51,429 bases of DNA, from assembly GCA_018821305.1 (NCBI GenBank), contig JAHJMN010000088.1, forward strand, positions 1 through 51,429, given 5' to 3'. This document shows, in pieces, positions 1-51,429 of the stretch. A program made the translations under genes and the position numbers. Below the pieces are notes generated by a model. The model worked only from the letters and a program-made list of their open reading frames with translations, ran no database searches and had not been told where the DNA came from. This DNA is from Myxococcota bacterium. GTDB taxonomy: Bacteria; Myxococcota_A; Polyangia; HGW-17. Positions within the stretch are counted from its first letter, which is position 1. Every line of letters begins with the position of its first letter.

Positions 1-234
1 AGAAATGCTTCAGGAATGAGCCCCCTGTTTTCCTGTTCCTGCTACTGATTTCCTGTTTCCCTGAAATTTTTAACAGGGGCTCAGGTAATCAGGTAAACAG
101 GCACGCAATTTCGCGCAGCGGAATGCAAGTAGACAGGCTCAGGTCATAAACATCCAATATCAATGTATAATTACAAAGGTTGAAAGATAATATTCACCGT
201 TCTACAGTCGATCCGTTTACTCAGGAAGCGGTCT
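1..234 (+). repeat. family A dispersed element, copy A1 (left-truncated by window edge)
   Basis: This copy has a CCTG-rich arm, a TTTTTAACAGGGG turn and a CAGG-rich arm, so the core can fold as a long imperfect hairpin. It is followed by a conserved tail (CAGGTCATAAACAT, ATTACAAAGGTTGA, TCGATCC) and the terminal motif ACTCAGGAAGCGGTCT. The same order of blocks recurs about ten times in this window. The left terminus is missing because the window starts inside the element. The right end lies about 5 bp from the stop codon of the neighbouring minus-strand gene. Confidence 0.8.
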
Positions 235-238
235 AAAT

Positions 239-1747
239 TTATGGAGCGGTGTCTGAACAGCAGCGGAATCCAATGGTGGGAAGGGTTGAATCAGCTGCAG
301 CTTGACTGAGGTCGAATGCGCACGTAAGTCCGATATAAGGAGTATGATATTCACCGCCTCGAACAACGTAAACCGGCTCACCGTCAGTTGTTGTTCCGCG
401 TTGATCGTTTGTCCACTCGCGAAGATTTCCACTGAGGTCGTACACATCGTCATCTGAAGTGCACATCGTCATAGCCCCCGTTGGGACTACGGTATCATCA
501 TTGTCGCCACCGGACACCGTATCATAATCATAACCGTTACAGGTATCGTCTTCGTAAGTTATACCGTATGGGTAAGTATTCAAAAGAGAGCCCTCACAGG
601 CGGCCTGCCATTCGACGGCGGTACAAAGGCGTTTTCCAACTAAAGCGCAAGCTGAAGCAGCTTCAGAATATGATACATTGGCCCAGGGTAAAACCATGGA
701 TTTTGAGCAGGAGCGGGCGGATTTAACGCCTTCTGTAAAAGGTGTGGAATCCGGGCGGGATGCCTCGTAGCGATAGATCCAGAAATCAAAACCGCTGTGA
801 TTAATATGAATCATATCGTCAATAACACGGGCGGGATCCAGTGGATCCGGATTGTCGATAATTCCATCACAGTTATCATCAGCACCGTTGCAGACTTCTG
901 CTCGTGGCGCAGAAGGATCAGCATCGGGAAGAACGCTGAGATCACAGAAAGTAACAGAAGGATCCAGCGGATCACATGCTTTTTCACCGTAATCTCGACA
1001 AGCTCCAATGCCACCGTTATCACATTCCTGACCGATATCGGTCCACTCATCGTCTGCAATTCCATCACAGTCGCCATCGTGTCCATCGCAGAGGGTTTCG
1101 CTGTCGTAGATACCGTTGGGAATACGTGGATCGAACTCGACTCCTGTTCCATAATTACAGTACCATGTAGTAACAGCTGGTGTTCCACGACTGTCGCAGA
1201 CCATTACAGTTCCAGCACAGGGAGTGCCGGGCGTAGTGTTGCAAATTCCCACTGGCGGAGATGGAAGGTCTTCAGGCTCATCAACAGTACCATCACAGTC
1301 ATCGTCAATGCCGTTGCAGTCTTCATCCTGTGGCGGATAAAGGGGACAACGATATTCACAACCGGGCTGCTCAGAGTCCAGATCTGCATAACCCGGAGTG
1401 CAGGAGCTTATGACGCATTCACCTTCAACGCAGATGCTTGTAGCGTTGGGAGCGGTGCAAATGCGGCCACACGTACCGCAGTTTGAAGGGTCATTCATTT
1501 TGTCAAAACCGTTATCAACCACTCCATCGCAATCATCGTCGAGATTGTTGCAGATTTCGGTGGTTCCCGGAGGTATACAGATGGGGCCGGAATCGGCATC
1601 GGCATCGCCGGAATCAGCATCTTCCGCATCGGCATCGTTCATCGAACCGTCGGGGTTGTCGTTATTATGATAAATAAGAAACGGTCGGTTTTCACAGGAA
1701 AACGCTGTTGCAAGGATAGATAGAATTATAAAAATCGATGTTTTCAC
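239..1747 (-). CDS. MopE-repeat lipoprotein with C-terminal formylglycine-generating-enzyme (FGE/SUMF1) type domain
   Basis: The 502-residue product has a lipoprotein signal (lipobox AFSC, Cys18), then an Asp/Ala/Ser-rich acidic linker (about 36-54). Four Cys/Asp repeats of MopE type follow, such as CNNLDDDCDGVVDNG near residue 66 and CNGADDNCDGIIDN near 285. These have Ca-loop-like Asp spacing. The last 190 residues match the FGE-sulfatase fold: GFDFWIYRYEASRP, VGKRLCTAVEWQAACEG, DLSGNLREWTND, VVRGGEY and a closing GFRCC. In this family the fold often serves as a binding or scaffold domain and is not always catalytic, so oxidase activity is not claimed. The start is GTG at 1747, and its GTGA overlaps the stop of the upstream VWA gene, implying translational coupling and a shared surface role. 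Confidence 0.85.
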   Translation of the reverse strand: MKTSIFIILSILATAFSCENRPFLIYHNNDNPDGSMNDADAEDADSGDADADSGPICIPPGTTEICNNLDDDCDGVVDNGFDKMNDPSNCGTCGRICTAPNATSICVEGECVISSCTPGYADLDSEQPGCEYRCPLYPPQDEDCNGIDDDCDGTVDEPEDLPSPPVGICNTTPGTPCAGTVMVCDSRGTPAVTTWYCNYGTGVEFDPRIPNGIYDSETLCDGHDGDCDGIADDEWTDIGQECDNGGIGACRDYGEKACDPLDPSVTFCDLSVLPDADPSAPRAEVCNGADDNCDGIIDNPDPLDPARVIDDMIHINHSGFDFWIYRYEASRPDSTPFTEGVKSARSCSKSMVLPWANVSYSEAASACALVGKRLCTAVEWQAACEGSLLNTYPYGITYEDDTCNGYDYDTVSGGDNDDTVVPTGAMTMCTSDDDVYDLSGNLREWTNDQRGTTTDGEPVYVVRGGEYHTPYIGLTCAFDLSQAAADSTLPTIGFRCCSDTAP

Positions 1748-4700
1748 AGGGCACCTCCGCGACGGAATAGGACCGCCCCAAAGATGAGAAGTATGATTAA
1801 AAAGCTGTTATTAAAGGGCTTTTCGTTTGAAGCAGCATTCTGACAGGAACATCCGTTTCCTCCGATTGGAAGGATTTTTTCAGGATCCGGGGGAGGCGTA
1901 TTACTCGTACATCGCGCATTTCCATCGGGCTCAATTACGCATGAATAACCCGCAGGGCAATCCATAAGGCTGCACTTATTTGGCACACATTCCCCGGGGG
2001 GGATACAGACGGTACCCGGTTCACAGTAAACGGATGGACAGGGATTTGTCAGACAGTTTCCTTCAGAACAATACTGATGAGATTCACATTCCACTTCAGC
2101 ACAGGGGTCAGATACGCATTCTCCAAGGTAATTGCAACTGGTTCCATCAGGGCATTTTTCATCCCAGCAGGCTTTTACACATGTGCCGTTACTGCAGTAT
2201 TCTCCTGAATCACAGGATATATCAGTACAGGGGTCAGTTATGCAATTGCCTTCGTAGCAGATGAGAGCTCCTTCGCAGCCGAGGTAGTGACAGTCACGAC
2301 AGACGCCCAGAACACAGGTTTCATTATCTTCACACTGAACCTCTTCGCACAAGTTAACGCATTGGTTGTTGACGCAAACTTCATCCGGAGCGCAGTTGGC
2401 GCAGGGCCCTGGCATACATATATCCAGTGTTTCTTCATCAATCGTGAACTGCTGGCAGATTTCACCACCACCGCAGGGGAATTCCGTGTCATTGCACTCA
2501 GCCCGGCAACTGCCTTGAATACACCAGTAGTTTTCAGGGCAGGGTGCTTCATTATCCACTTCTCCGTCGCAATTGTCATCGAGACCATTGCACATTTCAA
2601 CTCCGGGAAGTACACCACCAACACAAACAAGATTACCACCGGCGCATATCCATTGGCCGACTTCGCAAACGCCTTCTTCTTCACCGCAGGGTAAATTAAG
2701 GAGTGGATCATCTTCATCGATGGCTCCATTGCAGTCATTATCAACGCCGTCGCAAACTTCCGGACCTGATGGAACGCAGGTGGATGAGCAGTTCAGACCT
2801 TCATCCACAAGTCCGTCGCAGTCGTTGTCGATTCCGTCACATACTTCTGTATCCGGTGTAGCTCCGGGATTGTCGATTACGCATTCAACACCGAGGCCGT
2901 CGGCGCGACACTGCCAGATTCCTGTGCCGAGACATGGCCCAATGCCTCCATCATCACAGGGTGTACCCTTTGCCGGGAAGTCCTCATCGATCTGACCGTT
3001 ACAGTTATCGTCGAGGTCATTGCATGTTTCATAAACGATGCTGTCGGCGACGATTGAAGCTAAAGCTGCAGCAAGATCGTTTTCATTTCCCACGAAGAAA
3101 GCGTTTCTTGTGCCGGAAATTGAGCCTGCATTGGCAATCTGGTTGAGAGCAGCTTCTTCAGTAGGGAGAACACTGAATCCGATAACGTAGGTTTCGAGGC
3201 CACTGTTTACCCGAAGATCCGTTGCCGCTTGAACAGGGTTTCCACGGCAGGTTTCTGTTCCGTCTGTTAAAAGGATTACAGCATATTTTCGGCATGAAGA
3301 AATGCGATCTTCAGCTTTTGTTCGGTCGAGATAGGTTTTGACGGCATAAAGAGAATCCGCCAAAGGAGTGGGGCCTGTACCGCGAAGTTCACAGTCACCA
3401 CCGGAAGCGAAATCACAGTGGTCACCTTCAGTTCGATCGTTCTGGAAGTTCGTTTCTTTGTGGTCAAGCCACATGAGATGCTGATTTACGGGTTTTTCAA
3501 ATCCCACGAGGATGTCTGCTCCACGCCGGGGGCTGCCACAGGAGCCGGCATAGTTGACACAAGCATCGGAAGAAGGCGAATCCGGAAAAATCGGGATATT
3601 CATCCCACCGTTGTTCACCGTGCAAACCTGAGTTCCCGTATTGTTTGTAGGATTATCATAGGTACAGCAGATGCCCGCACACTCAAAAGATTTTGCCAAC
3701 TGGCAGTTGACACCGACACCGGTCCCTTGAGCGAAGCGAGCCATACCGAAGTCAATGTCTGGAATATATGCGCTGATAACATTGCTCAGCGCGATCTTAG
3801 CTTTATAAAGGCGGGAATCGTTACCGGCGATCCCGTCGGAATTGGTGTCGATCCCTTCGTGTCCAGCACTTCCGTCACCAAAGGTGAAGCGGGCGGACAA
3901 ATCCCCAAGCATGGAGCCGGAAGTGTCAACAATGACCATGAATCGGCTTCGAGTATCGGTAATTGGTGCCTGACAGCTTTCAATTTCGTTTGGTACGCAG
4001 TCCCCGGGAAGGCCGCTTGTGCATTCATCAACAGATGCTTCACACAGGCCACTGCCGCATGTTTCAGTTCCAAAACCGTTATCAACTACACCGTCGAAAT
4101 CATTGTCGTATCCGTCACAGAGTTCCCCCCGGTAAACTCCGGAAAGCTGAAGTTCACCGGCGCCACCACCTGCTTCGCCGGCACAGGAGCAAACCCCACC
4201 GGGAGAACCGTTTACGTAAAAATTGGCACCGGAATCAATAACAGCAGCGGTTCCCGATAACACGGAAATAATACCGCCACCGCCACCGCCACCACAATCG
4301 TCACAGGTGCCTGAAGTTTGTGCACAAGGAGGGCATTCGCCTGCAGGAAAAGCCTGAGTATTTCCCCCGAGTCCGCCCGCAGCAGAAATTTTTGCAGCGG
4401 TTCCAATATTTACATCGTCTCCCACGAGAAGAACCGAGCCACCAGCGCCGCCACCACCAGAGTCGTTTTGATAACCGCAACCTCGTCGACCGTCGGCAAG
4501 GATGTTCCCTTCAATTAGAAGGGAACCCGTTCCACCGGCGGAAACAGCAGCCAGAACTATGCGTCCACCGCCGGCGCCACCGGTGATACATCCAAAACCG
4601 TCCCCGTCACGACATCCCTTGTCGCCACCAGCACCACCGAATTCGATTTCGTATATTGAATGTGAATATGCCTGACCGGCTACCGTGGGAAGACCATCAT

Positions 4701-5205
4701 TATTATAACAGGAAGTTGTTACAGAACATGCTGTTCCCCCAGCATTCAGTGAGTTTCCGCAGTCTTCTTCCCAGTGCCCTGGGAAAACACAGCCGGAGAC
4801 AGGACAGTCTTTAGTTCCTCGACCGCCGGATCCGAAGTGAGCACCACCGCCACCGGAATCCCGGACGCTGCACCCGCCGGCACCACCGCCATCCGCTGTT
4901 GGCGACGGTCCATCACCACAAAGGACGGGTTGATAGCCTGATCCGGTAGCAACAATATAAGATGTCGCATCCACATAAATTGATGTGGCCACAATCTGGA
5001 GGTTTCCAGTGTTTGTCTTATCTGTTCCGTTGAACTTGGGTACTCGGATAACACCGCCGTTTATAACCTGCACGGTGTCGTACCAGTGAAGTCCCCCCAA
5101 TTCAATTTCGGTGCCGTCAACGATCAGATCCTGAGCTGAGACAGAATTGGAGTAAAAAGTAAGTGTTAAAAAGATTCCGAAAAGGAGGCTGATACGATTA
5201 AACAT
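1744..5205 (-). CDS. large surface protein: Gly-rich region, VWA domain, MopE repeats, Cys-rich repeats, MYXO-CTERM-like tail
   Basis: The 1153-residue product has a Sec signal (cleavage after VSA near residue 24). A Gly-rich segment follows to about residue 355, with clusters such as GGGGAGG, then one MopE-like repeat. A von Willebrand A domain has an intact MIDAS start (VIVDTSGSM) and a LLTDGTETC strand. More MopE repeats follow (CNDLDDNCNGQIDED, CDGIDNDCDGLVDEG, CDGVDNDCNGAIDED, CNGLDDNCDGEVDN), then many short EGF-like Cys modules. The C terminus has GNGCSC, a hydrophobic helix (SFLIILLIFGAVLF) and RRGGAL. That is the layout of MYXO-CTERM sorting signals, where the Cys is processed for surface anchoring. 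Adhesion or metal-dependent ligand binding is inferred. It is the first gene of a coupled pair with the FGE/MopE lipoprotein. Confidence 0.88.
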   Translation of the reverse strand: MFNRISLLFGIFLTLTFYSNSVSAQDLIVDGTEIELGGLHWYDTVQVINGGVIRVPKFNGTDKTNTGNLQIVATSIYVDATSYIVATGSGYQPVLCGDGPSPTADGGGAGGCSVRDSGGGGAHFGSGGRGTKDCPVSGCVFPGHWEEDCGNSLNAGGTACSVTTSCYNNDGLPTVAGQAYSHSIYEIEFGGAGGDKGCRDGDGFGCITGGAGGGRIVLAAVSAGGTGSLLIEGNILADGRRGCGYQNDSGGGGAGGSVLLVGDDVNIGTAAKISAAGGLGGNTQAFPAGECPPCAQTSGTCDDCGGGGGGGIISVLSGTAAVIDSGANFYVNGSPGGVCSCAGEAGGGAGELQLSGVYRGELCDGYDNDFDGVVDNGFGTETCGSGLCEASVDECTSGLPGDCVPNEIESCQAPITDTRSRFMVIVDTSGSMLGDLSARFTFGDGSAGHEGIDTNSDGIAGNDSRLYKAKIALSNVISAYIPDIDFGMARFAQGTGVGVNCQLAKSFECAGICCTYDNPTNNTGTQVCTVNNGGMNIPIFPDSPSSDACVNYAGSCGSPRRGADILVGFEKPVNQHLMWLDHKETNFQNDRTEGDHCDFASGGDCELRGTGPTPLADSLYAVKTYLDRTKAEDRISSCRKYAVILLTDGTETCRGNPVQAATDLRVNSGLETYVIGFSVLPTEEAALNQIANAGSISGTRNAFFVGNENDLAAALASIVADSIVYETCNDLDDNCNGQIDEDFPAKGTPCDDGGIGPCLGTGIWQCRADGLGVECVIDNPGATPDTEVCDGIDNDCDGLVDEGLNCSSTCVPSGPEVCDGVDNDCNGAIDEDDPLLNLPCGEEEGVCEVGQWICAGGNLVCVGGVLPGVEMCNGLDDNCDGEVDNEAPCPENYWCIQGSCRAECNDTEFPCGGGEICQQFTIDEETLDICMPGPCANCAPDEVCVNNQCVNLCEEVQCEDNETCVLGVCRDCHYLGCEGALICYEGNCITDPCTDISCDSGEYCSNGTCVKACWDEKCPDGTSCNYLGECVSDPCAEVECESHQYCSEGNCLTNPCPSVYCEPGTVCIPPGECVPNKCSLMDCPAGYSCVIEPDGNARCTSNTPPPDPEKILPIGGNGCSCQNAASNEKPFNNSFLIILLIFGAVLFRRGGAL

Positions 5206-5381
5206 TGAAAACTCCCGTCAATGGATTTGCACATAAGTGTATGAATTAATAAACGCAATTAAATATACAATGCGTGAAATCCTATGTTTATATATACAGG
5301 AAAACTGAGATTTTACAATGTATAGATTATTGGAGGTCAGTTGATTCACAGAATTTTAACGGTCTGCGAACATGCTGCGGA

Positions 5382-6602
5382 CTAATCGATGCAGTATTTT
5401 CCAATACCTTTGACGCCGGTGTCTCCGCAGGTTGTTCCGCATACTTCACAGTTACGATAATGGAGTTTACCGAACCAGCACCAGATTACACCGTTTGAAG
5501 AGCATTTTCCGTCCCAGGAAAGATCCGTTGAGCAGGCGTTTTTGGGGGAACTGCAACGGAATTTACCTTCTGTGTTCTCACCACATGGGCCTGTTACATC
5601 ATCACAGCATTCCGTGCGGGGAAGTCCATTTTCACACCAGCGGGCAATATTACCGTCACAAATGCCTGTGTCATCAAGGTCCCCGCAATAATCGTAGTCC
5701 GGAAGGTATTCAGAAATCCATTCTTCATCCCAGTTTGTCATGGCATAGTGATCATTATCCACACAGGAAGCATCACCCCAGGACACGGTACCAATTACGG
5801 AAACGATGTTACCTTCCATCGGATAGAGACTTGGTCCGCCGCTGTCTCCGCTGCAAACACTGCTTTCTCCTTGACCGTTGACGATCATATCTCCGTCTCC
5901 GATACTGAAATTGCTGACCATTTCCGGAGTCCACCATTTCATGTGATTGTTGTCATCGTCTTCGGTAGTTCCGAAACCGACCTGCTGGACGTAACGGCCC
6001 TTGAGATTGGAAATGTCGCCGAAATTAACGGGTATTGGTTCGACATCAAGAGTATCGAGTGGAGAAGTTGAGAGGACCAGTATAGCGTGATCCGTTCCCG
6101 TGGTTGTGGACCAGAAACTGTATTCTGGATTGACGTGAACGGACTGTACATTGAATACACCATCGGGATTGGAAGAATCATCACCAAGGGCAAAACGCAG
6201 TTGATTTGCCGGAAGTGGCTCGCCGTTGTAATGGGACGCACAGTGCGCCGCAGTAATTACATGCACATCGCTGACTAAAGTAGCTGAACATACATTTACC
6301 CAGTCCGCATCGGCACTGAGAATGGCGCCGACAGCCATTTTCTGGGCATCAGTCATACACATGGCTGCATCAGTATCTCCATGATAAATCTTGAAATTTG
6401 CCCAATGAATGTCTTTAACATCCATAGGATCTTCGCAGGTCATGTTAGTGTTATTGATTATATTATTATTATTAGTGGTATTATTTGAGTTGTTTGTACT
6501 ATTGTTATTATTATTTGTGTTGTTATTACTTGATGTTGAATCGTCATCACAGGCGGAAAAAGACATTGTCATAAGGAAAATAATAAGTATTAATCGATAC
6601 AT
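5382..6602 (-). CDS. trypsin-like (S1) serine protease lipoprotein
   Basis: The 406-residue product has a lipoprotein signal with lipobox FSAC (Cys18) and an Asn/Thr-rich linker (about 24-53). It then has a chymotrypsin-fold domain with a complete catalytic triad in its usual contexts: VITAAHC (His120), DHAILVL (Asp171) and CSGDSGGP (Ser254). The S1 pocket would be shaped by the residue six before the Ser, here in a GQGESSVCSGDSGG context. The last 110 residues form a Cys-rich module (CGDLDDTGICDGNIARWCEN and onward) of unknown role, probably disulfide-bonded. The protein is predicted to be anchored to the outer membrane and to act outside the cytoplasm. The substrate is unknown. It has its own upstream gap from the IgGFc-like gene, so co-transcription is possible but not shown. 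Confidence 0.9.
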   Translation of the reverse strand: MYRLILIIFLMTMSFSACDDDSTSSNNNTNNNNNSTNNSNNTTNNNNIINNTNMTCEDPMDVKDIHWANFKIYHGDTDAAMCMTDAQKMAVGAILSADADWVNVCSATLVSDVHVITAAHCASHYNGEPLPANQLRFALGDDSSNPDGVFNVQSVHVNPEYSFWSTTTGTDHAILVLSTSPLDTLDVEPIPVNFGDISNLKGRYVQQVGFGTTEDDDNNHMKWWTPEMVSNFSIGDGDMIVNGQGESSVCSGDSGGPSLYPMEGNIVSVIGTVSWGDASCVDNDHYAMTNWDEEWISEYLPDYDYCGDLDDTGICDGNIARWCENGLPRTECCDDVTGPCGENTEGKFRCSSPKNACSTDLSWDGKCSSNGVIWCWFGKLHYRNCEVCGTTCGDTGVKGIGKYCID

Positions 6603-6693
6603 GAATCACCTCTCAGGCCATTAATGTATCCCGTTTTACCGATTTGTCACGAAAGTTTTTTAGATTTAGTGGGGAGAAAGCAGTAGAGTGGAG

Positions 6694-8607
6694 TTATTCG
6701 ACGGGGTTGATGTATTCGAGGTCGAGGCCACCGGGATAGAGGTAGCTGGTGTAGGAAGCAAAACCATACACTTCAATACCGAAAGTTGTGTCTTCGCTGT
6801 CTGATGTAATGTAGTGAGCTCCGTTTGTTCCAGTTGATGTAACATTAACTTTGGCAACGCCCCAGCCCGTATCTCCAATAGGGATGAATGAAGAAGGCGG
6901 AATAACTTGTCCATCAAGAGTAATGGTCCCGGTATTATCTGAAGGAATAACTGCGGTAACGTTTACATAATTTATTGTCATACTGGGTGGGGTTGTAAAA
7001 GTATATTCACTTCTGAATTGTTCAACGGGTACCACAAGACCGAAAGCAGGATCTCCCATGGAACCCTGATCATCTGTCCACATATTCTGACCAACGGTAA
7101 ATTTACCAACCATAATTGGGCCTGTTGAGTTGATTTCAAAGTTGGAGTTTGCAGGCGCAAGAAATTCAACATACTGGCCAGTATGAAGTGTAACAGAAGA
7201 GTGAACTGATGCGGGGTTGAAGTTTACGGTTACATTGTCTTCCCCGGAAAGAATACGGATCATATTAGTTTCTATGGAACCGTTTTCAATTTGTTGTGTG
7301 GTACCTACATAGAAGTTCTTACCCCAGGTTTCAAGGGGGAACATCATTTCTTCCAGATGATCACAAGCCCATTTGTCGTAGGGAATAAAATCGCATGAGT
7401 GACCGCCCCATACTGCAACGGGTTTTGTGGTGGAAATATATGAACCCGTAAGGTCATAGTTTGCACCTGGATCGCAGTAATCATAATTACCATCACTGGA
7501 AGTTGTACTGGTGGGACAGTCTGAAATATCAATGTTTGTTGCTGTTACAAGTTGTAAAACATCACCCTTATTCAGTGTGTACGTTCCCTGTCCGCCGGGG
7601 CTCAGAGCCGCAACTGTTCCACCAGCTGCAGTATAAGCTTTTGAATCAAAAGTAACCTGAGTATTGTCATCAGTAGCGACTACTGTAACCGCACCAGGAC
7701 TTGTCAGGGTGTCACCAAAGAATGCATCTCCAAGTACCATTGTTGGTCTGGACATTACAATATAATTTGTTGAAAGTACGCTTACTGGAAGAACCAGGGA
7801 TGCGTCATTGGAGTAACTGTTTGTACCACTCATAACGAAATCATAGGGATTAAATTGATAAACCGTGACTGGCAGAGTTGTTGTTACATGGAATGCACCA
7901 CGACTTTCTGCAGTGCGATAGATACCTGATGCAAGCGTATCTCCACCACCTGCCATTTTAATATCCTGATTGTATCCCATTGTGAAAACACGAAGAGTAT
8001 TTGCAGGAACTGACTCGCTGATATTTACTCCTGCTCCCTGGATATTTACAGTAGCTGCAACGGAATTTGAGTTGTCCACAGCAATTGCAAAGTTATTGTC
8101 AAAAGCAGGATCAAGCTGCCCATTAACCATTGATACTGCCCAGTATTCGCAACCGCGGTATGATTTTGTGTTTGCGGCACGAATGCAGGGGCTGTCGCAT
8201 TGGGCATTCTGATTAATGTTGAGGCATTCTTCACCAGCTGCGGTGTCGCAGGTTTCGGTAACCAGGCCCACAGTGCCATCAGCAGTACAAGTATGGATAG
8301 CGTTGTCGCCATCGCCGCAAACGGTTCCGCCGGGATAGCAGTCAACACATCGAGGTGAACCGTTGTTGGGATCGCAGATAGGAGCGAGGGCTCCGGTACC
8401 GCAGGCTTCATTATACTGCCACTGACCACCAACGCAGGTAACAATAGAGTTGAAACTGCAGGATTTTGAACCTTCAACGCATTGGGCGCTGTTAGTGGTT
8501 GTATTATTGTTAGTATTATTGTTGTTAAACGGATCATCTTTTTTGCCGGGATCGCAAGCGACGATGATGGGAACGAGTAAAAGGAAATAATGCAATCTTT
8601 TCAACAT
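6694..8607 (-). CDS. lipoprotein with Cys-rich N terminus and IgGFc-binding-protein-type domain
   Basis: The 637-residue product begins with a lipoprotein signal (VACDPGKK; Cys18) and a short Asn/Thr linker. Cys-rich modules follow (to about residue 145), with CVDCYPGGTVCGDGD. From the segment CEYWAVSMVNGQ to the C terminus it reads like the IgGFc-binding N-terminal domain family seen in myxobacteria and some animals. Recognisable blocks are FAIAVDNSNSVAATVNI, LPVSVLSTNYIVMSRP, STTKPVAVWGGHSCDFIP, CDHLEEMMFPLETWGK and VGQNMWTDDQGSMGDPAFG. IgG binding itself should not be assumed in a free-living bacterium. Adhesion to glycans or proteins is the usual guess. The ribosome binding site AGGAGAGT lies just upstream of the ATG. 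Confidence 0.85.
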   Translation of the reverse strand: MLKRLHYFLLLVPIIVACDPGKKDDPFNNNNTNNNTTTNSAQCVEGSKSCSFNSIVTCVGGQWQYNEACGTGALAPICDPNNGSPRCVDCYPGGTVCGDGDNAIHTCTADGTVGLVTETCDTAAGEECLNINQNAQCDSPCIRAANTKSYRGCEYWAVSMVNGQLDPAFDNNFAIAVDNSNSVAATVNIQGAGVNISESVPANTLRVFTMGYNQDIKMAGGGDTLASGIYRTAESRGAFHVTTTLPVTVYQFNPYDFVMSGTNSYSNDASLVLPVSVLSTNYIVMSRPTMVLGDAFFGDTLTSPGAVTVVATDDNTQVTFDSKAYTAAGGTVAALSPGGQGTYTLNKGDVLQLVTATNIDISDCPTSTTSSDGNYDYCDPGANYDLTGSYISTTKPVAVWGGHSCDFIPYDKWACDHLEEMMFPLETWGKNFYVGTTQQIENGSIETNMIRILSGEDNVTVNFNPASVHSSVTLHTGQYVEFLAPANSNFEINSTGPIMVGKFTVGQNMWTDDQGSMGDPAFGLVVPVEQFRSEYTFTTPPSMTINYVNVTAVIPSDNTGTITLDGQVIPPSSFIPIGDTGWGVAKVNVTSTGTNGAHYITSDSEDTTFGIEVYGFASYTSYLYPGGLDLEYINPVE

Positions 8608-8772
8608 AGGGACTCTCCTTTAAAAAGTGTCAGTCGTTAAAATTTAAATTGACTGGTAACTTAATATACCAGTAAAAGCCCACAATCAAGCTGAGCGTTA
8701 AAAAATTGTAAAAAAAAAATAATATTTCCGTTTAAAAATGCCTCAATGGGTGCTACCCTGTCAAAAGCACGT

Positions 8773-8778
8773 TATACT
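8773..8778 (+). promoter_or_regulatory. possible -10 box for the outer-membrane protein gene
   Basis: A TATACT hexamer lies 35 bp before the ATG at 8813, followed by an AAAGGAGG ribosome binding site. No good -35 hexamer is seen at 16-18 bp, so this is tentative. The 205-bp gap from 8608 to 8812 is divergent and contains an A/T run near 8700-8725. Confidence 0.3.
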
Positions 8779-8812
8779 TTAGCACCTTTTTCCCGTTTTA
8801 AAGGAGGATATC

Positions 8813-9367
8813 ATGAAAAAATTCTTTTTATTTACTGTCCTGATAGGCATTCTGACTGCTTCTTTCTCCGTTTCTGCCGCTCGACCTCTCGATCTCCGTC
8901 CAGGAACGATGATGCTTGGAGGCGAAGTTTCATTTTCAAGTGACAAGTTTATTCCGGAAGAAGGGGACACAGTAAGTGGTAAAGTTATTACTTTCAGTCC
9001 ATACTTCGGATATTTTGTCGCTCCAAATTTTGCCGTAACTGGTCATCTTTCATATGTAAACTTTGATGGCGACGCATATGGTGCAACTCCTGATGTGTTT
9101 TCAATTGGTTTTGGGACAATGTTCATGCAGCGGCTGATTGCGTTTTATCTTTATGTGGGTTTTGATGTGGGTTACCACAGAACAATGCCTGAAGACGGTG
9201 ACGCAAGTGGTGGCCTCTATATCGGTGGTAACGTTGGACTCATGTTCCCTCTAAACCGACATGTTGCTATTAATACGTCCATTCGACTCAACTACGAAAT
9301 GAACGATGACACTGCGGATCTTCTCTCCCTCACCATCGGTTACTTCGGCCTTACCGCATTTTTCTAA
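8813..9367 (+). CDS. small outer-membrane beta-barrel protein
   Basis: The 184-residue product has a Sec signal (VSA-A cleavage near residue 23) and alternating hydrophobic/polar strands separated by short turns. Examples are FSPYFGYFVAPNFAVTGHLS, FYLYVGFDVGYHR, GLYIGGNVGLMFPL and HVAINTSIRLNYEM. It ends in ...GYFGLTAFF. The C-terminal Phe is the usual BAM recognition signature. The length fits an 8-stranded barrel of the OmpA/OmpW/opacity type. No catalytic motif is visible. The ribosome binding site AAAGGAGG lies 7 bp before the ATG. Function is unknown. Confidence 0.8.
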   Translation: MKKFFLFTVLIGILTASFSVSAARPLDLRPGTMMLGGEVSFSSDKFIPEEGDTVSGKVITFSPYFGYFVAPNFAVTGHLSYVNFDGDAYGATPDVFSIGFGTMFMQRLIAFYLYVGFDVGYHRTMPEDGDASGGLYIGGNVGLMFPLNRHVAINTSIRLNYEMNDDTADLLSLTIGYFGLTAFF

Positions 9368-9369
9368 AC

Positions 9370-9475
9370 CGCTCCCTCCAAACCAATTTGTAATTTTCCA
9401 TTAATATTGGATGTTCAGTAATTGCGATACTGTTTCTGACTTCCTGAATGCTCTTGCTTTTATTAAATTATGTTG
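9370..9475 (-). repeat. decayed family A fragment
   Basis: The blocks AATTTGTAATTTTCCATTAA, ATTGGATGTTCAG and CTGACTTCCTGAATGC follow the order seen in intact reverse-oriented A copies (TTTGTAATTATGCATTGA, GAATGTTTA, CTGACTGCCTGAATAC). Termini are not recognisable. Confidence 0.45.
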
Positions 9476-9523
9476 TTTTTATTAATAATATAAACTGGCC
9501 CGGCACTGCCGAGCAGCATTGGC

Positions 9524-9901
9524 TCAGGAGCGGAATTTTGGGGCGCCGCAGATTTCGCGGACGCTTTGAAGGAAATGATCCATTTGATTAGGCAGGGAGA
9601 AATACTTGTTTGCGCCGCAACTTATACTCTGGTTTTGTTCGTCGTCATCATTGTTTTCCGAGAGGAAAAACACGGGAATTGAACTGTATTTGCCGGAGCG
9701 AAGAGCGGTGCACAAACTGAAACTGTTGGGCCAGGAGCTCTTAGTCTGCATGATGATGAGATCGGGTCGTTCAACTTCCAGATGGCGAATCATTTTAAGG
9801 CCGTTGCAGGCAGTAAGGATATGATATCCACGCTTTTCCAGTACAGTGAGAAAATTACACTGGTCTGACATCTTGTTGATAAAAAGTATTCTGGGTGCCA
9901 T
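9524..9901 (-). CDS. degenerate response-regulator receiver (pseudo-receiver) protein
   Basis: The 125-residue stand-alone protein follows the CheY-like beta/alpha order: RILFINK (beta1), YHILTACNGLKMIRHL (alpha1/2) and PDLIIMQTKS (beta3). It continues with IPVFFLSENNDDDEQNQSIS (beta4) and GANKYFSLPNQMDHFLQSVR (beta5/alpha5). All key phosphorylation positions are changed. The acidic pair after beta1 is absent, the phospho-acceptor Asp at the end of beta3 is Gln52, and the conserved Lys before Pro in beta5 is Leu103. It therefore cannot be an ordinary phosphorylated switch. It may be a constitutive protein-protein interaction module. Its ATG overlaps the xseB stop (TAATG), so translation is likely coupled to xseB. 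Confidence 0.75.
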   Translation of the reverse strand: MAPRILFINKMSDQCNFLTVLEKRGYHILTACNGLKMIRHLEVERPDLIIMQTKSSWPNSFSLCTALRSGKYSSIPVFFLSENNDDDEQNQSISCGANKYFSLPNQMDHFLQSVREICGAPKFRS

Positions 9902-10134
9902 TATCGAACCTCCGGACTTTCGAAGGATTGTACCGTACCGTCTTTAAGCAGGATATCGATTCTGCTCTGGGCTTCCTGTAATTTCTGTTCCCCTAAACGG
10001 GTAAGAGAGATACCTTTTTCGAAGAGGGAAATTACTTTTTCGAGCTCCATGTTACCATGTTCCATCTGAACAACAATTTTTTCGAGTTCTTTCAGGATTT
10101 GGTCGAAGCCTGGTGACTGTTCGGTTTGTTCCAT
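9901..10134 (-). CDS. xseB: exodeoxyribonuclease VII small subunit
   Basis: The 77-residue product has the XseB helical hairpin signature FDQILKELEKIVVQMEHGNM followed by LEKVISLFEKGISLTRLGEQ and KLQEAQSRIDIL. XseB associates with XseA to form ExoVII, which degrades single-stranded DNA to oligonucleotides. The length is typical. No xseA is present in this window. The gene is followed by a coupled pseudo-receiver gene, which is not a usual partner. Confidence 0.92.
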   Translation of the reverse strand: MEQTEQSPGFDQILKELEKIVVQMEHGNMELEKVISLFEKGISLTRLGEQKLQEAQSRIDILLKDGTVQSFESPEVR

Positions 10135-10324
10135 GATTTGTCAGTGTCCGCTCACCGTTAAGGTCATGCAGTACTTTACATGACTGAGTAATAACTCTGG
10201 TTACAGTCTAATTGGAAATATTCAACCACACTGTAGACAATTACAGTTATACCAGAAAATTCCATAAAAGACAGAACCTAATTTGTACCTGTTTAATTTT
10301 TTTCGAAATTTTTGTCAACGAGAA

Positions 10325-11428
10325 TCAGTTATTGTTTTTCTTTTTTGAATCCTCTTTTTGAGTCTTTCCTATATCCTGAATTCTCAGTACTGCAGGTAAC
10401 CCCAGCCTTCTGCGAATTCTCCATTTGGCTTTTTCTATATTTTCAGAGAGGCTTTTCTCAAATTTAGTGTTTATCAGTTTTTGAAGATCTTCGCGATCTC
10501 CTATTTTTCCTATCTCGCCGGCAGCGACTTTGCGCGCAAGAAGATCAAATTGTGGATTTGATATAGTTTTAAAAAGTATTTTGACTACTCGGTCTTTTTC
10601 AAAGAATTCTTTTTTTGACCAGTTCAGAACGGAACCAAGGGCCCAGGGATCCGGAGACTGCGTGCTTTCGAGGATTTTCACCAGGTTTTCATAGTCTTCT
10701 TTTTCTCCATAAGTGGACAAGTTTACCCAGCATCTTGAGACTTTTGATGAAGCAGTGCAATTTCGAAGAAGCGTCAGCAGGTCCGGGCTCGAAGGAAGAT
10801 TCTTCATCAGAACAAGAAGGTACCTCTTCTTGAAACCATTTAAATGGGGAAATGCTTTTTTTAAGATAAGTCCGGTCTGGGGATCATACCCTTGAGCGGC
10901 CTGGGCGGAGGCTTTAAAGCTTTCCCAGTCTTTTTCCGACTGCATGATGCTTGAAAAAAGCGTTTCGACTCGTTCGCCTTTAAATTTTCTGAGCAATTGA
11001 AAGAGCCATGGACGGACTTTTGCTGATTTTTCGCTTATAATCCATTCATTTACAGTGTCTATCCAGTCCTCTGGAACCGGAAGCATTGACAACATCCTCA
11101 CCGCAGCAATTCGCGATTCTTCGTCTTTTTTCCTGAATTCAGCTACCATTGCACGCATGAGTGATTGCTGTTCGATAGTGGATAGAAGACGTATTCTGCT
11201 CTCAATGCCTTTTTGTATATTGCTTATATCTCGTGTAATTCTAAGAGTTTCATAGTCCTGGACCAGAGGAAATGACCCTTTGACGGGGGTTTCCTTTTTG
11301 CCGGAATTCTCAACAGGCTTTACTTTAGTGTTTGTTTCAGGGACGGGAACATCCTTTTTTTGAGGTTTTTGTTTCCCGGAACAGGAAAGCATAAGAAACA
11401 ATGTAATGACTATTGCAGTTAATTTCAT
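10325..11428 (-). CDS. HEAT-repeat-like lipoprotein
   Basis: The 367-residue product has a short lipoprotein signal (LMLSC; Cys16) and a Lys/Pro/Glu-rich linker to about residue 50. A long all-helical region with roughly 30-35-residue periodicity follows, for example ESRIAAVRMLSMLPVPEDW, LARKVAAGEIGKIGDREDLQ and LINTKFEKSLSENIEKAKWR. This is consistent with HEAT/armadillo-type repeats. It is probably periplasmic and membrane-anchored. No enzyme motif is visible. The ATG overlaps the stop of the upstream HEAT-like lipoprotein (ATGA), so the two are coupled, and their shared architecture suggests an old duplication. Function is unknown. Confidence 0.75.
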   Translation of the reverse strand: MKLTAIVITLFLMLSCSGKQKPQKKDVPVPETNTKVKPVENSGKKETPVKGSFPLVQDYETLRITRDISNIQKGIESRIRLLSTIEQQSLMRAMVAEFRKKDEESRIAAVRMLSMLPVPEDWIDTVNEWIISEKSAKVRPWLFQLLRKFKGERVETLFSSIMQSEKDWESFKASAQAAQGYDPQTGLILKKAFPHLNGFKKRYLLVLMKNLPSSPDLLTLLRNCTASSKVSRCWVNLSTYGEKEDYENLVKILESTQSPDPWALGSVLNWSKKEFFEKDRVVKILFKTISNPQFDLLARKVAAGEIGKIGDREDLQKLINTKFEKSLSENIEKAKWRIRRRLGLPAVLRIQDIGKTQKEDSKKKNNN

Positions 11429-12453
11429 CCATTCCTCTCAAGCAGATAGAGTGCTCGTCGCGCGGCGTATCCGACTCTACGACGATTATCCTTCCGGAAT
11501 TTCTCAAGTATCTGCCTGGAGTTTTTATGCTTCAAATCGCTGATTACATAAGCAGCCCGGGATCGGATACGATCTCCAAGGCGGCGGTTTCCAAGAACAC
11601 TGACTGCCGTTTCAAATACTTGTTTTTCATCCAGAAGTTTAAGAGCCATGAAAGTATACAACCCTTTCATGAGTTCCGGAGGCAATTCCAGCCTCCTTTT
11701 AGTATTTCGGCTGTCTTCAAGGAATCTGTTAATTATTTTCAATAATTTTTCGGCGCTTTCCCTGTTCCGGAAGCGCAGCAATGAATCTATGCAAAGTCCT
11801 GACTGTTTGTCGTTATTGTTGATACAGGTGACAAGTACTTCAATATTATTGCTTTTCAGGCTCTGGAGTTGAAGCGAAACAGTTTTCACTTCAGGAAGCT
11901 CCGATTTTGACATTTCTTCAATCAGGGTGGGGGGAAGTCCTTGTGCGGAATCGGCTACCACCCACAAAAGCCTTTTCTGAATTTCTCCACTGAGGGAAGA
12001 CCATTGAGATGTAGCAAATTCAATACTTTCTTTTTTTCCACTCAGAAACAGTAATGTCAGGGCTTGAGTTTTAATGTCTTCATTTTCCGTGGAATTCCAG
12101 TGTTTTTTTAACAATGAATTAAGCTCGACTTCACCCCGGAATGCATAGAGTTTAAGCAGAGCAAGTCTTTTTACTTTTATTGAACCATTGAGAAACATTT
12201 CCTCAAGGATTTTATATTGTTCTGACTTGCTCTGGCTTCTGAGCCAGCGGTTTATATCACTCTCCGGTTTACACCAGGTGTTCGCAATGCAGTTCGGATA
12301 ATCTTTTATGCTCTTCTTGATGTTTATTTTTCTTCTCTTTTTCGTTTTTTCCGCAATTTTATTTTTTTTCTCCGTTTCCGTGCGGATCTCACCAAATGGC
12401 GTGTCACAAGCGGAAATCACAAAAAATAAAATGAAAAAAAACTGAAGTTTCAT
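11425..12453 (-). CDS. HEAT-repeat-like lipoprotein (first of a coupled pair)
   Basis: The 342-residue product is counted from the internal Met that gives a clean signal peptide (FFILFFVISAC; Cys16). A start 18 bp further upstream (12471) is possible but has no better ribosome binding site. A basic Lys/Arg-rich linker (about 23-45) precedes helical repeats such as RLALLKLYAFRGEVELNSLL, DIKTQALTLLFLSGKKESI and RIRSRAAYVISDLKHKNSRQ. The C-terminal repeats (RSRAAYVISDL, RRVGYAARRALYLLE) are the most HEAT-like. It is translationally coupled to the next lipoprotein. The role is unknown; the pair may form a periplasmic scaffold. Confidence 0.72.
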   Translation of the reverse strand: MKLQFFFILFFVISACDTPFGEIRTETEKKNKIAEKTKKRRKINIKKSIKDYPNCIANTWCKPESDINRWLRSQSKSEQYKILEEMFLNGSIKVKRLALLKLYAFRGEVELNSLLKKHWNSTENEDIKTQALTLLFLSGKKESIEFATSQWSSLSGEIQKRLLWVVADSAQGLPPTLIEEMSKSELPEVKTVSLQLQSLKSNNIEVLVTCINNNDKQSGLCIDSLLRFRNRESAEKLLKIINRFLEDSRNTKRRLELPPELMKGLYTFMALKLLDEKQVFETAVSVLGNRRLGDRIRSRAAYVISDLKHKNSRQILEKFRKDNRRRVGYAARRALYLLERNG

Positions 12454-12600
12454 GGTCTCAATTTTACTCATGGATACTCGATATCCAAATTTTACGAGTT
12501 CTGCCTTCCTAAGTTTTTGTTATTAAATGTAAATAATATTTCTCTTCAAACTTTCTTCTTATGGGTTAGAAATTGGTCACTGGATTCTCAGGACACGAAC

Positions 12601-12880
12601 TAGTTACTGTCCTGAAATACCGAAAATCAAATTTTTCGCCAATTTTTTGCTCGGGACTCTCACTGTTTTCGATGAAAACAGTTGTCGTCTAAGCGAATTG
12701 CGGAGCAAATCGGCATGCGGGACGATTTCCTGCGGAAATACGTTTTAGACAGTAACCGCAAGGTGCTTACGCTTCCGCGCTTCGCTACGCGAGAGCGCTA
12801 TAGTTGAATTTACTAGTAGTGGCCTGTTAGGATTTTTAATAAAATCCTTCGCGAAGCGAATTGCAGGACACGAACGAACT
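12601..12880 (+). repeat. family B dispersed element, copy B1
   Basis: The left end is TAGTTACTGTCCTGAAATAC and the right end is TTGCAGGACACGAACGAACT. These form imperfect terminal inverted repeats around TGTCCTG. Internal blocks (GGACTCTCACTGTTTTC, GAAAACAGTTGTCGTCT, CGATTTCCTGCGGAAATACG, TGGCCTGTTAGGATTTTTAA, AAATCCTTCGCGAAGCGAA) are shared with the copy at 46262-46472. There are several internal palindromes. Just to the left, AGGACACGAACTAG looks like the right end of another copy joined at CTAG. The element ends 4 bp before the lpdA ribosome binding site, so it probably contains or displaced the lpdA promoter. No other content is seen in 12454-12896. Confidence 0.8.
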
Positions 12881-12896
12881 AAAAAGGAGTGTTTTT

Positions 12897-14303
12897 ATGG
12901 AAATTCTTAAGACAGATACTCTGATTCTCGGGGGAGGCGTTGCCGGATATGTTGCTGCCATCAGGTTGGGGCAAAAGGGTGTAGATACTGTGCTTGTTGA
13001 GAAGCAAGCTGTAGGGGGAACATGTCTCAATCGAGGATGTATTCCTTCTAAAGCGTTCATTTCAAGTGCACGAAAATACCTCGCCGTAAAAAATGCTGCT
13101 GTTTTCGGAATTACTGGGGGAGAGAACGTCGGCATTGATATGGCTGCCATCCAGTCACATAAAAATACTGTAGTTAAGAAACTTACACAGGGCATCGAGC
13201 AACTCCTTAAATCTTATAAAGTGAAAGTTGTAAAATCTGAGGGGCGGTTCACTTCGACCAATACTCTTGAAATTACGTCAGAAAACATTGTAGTCGAATT
13301 TAAAACGGCTCTTATCTCCACTGGCAGCGAACCCGTTCGCATTCCCGGAATTGTCGTGGATGGCAAACACATCATGGAATCAGATCACATTCTGGATATC
13401 GACTATATCCCTGAATCAATTACGGTTTTAGGTGGTGGAGTTATCGGAATTGAGCTCGGACAGTTTTTTTCAGCTATAGGGTCAAAGGTCACTGTTATTG
13501 AAGCTATGGACCAGATTCTTCCGGGAATTGACGAAAAAGCCACCAGACTTTTAGGCAAAACCCTTAAAAAAATGGGAATTACGGTTCTCACATCAACAAA
13601 ACTTACATCTGCCACTGTAGTTGATAGCAGAGTAAATTATACTTATTCCGGCCCAAAGGGTGACGGCGAAGGAAGTTCATCAATTCTCCTTGTCACGGTA
13701 GGCCGAAAGCCATCCCTTAAAGGAAGTGGTCTTAATGCTCTTGGTCTTGATGAGAATGCCCGATTCATCGAAGTAGACGATCATTGCCGTACAAAAGTTC
13801 CTGGAGTTTTCGCTGCTGGAGATGTATGTGGCGGTATTTTGCTGGCGCATCGCGCTTCTCATATGGCTGAAGTTGCAGCAGAAAACATCATGGGCGGAGA
13901 TGCAGTTTTTAATCCCATTGCTATTCCGGCGGTCTGCTACAGTATGCCGGAAATCGCCACCACCGGTCTGGATCCAAAGCAGGCTGCAGAAAAGGGAATT
14001 GCTTTCAAGGTAGGGACTTTTCCATATGCAGCTAATGGACGGGCCCTCGCGGGTGGCGACACCGAAGGATTTATTCAGATTGTAAGCAATGAGGAAACCG
14101 GTGTAATTATCGGGGCTCAAATCGTTAGTCCCGAGGGCAGTGAACTGCTGACAGAACTCCATCTCGCCGTAGAAAAACAGATGAAAGTTACCGATATTGC
14201 ACATACAATTCATGCGCACCCCACACTTTCAGAAGCAATAATGGAAGCGGCCATGTCGATTTCCGGGGGAGCAATCCATATTCCCGGAGAGCGGAAGAAG
14301 TAA
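12897..14303 (+). CDS. lpdA: dihydrolipoyl dehydrogenase (E3)
   Basis: The 468-residue FAD/NAD flavoprotein reoxidises dihydrolipoamide in 2-oxoacid dehydrogenase or glycine cleavage complexes. Visible motifs are the FAD-binding GGGVAGYVAAIR, the redox-active disulfide GGTCLNRGCIPSK (Cys43/Cys48), the NAD-binding VLGGGVIGIELGQF, the second FAD motif GVFAAGDVCGG, and the C-terminal dimer/active-site HAHPTLSEA with the catalytic His. The start is the ATG preceded by AAGGAG at 12884; reading further upstream would run into the B1 repeat. No E1/E2 genes are in the window. It heads a tight plus-strand run with folB-like, aldolase and membrane-protein genes. Confidence 0.95.
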   Translation: MEILKTDTLILGGGVAGYVAAIRLGQKGVDTVLVEKQAVGGTCLNRGCIPSKAFISSARKYLAVKNAAVFGITGGENVGIDMAAIQSHKNTVVKKLTQGIEQLLKSYKVKVVKSEGRFTSTNTLEITSENIVVEFKTALISTGSEPVRIPGIVVDGKHIMESDHILDIDYIPESITVLGGGVIGIELGQFFSAIGSKVTVIEAMDQILPGIDEKATRLLGKTLKKMGITVLTSTKLTSATVVDSRVNYTYSGPKGDGEGSSSILLVTVGRKPSLKGSGLNALGLDENARFIEVDDHCRTKVPGVFAAGDVCGGILLAHRASHMAEVAAENIMGGDAVFNPIAIPAVCYSMPEIATTGLDPKQAAEKGIAFKVGTFPYAANGRALAGGDTEGFIQIVSNEETGVIIGAQIVSPEGSELLTELHLAVEKQMKVTDIAHTIHAHPTLSEAIMEAAMSISGGAIHIPGERKK

Positions 14304-14304
14304 C

Positions 14305-14670
14305 ATGATTTTCACTACTGGAGCTCGATACCTTGAAACTCAGGGGCATGTTGGATGTCTTCCTGATGAAAAACAGAAAAAGACGCGGCTTATCTTTAAC
14401 ATTACTCTGACCCTCGATCTTGATTGTGACGGATCTTTGGTTAAAGATACGCTTGAAAACACTTTTGATTACAGAGTTATCAAAACCGTGGTTGATGAGA
14501 CTCTTGCATCAAGGCATTTTGCCGTCATCGAAAGTCTTGCGGCGATCATAGCTGAAAAATTACTTAACTCTGATGACCGTATACTAAAAGTGCGAGTGAA
14601 TATTGAAAAACCTGATGCAGTTTCCGGGGCATTCAGACCCTGGACGGAACTGGAGCTCAGTAATGAATAA
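14305..14670 (+). CDS. folB: FolB-like dihydroneopterin aldolase family protein
   Basis: The 121-residue product has the length of FolB and its characteristic order. It starts with a first strand (LIFNITLTLDLD), then DTLENTFDYRVIKTVVDET, a helix with FAVIESLAAIIAEKLL (containing the conserved catalytic-type Glu), and KVRVNIEKPDAV. FolB converts 7,8-dihydroneopterin to 6-hydroxymethyl-dihydropterin plus glycolaldehyde in folate synthesis. The N-terminal 20 residues diverge from typical FolB, so a related tunnelling-fold enzyme is possible. It starts one base after the lpdA stop, and the next gene begins within its last codons, indicating one transcript. Confidence 0.78.
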   Translation: MIFTTGARYLETQGHVGCLPDEKQKKTRLIFNITLTLDLDCDGSLVKDTLENTFDYRVIKTVVDETLASRHFAVIESLAAIIAEKLLNSDDRILKVRVNIEKPDAVSGAFRPWTELELSNE

Positions 14671-15646
14671 CCCACAGGAAATACTCGCTCATTGCGGCAA
14701 AAAGTTCGGTTCGCACTGGTATCATACTCAAGCTGGTGGGGGAAATATTAGTTTCAAAAACTCCGACCATCTTTTTATAAAAACTTCCGGCAGCACTCTT
14801 GCGTCCATGAGCGACCCTGGAAACACTGTGGAGATTAATCTAAAAGAATTCAATAAGATAATTGGTGAAAACCGTTTGAATTCCGACATTCAAAGTTCAT
14901 CGGCAACTGTGGAAAACTGGCTCTCATCATTTAAATCAACGACAGGGAAGACCCCTTCGGTGGAATCCTGTTTTCACAGTATAGGAAAACCCTTTGTAAT
15001 TCATACTCATCTTGTAAGTGCCATATCAGTTGCATCCTCTGTTAAGGCAGAAAAAATAATTTCTGAGGTGGAGGCAATCAGTGAAACCCAGATTACCTGG
15101 GTTCCTTATTATCGCCCGGGGTGGCCTCTTTATAGGGCCATTTACGAGCGTTTTTTCAGTAATGAAAGCGGTATTTTTCTCCTGCAGAATCATGGAATTG
15201 TAATTTACGCAGACACGCTGGAAGAAGCAGAATTCCTGTTTAACAATACTCAAACGGCTCTTGATTCATGGCTTGGGCGCTCATCATTGCCTCAAGCTCT
15301 TGTGGATTTTGATGAAATAACCACCGATGTGTTCGAAGTAAAATCCGAACACGACATTCTTACATATTACGCCAATGCTCTTACTCCGGATTTCGTACTT
15401 CATTTTGGCCCGGGATATCAAGAAGTTGATTCCATGAATTTTGAGGGGTCCACAGGGCTCTACCGCTTTGGAGACCGTTTATTTATTGCAGGGTATGGAT
15501 CTTCAGCAGATGGAGCCCGGGACATTCTTCGACAGCAACTTCAGTGCTGCCTTGACATTTCAAAAACCGGTAACATACGTTTTCTTTCAGGAAATGCATG
15601 TCAGGACCTGATTTCCTGGGGTCCCGGAAAATATTCCGGACGTTAA
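14663..15646 (+). CDS. class II aldolase/adducin family protein
   Basis: The 327-residue product has class II aldolase landmarks in the first 220 residues: GGGNISFK (phosphate loop), IKTSGSTLASM, a Zn-binding IHTHLVSA after SCFHSIGKPF, and the LLQNHGIVIYADTLEEAE block with a further His ligand. Members cleave sugar phosphates (fuculose-1-P, rhamnulose-1-P) or epimerise ribulose-5-P; the exact substrate cannot be read. A 110-residue C-terminal extension (LHFGPGYQEVD, YRFGDRLFIAGY) resembles that of rhamnulose-phosphate-aldolase-like proteins. The start is the ATG at 14663, overlapping folB by 8 bp with GGAG just upstream. A longer upstream frame is rejected because it lies entirely inside folB. 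Confidence 0.82.
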   Translation: MNNPQEILAHCGKKFGSHWYHTQAGGGNISFKNSDHLFIKTSGSTLASMSDPGNTVEINLKEFNKIIGENRLNSDIQSSSATVENWLSSFKSTTGKTPSVESCFHSIGKPFVIHTHLVSAISVASSVKAEKIISEVEAISETQITWVPYYRPGWPLYRAIYERFFSNESGIFLLQNHGIVIYADTLEEAEFLFNNTQTALDSWLGRSSLPQALVDFDEITTDVFEVKSEHDILTYYANALTPDFVLHFGPGYQEVDSMNFEGSTGLYRFGDRLFIAGYGSSADGARDILRQQLQCCLDISKTGNIRFLSGNACQDLISWGPGKYSGR

Positions 15647-15648
15647 CC

Positions 15649-16599
15649 ATGTCAGAATCTTCTGGAAAATCCTCTCGTCGCATTTTCCTTTTTATTCTCC
15701 TATTCATTATAATATATGTTCTCATGACCTTGTGGGCCGGTTATGATAATATTCTGAAGGCTTTCAGTTCAGTTCCCTTGTACACATTTGCCGTGGGAAT
15801 TTCTCTTGCAAGCCTTAACTATGTTTTTCGTTATATAAGATGGGTTTTGCTACTTAAGACAGGTGATATCTCGATAAGTAACGGAAAAAATATGCTTATT
15901 TTCTTATCGGGATTTTCCTTGACCATGACGCCGGGAAAGGTTGGAGAAGCAGTTAAAAGCGTTCTTCTTGCCCGGGAAGGAATTGCAATTGAGAAAACTC
16001 TCGGTATTGTAATCTACGAAAGATTGAGTGATCTCGCTGCAGTAACCCTCCTCGCCCTGAGCGGTTTCATTTTTTACCGCAAAGGTTTTTCCGTAATTGC
16101 GGCGGCGATTTCAATTGTAGGCATCCTCCTTTTTATTCTAAGTTCGGAGTTGATCCGTAATTGGTTTCTGGATTTGCTTCGCAAAGTTAAAGTTCCCCCA
16201 GTTATTCTTGAAAAAATATCAGGGCTTATTGTCCACACTCAAAAATATCTCACTTTAAAGACACATATCAGGACTCTTCCCTGGGCTGTGGCCGGTTGGG
16301 CAGCGGAAGGTATTGCTTTTTTTGTAATTGTCCGGATTCTGGGTATTCCTCTTGGTGTTTTTGAAGGAATATTCGTATTTTCAGTTTCCACATTGGCAGG
16401 AGTTCTTTTTCCCGGTGGACTTGGTGGGATGGAAGGTATGATGCTTTTTCTACTTCGCAGCAGAGCCGATGCAGGATTACTGGTAATATCTATCTTTATT
16501 TTGAGAATCTGCACCCTCTGGTGGGCTACCTTATGCGGGATTGTTGCTTTGTTTTTTCTGAAATTAATTGGAAAGAAGCAAAAAATTATTGAAAATTAA
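15649..16599 (+). CDS. LPG-synthase-type (UPF0104/YbhN) integral membrane protein
   Basis: The 316-residue product has about eight hydrophobic helices, beginning with IFLFILLFIIIYVLM. It carries the flippase-domain signatures of the lysylphosphatidylglycerol synthetase TM region family. These are LNYVFRYIRWVLLL, FSLTMTPGKVGEAVKSVLL, IVIYERLSDLAAVTLL and PGGLGGMEGMML. Members move lipids or polyisoprenoid-linked substrates across the inner membrane, and the substrate here is unknown. The start is ATG at 15649, two bases after the aldolase stop. A longer frame would overlap the aldolase by 50 bases with no ribosome binding site. Confidence 0.85.
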   Translation: MSESSGKSSRRIFLFILLFIIIYVLMTLWAGYDNILKAFSSVPLYTFAVGISLASLNYVFRYIRWVLLLKTGDISISNGKNMLIFLSGFSLTMTPGKVGEAVKSVLLAREGIAIEKTLGIVIYERLSDLAAVTLLALSGFIFYRKGFSVIAAAISIVGILLFILSSELIRNWFLDLLRKVKVPPVILEKISGLIVHTQKYLTLKTHIRTLPWAVAGWAAEGIAFFVIVRILGIPLGVFEGIFVFSVSTLAGVLFPGGLGGMEGMMLFLLRSRADAGLLVISIFILRICTLWWATLCGIVALFFLKLIGKKQKIIEN

Positions 16600-16655
16600 A
16601 CTCAAAGGTGTATCAACGTACCTACGACTTTTAACCTTGTACTGGAGGAATTCTA

Positions 16656-17561
16656 ATGAAAAAAACAACTTTACTCATTTTAACCGTTGCTGCCGTTATG
16701 GCTTTCGGATGCAAATCCAAAAAGAAAGAAAGTGCCTCTGAAGGTTCAAAGAACCTTAAAGCTGCTTCCGCATCCATTAAAACCGAACTCGGATTTGAAC
16801 CTTCAATCATGGTCAGCGTGAATATGAAGAGTGCAAAGAAATCCCAATTGTGGGAAATGTTCAAAGGTCAAGCTCTTAGCGAAATCAGCAAGAAAAACGA
16901 ATGCTTCAAGGCTGCTCTTGACTCAGCTGAAGGTGCCGTAATTATCGCCGACAAAATGGTAAAGAAGGGCAAAAAATCAGATCCTGAGAGCGGTTACGTT
17001 GCCATTATCGGTGTTGATGGCAAAGCCATTATGGAATGCGCTGAAAAGAAGGAAAAAGACAAAGTATCCAAAGGCAAACTCAATGGTCAGGATGCATGGA
17101 TCGTTAAAGACGACGGCGAAAATAACTTCGTATTTATCAGCGGTAAAAATATCGCAATGGTTTCCGAAAAATTGTCCAAGAAAGTTACCCCGGGTAAAGG
17201 TACTCTCGGTAAAATCGACGTTGCCAACATGATCGGCTCAAAAACAATTACGCTTAAAGTTTCCGGCGTTCAGGGTGAAGATGTTGAATCAGTAAACGGA
17301 TATATTGATATTACTTCCGGTGTTAATGCAAATCTTGAAGTTGGCTTCTCAAGCGAAGACCAGGTTAAAGGCATGATGAAAAAATATGAAGGTATGAAGG
17401 CTCAGGCTCCTCAGATGCCGATTCCCGGAATCGCCGACATCCTCAAAAACATCAATGTTAGCGCCAAGGGCAAAGTTATTAACGCTAAAGTTTCTCTCAC
17501 AGACAAACACGTAGCAATCATTGTAAACCTCGCCAAATCCTTCGGCGGCGGCCTCAAATAG
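16656..17561 (+). CDS. lipoprotein of unknown function, Lys-rich
   Basis: The 301-residue product has a clear lipoprotein signal (MAFGC; Cys19) and a charged KSKKKES linker. A mixed alpha/beta body follows with repeated segments such as GFEPSIMVSVNMKSAKKSQL, KIDVANMIGSKTITLKVSGV and INAKVSLTDKHVAIIVNLAK. No catalytic motif is recognised. The pattern (substrate-like strand plus an ISGKNIAMVSEKL element) resembles myxobacterial lipoproteins that assess conserved residues across repeats, but no family is claimed. The ribosome binding site TGGAGGAA lies 7 bp before the ATG. A 56-bp gap from the previous gene leaves room for its own promoter. Confidence 0.8.
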   Translation: MKKTTLLILTVAAVMAFGCKSKKKESASEGSKNLKAASASIKTELGFEPSIMVSVNMKSAKKSQLWEMFKGQALSEISKKNECFKAALDSAEGAVIIADKMVKKGKKSDPESGYVAIIGVDGKAIMECAEKKEKDKVSKGKLNGQDAWIVKDDGENNFVFISGKNIAMVSEKLSKKVTPGKGTLGKIDVANMIGSKTITLKVSGVQGEDVESVNGYIDITSGVNANLEVGFSSEDQVKGMMKKYEGMKAQAPQMPIPGIADILKNINVSAKGKVINAKVSLTDKHVAIIVNLAKSFGGGLK

Positions 17562-17640
17562 TTTCTGTCCCCCACTGTTCCTGCCTCTTTTACTGACTAC
17601 TTTAAATTGATAAATTAATATTTATAACTCAACTAAAGTT

Positions 17641-17797
17641 ACCGCTCTGTTCCAATTGCGCGAAATTGTGTGCCTGCTTCCCCTGATTTTTTAACAGGAA
17701 CTCAGGCAGTCAGGAAAACAGGGGAAGGTCCAGGTCGCAACCATTTAACATCAATGTAAAATTACAAAGGCTGGAAGAAAAAACTCAGTGTTCTACT
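17641..17797 (+). repeat. family A element, copy A2 (right end replaced by tandem array)
   Basis: The blocks TACCGCTCTG, CAATTGCGCGAAATTGTGTG, CCCCTGATTTTTTAACAGGA, CAGGCAGTCAGGAAAACAGG and ATCAATGTAAAATTACAAAG follow the A order. Instead of the usual GATCC...GCGGTATAG terminus, the sequence passes directly into the 86-bp array. Confidence 0.7.
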
Positions 17798-18384
17798 CTC
17801 GTCGGATACCATTCTGCACATGTCGAATACCATTTTGCACATGACAGATGGCACCTGTGCAACCGACGGATATCGTTTTGCACTCTGCAGATGGCAGTTG
17901 TGCAGGTGACGGATGACGTTTTCCACTCTGCAGATGGCAGTTGTGCAGGCGACGGATGACATTTTGCACTCGTCGGATACCACCTGGACACCCGACGGAT
18001 GACGTTTTGCAACCTGCAGATGCCTATTGTGCAGGCGACGGATAACGTTTTGCACCCGACGGATACCACATGGACACCCGACGGATGACGTATTACACTC
18101 TGCAGATGGCAGTTGTGCAGGCGACGGATGACGTTTTGCAACCTGCAGACGGCAGTTGTGCAGTCGACGGATAACGTTTTGCACTCGTCGGATACCACCT
18201 GGACACCCGACGGATGCCATTTTGCAACCTGCAGACGGCAGTTGTGCAGTCGACGGATAACGTTTTGCACTCGTCGGATACCACCTGGACACCCGACGGA
18301 TGTCGTTTTGCAACCTGCAGATGGCAGTTGTGCAGTCGACGGATAACGCTTTGCACTCGTCGGATATCGTTGTGCAGTCGACGG
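17798..18384. repeat. tandem array of 21-22-bp monomers with an 86-bp higher-order unit
   Basis: About 27 related monomers, each 21 or 22 bp, are typified by CGACGGATAACGTTTTGCACT, CGTCGGATACCACCTGGACA, CGACGGATGCCATTTTGCAA and TGCAGACGGCAGTTGTGCAG. In the right half these four types repeat as an 86-bp block (for example, GTTGTGCAGTCGAC recurs at 18155, 18241 and 18327). Frames stay open for up to 183 codons on the minus strand and also on the plus strand, only because the monomers lack stops. An 86-bp period rotates the frame at every unit, so coding is unlikely. There is no CRISPR-type unique-spacer pattern. Confidence 0.9.
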
Positions 18385-18387
18385 TTC

Positions 18388-18532
18388 GTATGAAAGCGGT
18401 ATTAACCGCTTACGAAAGCGGTATTAATGCCACAAACACACTTACCTTAAAAGTAAACACCCCTGTCCCCTGTTTTCCTGTTCCTGCTACTGATTTCCTG
18501 ATTACCTGAAATATTTTAACAGGGACCCAGGA
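18388..18532 (+). repeat. family A element, copy A3 (partial)
   Basis: Two copies of GAAAGCGGTATTAA, inverted against TTAACCGCTT, are followed by the A core (CCCCTGTTTTCCTGTTCCTG, CTACTGATTTCCTG, TTTTAACAGGGACCCAGG). The distal tail is missing. It lies between the tandem array and the rel stop codon. Confidence 0.65.
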
Positions 18533-18543
18533 AGAACCATGGT

Positions 18544-20688
18544 CTACTTGGGGATGGATTTGCCACTTACCCGGGAGACTGAGTGGATGCCTTTTATTTT
18601 ACGCAGGTTCCGGATCAGGAGGTCTGCATTATCTCTTGAAGTAGAAAAGTGAAAGAAAACAGCTGCTTTAGCCGATTTCAAATCTTCAGTGAAGATGCGT
18701 CGGATGTTGATATTTTGTTTGGCGAAGGTTTCGCTGAGTTTTACTAAAAGTCCGGGCTTATCATCAGCTACAACTTTAAGAACATGGGGCTCTCCTTCAA
18801 GAGCACCTGCAAGCCACCGGGCGGTTACAATTCTTTCGGGTTCAAGTTCTTTGATTTTCGAGCAATGAGCATGATGAATTGTAATTCCACGACCCCGGGT
18901 TACATAACCGACGATAGGATCCCCCGTCAGTGGAGAACAGCATCCGGCAAAACGCACCAGCAGATTACTTATACCATCAACTTCAATTGGAATTCCGCGA
19001 TTCTTCTTCTTGCGATCCTGAGTTTTAGGTTCAGTTTTAGGGGCTTCAATCACCTCGGATTCATCCCCGGTTATGGCCGTAAAGACTTTTTCCGGTTCGA
19101 GTTTTCCCTCACCAATAGCTGAGAATAGTTCTTCAGGATTAGAGATCCTGAGTTCACTTGCGGCCTTCTGTAACGTCCCATCTTTCAGGAGTTTCGGCAG
19201 AGAAAGCTTATGACGTCGAAGTTCCTTTTCTAATATTTCTCGTCCTCGCTGCCTTGTTTCTATTCTTTCCTGAAGACGGATGAAGTGTTTTATTTTATTG
19301 ATTGCCTTGCTCGTTGCGACAAATTTGAGCCAGTCACTTGACGGTTTCTGATTCGCATTTGTCATTACTTCCACGCGATCTCCGGATTTCAAAACGGTCT
19401 TAAACGGAACAAGAAGGCCATTTACCCGGGTTCCCGTGCATTTAAGTCCCAACTGAGTGTGAACATTAAATGCAAAATCAAGAGCGGTAGCACCATTTCG
19501 CATTACTACAAGTTTATTTTCAGGTGTAAATACAAACACTTCCTGTTGGAAAGAGGATAAAGACCAGAAACCCTCGTCTACTTTTAATTTAAGAATATCC
19601 GCCGTTTTCCGGAGTTCATTAAACTTCATCTCGTTCGCGCGCTCTACTTTTCGAAAGCGCTCTTTATAAAGCCAGTGAGCTGCGACACCGCGTTCGGCGA
19701 TTTCATGCATCTCCACAGTGCGAACCTGAATTTCCATGCGTTTATCCCGTGGGCCGAGAACTGCTGTGTGAAGAGATTGATATCCGTTTGGTTTGGGAAC
19801 TGCAATGTAATCTTTGAAAGTACCTGCAACAGGTTTGAAAGCTGCGTGAATTACCCCGAGGGCCGTGTAACACTGACTTTCGGAATCAACTTGGATACGG
19901 AAAGCAAGGATATCGTTGATATCATCCAGCGTTTTCTTTTTCTGTACCATTTTGAGATATATTGAATACAGGTGCTTTGGACGGCCGTAGACTTTTGCGT
20001 TGAGGCCTTCTTCCGCAAGTTTTGTTTCTAAAAGAGCAACAACCTCTTCTACATAATCTTTTGCACTGCTTTCGATTTCTTTTACCCCTGCATCAAGAGA
20101 AAGGAAATCCTCATGCTCGAGATAATAAAAGCACAGATTTTCCAACTCGGATTTTATTGCATTAAGTCCCATGCGGTTCGCCAGAGGAATATAGAGTGAA
20201 CGAACCTCTGAGGCCACTTGAATCTGTTTTTCCCCAGGGAGGGAGTCTAACGTTCTCATGTTATCAAGGCGGTCAGCTATGCGGATCAGAATTACGCGCA
20301 AATCCCCGGCGACGGCGAGGAGATACTTCCGGTAGTCGTCCTTTTCTTTCTCGTTCAGATGGCTGGTGATAATTGTACGAATAATGCCCAGGCGTTTTAC
20401 AACTTCTGCAATAAATCCAGGAAGTTCCCTTTCCAGACGTACTAAAAATGGTGCATCTGCATGACTGTCATGCAAAATAGCAGCGGCGATGGACTCTTCG
20501 TCCAGTCCCATTTCTGCAGTAATTCTTGCTACGGACCACGGATGAACTATGTAGGGTTCGCCACTGACACGTGTTTCTTTCCGATGTCTCTCCACAGCCA
20601 TTTCCCAGGCTTTGAGAACGGGCAGGGGGTCAATAGCTGAAAAATTGGATTTTAAAATTTCAATAACATCGTTAATTTCAGGAATCAT
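18544..20688 (-). CDS. rel: RelA/SpoT-family (p)ppGpp synthetase/hydrolase
   Basis: The 714-residue stringent-response enzyme has an HD hydrolase domain (about 30-180), a synthetase domain (about 220-350), a TGS domain (VFVFTPENKLVVMRNGATAL), a helical/zinc-finger region with FAGCCSPLTGDPIVGYVTRG, and a C-terminal ACT domain. The synthetase motif GTFKDYIAVPKPNGYQSLHT is intact. In the HD domain His49, His73-Asp74 and ADRLDNM are kept. The usual HDxxED motif reads HDSHAD, so the catalytic Glu is Ala77, and the His of ADRLHNM is Asp. Hydrolase activity may therefore be weak or altered. It follows gmk with an 11-bp overlap in the usual gmk-rel order. Confidence 0.93.
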   Translation of the reverse strand: MIPEINDVIEILKSNFSAIDPLPVLKAWEMAVERHRKETRVSGEPYIVHPWSVARITAEMGLDEESIAAAILHDSHADAPFLVRLERELPGFIAEVVKRLGIIRTIITSHLNEKEKDDYRKYLLAVAGDLRVILIRIADRLDNMRTLDSLPGEKQIQVASEVRSLYIPLANRMGLNAIKSELENLCFYYLEHEDFLSLDAGVKEIESSAKDYVEEVVALLETKLAEEGLNAKVYGRPKHLYSIYLKMVQKKKTLDDINDILAFRIQVDSESQCYTALGVIHAAFKPVAGTFKDYIAVPKPNGYQSLHTAVLGPRDKRMEIQVRTVEMHEIAERGVAAHWLYKERFRKVERANEMKFNELRKTADILKLKVDEGFWSLSSFQQEVFVFTPENKLVVMRNGATALDFAFNVHTQLGLKCTGTRVNGLLVPFKTVLKSGDRVEVMTNANQKPSSDWLKFVATSKAINKIKHFIRLQERIETRQRGREILEKELRRHKLSLPKLLKDGTLQKAASELRISNPEELFSAIGEGKLEPEKVFTAITGDESEVIEAPKTEPKTQDRKKKNRGIPIEVDGISNLLVRFAGCCSPLTGDPIVGYVTRGRGITIHHAHCSKIKELEPERIVTARWLAGALEGEPHVLKVVADDKPGLLVKLSETFAKQNINIRRIFTEDLKSAKAAVFFHFSTSRDNADLLIRNLRKIKGIHSVSRVSGKSIPK

Positions 20689-21283
20689 AATTGAGCTTTG
20701 GGATTACATGATTTGCCTGCATATGGCATGCGAGGTAAACAGTTTTCAGATCCTGATATGCTTTTTCAAGGTCGTCATTTACAATAACAAAATCGTACAG
20801 GGATGCGGATTTCATTTCTTCCCGTGCGTTTTTCAGTCTCACTGCGAGGGTTTCGGGAGATTCTGTCTGGCGGTTTACAAGCCTTGATTCAAGTTCTTTG
20901 AAACTCGGAGGGACAATAAAGACAAAGTGAGCATCGGGTATCTTTTCTCTCAGCGCTTCTCCTCCCTGAACATCGACATCTAAAAGCAGTTCCCGGCCAC
21001 TTAGAAGAACTTTTTTTACAGAGTCCATCGAAGTGCCGTATCTTGAAGTGTGAATATTTGCCCATTCGAGAAAATAATCCCCTGCTAAAAGCTCATCAAA
21101 ACGCTTATCCGTGACAAAATGGTAATCTTTACCGTCAACTTCTCCGGGTCTGATCGTTCTTGTCGTCGTACTGACACTGAATGACAGTACGGGAAATTCC
21201 TTCATCAATTTAGCAATAAGAGTACTTTTTCCTGCACCGCTTGGGGCGCTTATTACAAAAATAAAATCCTTTGTTTCGATCAT
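20678..21283 (-). CDS. gmk: guanylate kinase
   Basis: The 201-residue product converts GMP to GDP with ATP. It has the P-loop ISAPSGAGKSTL, the GMP-binding VSTTTRTIRPGEVDGKDYHF, the EWANIHTSRYGT segment, VDVQGGEAL and FIVPPSFKELESRLVNRQTE. The chosen ATG (MIETKDF) gives standard length, with CGAGG upstream. A start 21 bp further upstream would add seven atypical residues. It overlaps rel and sits downstream of yicC, the common proteobacterial arrangement linking nucleotide supply with (p)ppGpp. Confidence 0.95.
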   Translation of the reverse strand: MIETKDFIFVISAPSGAGKSTLIAKLMKEFPVLSFSVSTTTRTIRPGEVDGKDYHFVTDKRFDELLAGDYFLEWANIHTSRYGTSMDSVKKVLLSGRELLLDVDVQGGEALREKIPDAHFVFIVPPSFKELESRLVNRQTESPETLAVRLKNAREEMKSASLYDFVIVNDDLEKAYQDLKTVYLACHMQANHVIPKLNYDS

Positions 21284-21306
21284 TTTGCCTCGTTTGCACC
21301 TCACTG

Positions 21307-21329
21307 CATTCCAGATTTACTCTGGAATG
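21307..21329. other. perfect 9-bp hairpin in the yicC-gmk gap
   Basis: CATTCCAGA and TCTGGAATG form a perfect 9-bp stem with a 5-nt loop between the yicC stop and the gmk start. No T-tract follows on the minus strand, so it is not a standard terminator. It may be an RNA-processing or attenuation element. Confidence 0.5.
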
Positions 21330-21352
21330 ACCGGATAGACACTATTTTACAG

Positions 21353-22213
21353 TTACTCGATGTTTGCAACAATTTCTTTTATTTTTTCAACAGTATTTTT
21401 GCATTTTACCGTTATGGGTGAGACTTCTGTTCCAGGACTTTTTGACGAAATTGTATTGAATTCTCTTATAAGTTCCTGAGTTATGAATTCAATTTCTTTC
21501 CCCGTACCTCGATGTGTGATGAGTTCATTAAGCGCACCAAAATGGGTTTTAAGGCGAATTATTTCCTCGGAAATGTCCATCCGGTCAATAAGGGCAACCA
21601 GTTCCTTTTCAAAATTGAATTCTGAGGTATCAGATATAAGTTTTGCAGCGCGTTCTTTGAGAACTTCAAACCTTTTTTCAGGAGCTTGAGACGATGAATT
21701 TTCAATAGTTTCAAGATGCTCTGCTAGCTCCTTGAAATGTCCTTTCAGAACTTCAGTTAATGCTTCACCCTCTCTTGATCGAAATTCGTTCAGGGCATGA
21801 AGGGCAACTCCCAGATTTTCAAGGAGTTTTTCCTTATCAATGGGATTTAATGCCTTTCTTTCCATAGTGATCATCTGCATTTGAATATCCGCAATGCGGG
21901 ACAAAAGAAGATGTTCAAGCCGCAACTCTCCGAGGTTCTCCCGGGCGGAAAGTACCCGAAGTTCGTTTAAATCCGTTGTACTATCATGGCTTTTCTCCGG
22001 GGATTCAACGGAGATGAAAATTTCAATCCGCCCCCGCTGCAGGTATTTTTTTACAGCTTCCCTGAGGAGGAAATCGATTTCGACGTCTGCAAAGGGGTGT
22101 TTCAGTTTAACATCGAGAAATCTTGAATTGAGGGATTTAACTTCGATGAGAATATTCGAGTTATTATTCGAGTGTCGGCTTTTGCCGTAGCCTGTCATGG
22201 AAAAAACTGTCAT
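21353..22213 (-). CDS. yicC: YicC family endoribonuclease-like protein
   Basis: The 286-residue product has the family N-terminal signature FSMTGYGKSRHS, then IEVKSLNSRFLDVKLKHPF and RGRIEIFISVES. The C-terminal block (EKELVALIDRMDISEEIIRL, RGTGKEIEFITQELIREFNT and KCKNTVEKIKEIVANIE) is also typical. Family members in E. coli have been reported to act as RNA-cleaving proteins affecting small-RNA turnover. Whether this one does is inferred from similarity. It precedes gmk and rel on the same strand with short gaps. Confidence 0.92.
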   Translation of the reverse strand: MTVFSMTGYGKSRHSNNNSNILIEVKSLNSRFLDVKLKHPFADVEIDFLLREAVKKYLQRGRIEIFISVESPEKSHDSTTDLNELRVLSARENLGELRLEHLLLSRIADIQMQMITMERKALNPIDKEKLLENLGVALHALNEFRSREGEALTEVLKGHFKELAEHLETIENSSSQAPEKRFEVLKERAAKLISDTSEFNFEKELVALIDRMDISEEIIRLKTHFGALNELITHRGTGKEIEFITQELIREFNTISSKSPGTEVSPITVKCKNTVEKIKEIVANIE

Positions 22214-22298
22214 GGCTGCTCCTGAGTTTCAGTTCCGAGGTAATACCCGCAAACTGAAACTGCAGATTTAATCAGGATTTCAAATAATGCAAGTCACG

Positions 22299-23780
22299 TC
22301 ATTTTTTTGTTTTCTGTTTTACACCGGGGTAATACTTTTTGTGACGATAATGATGGTAGCGGCGATAGTCGTAGCAGTTTACATAAACACTTGTATTTAA
22401 CATTACTTCAGAAAGTTTTTGCCGAAAGTGAGAGATTTGCTCATGGCTCATTGCCGAGGCGCTTATGCAGGAAACATTAAGGGAGCGAAGGTTTTTCAGT
22501 TTTGCAAAAGCCGGAATATACTTAAGATCCAGTATTTTCAGGGACACGGACAGAGTTGAAAGTTTTTCAAGGTGTACTAACGAATTAATGATATTAACCG
22601 GCACGTTATAGTTGTTAATATAGATGGATTCCAATGTTGTATTTTTTATTGAAGGGAAAGACTTCGCCTCTCCGTAAATATAAAGATATTTCAATTCTTT
22701 GTTCCGCAGAAGGGCTGTTAGTGCAGCATTTGATGGCCACTTCCCATTTATTGAAAGATAGTTTAGTGCCGGGAGCTTAGCAATAGCTATAATTCCAGCG
22801 TCCGTGTATTTGGACCCCCCCAGATAGATAGATGTCAAAGATTTTGAGGCCGACAAGGCTTTGAGGATGGTGTCTGTGGCAAAGAAAGGGTCATATGATA
22901 GATTCAATTGCTTTAATGAAGATTTTGCAATGTATTTCCAGGCATCGGGTGGAGTTTTCTGAGGGAACGTAATACTTGTGATGTTTTTAAGCTCAGTTAT
23001 CCCCGCCCAGTAGGTGAGTGGATTGTAGTAGATGTTAAGTGAAGTCAGTGTTTTTAATCCCGCAAGATGTTTAAAACCCTTTCCGGTGATGGATGTACGA
23101 TCCAGAGAAATGGAATAGAGACGGGAAAAATCAGATAATCCAGCAAGACCTTCATCCGTATAGGATTTGCCCTTTAAGTATATATATGTTATAGGGCATC
23201 TGGAAAGATGACGTAATCCTTGCCCGGTCACGTTCACATCATTTATGGAAATACTATAAAGGCTTTTAAGGTTCTTTAATTCCACAAGTCCAGCATCGGT
23301 AACCAGAGTTTGGCTTAAATTCAGGCTCGTGAGATTCTCCAGTTTCCCTAAATATTTCATCCCTTCGTCACCGATGCGATTATTTGAAACGTCAAGAGTT
23401 TTCAGGCCTGTCATGTTGGCAATATGAATCAGACCTTTATCTGAAATTTTCGTTCCGGAAATCCGCAGGTATGTCAGATACTTATTAAATGATAGAAAGT
23501 ACATGTCATCGTCATTAAAATCCGCGGGTTTTGACGTTAGTTTAGTGTAAGCGGCACTTGCATAAGCATTACGCTGCTGGATGTCGAACTGCTCTTTAGC
23601 ATACTGAAGTTGCCGTTTTTGCTGTTCTTCCTGATTTTTCTGATTTTCTCGTTCTTTTAGAATACGTTCTTTTTCCGCTCTGATTTTCTGCTCTTCGTAA
23701 CGACGTTTTTCTTCAGAATTTTTATTTGGTATACAGGATACGAAGGACACCGTAATAATAAATGTCATCAAGTATTTCAT
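22299..23780 (-). CDS. leucine-rich-repeat lipoprotein
   Basis: The 493-residue product is counted from the ATG preceded by GGGAG. It has a lipoprotein signal (SFVSC; Cys16) and a highly charged coiled-coil region (about 22-70, EEKRRYEEQKIRAEKERIL). About twelve LRRs follow, of the LxxLxLSxxxITDxGL type, for example LTSLNLSQTLVTDAGLVEL and LKTLDVSNNRIGDEGMKYL. A basic Tyr/His/Lys tail (YDYRRYHHYRHKKYYPGV) closes it. The repeats resemble the ribonuclease-inhibitor or F-box-type bacterial LRR. A surface ligand-binding role is likely, and the ligand is unknown. A longer in-frame start 36 bp upstream would bury the signal peptide. Confidence 0.85.
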   Translation of the reverse strand: MKYLMTFIITVSFVSCIPNKNSEEKRRYEEQKIRAEKERILKERENQKNQEEQQKRQLQYAKEQFDIQQRNAYASAAYTKLTSKPADFNDDDMYFLSFNKYLTYLRISGTKISDKGLIHIANMTGLKTLDVSNNRIGDEGMKYLGKLENLTSLNLSQTLVTDAGLVELKNLKSLYSISINDVNVTGQGLRHLSRCPITYIYLKGKSYTDEGLAGLSDFSRLYSISLDRTSITGKGFKHLAGLKTLTSLNIYYNPLTYWAGITELKNITSITFPQKTPPDAWKYIAKSSLKQLNLSYDPFFATDTILKALSASKSLTSIYLGGSKYTDAGIIAIAKLPALNYLSINGKWPSNAALTALLRNKELKYLYIYGEAKSFPSIKNTTLESIYINNYNVPVNIINSLVHLEKLSTLSVSLKILDLKYIPAFAKLKNLRSLNVSCISASAMSHEQISHFRQKLSEVMLNTSVYVNCYDYRRYHHYRHKKYYPGVKQKTKK

Positions 23781-23941
23781 GAGAATCTCCCTGCAGGAAA
23801 AGTTAATATTCAGCACCGTTTATGCTATCGGAAAGCAGGATTCTTTACAAGCGTTCCATTGCATGAAAAGCAGTTTACGCCTCTTTGGGGATTTTTATTC
23901 GCTTTTAAAAGCAGAAAAAACAAAAAAGTAGATTTCAGTGC

Positions 23942-24100
23942 TTAGTTCGTGTCCTGAAATTCAATTTTTATCAAAATTGAGCATGTTTAGGAAAACATGC
24001 TATTCAGAACACTACAATAATTTCAAGGTTTTCATTCTTAATGTCCTGTGTCGAATTTTGGTGAAAACTTGAAAAGTTGGTATTACAGGACATTAACTAG
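23942..24100 (+). repeat. family C dispersed element, copy C1
   Basis: The left end is TTAGTTCGTGTCCTGAAATT and the right end is TTACAGGACATTAACTAG, giving inverted ends around TGTCCTG. Internal parts are a GAGCATGTTTAGGAAAACATGC palindrome-like segment, CTATTCAGAACACTACAATA and TTCATTCTTAATGTCCTGTG. The same parts occur inverted in C3 (48585-48739). The right terminus supplies the TAG stop codon (24097-24099) of the minus-strand lipoprotein gene. The rest of the 23781-24096 gap has nothing else recognisable. Confidence 0.8.
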
Positions 24101-25815
24101 TCGGCGACGAAACTTACGTTAAGTGTGTAGTTACCGGAAAGTGCTGTACCGCTGGAGTTTGTCCATGAATCAGCTACGATGAGGTATCGACCGGGGGCAA
24201 CGTCAAATGTGAAGTCCGTATGCCCACGGGTCAGGCAGGCGTTGCGATCATCCATGACCAGCAGATGTACATCAATGTCAGCTCCGTCGGGACATGTTAC
24301 GGAGACAGAGATGGTTCCGTACTGTGCGATTTTGACTTCATAAACATATTCCGGACCGCTTTCATTGGCGGTGGAGCAACCGTATTGATTAAATGAATCA
24401 TTCGGTGAATTAGCAGTATTCGCGCTGTGAGAATAGGGCAGTGAGGTTATTTTCCAGGGACAGGAATGACTTCCGTCGGGGGTGCAGTTCTGTCCCCAGA
24501 CTTCTTTTGCAATATCACGAGCGTCAATAAGATAGTAGTGGGCCTGATTTCCCGTACCGGTCCAAGCGTTTGTGATGAACTCTGTCCAGTTTGCAACGCC
24601 TGGAATTACCTGACATCCCGCACTCCAGTTACCGACTCTGGCGGTGCCCAGAGGCGAGGAAACGCTTCCCATGTGGATATTGTGTCCGCTTCCCGTACGG
24701 ACGAAGTCACTTGAGCCGCCCCCTGTCCAACCGTTGCGGTCGTTGTCCCAGTGACCATTTGCATTGGCGTCGTCGGCGGTGTTGTAAGTCCAGCCCCAGT
24801 TGTATTCATACATTGTGAGGGCGTTGTAGTTTCCGTTATGAGTGCCGTTCTGGTAGCGGTACATGCGGTTGGGAAGCAAGCTGCTTGTGGAACCGCTGGA
24901 GTAATTGTTGTCACCGGTATCAGTATTTACAGGGAATTCCTTTACTCGTTTGTTTCCACTTGAGTCGATCCACATGAGAACAAGTGTGTCATTAAAAAAG
25001 TCAGGATTATTACGATGCCAGGTGAATGTTCCAGGATAGGCCCCTCGGATACCCACGACATTGCGGAAATTGGGTGTAGAACTCATGGTTATGCCCAGAG
25101 TTTTATAAACAAGATCTTTATAGAAATCGTAAGCCTGTGCTTCCGTAAGTAGTTCAGCTCCTGAAGGAAATTCATAACAACGCTGACCACCGTTCCAATT
25201 CAGTGCACGGTCAAACAGAGGCATGTTGTCAGAGTAACCAGGCATAACTATATATCGCGGCTCACTGCCCTGAGTCAGAACTTCGTAGTAATGAGAGGGC
25301 AGGGGCTCAGGATAGACAATCGACGGGTTATCGAGGGCAAAATGCTCTATGAGATCATAATCAAAGACATGCTGGTTTGTCCCACTCTTGAGAACACCGG
25401 AAATGGCTGCAGGAAACTGTGTTGAATATGTGAAATTGCAACTGAGAGCCTGAACATCTTCGCAGTAATGTGAGGCATTGCAGATCTGATCTCCAGTACA
25501 ATTGTTTTCCGTATAGCATCTTCCACTTGCCAGGACGCAGCCATCAGTTCCGCAAACTTCCCAGTCTTCGCAGTCACCCTGTACACATGGAACCGTTGTA
25601 TTATTGAGATTATTAGTGTTATCGATGTTAGTATTGTCGATAGTATTATTGTTAGTATTGGTATTATTTGAGTTATTCAGATTATTGGTCGAGTTGTTGC
25701 CATTGTTTGTTGAATTATTGATATTGTTATCATTATTCTCGATTTTGTCTGTTTTTTCCGGAGTACAAGCGAAAAAAGCAAGAACTGTAGCCAGCAGGAC
25801 GGATTGTTTAAGCAT
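24097..25815 (-). CDS. lipoprotein with possible L,D-transpeptidase-like core and C-terminal PPC-type domain
   Basis: The 572-residue product is counted from the ATG preceded by GGAGG. It has a lipoprotein signal (AFFAC; Cys17), an Asn/Thr/Ile-rich linker (about 25-75) and a small Cys-rich module (CVQGDCEDWEVCGTDGCV). The central region contains GHNIHMG followed by VGNWSAGCQVIPG. This His...Ser-x-Gly-Cys arrangement resembles the active site of L,D-transpeptidase (YkuD)-like or related Cys hydrolases; that is an inference. The last 100 residues (YEVKIAQYGTISVSVTCPDG, FDVAPGRYLIVADSW) fit the bacterial pre-peptidase C-terminal beta-sandwich. Family C elements lie at both ends: C1 provides the stop codon and C2 ends about 30 bp before the start. 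Confidence 0.75.
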   Translation of the reverse strand: MLKQSVLLATVLAFFACTPEKTDKIENNDNNINNSTNNGNNSTNNLNNSNNTNTNNNTIDNTNIDNTNNLNNTTVPCVQGDCEDWEVCGTDGCVLASGRCYTENNCTGDQICNASHYCEDVQALSCNFTYSTQFPAAISGVLKSGTNQHVFDYDLIEHFALDNPSIVYPEPLPSHYYEVLTQGSEPRYIVMPGYSDNMPLFDRALNWNGGQRCYEFPSGAELLTEAQAYDFYKDLVYKTLGITMSSTPNFRNVVGIRGAYPGTFTWHRNNPDFFNDTLVLMWIDSSGNKRVKEFPVNTDTGDNNYSSGSTSSLLPNRMYRYQNGTHNGNYNALTMYEYNWGWTYNTADDANANGHWDNDRNGWTGGGSSDFVRTGSGHNIHMGSVSSPLGTARVGNWSAGCQVIPGVANWTEFITNAWTGTGNQAHYYLIDARDIAKEVWGQNCTPDGSHSCPWKITSLPYSHSANTANSPNDSFNQYGCSTANESGPEYVYEVKIAQYGTISVSVTCPDGADIDVHLLVMDDRNACLTRGHTDFTFDVAPGRYLIVADSWTNSSGTALSGNYTLNVSFVAD

Positions 25816-25844
25816 GATCGCCTCCGTTGAGAGTGAGAAAAAAA

Positions 25845-25950
25845 GCTGCATATTCAGAACACTGCAATAATTTCAAGGTCTTCATTCTTAATGTCCTGTG
25901 TATAAATTCGTCATTAACTTGAAAATGTCGAATTACAGGACATTAACTAT
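25845..25950 (+). repeat. family C element, copy C2 (right half)
   Basis: The blocks CATATTCAGAACACTGCAAT, TTCAAGGTCTTCATTCTTAA, TGTCCTGTGTATAAATTCG and TTACAGGACATTAACTA match the right two-thirds of C1 in the same orientation. The left terminus (GTTCGTGTCCTGAAATTC) is missing. It lies directly 5' of the lipoprotein gene. Another weak end-like trace (TTAGTTCGTGTTCAGGTGGA) is at about 26094-26113. Confidence 0.75.
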
Positions 25951-26198
25951 TTAATTTAGACTCTAAAATCTCAATTGCTATCCGTTAAATGACCGATGAG
26001 AGCAGAAAATTACACTGTAATTGAAACAATAATTAAATAGTTCAGTTGATTTTTAAAGATCCCGATTTAAATTTGAAAAGGAACTTAGTTGGATTAGTTC
26101 GTGTTCAGGTGGAATTAGTTTTGCGATATTGATTGCCTGAAATTCATGAAATAAAAATCTCAGGTAATACTCAAAAGTTTATTGGATTCAGGATAGTT

Positions 26199-27233
26199 AT
26201 GGATAAAAACGGACTATCACTACGTGAAAAGATTGGACTTGGTATTCTTATCGTCCTCGTAGTGAATATATTATGGTTTAAATTTCGGGGTGACTCACTG
26301 CAGCCGGTTCTTTTCTGGGGTACAGAAAAATCCCTGATACAAAAAGTGCCTCGGAAAGGTGGGGTTGATGGCTTTTTCTTTTACGCTTCTGATTTGCACT
26401 TTGGGTCAAAGGCAGTGAAATACAGCATTACAACTACCGGAGTAAAAAAAGAAGTCGTTGGTATTACTCAGTATCATAACAAAATGTTAGCGCAGATGAT
26501 CGCCCTTCCTGGAAAATTAATGCCTCAGGATGCCGGTGGAATAAAAGTTCGGGCACCTGAATCCTTGATTATAACCGGGGATTTAACTCAAGACGGATAT
26601 GACGCGGAATGGATTGATTATTTAAAGTATTTTGGTAAAAATGGGAAATTTCCATGGACCGTATGGGATTTACCAGGAAACCACGACCTGCGAAATCGAG
26701 CTTATACAAGAAATATGATGAAAATGCGCCAGGGTGGGTCGATATATGTTCGTGATTATAAAGACTTAAGATTTATTTCCCTCGGGGAAGCTCCGGATCA
26801 GTCTGATTTAAAATGGCTGAAAACCATACTGATCGAAACAGGAACTGACAGACCGGTTATTATTATGATGCATTTCCCTCTTCACGGTCCATTTGCTAAA
26901 AACTGGTTTACGAGGAATACTTATCCCCGGAGTCTAGCAAACTTGCTTAAACCTTTTAATATTATTGCTATTATTCATGGGCATTTTCATGGAAGCGGGT
27001 ACTACAAATGGAATGACATCGATGTTTATAACATAGGGAGTGTTAAGCATTCCCACAAAGATTTCGGGGTGATTCATGTTTCGGATACTCACTTTACTTT
27101 TGCCGCCTGGAATATCGAAATGAACGACTGGTGGTGGATTCACCGAAAACCGCTCAATGGGTATAAGGATAAAGAAATATTGAAAATACTGAAGGGTAAC
27201 CCTTGGGTTCCATACCCAGAATACCGGGATTGA
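26199..27233 (+). CDS. membrane-anchored metallophosphoesterase
   Basis: The 344-residue product has an N-terminal membrane anchor (GLGILIVLVVNILWF). The calcineurin-like phosphoesterase motifs are in order: ASDLHFG, ITGDLTQDGYDAEW, DLPGNHDLRN, IIMMHFPLHGP and IHGHFHGSGY. These supply the Asp, Asn and His ligands of a two-metal site. The catalytic domain would face the periplasm or cytoplasm depending on topology. The substrate is unknown (phosphodiester, phospholipid or nucleotide). The start chosen has AGGA 7 bp upstream. A longer frame from 26133 is possible but lacks a ribosome binding site. It converges with the hemerythrin gene. Confidence 0.85.
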   Translation: MDKNGLSLREKIGLGILIVLVVNILWFKFRGDSLQPVLFWGTEKSLIQKVPRKGGVDGFFFYASDLHFGSKAVKYSITTTGVKKEVVGITQYHNKMLAQMIALPGKLMPQDAGGIKVRAPESLIITGDLTQDGYDAEWIDYLKYFGKNGKFPWTVWDLPGNHDLRNRAYTRNMMKMRQGGSIYVRDYKDLRFISLGEAPDQSDLKWLKTILIETGTDRPVIIMMHFPLHGPFAKNWFTRNTYPRSLANLLKPFNIIAIIHGHFHGSGYYKWNDIDVYNIGSVKHSHKDFGVIHVSDTHFTFAAWNIEMNDWWWIHRKPLNGYKDKEILKILKGNPWVPYPEYRD

Positions 27234-27246
27234 GTAGAACTGTACT

Positions 27247-27645
27247 TCAGTTTTGAGTTGATATGTAAGATCTGATAACTGGAGCGGCTTTTTTAATGTC
27301 ATGAGCGACTATGTGATTTACAATCCAGTTAAATAGAAAATCCGAAGTTTTTGAGGGGTTGAAAGTACCTTCATCGAGATCATCAATGTATTCATCGCAT
27401 TTATGAATAAACTCCAGATGCGCCTTTTTATGATTTTCAATGTCCTGAAACCCCGATACTTCCATCAAATGTTCCTCAAAGGAAAAATGGTTTTTTGCGT
27501 AATCAATGAGGACATTAACATGGTCCACGAAGTCGTCAGCATCGCTGGATTTACTCATAAACTCAAAAAGCAGGATCAACTGCTTATGCTGTTCGTCGAT
27601 TTCTGAAATACCTGTTTCCAGACTTTTATTCCATTGTATAAGCAT
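27247..27645 (-). CDS. bacteriohemerythrin (single-domain O2-binding di-iron protein)
   Basis: The 132-residue product is the size of single-domain bacteriohemerythrins. All expected di-iron ligands are present: His20 (EIDEQHKQL), His53 and Glu57 (NHFSFEEHL), His72 and His76 (ENHKKAHLEF), and His111 with Asp116 (NHIVAHD). The four-helix bundle spacing is normal. It would bind or deliver O2, or sense it, in the cytoplasm, fitting a bacterium exposed to changing oxygen. It stands alone with no chemotaxis or oxidase partner nearby. Confidence 0.93.
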   Translation of the reverse strand: MLIQWNKSLETGISEIDEQHKQLILLFEFMSKSSDADDFVDHVNVLIDYAKNHFSFEEHLMEVSGFQDIENHKKAHLEFIHKCDEYIDDLDEGTFNPSKTSDFLFNWIVNHIVAHDIKKAAPVIRSYISTQN

Positions 27646-27740
27646 GACAAAAAATCCTTCAGGCGAATCTTACCTTCAACTTTCTACGTTTTCAACTTTC
27701 TTTCTATTTCTATGGTTAAAATGTTCTCTGTCATCGATAG

Positions 27741-27987
27741 TTCGCTTTCAGAATAAAAGGATCGAAACGTGAAAAGTACTTGTTTTCATCACAACCCTTT
27801 GTAATTATGCATTGATTTTAAATGTTTACGCCCTGATCCTGACCCTGTTTTCCTGACTTTCTGATTACCTGTTAAAAAAATCAGGGAAATCAGGAAATCA
27901 GTAGCAGGAACAGGACAATCATCTCTTTCTCCTAAAGGTTTACTTTGAATTAAGTTACTATCGTATTACTCCGCAAGCGGTATAGTT
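27741..27987 (-). repeat. family A element, copy A4
   Basis: Reverse orientation: TCGCTTTCAGAATAAAAGG end, ATCGAAACGTGAAAAGT, TTTGTAATTATGCATTGATT, core (CCTGATCCTGACCCTG ... CAGTAGCAGGAACAGG), and right end ATCGTATTACTCCGCAAGCG followed by GTATAG. Both ends carry the CGCTT/AAGCG-type inverted terminal motif. Together with the B copy at 28063-28216 it fills most of the 593-bp gap before the phosphatase gene. Confidence 0.8.
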
Positions 27988-28062
27988 CGGAAAAAGTGCT
28001 CATAAACTTAAATTATTGATCTATTTATCAGGTATTGTATGCTCTAACGGTACGTTTGGAAT

Positions 28063-28216
28063 CAGTTCGTGTCCTGTAATGTTGCTTATTCAAGTTTAAG
28101 CTAAATATTAAATCAGGATGTCAACTGTAAGATGTTGAAAATATTATTAGTTGCATGTCTCACACTGTTTTCTCCGAAAACAAAGCAGACTTTGATGATT
28201 GCTGGGACACGAACTA
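28063..28216 (+). repeat. family B-like element, diverged copy
   Basis: The left end is CAGTTCGTGTCCTGTAAT and the right end is GCTGGGACACGAACTA. The internal TCTCACACTGTTTTCTCCG, AAAACAAAG and GACTTTGATGATT match the B blocks at 12601 and 46262. An apparent N-terminal extension of the phosphatase frame (from 28155) lies inside this element. Confidence 0.65.
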
Positions 28217-28225
28217 TGAAAATAT

Positions 28226-28231
28226 AAGGAG
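28226..28231 (+). promoter_or_regulatory. ribosome binding site that decides a TTG start
   Basis: AAGGAG lies 7 bases upstream of an in-frame TTG at 28239. The upstream in-frame ATG (28155) has no ribosome binding site and lies in repeat DNA, so the TTG is the better start for the PP2C gene. Confidence 0.65.
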
Positions 28232-28238
28232 CAGAAAC

Positions 28239-29033
28239 TTGAGTACATCTTTTCCCTTCAAGAATGTCAGGATTCGGTTCGCTGGAGAAACTGATGTCGG
28301 TAAAACACATGATAGTAATGAGGATAATCTTTTCCTTCCGGATACTATTCCCATCGGAATAGTTGCGGATGGAATGGGTGGCCATGCAAGCGGAGAAGTC
28401 GCCTCACGAATTTGTGTGGAGACTGTTTCTGATTATTACAAGAAAACATCCGGAAACTGGAGTCCAGTCTGGCCCATGCATCTTGACCCTCTGAAGCAGA
28501 ATTTCTTCCGGATGGAAAGTTCCATTAAATTTGCCAATGCTAAGATTCATCAGCATTCTCAGAATGATCCGGCCTGCCATAATATGGGCACTACTGTTTG
28601 TGCAATTTATTTTGAAGACAATTACTGTATTATAGGACATGTGGGTGACAGTCGTATCTACCGGGTTCGCAAAGAAGGAATCGAACTCCTCCTTGAGGAT
28701 CACAGTTTTCTCAATGATATGGCACGAATGAAGCGGATATCTGTAGAAGAGGCCATGGCAGAAGGAACCAAAACCAACATCGTAAGTAGGGTTCTAGGTC
28801 CGAATCCTGAAGTTCTGCCGGACTGCAGCATCATTTATCCACGAATTGGAGATATCTTTATCTTATGCTCCGATGGTCTCAATGATATGATAAAAGATGA
28901 CGTTATTTACAATATCTGTATGTCCACGGATGATCTTGACGAAATGTGCGAAAAGCTCGTGGATGCTGCAAATGAGGCTGGGGGAGAGGATAATATAACC
29001 GCTTTAGCTGCTCGAGTGGAGGCAGAATCATGA
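28239..29033 (+). CDS. PP2C-type serine/threonine protein phosphatase
   Basis: The 264-residue product is counted from a TTG start with AAGGAG. PP2C motifs are in order: AGETDVGKTHDSNEDNLFLP, IGIVADGMGGHASGEVASRI, MGTTVCAIYFE, IGHVGDSRIYR, LLEDHSFLND, ILCSDGLND and GGEDNITALAA. The Asp ligands of the Mg/Mn centre are all present. It probably reverses Ser/Thr kinase phosphorylation. No kinase is in the window. Its stop overlaps the ATG of a tiny lipoprotein gene (ATGA), suggesting coupled translation. Confidence 0.92.
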   Translation: MSTSFPFKNVRIRFAGETDVGKTHDSNEDNLFLPDTIPIGIVADGMGGHASGEVASRICVETVSDYYKKTSGNWSPVWPMHLDPLKQNFFRMESSIKFANAKIHQHSQNDPACHNMGTTVCAIYFEDNYCIIGHVGDSRIYRVRKEGIELLLEDHSFLNDMARMKRISVEEAMAEGTKTNIVSRVLGPNPEVLPDCSIIYPRIGDIFILCSDGLNDMIKDDVIYNICMSTDDLDEMCEKLVDAANEAGGEDNITALAARVEAES

Positions 29034-29194
29034 AAATTAAAATCTACTCAGTATTTATAATATTGGCTTCCCTGTTTATGGTGTCTTGCTACGATAAAAC
29101 TACCTGCTGTCTAGTGGACGGAAGTTGTCAAGATGCGGGACAGGATATTCCCGATGCCGATGCCGATATTGATACCGGTAATTTGGGTGGTTGA
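29030..29194 (+). CDS. very small acidic lipoprotein, coupled to the PP2C gene
   Basis: The 54-residue product has a textbook lipoprotein signal (MKIKIYSVFIILASLFMVSC; lipobox MVSC, Cys20). A 34-residue mature part carries three more Cys (TTCCLVDGSC) and an acidic Asp/Ala run (DIPDADADIDTGN). The run resembles the linker of the FGE/MopE lipoprotein at 239-1747. It starts by ATGA overlap with the phosphatase stop and ends 12 bp before the transporter gene. The signal and overlap make it a credible gene. Its function is unknown, and it might be the truncated N terminus of a larger surface lipoprotein. Confidence 0.7.
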   Translation: MKIKIYSVFIILASLFMVSCYDKTTCCLVDGSCQDAGQDIPDADADIDTGNLGG

Positions 29195-29205
29195 TAATTT
29201 TTTGA

Positions 29206-30057
29206 ATGATCTACCTTCTACTGACAATTATCTGTTCCACATCCATTGGTCTTATTCTTAAATATCACGATAGTAAAAAAGGGACACTCACTGTTTTACT
29301 GGCAGGAAATTACCTTGTAGCCTCAATTATTTCAGGTATATCCGTTGTTGCCTCTTCAGATTCATCCCATTCAGTTCCCGCAATACTTTTTCCCGCAGGA
29401 ATTCTTCTGGGCGTAGTATTTATGATTTCCTTCATGGCTTTCAGCAAAACCGTTGAATCCAGTGGTGCAGCTTTAGCAAGCGTCGCATCAAGACTCAGTG
29501 TCGTAATTCCTGTGTCCCTGAGCATTATTTTTTTCCGGGAATATCCGTCCCTGGGCGGTACCCTTGGGCTTTTTATTGCTTTGGTTTCCGTTGTTTTCTC
29601 TTATTTCGCTATAAAAACATCGGAAACTACCTTCGGCGTTCGAGCAAGTTTCTTTTTTCCGGCTTTGCTTTTAATCGGAATAGGAATTAATGATTTCAGT
29701 TTAAAATTGTTCAACACTTTTTTCAGTGGGCAAAACATGGGGGTTTTTCTCCTGCTTATCTTCTCCAGCGCAGGAATTTCATCACTGGTCTGGATGAAAT
29801 TCCGAAAAGATCAAATTAACTCATTTTCTTTTATTACAGGACTTGTTCTTGGAATTCCCAATGTTTTCAGTACCTGGTTTTTGATCAAAGCTCTGAAATC
29901 CCTTCCTGGAACACTTGTATACCCCGTTTCAAACATCGCAATAATTGTCTTAACTACAATATTGGCCGCAGTTATCTGGAAAGAACCCGTTAATCGCTAT
30001 GGTTTTCTTGCTCTTGCAACCGGAATGATCGGCATAAGTCTTATAAGTATTTTTTAA
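29206..30057 (+). CDS. DMT-superfamily (EamA-like) transporter
   Basis: The 283-residue product has about nine or ten hydrophobic helices in two similar halves. Each half has EamA-like helix ends: VASRLSVVIPVSLSIIFFRE in the first and VYPVSNIAIIVLTTILAAVI with WKEPVNRYGFLALATGMIGI in the second. Such proteins export or import small metabolites across the inner membrane. The substrate is unknown. It lies 11 bp after the tiny lipoprotein gene and may be co-transcribed with the phosphatase. Confidence 0.85.
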   Translation: MIYLLLTIICSTSIGLILKYHDSKKGTLTVLLAGNYLVASIISGISVVASSDSSHSVPAILFPAGILLGVVFMISFMAFSKTVESSGAALASVASRLSVVIPVSLSIIFFREYPSLGGTLGLFIALVSVVFSYFAIKTSETTFGVRASFFFPALLLIGIGINDFSLKLFNTFFSGQNMGVFLLLIFSSAGISSLVWMKFRKDQINSFSFITGLVLGIPNVFSTWFLIKALKSLPGTLVYPVSNIAIIVLTTILAAVIWKEPVNRYGFLALATGMIGISLISIF

Positions 30058-30079
30058 TCAAGCGATTACAGCGACAAAA

Positions 30080-30176
30080 CGTAAGCATACAATATCAATG
30101 CATAATTTGAAAGCAATGTAAGATACAGTTCATTTTTCAGATTTCGATCATTTAAGTCCGAAAGTGGTATAAGCAA
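30080..30176 (+). repeat. family A fragment (tail half), copy A5
   Basis: ATACAATATCAATGCATAAT, CAGATTTCGATCATTTAAG and TCCGAAAGTGGTATAAGC match the distal tail and right terminus of A. The hairpin core is absent. Confidence 0.55.
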
Positions 30177-30285
30177 CAAATCATTGACTGATGTAGATAG
30201 AATTGTTTTTCTGTTAATAAACTATACTTGCAAGATAAGAAGTAATTTAGTAACCTTATGAGTAACTTTTAAAGGAAGGTTTTCC

Positions 30286-31593
30286 ATGCTTAGAAGAAAA
30301 TCAATTTCTACGTTTTTGATATTACTCGCAGTTTCTCTATTTGCGACATCCGTTCAGGCTAAAAAGAAGATCGTCTTACTGCCGTTTGAGTATAAGCAGC
30401 ACAAAAAAGCTGGTGTGGAGATAAGAAAATTTCTTCGCACAATACTCCAGAATAATTATGATTACATCACCAAGAAGACAATTGAGACAACTCTTGGTAA
30501 AGAGCTCGACTGGAAAAAAGTCGATGCAAAGCAATTCAAAGATTTAGCCAATAAATTCATGATCACTGCATATGTGGGCGGTGAACTTAAAAAAGTTAAA
30601 TACAAGTGGGTTTTTACTGCTAAAATCTACGACTGGAAGACTGGCGAAGTGGTTTTCTCCAAGGACTATACAATTCCACGCTGGATGCCTAACAAAAAAG
30701 ATAAAGAAGCAATAGTAATGCTTTACTTGCAGGCCATTGAAAACATGAAGGAATATGAAGCCCCTAAGATTGAAGTTCCCAAGCCAGTAGTAAAACAGGT
30801 TGTGGAGGAAGAAAAAGTTGATGATTCGATAAATAAAACGCCTATCGCTCTTAAACCCATCAGGAAAAAGAAGGATGCTGACTGGTCGAACTTAAAAGCT
30901 CTCCGCGCATCACTCAAACTTGGGTTTATGAACAGAGCTTTAGATTTCACCCCAGCTTCAGAGCCATATTACAAAACAGCTGGTCTTACTTTTGCTCCCG
31001 GTTGGGACATTGAAGCATTCCCTATGGCCTTTAGCAATCCTTCTTCCGGCCTGGCAAATATTGGTATTGGCGTTTATGGCTATTTTATGCCAGCTTTCGA
31101 ATCCTACCCTGCAAATAATGAAGCTGCGAAAGTAGATACTTCCGTTTATGAGTTTGGTTTCGATCTTATTTACAGGTATAGAGTTTTAAAAAGTCTTGTC
31201 CTCAAAGGACGTCTTGGGTATTTGATGAAAAACTGGACTTTTGCTGATAAAACTACTCTTGATGTACCTTCCATAGCATACAGTACCATTAACGTTTCTC
31301 TGGGTGCCCGTTTCATGATTGGTGATAAAGCCAATGTTGAAGGCAATCTGTCATTTTTACTTCCCCTTGATGGTGGAGATATTGCTCTTGGCGAATATTA
31401 TGGTGAAGCAAGCCTTCTGGGAATCCGTTTGAGTGCAGTTTTTGGTTATGAAGTCGTTTCAGGGCTTGAAGTTATTGGTGGATTTGACTATACACGCTTT
31501 GACTTTTCATTCAACGGTTACGGTGCACGAACTGCCGATAGTGCATCTGACCAGTATATTTCAATTTTCCTTGGCGCCCGCTACAGTATGTAG
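30286..31593 (+). CDS. exported protein with N-terminal alpha/beta domain and C-terminal outer-membrane barrel
   Basis: The 435-residue product has a Sec signal (VQA cleavage near residue 25). A 130-residue domain follows (KKIVLLPFEYKQHKKAGVEI, YVGGELKKVKYKWVFTAKIY, DWKTGEVVFSKDY) with the feel of the CsgG/TolB-type periplasmic fold common in this bacterial group. A Lys/Val/Glu linker (about 155-200) leads to amphipathic beta strands (ASLLGIRLSAVFGYEVVSGL, GFDYTRFDFSFNGYG) ending FLGARYSM. This suggests a barrel carrying a periplasmic domain. No function can be named. The ribosome binding site AAAGGAAGG lies 7 bp before the ATG. Confidence 0.8.
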   Translation: MLRRKSISTFLILLAVSLFATSVQAKKKIVLLPFEYKQHKKAGVEIRKFLRTILQNNYDYITKKTIETTLGKELDWKKVDAKQFKDLANKFMITAYVGGELKKVKYKWVFTAKIYDWKTGEVVFSKDYTIPRWMPNKKDKEAIVMLYLQAIENMKEYEAPKIEVPKPVVKQVVEEEKVDDSINKTPIALKPIRKKKDADWSNLKALRASLKLGFMNRALDFTPASEPYYKTAGLTFAPGWDIEAFPMAFSNPSSGLANIGIGVYGYFMPAFESYPANNEAAKVDTSVYEFGFDLIYRYRVLKSLVLKGRLGYLMKNWTFADKTTLDVPSIAYSTINVSLGARFMIGDKANVEGNLSFLLPLDGGDIALGEYYGEASLLGIRLSAVFGYEVVSGLEVIGGFDYTRFDFSFNGYGARTADSASDQYISIFLGARYSM

Positions 31594-31605
31594 CCTTGTA
31601 GTTAT

Positions 31606-32646
31606 ATGATGACTGACAGCGAAAATTTTCCTGAAGGTGAGTGTTCGGCCGAGGACGAATCTGTCGGTCCATTCACCTGTATTGAATACTCCACAATAGA
31701 GGAATGCCTTGATATTCTAGCATCTTGCGATGTGAAATCTTCCGATTATCTTGTTAAAATGGTTATTGAGAAGATGGATCAACTGTTTAAAATACACGCA
31801 CTTGCTTTGCAAATGCCAGAACTGGGGAGTGAATTTGAAGCGTCAACAAAGGATGAAAGTTTTCGTCTTCTTATTAATGATCTTCTCAAAGGAAACCCTG
31901 AAGATTTTGAATTGAAACTTCCCATTCGAACAATCATGGGAAAAGCCCTTATTGACATGGAAATAAGTTTCTGGGGTTATTTATGGTACACTCTTTCAGC
32001 TACAGACATGGAAAAATCAGCATCTGAACTGAGTATTTCGATTCAAAATTTCCTTTCCGATAGAATTTTCAATAAAATGACCGCCGAACTTCTTCTGAGC
32101 GTCTGCACAAATTATGATGTTGAACCAGTCACTAGAAAAGAAGCTGTAAAATATTTGCTGACTCTCTGGGAAGATACTTCACTTCGTGCAATGAGAAGTT
32201 TTGCCCCCCTCATGGAATCCATCTGGCGCGCAAGATCGCAAGCCAAAATTATCCTTGGCACAATGATGGGAATCCGTGAGATTCTGGATCTTCTTGCCCA
32301 TGGAGCTACACCTCATTTTCTGGAGTTTCTTTCAAAGAACAGTGAAAATCAGGATATTATCGATGCTTTCAGAGAGTTTATTTTTGGAGCAACCTATGAG
32401 GAATTGAGACTCAAAGATGAGATCCAGAAAAAAGATGGGGTCGTATGTAAAGAATGTGAAGATCCTGAATGCACTGGAGGAATTCGGGTTGATTATGAAT
32501 CCCCGAGGGAGAGCACCCTCGGAATTTATCGGTTTTTTAACAAACGCAGGCTTGAGGCTGTCGGACGACAAATAACAGGTCTTCCAGGGCCAAAGAGAAC
32601 TGCGGAAGAGTATCTTTTGATTTACTTCATTGAAAACAAATTGTAA
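31606..32646 (+). CDS. hypothetical cytoplasmic protein
   Basis: The 346-residue acidic, mostly helical protein has no signal peptide or membrane segment. A four-Cys patch near residue 285 (VCKECEDPECTGG) could bind a metal or be structural. Helix-rich segments such as LLSVCTNYDVEPVTRKEAVK and HFLEFLSKNSENQDIIDAF recall HEAT-like repeats, but no family is recognised. It lies 12 bp after the barrel-protein gene and 58 bp before ffh. An alternative start is the adjacent ATG at 31609. Function is unknown. Confidence 0.7.
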   Translation: MMTDSENFPEGECSAEDESVGPFTCIEYSTIEECLDILASCDVKSSDYLVKMVIEKMDQLFKIHALALQMPELGSEFEASTKDESFRLLINDLLKGNPEDFELKLPIRTIMGKALIDMEISFWGYLWYTLSATDMEKSASELSISIQNFLSDRIFNKMTAELLLSVCTNYDVEPVTRKEAVKYLLTLWEDTSLRAMRSFAPLMESIWRARSQAKIILGTMMGIREILDLLAHGATPHFLEFLSKNSENQDIIDAFREFIFGATYEELRLKDEIQKKDGVVCKECEDPECTGGIRVDYESPRESTLGIYRFFNKRRLEAVGRQITGLPGPKRTAEEYLLIYFIENKL

Positions 32647-32704
32647 TATGCCACTCCCGTAACCCGGCTTTTCCGGGGAACAATTAACAAGTCGGAGTTT
32701 TAAA

Positions 32705-34333
32705 ATGCTTGATGCACTAACCAGAGGATTCAGAAGCGCAAGACAGAAACTCACCGGTATGGGTGAATTTACTGAAGAAAATATTAATGAGGCCCTCAGA
32801 GAAGTTCGGCTGGCGCTGCTGGAAGCAGATGTTGATTTCAGAGTAACCAAGGACTTTCTTAACCGGGTTAAAGAAGATCTTTTGGGTCAGGAAATAAAAC
32901 TTAAAGCCAAAGCTGCCACGGGACGGAAAATCACCATAACCCCTGGCGAAATCTTCATAAAGACCTGTTATGATAAACTGGTTGAACTCATGGGGCCCGT
33001 TGATACAAGTCTGGATTTGCCTCAGCGCGGAATATCTACTTTTATGATGGTTGGTCTTCAGGGTAGTGGTAAAACGACTACAACTGGTAAACTCGCATCA
33101 TTTTTAACAAAAAAATACAACCGAAAAGTTATGCTTGTAGCAGCCGACGTTTACAGGCCAGCCGCTATTGAGCAATTAAAAGTTCTTGGAAAAAAACTGA
33201 ATGTTCCCGTTTATTCTGAAGATATAAAAGATCCTCCAGGCATTTGTGAACGCGCTCTCAAAACAGCTAAAATGCGCGGAATCGATACGCTTATCTTCGA
33301 TACAGCAGGACGTCTGGCCATTGATGAAGTTCTTATGGAAGAGCTTGTTAATATTAAAGCCAGGGTTGTTCCAGGTAATATTTTCCTTGTAATTGACTCC
33401 ATGATCGGTCAGGACGCAGTAAAAACAGCTCGTGCTTTTGACGAAAAACTCGATCTCACGGGTACCATCCTCACAAAACTCGACGGTGATGCAAGGGGCG
33501 GTAGTGCCCTTTCAATAAAGACTGTCACCGGAAAGCCGATTAAATTTCTCGGTATTGGTGAGTCACTGGATAAACTCGAAGAATTCCGGCCTGAAGGTAT
33601 GGCATCAAGAATTCTCGGTATGGGTGATGTTGTCGGCCTTGTTCAGGACTTTGAGGAAGTTGTCGATTCCGAAAAAGCAGAGCAGGATGCCAAACGTATG
33701 CTTCAAGGGCGCTTTAACATGGCGGACTTCCTTGAGCAGATAAAAATGATTCAGAAAATGGGGTCCCTGAAGGATGTTATGGAAAAACTTCCATTTTTCC
33801 CGGATGGTCTTCCTCAGGATGTCGCCCTTGATGATAGAGAGCTTGTTAGAATTGAATCAATCATTAAATCAATGACGGCTTCAGAACGGCAGAATCCGGA
33901 TATTCTTTTTGAAATTCCCGATATGGATCGTCAGCCTCGCTGGAAAACAAAGAAAAAAGTTCAGGTTGAATTCAATACCAAGCGCGTAAACAGAATTGCA
34001 AAAGGCAGTGGAACCCAAGTTGATGATGTTCAGGGTTTACTTACACGATTTGTAACCATGAGGCAGATCATGGCTATGATGGGGCAGAATCAGGGCCTTT
34101 TGAATAAACTTCCCGTTTTCAAGCAACTGAACCAGATGAAGCAGTTAAAGAATATGAATGTGGAAGATATGATGGCTTTCAGCGGAGTGGGTGGGCCCGG
34201 TGAACCACCTCCAGAAATGGATCCCAATATGTCTGCCGCCGCTCGCCGTCGCATTTCTGACGCAGAAAAAGAAAAAGCCCGCCGTAAAAAGAAAATGGCT
34301 AAAAAGAGCCGTATGCAAAACAAGCGTAAGTAA
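32705..34333 (+). CDS. ffh: signal recognition particle protein Ffh (SRP54)
   Basis: The 542-residue product targets ribosomes translating inner-membrane proteins, together with 4.5S RNA and FtsY. It has an N domain, then the GTPase G domain with G1 (GLQGSGKTTTTGKL), DVYRPAAIEQLKVL, DTAGRL, TKLDGDARGGSALS and FLGIGESLDKLEEF. The Met-rich M domain has FNMADFLEQIKMIQKMGSL and a modified RNA-binding segment. The family norm is about 450-480 residues. The excess comes from an insertion of about 22 residues (FEIPDMDRQPRWKTKKKVQV) just before RIAKGSG and from a longer Met/Lys/Arg C-terminal tail (RRKKKMAKKSRMQNKRK). Confidence 0.96.
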   Translation: MLDALTRGFRSARQKLTGMGEFTEENINEALREVRLALLEADVDFRVTKDFLNRVKEDLLGQEIKLKAKAATGRKITITPGEIFIKTCYDKLVELMGPVDTSLDLPQRGISTFMMVGLQGSGKTTTTGKLASFLTKKYNRKVMLVAADVYRPAAIEQLKVLGKKLNVPVYSEDIKDPPGICERALKTAKMRGIDTLIFDTAGRLAIDEVLMEELVNIKARVVPGNIFLVIDSMIGQDAVKTARAFDEKLDLTGTILTKLDGDARGGSALSIKTVTGKPIKFLGIGESLDKLEEFRPEGMASRILGMGDVVGLVQDFEEVVDSEKAEQDAKRMLQGRFNMADFLEQIKMIQKMGSLKDVMEKLPFFPDGLPQDVALDDRELVRIESIIKSMTASERQNPDILFEIPDMDRQPRWKTKKKVQVEFNTKRVNRIAKGSGTQVDDVQGLLTRFVTMRQIMAMMGQNQGLLNKLPVFKQLNQMKQLKNMNVEDMMAFSGVGGPGEPPPEMDPNMSAAARRRISDAEKEKARRKKKMAKKSRMQNKRK

Positions 34334-34370
34334 AAACACAAGCGCTAGTGAATATTTTTAGCTGTCGCTC

Positions 34371-34575
34371 CCGAACGATAGTATCTTAATTTAAAGATAA
34401 AAGCTTAAGTGGAAACCCCCTGAATGCACTGATCCTGTTACTGATTCCCTGAATACCTGATTTTTTTAACAGGGGAGCAGGTCATAAACATCTAATATCA
34501 ATCTAAAATTACAAAAACTTAAAGCAAATATTCACTTTTTAGATTTCGATCCTTTTATTCATGAAGCGTTCTAGT
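34371..34575 (+). repeat. family A element, copy A6
   Basis: The core CTGATCCTGTTACTGATTCC, TTTTTTTAACAGGGGAGCAG and tail GGTCATAAACATCTAATATC, TTCGATCCTTTTATTCATGA and AGCGTTCTAG are present. The left terminus is eroded. It lies in the ffh to Tyr-rich-lipoprotein gap, which has nothing else recognisable. Confidence 0.7.
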
Positions 34576-34618
34576 TATCAGAGTGGAACAGGTGGATAAT
34601 GGAGGGTGGGCAGAAATT

Positions 34619-35032
34619 TTAGTATCTTCTTACTCTGACTCTGCGAACTGTGTGGGTTCTTCTGGTAGCCGGACGATGATGATAACTTCTGCGATAAGTG
34701 GTTCGATGAACCGGGCGGCTGTAATACCGTCTTGAATGATATCTTGTGTGCCATCTGCTGTAAGCGTGTCTGTTGTGTCTCCATCCATAAGTAGCTCTAT
34801 TATAATAAGACCACGTGGAGGGAACATAGTAGGTTACACCATTTGTATAATAGTATGGTCTGCCATAGGTATCAAAATATACCAGGTTTCCGCCATAATA
34901 ATACGGTGTATAACCACCATACGAATAGGATGTAGTTCCTCCGGCGTAGCCAGCATCGCCTACATAGCATCCTGAGAGTGCGGTAGCGGCAGCGATGCCG
35001 AGTACCAGAGTAAGTGTTGTTAATTTTCTCAT
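34619..35032 (-). CDS. small Tyr/Gly/Arg/His-rich lipoprotein
   Basis: The 137-residue product is counted from the ATG preceded by GGAGAC. It has a lipoprotein signal (TALSGC; Cys22) and a Gly/Tyr-rich stretch (YVGDAGYAGGTTSYSYGGYT, PYYYGGNLVYFDTYGRPYYY). A strongly basic Arg/His/Tyr tail follows (TYRRSYHHRPATRRTHTVRR). It is low-complexity and likely disordered or polyanion-binding, perhaps contacting LPS or surface polysaccharide. No family is assigned. The longer frame from 35065 adds 11 residues ahead of the signal and is less likely. Confidence 0.78.
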   Translation of the reverse strand: MRKLTTLTLVLGIAAATALSGCYVGDAGYAGGTTSYSYGGYTPYYYGGNLVYFDTYGRPYYYTNGVTYYVPSTWSYYNRATYGWRHNRHAYSRWHTRYHSRRYYSRPVHRTTYRRSYHHRPATRRTHTVRRVRVRRY

Positions 35033-35109
35033 GTTGTCTCCTTTCGACTGATATACAGCCAACAATTTAGTAGAAAAAGTACTATATGGAAATAGTTTTC
35101 CAGAAAAAA

Positions 35110-35952
35110 CTAAAAATAATATTCTCCAAGTTCAGCATCATCCGAGGCCCATGTTATCTTAACATTTGCTCCAGCCGGGAGATCCAACGAATTCAAAGCC
35201 CCGCTTGAGACATCAATAGCCCTGCCCGTATATTTTCCTGGACCCCAGTCAACACGCATACATACGACGCCTAATCGCTTTTCTTCATTCCAGATGAAAA
35301 TTTTTGGATTAAATTCATTTTTAAGATCTGCATTGTTAGTTTGAGTCCATCTCATAGCGCAGTAGTAACCTTTTTCACTCAGGGCCCAACTACTGTTAGT
35401 AACCAGATGCGAGCCATTCATCTGTGGGATCACCGGCCAGGAATCTAATGATTCCAAACCATTACGAAAAACTCCCATTTTGACCAGAGTGCTGTGATTC
35501 GAAAGCATTTCCCCTGGTGAATTGAAATCGGAGATGTACGCAAGAGACTGGGAGCGCTCAGAGAAAAGCGATGCCCCACCAAAAACCCCTATTGAGCCGG
35601 ATGATTCAGGGATTTCTCCGCATAAAGGATGAAAAGCACCAAAAATTGAAACATCTTTAAAAGATGAATGTTTAAAAGGCCTTCTTGTGGGCCAGTTTTC
35701 TTCTATGCAGCGCAAGAATTCCAATCTGGTAAAACTATCAACTCTACCGGTAACTTCAATTGCTCTTGCTTTTTGAAATTCTTTAACTGAGTGTTCTGTT
35801 CGATGCCAGAAGTTTCCATCACATCCGGGAACAAGTATGATATCTTTAAAGGAATTTAGAATTTCCTGAAGGATTAAAACTGCCGTGGAATTCATTCCAG
35901 TGGATAATTCCTCAGGATTTTTGCTCCATTCCTTAATTATATCAAGATCCAT
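35110..35952 (-). CDS. peptidoglycan-binding-domain protein with RlpA-like (double-psi barrel) C terminus
   Basis: The 280-residue product starts at ATG (MDLDIIKEW), preceded by GGGGTT; a GTG start at 35994 is also possible. Residues about 15-80 fit a PG_binding_1-type helical domain (STAVLILQEILNSFKD, HRTEHSVKEFQKARAIEVTG, RVDSFTRLEFL). The C-terminal part (VVCMRVDWGPGKYTGRAIDV, SSGALNSLDLPAGANVKITW) matches the closing strands of the RlpA/DPBB fold, where GRAIDxS is typical. No signal peptide is visible in either start version, odd for a wall-binding protein. It may use another export route or act on internal partners. Its gene is divergent from the acyltransferase. Confidence 0.7.
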   Translation of the reverse strand: MDLDIIKEWSKNPEELSTGMNSTAVLILQEILNSFKDIILVPGCDGNFWHRTEHSVKEFQKARAIEVTGRVDSFTRLEFLRCIEENWPTRRPFKHSSFKDVSIFGAFHPLCGEIPESSGSIGVFGGASLFSERSQSLAYISDFNSPGEMLSNHSTLVKMGVFRNGLESLDSWPVIPQMNGSHLVTNSSWALSEKGYYCAMRWTQTNNADLKNEFNPKIFIWNEEKRLGVVCMRVDWGPGKYTGRAIDVSSGALNSLDLPAGANVKITWASDDAELGEYYF

Positions 35953-36214
35953 TCTAACCCCGTGCCAGTTTGTTACTGGATATATACAAGACACATAGAA
36001 TCTCAGAAAAAGACATGGTCAAACCCATGCATCAATATAACCCAGCATGTACAATCACCGCTGTTATTTCTTGTATTTTAGGGTAGAATAAATTGCAGTC
36101 AAGGGAACTTTTTTTTATACCTGTGAAATGATTTTCACAATTTCTATACAGGATGTAACTTTTTTTACTTTTTTTAAACAAACTTAATATATCAATCTGT
36201 TAGAGGGATATTGA

Positions 36215-37144
36215 ATGAACGAAAACGAACTTGAAGCCAGATTAAGTGAATTTCTGGATGCGGCTTTTACGTATACTCTTACGCCGCTCACAATGCTTAA
36301 ATACGCCAAAGTCTTTCTTGGTCTCGATAAAAAAGACACTCAGGCTGGAAAAAGACCGGAAAGGAGAGATCCCGCATTAATTTCTTTCGGGTCTAAATTG
36401 TTTTTAAGTTGGATAAAAAATTACATGAAAGTCGATGTGCGTGGTCTTAATAATCTGCCGGAAAGTGGCCCCGGTTTGGTTGTCGGAAACCATAATGGTG
36501 GGATGGTTCCTGTGGATACTTTTATTGCAGGCTGTTCTATCGCAAGATTTTTTGGTTCTGCAAGGCCATTTTACGCTCTGGCTCATGATTTTCTATTTCG
36601 TGAACCGGCATTGGCCAATCTATTGGAACGTTTTGGTGCTTTAAAAGCCGGTCATGATACCGCAGCTGCGGCTTTTGAACGGGGAGGGCTTCTCCTTGTT
36701 TACCCGGGGGGTGATCACGAGACTTTTCGCGAGTACAGAGATCGAAACTTAATTGATTTCGCCGGCAGAAAGGGATTCATCAAACTTGCCCTTTTGCAGA
36801 AGGTTCCCATTTACCCTTGCGTAAGTACTGGATGTCATGAAACATTTTTTGTTCTGACTCGAGGTGAATGGATAGCGGAAAAATTTGGCCTTAAATCTAA
36901 GTTGCGTACAGGTGTTTTTCCGATAGTTTTCAGTTTGCCATGGGGAATCACCAGCGGATTTCTTCCATATATCCCACTGCCTGGAAAAATCATTATAGAA
37001 TTTCTCGAACCCGTAAGCTGGCCTCAGTTTTCAACTGCTGACGCGGAAAATACTGCTGTTATTAACTTCTGCTATAATGATATTGTTTCTAAAATGCAGA
37101 ATGCTCTCACAAGAATCTCACGGGAAAGATCTGATAATTTTTAG
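36215..37144 (+). CDS. lysophospholipid acyltransferase (PlsC-like) family protein
   Basis: The 309-residue product has a PlsC-type domain with VVGNHNGGMVPVDTFIAGC as the His/Asp motif in the variant spacing (H then D eight residues on) seen in DGAT-like branches. It also has the phosphate-binding LLVYPGGDHETFREYRD and a membrane-dipping segment IVFSLPWGITSGFLPYIPLP. It would acylate a lysophospholipid or similar acceptor at the inner membrane. No partner lipid gene is adjacent. GAGG lies 10 bp before the ATG. The stop overlaps the convergent barrel gene's stop by 3 bp. Confidence 0.85.
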   Translation: MNENELEARLSEFLDAAFTYTLTPLTMLKYAKVFLGLDKKDTQAGKRPERRDPALISFGSKLFLSWIKNYMKVDVRGLNNLPESGPGLVVGNHNGGMVPVDTFIAGCSIARFFGSARPFYALAHDFLFREPALANLLERFGALKAGHDTAAAAFERGGLLLVYPGGDHETFREYRDRNLIDFAGRKGFIKLALLQKVPIYPCVSTGCHETFFVLTRGEWIAEKFGLKSKLRTGVFPIVFSLPWGITSGFLPYIPLPGKIIIEFLEPVSWPQFSTADAENTAVINFCYNDIVSKMQNALTRISRERSDNF

Positions 37145-37797
37145 AAATGAATCATGAAGAAGACTCGAAGATTGAAGATTGAAGAACGATCCTCAGCTTC
37201 CTCTCTCCCGGGAATGAAAAGTACGGTTTCTATATTGATACTGGAAACAAGATTGCCAAAGAGCAGGATCGGAAAGCGCCATTGAAGTCCGCCGCCAATT
37301 TCAAAATTAGTTGCGGTTTCCGTACGATAGATATCATTTAAACTGCTGTCATAACTATTATAATATGATGTGTTTTTATAAGCGAATCCTGTGCGAAAAT
37401 ATGGGTTTATTCCTCGATTTGAAGCTCCGGAACCCCAGAAATACAAAAGTGATGCACCAAGCATGGTTTGGGTTCGACTTTCATTGTCAGCTTCATCATC
37501 CGCACTCGCATGGCCACGGAAATAGAAATCCACACCGAACTTTGGTCCGAAAAGAAACTGTAGATTGAATCCTCCACCGGTCATTGGGCCATCGGCATCA
37601 GCTGCAAAGGACCATCCAAGTCCAATTCCCCAGCGCGCAAGGGGCATTTGTGCCGTGGAATTGGCGATATCTGATGGTGCCGGGATTACATATGCTGCTG
37701 GAGGGAGGTTGCAGTTATCGCCGGAACACGTTTGAGCTTTTGAAATGGATGGAAAAAGAGAAAAGATAAGAATTAAGCCAGAAATAAGTAGTTTCAT
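37141..37797 (-). CDS. outer-membrane beta-barrel protein
   Basis: The 218-residue product has a Sec signal (SKA-Q near residue 21) and a Cys pair in the mature N terminus (TCSGDNC). Amphipathic strands follow: GIGLGWSFAADADG, GGFNLQFLFGPKFGVDFYFR, GASLLYFWG, PYFRTGFAYK and FEIGGGLQWRFPILLF. It ends NLRVFFMIHF with a terminal Phe. The length suits an 8-10-stranded barrel. Function is unknown. It is convergent with the acyltransferase gene, sharing the TTAG of both stops. Confidence 0.8.
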   Translation of the reverse strand: MKLLISGLILIFSLFPSISKAQTCSGDNCNLPPAAYVIPAPSDIANSTAQMPLARWGIGLGWSFAADADGPMTGGGFNLQFLFGPKFGVDFYFRGHASADDEADNESRTQTMLGASLLYFWGSGASNRGINPYFRTGFAYKNTSYYNSYDSSLNDIYRTETATNFEIGGGLQWRFPILLFGNLVSSINIETVLFIPGREEAEDRSSIFNLRVFFMIHF

Positions 37798-38055
37798 AAT
37801 AACCTCCGTAGTGAGGCGCCTTAGTGCAAAATGAGTGCCATGGACTGTACTGAAAGAAAAGTCTTTCCAAAAATTGAAAAAATCCCTCCAGATAGTTGAA
37901 ATTTAGCACAGAGTTCACTTGTTTTGTATCCTGAATTGATATCTGTACAGCAAATGGGAGTCAATGCTGGCAACTTGAAGTCAACCTTACCAGCCATACT
38001 ATACCTGCAGAAATACCGAAAAACAGTTTTCTATGACAGAAATGTCACAGGAACA

Positions 38056-39798
38056 TCAGTTCTTGAGGGATTTATAAAATTCAGATTTACGGAAATCTTT
38101 GAACATCGGCTCCGCATCAATCTGGCTGAACATCATTTCAACGCCATCATAATGATGTTCAATTGCTTTTCGGATGCAATCGGTAGCGTTTTCAAAGTCA
38201 TCCATCTCAACGTAGAGGCATGCCGCATTAAAATAAACCGCAGGATTGCTTGGTGCATGAGGCAGACATTTATTAAGAAAATATTGATTAAGATCGGAGT
38301 CAACGTCCAGGCCGGTATTGTCTTTCTGCAAAACCCACAGTGCGTTGCAGAAAAGACTCAAATCGCGTTTTGGGGGATGGGGAGAACGGATCTCGCAAGC
38401 GAGACGGAATAATTGTCTGGCTATTTTATAATCCTCGCGCATAATTTTGTAGGCAGCAGCTCCTATATTATTGGCATAGTTATTTGATGCCGTATCTCCA
38501 TATCCATCCATCTGATCTGATAGCTTTTCCACAAATTCTTCAGTCAAATCCATATTTTCCGTTCGAATGAGCGAAAGCATTATGGGCCCGGCCATTTGCA
38601 GCATGAAATTATAGTCTACAGCCAGTTCCTCGATAGCCATGCGAAAAATCTCAACTGCCTTACTGTGGTTTCCCTCTTCAATTTCTGAAACAAGTGACAT
38701 TTCAAGCATTTCAACTACATCGGGATTAGACTTGTGAGTCTTATACCACTCCTCAGCTTCTGACAGATCATCCTTTTCCAGAAGCATTCCGAGTTTCACA
38801 TCGGCAAAAAAGCGATTCATGAAAGCACTGGAGATGCCATCAAATGGAGTTTCAATATAATTAAATATCTGTGAAATGGAGTAGATAAAAAGTTCTTCTT
38901 CTTTTTCTTCCATTTCCCAACTGCCGGGATTATCCCACAACGGAATAAGGTCATGTATAGAATTGAGACTTATCCTGTGCCACCATGACAGGTCTGTCCC
39001 CCCGGCTTCCCAATCCTCCCGACGAAACACATATTCAACAGGGCAGATGCCATGGATGAGTTCAATCCATCTTTCAATATGGGACTCAAAGGCATCAAGG
39101 GCAGCCTCACTGGCATAAAATAATTCACTGAGAGCATCATCATCATCATGACAATCGCAGTCGTCATCGCAGCAACCACAGTCTTCATCGTTACACTCAT
39201 TGTTTTGATCGTGACAATCGCACTCACAGTCGTCATCGTGACAATTACAGTCGCAATCGTCATCACAGCAATCGCAATCTTCATCATCACAGTCGCATTC
39301 GTGATCACAGCCACAATCAAAAACGGAAGATTCCGACTTAACTTTTTCAATTACTTTATCGGCATATCCCGGGCACTCATACGTGTCATGGATGTACATA
39401 TTTACAAACTGCTCACTCCCTGCCATGAGCATTTTTCCCGAAAAACTATCCATATCGGGTTTAATCGGCGAAGGTGCAAGATTTATAATTTCGACTTTTT
39501 CCTCATCCGTCGGAATTCGTGAAAAGCGAATTATAATTTCAGCCCATTCGTAATAATGTCCATATCCAGCGCCGAAAAAGGGAAATGGAGGGCGTTTTTC
39601 AGCATATCCGGCTGCCAGAAGGTCTTTTTTTAACTGATTAATTCTCAAATCTGCTTTTTCGTCGCTTTCGAAATCTTCTTCTACCGAAGCGGGCAATAAC
39701 CCAGAGCCGGATCTCATTATTACGAGTTTTTTCCCGGTGCGTGTAACTTCCATGGTTGTAGTTTTCCCGGATTCTTCGAGAGTAAAGCAGTAATTCAT
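38056..39798 (-). CDS. WGR-like/TPR-like protein with a dense Cys/Asp/His cluster
   Basis: The 580-residue product has three parts. Residues 1-75 look like a diverged WGR domain (TMEVTRTGKKLVIMRSGSG ... ADLRINQLKKDLLAAGY). Residues 161-221 are a remarkable cluster with 19 Cys and 4 His embedded in Asp (pattern CDC, CCDDDCDC, CHDDDC, CDCH). The remainder is helical with TPR-like C-terminal pieces (AYKIMREDYKIARQLFRLAC, NPAVYFNAACLYVEMDDFEN). No signal peptide is seen, so it is probably cytoplasmic. The cluster looks like a multi-metal thiolate site or metal buffer. No known family with all three parts is recognised. Confidence 0.85.
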   Translation of the reverse strand: MNYCFTLEESGKTTTMEVTRTGKKLVIMRSGSGLLPASVEEDFESDEKADLRINQLKKDLLAAGYAEKRPPFPFFGAGYGHYYEWAEIIIRFSRIPTDEEKVEIINLAPSPIKPDMDSFSGKMLMAGSEQFVNMYIHDTYECPGYADKVIEKVKSESSVFDCGCDHECDCDDEDCDCCDDDCDCNCHDDDCECDCHDQNNECNDEDCGCCDDDCDCHDDDDALSELFYASEAALDAFESHIERWIELIHGICPVEYVFRREDWEAGGTDLSWWHRISLNSIHDLIPLWDNPGSWEMEEKEEELFIYSISQIFNYIETPFDGISSAFMNRFFADVKLGMLLEKDDLSEAEEWYKTHKSNPDVVEMLEMSLVSEIEEGNHSKAVEIFRMAIEELAVDYNFMLQMAGPIMLSLIRTENMDLTEEFVEKLSDQMDGYGDTASNNYANNIGAAAYKIMREDYKIARQLFRLACEIRSPHPPKRDLSLFCNALWVLQKDNTGLDVDSDLNQYFLNKCLPHAPSNPAVYFNAACLYVEMDDFENATDCIRKAIEHHYDGVEMMFSQIDAEPMFKDFRKSEFYKSLKN

Positions 39799-40035
39799 AA
39801 TCTCTTCTCCATGTAAACGCAGTACCGCATAAAAGCCTTGAGGTAGTCAAGAAATAAATTAATCTTTTTATACTGCTCTAAGTGTAAAATTCCTTAAGAC
39901 TGTACTTGTTGTATAATTTCAATCAAATTTCGAAAACAAACACAATATGGCCATTTTTCGAAAACGGTTTGTTATTCACAAACTGTGCTGGAACTGCTAA
40001 ATTGCCTTCAGCTTTAAACTGACAGGGAGTTTGAT

Positions 40036-41181
40036 ATGTCTGACAGTACTCTTAAAGGACGCATTATCAATCAGATAATGTCGAACGAGAAATATCGTAA
40101 ACTTATTCGTGAAATCCTTGATGATACACGTTATCACTTGCTCTTTGAATCCGGGAAACCGGAGATTTACGAAGGATTAGTTGCGGTTAAGAACAGTGTT
40201 TTTGGACGCATGATTCGTCTTGAAGCATCAAGTGTCTGCCAACTTCGATGCCGTGCATGCTCTACGGCCCGGGGAAAAAATCGCAGGGGTGTAATTGGCT
40301 GGGGCTTTCTCAAATTCGATGACTTCAGGCGGCTCATTGATGAAAATCCCGATATTCGTACGATTGAGATCTCCAATTGGGGCGAAATATTTCTGAATCC
40401 CGAACTGGAACGCATAGTACGATACGCTTTTCATCACAATGTGCGTCTTAAAGCGGCCAATGGTGTTAACCTCAATACCGTGTCGCCTTCCATGCTGGAA
40501 AGCCTGGTGAAATATCGTTTTAATTACCTGAACGTTTCCCTTGATGGGGCCACTCATGAAACATATAAGATTTACCGGCGCAAAGGCTCGTTCCATCAGG
40601 TAATTCGTAATGTGGAAATGATCAATGAGTTCAAAAAGAAGTATGACTCTAATCTTCCCAAAATGAGCTGGCAGTTTGTAGTTTTCGGGCATAACGAGCA
40701 CGAAATAGATAAAGCTGCGGAAAAGGCCCGGGAGCTCGGAATGGAATTTCGTCCCAAACTGAATCATACTCCTCAGTATTCTCCCGTTGTAAATTCTGAA
40801 CTGGTAAAAAAGAAAACCGGTATCGGTGCTGCCTCCCGGGATGAGTTTGACAAATTGAAACGAAAAGCTTATTCACGCCCCTGCACTCAGTTATGGGATT
40901 CACCGCAGATTAACTGGGATGGCGCTTTACTTGGCTGCTGCGTTAATAAGTTCGGATCTTTCGGAAACGTCTTTGATGAAGGACTTGACGGTGCTTTGAA
41001 TAACGAGAAATTCACCTATGCAAAGCAGATGATTGCTGGTCTTGTTCCTCCACGGGAAGATATCCCGTGCCTTCAATGTAAAGTCTGGAAAAAATACAAT
41101 GGCGATGAGCGAACTCTTCCTGCTTCTTCAACTGCAGAATACCTCACACACACTCTCGAAAAAATTCTCACTCAGAAGTGA
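40036..41181 (+). CDS. radical SAM protein with SPASM-like C terminus
   Basis: The 381-residue product has the [4Fe-4S]/SAM motif CQLRCRAC (Cys68, Cys72, Cys75), followed by the expected EISNWGEIFLNPEL (GxxExx-type strand) and NVSLDGATHETYKIYRRKGS. The C-terminal region has CTQLWDSPQINWDGALLGCC with FGSFGNV and a closing CLQC, typical of SPASM auxiliary-cluster domains. Relatives mature peptides or modify sugars and lipids. No precursor peptide gene is obvious next to it. GGGAGT lies upstream of the ATG. It stands alone between gaps containing repeat DNA. Confidence 0.88.
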   Translation: MSDSTLKGRIINQIMSNEKYRKLIREILDDTRYHLLFESGKPEIYEGLVAVKNSVFGRMIRLEASSVCQLRCRACSTARGKNRRGVIGWGFLKFDDFRRLIDENPDIRTIEISNWGEIFLNPELERIVRYAFHHNVRLKAANGVNLNTVSPSMLESLVKYRFNYLNVSLDGATHETYKIYRRKGSFHQVIRNVEMINEFKKKYDSNLPKMSWQFVVFGHNEHEIDKAAEKARELGMEFRPKLNHTPQYSPVVNSELVKKKTGIGAASRDEFDKLKRKAYSRPCTQLWDSPQINWDGALLGCCVNKFGSFGNVFDEGLDGALNNEKFTYAKQMIAGLVPPREDIPCLQCKVWKKYNGDERTLPASSTAEYLTHTLEKILTQK

Positions 41182-41216
41182 TTATTTCAGACCCAATGCT
41201 GCTCGGTTAAAGCGTA

Positions 41217-41474
41217 TTAGACCGCTTGCGGAATAAAAGGATCGAAACGTAAAAAGTGTATGTTTTCATCAACCATTTGTAATTATGCTTTGATGTTGAA
41301 TGTTTATGTCCTGTTCCTGATCCTGTTTGCCTGTTTACCTGACTACTTGAGTCCCTGTTAAAAAATTTCAGACAACCAGGAAATCAGTAGCAGTAACAGG
41401 AAAACAGGGGACTCATTCCTGAAGCATTTCTTTAAACCGAGTCACAATCGTATTACTCAGGAAGGCGTATTAGT
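41217..41474 (-). repeat. family A element, copy A7
   Basis: The termini TAGACCGCTTGCGGAATAAA and ATTACTCAGGAAGGCGTATT flank a full set of A blocks (GGATCGAAACG, CATTTGTAATTATGC, CCTGTTAAAAAATTTCAG, CAGTAGCAGTAACAGG, GAAGCATTTCTTTAAA, GTCACAATCG). This is one of the most complete copies (258 bp). Confidence 0.85.
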
Positions 41475-41562
41475 TTATATTGTTAACAAAAACAACATGT
41501 GTTGATAAAAGCAAGAGCATTCAGGGAGTCAGAAAGGGCATGCCTTGGGATTGATGGGCAGA

Positions 41563-42432
41563 CTATTTCATTGCCGGGGGAGGGGTCATGGCTTTGGGGG
41601 CTTCTTTCATGACGTCAACTTTGGGAGCATCAGTCTTGGGAGCGTCTTTGCCAACGATACCGAGAAGTTCAACTTCAAAAACAAGAAGGTGCATGGGTTC
41701 AATGATTCCACCGGGACGGGGAGTCATACCGTAAGCGAGTTTTCCTGGGATCCAGAGTTTCCACTTGGAACCAACGGGCATCAGTTGGAGTGCTTCGGTC
41801 CAACCAGCGATTACACGATTGACGGGGAATTCAGCTGGCTGATTGCGTTTATAACTGGAATCAAACTCGCGACCATCAAGAAGTGTACCTTTATAATGTA
41901 CACGTACTTTATCCGTTGCGGCAGGTTTGTCGCCTTTGCCTTCAGTTATAACCTGATACTGAAGCCCGCTGGCTGTTTCTTTAACACCAGCAGCAGCTTT
42001 GTTTTTTGCGAGAAAATCGTTGCCAGCTTTGTCGTTTTCCTGAGCTTTCGGGTTAGTTGCGGGATTATTTGCTGAGGCCATAGCTTTCTGCTGGAGCTGC
42101 ATCATAATCTGCTGAATTTCCTGCTGGGATACTCGAGGAGGTTTGTTTGATTTTCCTTCATTGAAGCCGGAATTGTGAATTGTGATGTCAATGGCAGTAT
42201 TGAAACGCTGTGCCTGTTTACCAAGATTATAGCCCATGAAATAACTGAGTTTCTGATCTGCAGTAGCAAGATCAGTTGTCATGGGAACGTCACCTTTGTC
42301 GCCGCCTTTGGAAGCTTGTTCAGCGGATTTGTTACCGTCCTTCTTGTCGGTTTTCTTGTCAGCGCAGTCACATTTTTTTTCGCAGCCGGATATGGCAAGC
42401 AGAGCAATAATTGATATAAATAGATTTTTCAT
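41563..42432 (-). CDS. fkpA: FKBP-type peptidyl-prolyl isomerase lipoprotein
   Basis: The 289-residue product is counted from the ATG that gives a clean lipoprotein signal (LAISGC; Cys17). A Lys/Asp-rich spacer leads to an FKBP N-terminal dimerisation segment (DQKLSYFMGYNLGKQAQRF, VSQQEIQQIMMQLQQKAMAS). The FKBP core follows (VRVHYKGTLLDGREFDSSY, VNRVIAGWTEALQLMPVGSK, WKLWIPGKLAYG, LLVFEVELLGI). It probably assists folding of outer-membrane and secreted proteins in the periplasm. The last 30 residues (APKTDAPKVDVMKEAPKAMT) form a Pro/Ala tail. The frame continues 36 residues upstream, but those codons precede the ribosome binding site. Confidence 0.9.
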   Translation of the reverse strand: MKNLFISIIALLAISGCEKKCDCADKKTDKKDGNKSAEQASKGGDKGDVPMTTDLATADQKLSYFMGYNLGKQAQRFNTAIDITIHNSGFNEGKSNKPPRVSQQEIQQIMMQLQQKAMASANNPATNPKAQENDKAGNDFLAKNKAAAGVKETASGLQYQVITEGKGDKPAATDKVRVHYKGTLLDGREFDSSYKRNQPAEFPVNRVIAGWTEALQLMPVGSKWKLWIPGKLAYGMTPRPGGIIEPMHLLVFEVELLGIVGKDAPKTDAPKVDVMKEAPKAMTPPPAMK

Positions 42433-42582
42433 GAATATAAAGGCTCCTTCCTTAAAGTTTGGCGAATTTACCAGATACGGACCAAATGGTAAACATAATA
42501 ATATCGGTACTGAAACCGTTGCTGCCCACAACCACCACAAAAATTGCCCTATTATAAACCAGTGTGATATAAACCGTCTGTT

Positions 42583-42828
42583 ATGTTCTCGATATTTATT
42601 TTCGCCATAGGTTTCACCAGTTTTGCACTCTTCTGGATTCCCCTGCCGGTTCCTCTGTGGACAGCTCCGGCTCTGGCATTGAGCGCCTTATCGTTAAATA
42701 TTCCAAGAGAAACTGCTAAAACTAATGCCCGCAGAGTCCGTCTTGCAGGAAATATTCTTGCCATTCTTACCTGTATTCTAACTGCTGCCTTCTATCTTTT
42801 TGTGCTTTTCGGAACCAGACTTCTTTAA
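42583..42828 (+). CDS. small two-helix membrane protein
   Basis: The 81-residue product has helix 1-2 hydrophobic stretches (FSIFIFAIGFTSFALFWIPL, LWTAPALALSALSLNI), an Arg/Lys-rich loop (PRETAKTNARRVRLAG) and a last helix (NILAILTCILTAAFYLFVLF). This layout matches small bacterial inner-membrane proteins with a positive inside loop. No ribosome binding site of note is seen, and an opposite-strand frame overlaps it, but the hydrophobic-loop-hydrophobic pattern favours this strand. Function is unknown. Confidence 0.55.
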   Translation: MFSIFIFAIGFTSFALFWIPLPVPLWTAPALALSALSLNIPRETAKTNARRVRLAGNILAILTCILTAAFYLFVLFGTRLL

Positions 42829-42829
42829 C

Positions 42830-42900
42830 CTGAAATACCAAAATAAAGTCTTTCGGCGATTTTTTGCCCGGGACTTCAAAATAAACAACAGACCTCCCTG
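42830..42900 (+). repeat. family B remnant
   Basis: CCTGAAATACCAAAATAAAG and GATTTTTTGCCCGGGACTTC match the left part of B (CCTGAAATAC ... AATTTTTTGCTCGGGACTC). The remainder is absent. It lies just left of A8, recalling the B2-A10 adjacency. Confidence 0.5.
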
Positions 42901-42935
42901 ATTGCCTGTGTTGCTGACTTCCAGATTACCTTATA

Positions 42936-43193
42936 TAGACCGCTTTCGAGGTAATACGATTGTGACTCATTTTAAAGAAATGCTTCAGGAAAGAGCCCCC
43001 TGTTTTCCTGCTCCTGCACCTGATTACCTGTTTTCCTGAATTTTTAAACAGGATCTCAGGTAGTCAGGCAAACAGGATCAGGATCAGGTCATAAACATTC
43101 AACATAAAAGCATAATTACAAATGGTTGATGAAAACATACACTTTTCACTTTTCACTTTTCACTGTTCGATCCTTTTATTTCGCAAGGTGTCC
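42936..43193 (+). repeat. family A element, copy A8
   Basis: The left end TAGACCGCTTTCGAGGTAAT and right end GATCCTTTTATTTCGCAAGG flank the full set of core blocks. A short internal tandem (ACTTTTC repeated three times) lies near 43140-43160. It is one of the complete copies (258 bp). Confidence 0.85.
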
Positions 43194-43255
43194 AGCCCGC
43201 GCGATTTCAAATCATCATGGGAAACAATGAGATGTGAAAAACCGTTTTTGATGTA

Positions 43256-43278
43256 TTGACACCTGACATATGTTAGGT
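43256..43278 (+). promoter_or_regulatory. -35 box overlapping an 18-bp palindromic operator candidate
   Basis: TTGACA (43256-43261) is a perfect -35 hexamer. It is immediately followed by, and shares one base with, ACCTGACATATGTTAGGT (43261-43278), a palindrome with a single mismatched pair. The weak -10 candidate is the A-rich TAAAAATAC after it. A dimeric repressor bound here would block RNA polymerase at the DUF72 gene. Confidence 0.5.
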
Positions 43279-43306
43279 AAAAATACAGAACATCGGAGGT
43301 TTCTGT

Positions 43307-44116
43307 ATGTGCGAGCTGCGTATCGGAACAAGCGGGTACGACTATCTGGACTGGGTCGGTACTTTTTATCCTTCTTCCCTCAAGAGGCAGGATTTTCTTG
43401 AGTATTATTCCCAGCATTTTGACACTCTTGAACTCAATTTCTCGTACTACCGCATGCCCACAGCAGAGCAACTCCGCAATATGGCCCAGCAGACAGGCAA
43501 GCATCTTGATTTTTCCATAAAAGCCAACGAAGCAATGACTCACCGCGTAGACGAAACCACCTGGGAAACGACAGTCAAAGATTATCTCACTGCTATTGAG
43601 CCTCTCCGGCGTGATGACAGGCTTGCCAGTGTTCTACTGCAGTTTCCCTTCGCATTTTCCTACACTGTCGAGAACCGCCGCTATCTTGATCGCCTTCTGA
43701 GAGCGATGCACGGGACCCCCGTCGTTGTTGAATTCCGCAATGCCGGCTGGATCAACGATCGCGTCTTCGATGCCCTGAGAGAACGAAAAGCAGGCATGTG
43801 CATCATTGACGTTCCGCGTCTCAAGGGGCTTCCTCCCTCCGTTGATGTAGTCACTTCCAAAGTTTCCAATATCCGCTTCCATGGCCGCAATGAAAGCAAC
43901 TGGTGGGGGTCCGATGCCGCCCGCCGTTTTGATTACATGTACTCCGAAGATGAGCTTTCCGGCTGGGTTTCCCGTGTAAAAACCGTTGTTTCAGAGGTGG
44001 AAAAACTCCGGGTTTTTTTCAATAATCACCGAAAGGGGCAGGCCGTTGCCAACGCTCTGATGCTGAAGTACCTCATAATGCGTTCAAACATCAACGCCCA
44101 GGCACCACAATTATAA
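43307..44116 (+). CDS. DUF72 (YecE) family protein
   Basis: The 269-residue product has the family N terminus IGTSGYDYLDWVGTFYPSSL and LNFSYYRMP. It also has DFSIKANEAMTH, LLQFPFAFSY, VVVEFRNAGWI and the C-terminal FFNNHRKGQAVANAL. The fold is a TIM barrel of unresolved function, usually compared with endonuclease-IV-like or nucleotide-related enzymes. The gene is visibly richer in G+C than its neighbours, especially at third codon positions (for example 43650-43950), suggesting a different origin. The ribosome binding site CGGAGG lies 7 bp before the ATG. Its promoter carries a palindrome that looks like an operator. Confidence 0.9.
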   Translation: MCELRIGTSGYDYLDWVGTFYPSSLKRQDFLEYYSQHFDTLELNFSYYRMPTAEQLRNMAQQTGKHLDFSIKANEAMTHRVDETTWETTVKDYLTAIEPLRRDDRLASVLLQFPFAFSYTVENRRYLDRLLRAMHGTPVVVEFRNAGWINDRVFDALRERKAGMCIIDVPRLKGLPPSVDVVTSKVSNIRFHGRNESNWWGSDAARRFDYMYSEDELSGWVSRVKTVVSEVEKLRVFFNNHRKGQAVANALMLKYLIMRSNINAQAPQL

Positions 44117-44140
44117 AAGGCGATGTTCCTGCAACCTTGC

Positions 44141-44427
44141 CGGTTCATGAATAAAAGGATCGAAACGGGAAAAGTGAATATTTTCATCACAACCATTTGT
44201 AATTATGCATTGATTTTGAATGTTTAACCGCTGATCCTGTCCGTGTTTCCTGACTGCCTGAATACCTGTTAAAAATTTTCAGGCAAACAGTAAAACAGAA
44301 GCATGAACAGGACAATCAGGTAGGCAATTTCGCGCAGTGGAATGCTTTAGAGGGGCTCTTTCCTGAAGCATTTCTTTATAATGAGTCACAATCGTATTAT
44401 TCTAGAAGCGGTATAGAGGCGGTATAG
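44141..44427 (-). repeat. family A element, copy A9
   Basis: The blocks AATAAAAGGATCGAAACGGG, CATTTGTAATTATGCATTGA, CTGACTGCCTGAATACC and CCTGTTAAAAATTTTCAGG are followed by the optional insert GCAATTTCGCGCAGTGGAAT also present in A1 and A10. Then come GAAGCATTTCTTTATAATGA, ATCGTATTATTCTAGAAGCG and a duplicated GCGGTATAG terminus. Confidence 0.82.
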
Positions 44428-44518
44428 CCGGTTTCAAAATTTATAATTCAGGTGAACGAAGGGGATGAGGGATTTGCCTGATTGCAGCTGATTTGGAGAC
44501 TGCTATTTTGCCTGAGTT

Positions 44519-45670
44519 CTATTTTTGACCTTCAGTTTTAACTGCTGGTTTTTTCATTGTGTTTTTGTAGATACCCACGAGGATTTTCAGGGCGGGTTTG
44601 ATTATCGGAGCTTTCAGATTAAACGAATTCGCCATGATTATGATCCCCGTGCGGATCTCCGGAATGAAGCCGATAAAACTTGAAAATCCATAGGTTCCGC
44701 CGTCATGCCATATGATTTCAAGCTTTCCAGCTTTGAATACATGCCATCCCATGGCGCTTTCAATGAATTTCCCATCCACGGGGATTTTCATCATGAGCAT
44801 TTTTTCCAGATTCTTCTTTGCGTCGTCGCTTTCAATCCAGTACTTAAGGTATTTCATCATGTCTGCCGGAGTTGAGCGGATAGCGCCACAGGGAGCCATC
44901 ATTTCAAAATCCCACGGGGGTGTTTCTTCCAGTTTTTCATTTTTCATGTGTCCCTGAAGCAGTTTTGTCCCAGCGGGGGTAGTAATGGCTGTATGTTTCA
45001 TGCCGATTTTGTTCAGTATTCTCTCCTTCAGTAGGTTTTCCCAACTGATTCCTGTTCGTCCTTCCAGTGCCAGGCCTAGAACTGCAGAGCCGAGGTTTGA
45101 ATAAGAATACTTGCCCCGGGTAGTAAGCGTTGGCTTTGTCTTCAGGTATTCTTTCAGTTTATCAATGCTGTAGCCAGTGTAAGGCGTTTTTGAATTGAGG
45201 TTCATATTGGAGGGCAGGCGGGTAAGGCCCGAAGAGTGGTTTGCAAGTTCGGCAAATGTAATCCCGGCGGGCATGGAGAAAACACTACGCTTAGTTATAT
45301 ATTCATCAATCTTATCCGTGGGAAAGAGACCTTTTTCTCTCATTTCCACTGCCATAATCTGGCCGTTGAATACCTTTGTAATACTGCCAATCTCAAAGGA
45401 TGATTTATGAAAATCAAAGGACTTCCCATTTGCAAAGGTCATTGATTTGCCAGCGGAAACAAGACCAATGAAAATCGACGGGCTTTCAGATTCCTTCTGG
45501 AAATCTGTGATGGCTTTTTTAATGATAGAGCAACTGTCGCATCCTTCGGCATCAAGGGAATCAAATCCTTGAGATTCCACGGTTTTTACCGGAACAGTCG
45601 GATCCTTTTCGCGACAAGATGATAAACAGGAAAGAATCAAAAATGCCACAGACAAAATTTTCAGTCTCAT
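44519..45670 (-). CDS. serine beta-lactamase-fold hydrolase lipoprotein (class C / EstB-like)
   Basis: The 383-residue product is counted from the ATG preceded by AAAGGAGG. It has a lipoprotein signal (LSSC; Cys19). The active-site motifs are SITK (Ser96, Lys99), YSN (in GKYSYSNLGSAVLG) and HDGG (in IIWHDGGTYGFSSFIGFI) in place of KTG. It belongs to the Beta-lactamase/transpeptidase-like family, which includes AmpC, esterases and D-aminopeptidases. Being an anchored lipoprotein with HDGG, an esterase or peptidase is as likely as a true beta-lactamase. No AmpR regulator is nearby. Confidence 0.87.
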   Translation of the reverse strand: MRLKILSVAFLILSCLSSCREKDPTVPVKTVESQGFDSLDAEGCDSCSIIKKAITDFQKESESPSIFIGLVSAGKSMTFANGKSFDFHKSSFEIGSITKVFNGQIMAVEMREKGLFPTDKIDEYITKRSVFSMPAGITFAELANHSSGLTRLPSNMNLNSKTPYTGYSIDKLKEYLKTKPTLTTRGKYSYSNLGSAVLGLALEGRTGISWENLLKERILNKIGMKHTAITTPAGTKLLQGHMKNEKLEETPPWDFEMMAPCGAIRSTPADMMKYLKYWIESDDAKKNLEKMLMMKIPVDGKFIESAMGWHVFKAGKLEIIWHDGGTYGFSSFIGFIPEIRTGIIIMANSFNLKAPIIKPALKILVGIYKNTMKKPAVKTEGQK

Positions 45671-45822
45671 GGATCCTCCTTTTAGAGAACTGCAGTTCTT
45701 CAATAATCAACAAATGTACATCACCAGAAGGAAAACTGCACCAGAATTATTACGGATGTCTTTCAATCAAAGGGGCTTACGGTTAAAAAACACATGTATT
45801 GCATTTTTTACGAAACTTTTTC

Positions 45823-45851
45823 TTGACAAGAGACCTTCAGATCAGTAAACA
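45823..45851 (+). promoter_or_regulatory. promoter candidate for the tRNA cluster
   Basis: TTGACA (45823-45828) is separated by 17 bp from TAAACA (45846-45851), and the first tRNA starts 35 bp further on. The -35 is perfect; the -10 is weak. Confidence 0.5.
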
Positions 45852-45885
45852 GTTTCAGATCCGATTTTCGGTTCAGGCCATTTCT

Positions 45886-45971
<86 letters not shown>

Positions 45972-45973
45972 TT

Positions 45974-46059
45974 GGAGAGTTGACCGAGAGGCCGATGGTA
46001 GCGGTTTGCTAAACCGTCGCTCGAAAGAGCCACAGGTTCGAATCCTGTACTCTCCGCCA
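45974..46059 (+). tRNA. tRNA-Ser (anticodon GCT)
   Basis: Acceptor stem GGAGAGT pairs with ACTCTCC. The anticodon loop TTGCTAA gives GCT, and the long variable arm is consistent with serine. The T arm contains GGTTCGAATCC. CCA is encoded. It begins two bases after the first tRNA's CCA. Confidence 0.95.
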
Positions 46060-46097
46060 ACTGTCTGAGTCGTGTTTTACATGGTTCAGACGCATGT

Positions 46098-46174
<77 letters not shown>

Positions 46175-46261
46175 ATCATATCAAAAAACAAATGTGGGCT
46201 TTAATTCACATTCTGTAACTGATTCTGATTTTTTAATTTCAAAATGACCTGGTGGGATAAT

Positions 46262-46472
46262 TAGTTACTGTCCTGAAATACAGGTTTTCAAATTTTTTGC
46301 CCAATTTTTGCTCAGGACTCTCACTGTTTTCTGCGAAAACAGTTGTCGTCTTTGACGATTTCCTGCGGAAATACGTTATAGACAGTAACCGCAAGGTGTT
46401 GAATTTATTGTAGTGGCCTGTTAGGATTTTTAATAAAATCCTTCGCGAAGCGAATTACAGGACACGAACTAA
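46262..46472 (+). repeat. family B dispersed element, copy B2
   Basis: The left end is TTAGTTACTGTCCTGAAATA and the right end is ATTACAGGACACGAACTAAT. Internal blocks (CTCACTGTTTTCTGCGAAAA, GATTTCCTGCGGAAATACGT, GGCCTGTTAGGATTTTTAAT, AAATCCTTCGCGAAGCGAAT) match B1. It directly abuts family A copy A10, and together they fill the tRNA-rtcB gap. Confidence 0.85.
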
Positions 46473-46473
46473 T

Positions 46474-46754
46474 TATACCGCTTCCTGAGTAATACTATTG
46501 TGAGTTATTATAAAGAAAATCTTCAGGAAAGAACCCCTCTAAAGCATTCCGCTGCGCGAAATTGCCTGCCTGATTGTCCTGTTCCTGCTACTGATTTCCT
46601 GGTTGCCTGAAATTTTTTAACAGTGACTCAGGTGGTCAGGCAAACAGGATCAGGATCAGGTCATAAACATTCAACATCAAATAAGAATTAAAAAGAACGT
46701 AATTTTTAATTCAATTTCCCGATTTCGATCCTTTTACTCCGGAAACGGTATAGA
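46474..46754 (+). repeat. family A element, copy A10
   Basis: The left end is TATACCGCTTCCTGAGTAAT and the right end is TTTTACTCCGGAAACGGTAT. These show clearly that the element has terminal inverted repeats. It includes the optional block AAGCATTCCGCTGCGCGAAA, then the CCTG/CAGG hairpin core and the GGTCATAAACATTCAACATC tail. Confidence 0.87.
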
Positions 46755-46812
46755 TATGAGTCTCTGACAGAGACCTAACGGGTGCTTTGCACCAGAAATG
46801 GAGAATTACTCA

Positions 46813-47943
46813 ATGCTTATTCAGGGTAAACTCACTAAAGCAGCAGTATTCGCCATAGAAATGGATGAATACACAACTAACCAACTTATGAGCATGCTTG
46901 AAAACCCAGTGTTTGAAGATGCTCGCGTAGCAATCATGCCAGATGTACATGCAGGAAAGGGTACACTGGTAGGTCTGACAACGACGTTCAACCGCCTGAT
47001 CGCTCCCGCTGTCATCGGTTCCGATATCGGGTGTGGGATTCTTGCCGTAAATACCGGGTTGGAAGCCGTGGATTATCCGAAATTCGACACTTTTGTGCGT
47101 AGAAATATAAGAATAGGTCACAGCATTAATAAAAATCCGCGCTTTGACTATTTTACTCCAGAGGATTCACTCAAGAGACTGATTGATGAAATCTGTCCCG
47201 AAATGGAAGACAGAGTTTTAAGATCTGTCGGCACTCTCGGGGGCGGAAACCACTTCCTCGAACTTGACAAGGATTCATCAGGAAGTATCTGGCTTGTCAT
47301 ACATTCGGGTTCGAGAACCCTTGGGCAGCAGGTATGTGATTTTTATTTGAAAAAAGCTCGTGAGTGGTTCAGGAAGAATTATAACTCTGAAGAAATCCCG
47401 TGGAGACTTGAGTTCATGCCTGTGGACGAAGGTGGTGAGGAATATTTAAAACACATGGCCATTACACAACAATATGCAGTTCTTAATAGAAATGTAATGG
47501 CTTATGTTATTCTTTCGGAATATTTCGGCCTTGACCCTTCAGTTCTGGAAACTGTCTCAAGCATTCACAACTATTTCAATTTTGAAGACAATGTTGTGAG
47601 GAAAGGGGCAATTTCAGCTCACAAAGGAGAAAAGTTGATAATTCCCCTCAACATGAGAGATGGTGCAATCATGGGAATCGGTAAAGGAAACCCTGAATGG
47701 AATAACTCGGCACCTCATGGAGCCGGTAGAATGCTTTCAAGGATGCAGGCTAAGAAGGCTGTTTCTATTGAGGATTTTCAGAAATCCATGGAAGGCATCT
47801 TTACTACTTGTGTACATCAGGGCACTATTGATGAGTCCCCAATGGCCTACAAAAATGGCGAAATGATTATCAATGCAGTAGGTCCAACAGTGGATATTAC
47901 AAATCGTCTTCTCCCCGTCTGGAACTTTAAAGCAGCCTCTTAA
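46813..47943 (+). CDS. rtcB: RNA-splicing ligase RtcB
   Basis: The 376-residue product ligates RNA 2',3'-cyclic phosphate or 3'-phosphate ends to 5'-OH ends using GTP and Mn. Signature blocks are MPDVHAGKGTLVG, VIGSDIGCGILAVN (metal-binding Asp and Cys), TLGGGNHFLEL, LVIHSGSRTLGQQV and AISAHKGEKLIIPLNMRDGA. Also present are SAPHGAGRMLSR (containing the guanylylated-His-type region) and DESPMAYKN. The ATG at 46813 has GGAGA upstream and is preferred to the ATG at 46798. It lies shortly downstream of three tRNA genes, possible substrates after anticodon-nuclease damage. No archease or RtcR is seen. Confidence 0.95.
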   Translation: MLIQGKLTKAAVFAIEMDEYTTNQLMSMLENPVFEDARVAIMPDVHAGKGTLVGLTTTFNRLIAPAVIGSDIGCGILAVNTGLEAVDYPKFDTFVRRNIRIGHSINKNPRFDYFTPEDSLKRLIDEICPEMEDRVLRSVGTLGGGNHFLELDKDSSGSIWLVIHSGSRTLGQQVCDFYLKKAREWFRKNYNSEEIPWRLEFMPVDEGGEEYLKHMAITQQYAVLNRNVMAYVILSEYFGLDPSVLETVSSIHNYFNFEDNVVRKGAISAHKGEKLIIPLNMRDGAIMGIGKGNPEWNNSAPHGAGRMLSRMQAKKAVSIEDFQKSMEGIFTTCVHQGTIDESPMAYKNGEMIINAVGPTVDITNRLLPVWNFKAAS

Positions 47944-48037
47944 CAACATATTGTTTCAGTCCCATGTCCGATTGTGGAGACCTGTTTGAAGGAGCTCAAC
48001 TTCGTTCCATGGGATTGCAAACTTGTGAGAATTAAAA

Positions 48038-48394
48038 ATGGAAATTAAAATAATTGAAAATAATAGTATAAAAACAGCAATACTGACTTCCAATGAGTGC
48101 CTTATTACAAACCTGAACGAGGCCCTTGACCTTATATCAAATGCATACTACCAGGGAGCAGAAAAACTGATTATTAAGAAAGAAAACCTGATACCAGGTT
48201 TCTTTGACCTTAAAACGGGCTTTGCTGGAGATGTTCTGCAGAAATGCTCAAATTACCGTATGAAACTGGCAATAATTGGTGACTTTTCAAAGTACAAAAG
48301 TAATGCCCTCAAAGCTTTCATAGTCGAATGCAACAGAGGCAACCAAATCTATTTCGTAGACTCCGAACAATCAGCAAAAGAAAAACTTCGATAA
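48038..48394 (+). CDS. DUF4180 family protein
   Basis: The 118-residue product has the family hallmarks LNEALDLISNAYYQGAEKLI, LIPGFFDLKTGFAGDVLQK, NYRMKLAIIGDFSKYKSNA and FIVECNRGNQIYFVDSEQSA. The fold resembles small STAS-like alpha/beta domains, and the function is unknown. It lies 94 bp after rtcB on the same strand and might be co-transcribed. Confidence 0.85.
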   Translation: MEIKIIENNSIKTAILTSNECLITNLNEALDLISNAYYQGAEKLIIKKENLIPGFFDLKTGFAGDVLQKCSNYRMKLAIIGDFSKYKSNALKAFIVECNRGNQIYFVDSEQSAKEKLR

Positions 48395-48406
48395 ACCCTC
48401 GCACAA

Positions 48407-48529
48407 CCCAAAACCATCCGGGGTCAGGTTTTTCGAATAAACTCCTTTTGCGCCACCCAAAACCATCCGGGGTCAGGTTTTTCGACCCAAAACAATAAAC
48501 CCAAAACCATCCGGGGTCAGGTTTTTCGA
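48407..48529 (+). repeat. three direct copies of a 30-bp motif
   Basis: CCCAAAACCATCCGGGGTCA followed by GGTTTTTCGA occurs at 48407-48436, 48457-48486 and 48500-48529. Two copies continue with AATAAACTCCTTTTGCGC. Within the motif AAAACC is inverted against GGTTTT, so each copy can form a short hairpin (AAAACC...GGTTTT). Confidence 0.8.
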
Positions 48530-48584
48530 ATAAACTCCTTTTGCGCTGAACCCTGCCTTTTAGCCGAATTTATGTCTCCATTTA

Positions 48585-48739
48585 GTTAATGTCCTGTAAT
48601 ACCAACTTTCAAGTTAACGACTATTTCTATCACAGGACATTAAGAATGAAGACCTTGAAATTATTATAGTGTTCTGAATAGCATGTTTTCGTAAACATGC
48701 TCAATTTAGACAAAAATTGAATTTCAGGACACGAACTAT
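48585..48739 (-). repeat. family C dispersed element, copy C3 (inverted relative to C1)
   Basis: The ends are TTAGTTAATGTCCTGTAATA and TGAATTTCAGGACACGAACT. The internal GGACATTAAGAATGAAGACC, TATAGTGTTCTGAATAGCAT and GTTTTCGTAAACATGCTC are the reverse complement of C1. It lies 130 bp beyond the 3' end of the Y1 transposase gene. Confidence 0.8.
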
Positions 48740-48749
48740 TTATAGAGTT

Positions 48750-48902
48750 ATGCCACTGGAAGTTGTCGGAGAACTTGTTATATTTGTTGAATTTCAGGCC
48801 TTTAAATACACTTATCCTTTGGAAAGTAGGATTTTCCTGATGGTTCTTTTCGCAATTAAAGTGATGCTGTCTCTACACTTCCCACACGATGGTATCCAGT
48901 AA
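48750..48902 (+). pseudogene. possible fragment of a small membrane-protein gene
   Basis: The 50-residue frame (MPLEVVGELVIFVEFQAFKY to the end FPHDGIQ) reads like protein, with the amphipathic or hydrophobic stretch SRIFLMVLFAIKVMLSLHF. It starts 11 bp after the C3 terminus without a ribosome binding site and overlaps the transposase stop. It may be the C-terminal remnant of a gene cut by C3, or chance. Confidence 0.25.
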
Positions 48903-49799
48903 TTCTGGATCAATTTGGGCGCCGAATAAACGATTCATTTTGTATGTTCCAGGCGGAAACGCGACGGCATAATCACCCTCGCACCATTTTTCCAGCGCCT
49001 GTCGATATGCAACTTGAAATTTCTGATACATTTCATTTAGATTTTGCTGTATATGCGCAAACACGCTCTGCCATCTTGGATTCATTTTGCCACGTCCCGA
49101 GTCACTCTCAGGTATTGTGTTCTTTGATTTTGTCCTGACTGCAGAGGCTCCAGCAAAATCCGCATCTGGATTATCCTTCATGAAATCGTCATATTGTCTC
49201 GTGAATTCCTTATTGTAATCATCGATTATACGCCTTTTTTCGGCCTTAGCCATTTCAGTGTCAGATGAGAGTCCGCACCTGAAAATTACTTTCACAGGAC
49301 ATTTTCCAGTTCTGGAGAAATATATCTTCGGCCTTTTGCCACAGTAAGTATTTCCGAAATCTGTCGGCAGCATCTTGACTCCTGGCCATTCATCAGGATG
49401 GCTCACAGCAAAGGCTCTCACTGGATTCATTGCGATGTATACCAATGCATTAACGAGATCAGTCTCGGTTGCAATGGCCTGATATCGAACATCTTCCGAG
49501 GACCAGTAGTTTTCACTCCTGTTAAGTCTGATGTTCATGACTACAGCAATGGTTCTGTTAAGTTCTCGAAAAAACTCAGGACCATCCCCGGTGTGGTCTG
49601 TAACAATCATATGGTAGTGGTTGGACATGAAGATATATCCAATCAGAGAAATGCCCGGGAATTTCATGCAGGCAAATCCTAAGCAGTACATGATGATTTT
49701 ATTTGTTAAATCGTCTGGAGTCATAAGAAACAATCTTTGAGAAGTTCTTCTTGTGACCATGTAGGTGGAGCCTGGAATTATCATGTTGGGTTTGGACAT
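48873..49799 (-). mobile_element. REP-associated-type Y1 (HUH) transposase
   Basis: The 308-residue product is counted from the ATG with GAGGT upstream; a longer frame to 49865 lacks a ribosome binding site. It has the IS200/RAYT N terminus (IPGSTYMVTRRTSQRLFL), the HUH metal motif SNHYHMIVTDH (His61, His63), FFRELNRTIAVVMNIRLNRS and the catalytic-type Tyr region LVYIAMNPVRAFAVSHPDEW (Tyr121). The C-terminal 150 residues are long and basic. Such enzymes cut and join single-stranded DNA at short palindromes and are domesticated drivers of REP elements. No TnpB and no flanking IS ends are obvious. Family C element C3 lies just 3'. Confidence 0.88.
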
Positions 49800-49864
49800 T
49801 TTGACCTCATTTCGACAGCAGTGTCCGTTTATGGTTAAGAAAGTTATATAAAGTGTTGAAAACA

Positions 49865-50446
49865 CATGAAAACGGTGGGTTTATAACAATTTCTGTGCCA
49901 AAATGAGGAAAAGCATCACAAGACAAAAGTCGCAGTTACAAATGGAAAGATCTTCAATAAAGATTAAGTGAGTCCAAGGGGGAAAAGAAAAAAAAAGTGA
50001 AGAAAAGTGAAAATTCTTTTTGAAAGCGAATATACCCGAGCCATAGACGGCCTTATAAATAGAGAAATTATTCACATGGACCACAAAGCGGAGAAAATGG
50101 GAGAAACAGATATTTAAAAAATGTCACTTTTAAAAAAAATAAAAAACTAACCCCGGTCGGTTATATAGTCGGTTATATACTCTGCAGATCTTAGAAAAGA
50201 GATCCTGCATTTTATGAGGAAAAAGAAGATCTATACAGGCAAAATCACTGATATAAAAGAGATAGGAGGCAACGAAGGTGATAGTTTAGATCAAAAATGT
50301 TTTACAATACTAGTCAAAAGATCTTCTAAAATCGCTTAAAATGCACCCAAAAAAAATCAATCGACAATCTTGCGTAATTAAAAATGTCGATTGAATTTTC
50401 TTCCGGGCTCACGGAGCGCTGGGAGAAACCAAATGAAAGTTATTTC
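49865..50446. other. gene-free AT-rich stretch upstream of the transposase
   Basis: No convincing gene is seen. Noted are a GGTCGGTTATATAGTCGGTT direct repeat near 50156 and several AGATCTT or GATCTT sites between 50185 and 50325. A 41-codon frame at 50214-50339 has only a weak ribosome binding site. The transposase promoter should lie near 49800-49900. Confidence 0.4.
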
Positions 50447-50574
50447 GTGCCAATTGAGGAATTTGAGCAGTCGAATTCACGAAAAATCGGACTTATCAGA
50501 AGGCAAATGAAGTTGATTCAATGAAAAATTGTGCCAATTAAAGAATTTTAAGTGTCGAATTCCTGAAAAATCGG
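50447..50574. repeat. diverged direct repeat with 84-bp spacing
   Basis: GTGCCAATTGAGGAATTTGA ... GTCGAATTCACGAAAAATCG at 50447-50490 recurs as GTGCCAATTAAAGAATTTTA ... GTCGAATTCCTGAAAAATCG at 50531-50574, an offset of exactly 84 bp. The intervening sequence (CAGAAGGCAAATGAAG against CGAAGACCCTGAAG) also aligns loosely. The period equals that of the next array. Confidence 0.7.
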
Positions 50575-50726
50575 TATATCCGAAGACCCTGAAGCTTCGG
50601 TATGCGATGAAAGAGGCTGGTTTCAGTGCTCTATGCGTGCATTAAATATCAAAAATCATGCCAACAGGGACTCAGAAGGCCACTTGCAACGCACAATCGA
50701 CACAGGGCAAGACTTGATCAGATGAA

Positions 50727-51035
50727 ATGAACAAACAACTAACCCCTCATCGAGCTTGAAGAGTCCAGCGCAACTTTCGATCGGCTAAATCCAGCTCTTG
50801 ATCACTTCAGATGAATAAACAACTAACCCCTCATCGAGCTTGAAGAGTCCAGCGAAATTTTCGATCGGCTAAATCCAGCTCTTGATCACTTCAGATGAAT
50901 AAACAACTAACCCCTCATCGAGCTTGAAGAGTCCAGCGAAATTTTCGATCGGCTAAATCCAGCTCTTGATCACTTCAGATGAACAAACAACTAACCCCTC
51001 ATCGAGCCTGAAGAGTCCAGCGAAATTTTCGATCG
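50727..51035. repeat. 84-bp tandem array, 3.7 nearly identical copies
   Basis: Copies start at 50727, 50811, 50895 and 50979 with ATGAAYAAACAACTAACCCC. Inside are TCATCGAGCTTGAAGAGTCC, AGCGAAATTTTCGATCGGCT and AAATCCAGCTCTTGATCACT. Copies differ by only a few bases, so the array expanded recently. Stops occur in the unit, so it is not a protein repeat. No unique spacers are present. Confidence 0.93.
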
Positions 51036-51158
51036 CCATTGCCAAAGCTTTCAACAGTTCAAAAGTAAATTCAATTGGTTTTACGCTGATTCCTTCTGGA
51101 TAACGTTGATCAATAAGTCATCTTACAAGACAATTCAGATCATGTCCTGTAATTCTCT

Positions 51159-51336
51159 TAGACCGCTTAATGAGTAAACGGAGCGAAATCTAAAAAGAGA
51201 ATATTTCCAGCCTTTGTAATTTTAACTTGATATTGGATGTTTATGACCTGCTCCTGTCCCTGTTTGCCTGACTGCCTGAGTCCCTGTTAAAAAATTTCAG
51301 GTAAACAGTAGCAGGAACAGGAATGGTAAATCAGCC
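51159..51336 (-). repeat. family A element, copy A11 (right part missing)
   Basis: The end TTAGACCGCTTAATGAGTAA is followed by GCCTTTGTAATTTTAACTTG, TGATATTGGATGTTTATGAC and the core CCTGTTAAAAAATTTCAGGT with AGTAGCAGGAACAGG. It then stops matching. A short ATGTCCTGTAATTC just before it resembles a B/C end. Confidence 0.75.
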
Positions 51337-51411
51337 ACCCCAAATCCCCCACGCGGGTTGATTTTTTATATTTCCAATGTATAAAACAAAAAGAGAGTAT
51401 GTTCAATTATG

Positions 51412-51429
51412 TAGTTACTGTCCTGAAAT
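51412..51429 (+). repeat. family B terminus at the window edge
   Basis: TAGTTACTGTCCTGAAAT is identical to the left end of B1 and near-identical to that of B2. The element would continue beyond the window. Confidence 0.7.

Follow-up and report, generated by a model that had tools for sequence, protein, structure and literature searches.

A gene in a draft Myxococcota genome encodes a protein in which 61 consecutive residues include nineteen cysteines. Does this cluster belong to a conserved metal or redox sensor, as an earlier note on this DNA thought conceivable; is it a metal-binding segment of a single lineage; or has it grown by neutral expansion of a tolerant loop? We have examined the gene in its window, by which we mean the whole 51,429-nucleotide stretch of contig JAHJMN010000088.1 (assembly GCA_018821305.1) that was analysed.

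A dense cysteine cluster within a 580-amino acid protein

The coding sequence translates from an ATG start into 580 amino acids. By eye its start carries no signal-peptide-like sequence, in keeping with the cytoplasmic location proposed before. The features of the gene, in window coordinates, are as follows.

38056-39798, minus strand: coding sequence with WGR-like fold, unnamed domain carrying the Cys/Asp insert, and TPR helices (translation, Pfam, alignment, AlphaFold2 model)
39601-39798, minus strand: WGR-like domain, residues 1-66, four strands and a helix (Pfam matches of homologues; pLDDT mostly >90)
39361-39600, minus strand: first half of the unnamed domain, residues 67-146, FPFFGAG..Y.EWA (homology, alignments)
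39127-39360, minus strand: expanded loop in the unnamed domain, residues 147-224 (loop length against relatives)
39136-39318, minus strand: Cys/Asp/His cluster, residues 161-221 (composition; segments with pLDDT <50 within 163-219)
39247-39291, minus strand: repeat unit 1, residues 170-184, CDDEDCDCCDDDCDC (repeat-unit codon comparison)
39151-39195, minus strand: repeat unit 2, residues 202-216, CNDEDCGCCDDDCDC (repeat-unit codon comparison)
38899-39126, minus strand: second half of the unnamed domain, residues 225-300, REDWEAGGTDLSWWHRIS (homology, alignments)
38059-38898, minus strand: TPR/helical repeat region, residues 301-580 (TPR_8, 2.1e-6; TPR_END_plus; Foldseek; helices)

Residues 161-221, lying 1-2 bases within the span 39135-39320 given earlier, comprise 19 Cys, 26 Asp, 5 Glu, 4 His, 4 Asn, 2 Gly and 1 Gln; there are no aromatic residues. 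Cysteine makes up 19 of the 61 residues (~31%), arranged in nine CxC and two CC motifs, and the remaining ~520 residues of the protein contain eight more. When the protein's own letters were shuffled 5000 times, the best 61-residue window held at most 12 Cys, with a mean of 6.6. By count and by shuffling the cluster of 19 Cys and 4 His is real, and its composition bears out the earlier description of a metallothionein-like cysteine density in a strongly acidic setting. The regularity ascribed to its CDC and CC pairs is only partly present. Successive cysteines are separated by 2,4,2,5,2,1,4,2,2,5,2,2,7,5,2,1,4,2 positions; the unit CxCC-x3-CxC occurs twice (residues 175-184 and 207-216, 32 residues apart), but otherwise the spacing is not strictly periodic.

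The protein has a WGR-like - unnamed domain - TPR architecture

The sole Pfam match of the window protein is C-terminal, to TPR_8 (E = 2.1e-6, 27.8 bits against a cutoff of 25.7). TPR_END_plus matches at 2e-6, below that model's cutoff. An AlphaFold2 model of the whole protein, calculated from a 20-row alignment, has a pLDDT of 85.8 and a pTM of 0.76, with helices throughout residues 301-580. Comparison of the whole model with the PDB using Foldseek returned TPR proteins, and comparison with a viral library returned weak TPR matches together with pithovirus DNA ligases over ~110 columns. The curated match, the modelled helices and the Foldseek matches agree with the TPR-like repeats suggested before.

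The N-terminus was assigned through homologues. In the window protein itself Pfam gives no WGR match there even at E ≤ 10. The aligned N-termini of two homologues, L053 from Xanthocytophaga flavus and L051 from a Cytophagales MAG, match WGR (PF05406) at 3.9e-8 and 1.2e-4 respectively, both above the curated cutoff, and the four strands plus helix modelled for the window protein are consistent with a WGR fold. The WGR-like domain of the earlier note is supported in this way. WGR domains are known from DNA-repair and regulatory proteins. By way of the same homologues the N-terminal fold appears to resemble that of PARP, MolR and the WGR-DNA ligase fusions; unlike these, the window protein has no catalytic partner domain, and its WGR-like domain is joined to an undescribed domain and TPRs.

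That middle domain has no Pfam entry. Its motifs are FPFFGAG..YFEWA ... EDxEAGGTxLSxWH, and two signatures mark it, F-x-F-x-GAG-x3-Y-x-E in its first half and R-x2-D-x-E-x-GGT-x-L-x2-WH in its second. Y-x-E is not universal, since M replaces the E in the Streptosporangiaceae copies. A Kofleriaceae MAG supplied the first example of the domain, a stand-alone protein of ~200 amino acids; further copies came from Nannocystis, Streptosporangiaceae and additional genomes. In the ~200-amino acid Streptosporangiaceae proteins the domain stands alone, and in Bacteroidota and in this window it is joined to WGR, TPR or both. WGR, middle domain and TPR occur together in L051, L053 and L072, the last from a genome of the same order as L053, and three Chitinophagaceae proteins (L054, L055 and L056) have the arrangement without WGR. 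A single-sequence structure prediction of one stand-alone copy (L031) gave a pLDDT of 34. The three-part architecture, with its WGR-like start, is supported, and the protein family is sparsely distributed and largely undescribed. The unnamed domain is found in Actinomycetota, Bacteroidota and Myxococcota and deserves a family entry of its own.

Immediately upstream of the Xanthocytophaga homologue lies a gene (L053:2685-3770) whose product looks like an ATP-dependent DNA ligase and starts with a WGR-like region, a hint that the family may be linked to repair. In a Kofleriaceae MAG (L002:1441-2769, genome G052) the related TPR end carries a fused SUKH/SMI1-KNR4 domain, and a SUKH-like ORF was recognised by eye near the Sediminibacterium homologue (L055:2573-3067); these hint at a connection with immunity proteins. 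No PADLOC model matches the window protein, and on that ground an anti-phage defence system was rejected. Weak AbiA matches were found in L053, within its helical region.

The cluster is an insert that the recovered relatives lack

In alignments the cluster lies between the two halves of the unnamed domain, in a variable acidic loop. The layout proposed before, with the cluster between WGR and TPR parts, holds for the two neighbours, but the cluster interrupts a third conserved domain and is not an interdomain linker. In the structure prediction the domains are modelled confidently and the cluster is an unstructured loop inside the middle domain. pLDDT falls below 50 at residues 163-172, 175-204 and 207-219, and residues 163-219 are the only unstructured part of the model. 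The metal-free cluster is thus predicted to be a disordered surface loop.

The full-length relatives are the Bacteroidota proteins L053, L051 and L072. L053 and L051 can be aligned over their whole length with the window protein at 39-40% identity, L051 having fewer of the helical repeats. From Y140 to W244 the window protein has 104 residues, 20 of them Cys. The same Tyr-Trp stretch is mostly 32-42 residues in the relatives (~42 in L053 and L072), with a maximum of 49 in L057. In ~25 proteins that consist of the middle domain alone, the loop at this site is short, freely varying, often acidic and essentially Cys-free. The loops of L044, L049, L054, L055 and L056 were judged from alignments, and are short and Cys-free; L060 and L063 were left out of the loop measurement as too divergent or broken. 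Thus L053, L072, L051, L054-L056 and the Streptosporangiaceae, Nannocystis and Kofleriaceae proteins have the same middle domain as the window protein, but in these Bacteroidota and other relatives the loop measures ~20-50 residues with 0-1 Cys. We conclude that the segment is an insertion at this position, absent from the recovered relatives.

The earlier note held that conserved cysteine spacing would support a function, and that homologues with the flanking domains and a freely varying, non-cysteine linker would refute the idea. Homologues of the second kind are what the relatives provide. No cysteine spacing is conserved in them, and a family-wide conserved spacing was rejected. Because the relatives' loop is short and holds at most one Cys, a conserved metal or redox sensor throughout the WGR/TPR family is unsupported.

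Origin of the protein and of the insert

A tree of the middle domain groups the window protein with five Bacteroidota sequences with support of 100/99, to be read with caution for long branches. The protein lies inside a Bacteroidota clade though its host, whose own relatives include Kofleriaceae and Nannocystis, is a Myxococcota MAG. The order-level genomes that were searched contain no full-length relative. The simplest reading of these sequence relationships is horizontal transfer from a Bacteroidota-like donor, which probably accounts for the presence of the protein. Searches with tblastn gave no match to the window protein in either phage or plasmid collections, and there was none in viral contigs; a phage or plasmid origin was rejected on this basis. 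The insert is absent from the outgroups and from the closest Bacteroidota relatives alike, and hence arose on the branch of the window protein after the split from them.

Comparison with known cysteine-rich proteins

The Cys/Asp segment has no match in Pfam, NCBIfam, PHROG or PDB sequences, and we therefore rejected a known cysteine-rich family as its identity. Weak matches to RhoA in the PDB (E 0.3-0.6) were treated as chance. No metallothionein family profile matches the segment at E ≤ 10. In its cysteine content, its CxC and CC motifs and its lack of aromatics it is nevertheless like the metallothioneins (SmtA/BmtA type, PF02069, and the superfamily), and like them it is predicted to be disordered without metal. 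It is unlike them in that half of it is Asp/Glu, and in being a loop insert in a 580-amino acid protein and not a small stand-alone one. Among the titles and abstracts listed in literature searches, which covered acidic inserts rich in cysteine, metallothioneins of bacteria and links between WGR and immunity, none deals with this architecture.

A look-alike cluster occurs in a second Myxococcota genome, G385, first met through the middle-domain model. It lies in the middle of a protein of ~193 amino acids spread over two contig ends (L029:1378-1833 and L075:3-263). Like the window protein, this small G385 protein has a Cys/Asp cluster, which in G385 reads DCECDDEGCDC...CDDDCGCGC, but it has no detectable homology to the window protein outside the cluster. 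It belongs to no Pfam family, and a search of 71 genomes gave no relative of it. A model of the cluster built from the window segment and the G385 look-alike matched once in 310 class-level genomes, this being the cluster of the window itself, and once more in 379 phylum-level genomes; the latter is the G385 sequence that was used to build the model, and so is found by construction and is not independent. It is unlikely that acidic Cys/Asp segments recur in Myxococcota as inserts in surface loops of unrelated cytoplasmic proteins, where selection would keep them as tethered metal buffers or as switches responsive to metal. If they did, a metallothionein-like function would be distributed in the form of loop inserts, and not of proteins in their own right.

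Two large proteins encoded elsewhere in the window (239-5205) have repeated C(N/D)GxD(D/N)xCDGxxD motifs resembling the metal-binding motifs of MopE type.

Metal buffer or neutral expansion

The explanation we favor, whose chances we judge to be about even, is that a permissive loop of a transferred WGR-TPR protein has acquired, in this lineage alone, a metallothionein-like insert that would serve as a metal buffer. A cytoplasmic WGR - unnamed domain - TPR protein would have been gained by horizontal transfer from a Bacteroidota-like source. The variable acidic surface loop of its middle domain would then have expanded in the window's lineage, partly via duplication of a short unit, to give a disordered Cys/Asp/His segment. 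In the reducing cytoplasm the CxC and CC motifs, with the carboxylates and the four histidines, could bind a thiophilic metal in metallothionein fashion, candidates being Zn, Cu(I) and Cd. The main role of the insert would be that of a tethered metal buffer or scavenger, and the core activity would reside in the WGR, middle and TPR domains independently of it. From its sequence, metal binding by the insert is plausible. Counting in favor of this explanation are the loop difference from the relatives, the confinement of predicted disorder to the insert, the place of the protein in the tree, the codon differences between the repeat units given below, the cysteine density with its CxC and CC motifs, and the look-alike cluster with an unrelated flank in the G385 protein. 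Counting against it, the insert is in no relative and so has no cross-species conservation, there is no metallothionein family match, and reading the listed neighbouring ORFs by eye brought up no gene for metal homeostasis. If the insert does bind metal, an unrelated protein has gained a metallothionein-like segment by insertion into one of its loops. This would show a route for adding metal-buffering capacity to a scaffold, and would allow ideas on the origin and persistence of such segments to be tested.

The strongest competing explanation is that the insert has no function. A tolerant acidic loop would have grown by slippage and duplication, acquiring Cys alongside Asp. The loop is indeed often acidic and variable in the relatives, the insert is disordered and confined to one lineage, and the segment contains imperfect short tandem repeats of 27 and 21 bases. 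But changing Asp to Cys requires two base changes per codon (GAY to TGY), and on general grounds it would be unusually costly to carry nineteen free thiols without any benefit. The repeat units also argue against it. EDCDCCDDDCDC and EDCGCCDDDCDC are identical at 11 of 12 residues, and their codons differ at 5 of 12 third positions compared with 1 of 24 first and second positions. Silent positions between the units are near saturation, yet the residues are kept. The contrast has p = 0.010 by Fisher's test and p = 0.0085 by neutral simulation, values that are optimistic given that the pair was picked for similarity and the sample is tiny. This one pair of units, chosen after the fact, suggests that residues of the insert have been retained by selection. 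Moreover, about half of the identical residue pairs, taken over all offsets, differ in codon, and the segment is therefore not a fresh product of slippage. On balance we consider a functionless expansion less likely than not, while still a serious competitor. Were it correct, the insert would be a clean warning that the cysteine density of a single sequence is not proof of function.

Sensor, modification substrate or artefact

Returning to function, the insert might be a dedicated sensor, in which metal or oxidation folds the loop and so switches the WGR/TPR part. In the model the loop lies in the middle of a folded domain, where its ordering could alter that domain, and the company that WGR domains keep would suit such a role. 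However, the relatives manage without the insert, inspection by eye of the listed window ORFs of at least 150 amino acids brought out no gene for metal homeostasis or stress, and nineteen cysteines are far above what is generally known of sensor sites. We consider a dedicated sensor unlikely.

The Cys-protein gene appears to be monocistronic. Upstream, divergently transcribed and 237 bases away, is a radical SAM gene (40036-41181) with weak matches to radical SAM/SPASM maturase families, which raises the idea that the cysteine-rich segment is the substrate of a divergent radical SAM enzyme in a peptide-modification pair. However, these matches are far below every family cutoff. Furthermore, five order-level relatives that have no Cys protein encode copies of the radical SAM protein with 57-66% identity, and beside these copies there is none of the other nine window genes tested. 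A RiPP pair was thus rejected, and we regard the substrate role as very improbable.

Equally improbable is an assembly or frame artefact: the genome is a draft and the segment has short repeats, but a single open frame runs through it without a stop, codon usage is ordinary (TGT:TGC 11:8 for Cys and GAT:GAC 18:8 for Asp, compared with 95:111 and 280:170 over 14 window ORFs), and because conserved domain sequence continues in the same frame on either side it is not a frame error.

Tandem repeats are also found elsewhere in the window. At 17833-18384 there are ~13 tandem copies of a 43-base unit with a higher-order period of 215 bases, and near the contig end (50713-51035) an 84-base unit is present in 3.8 copies of 96% identity.
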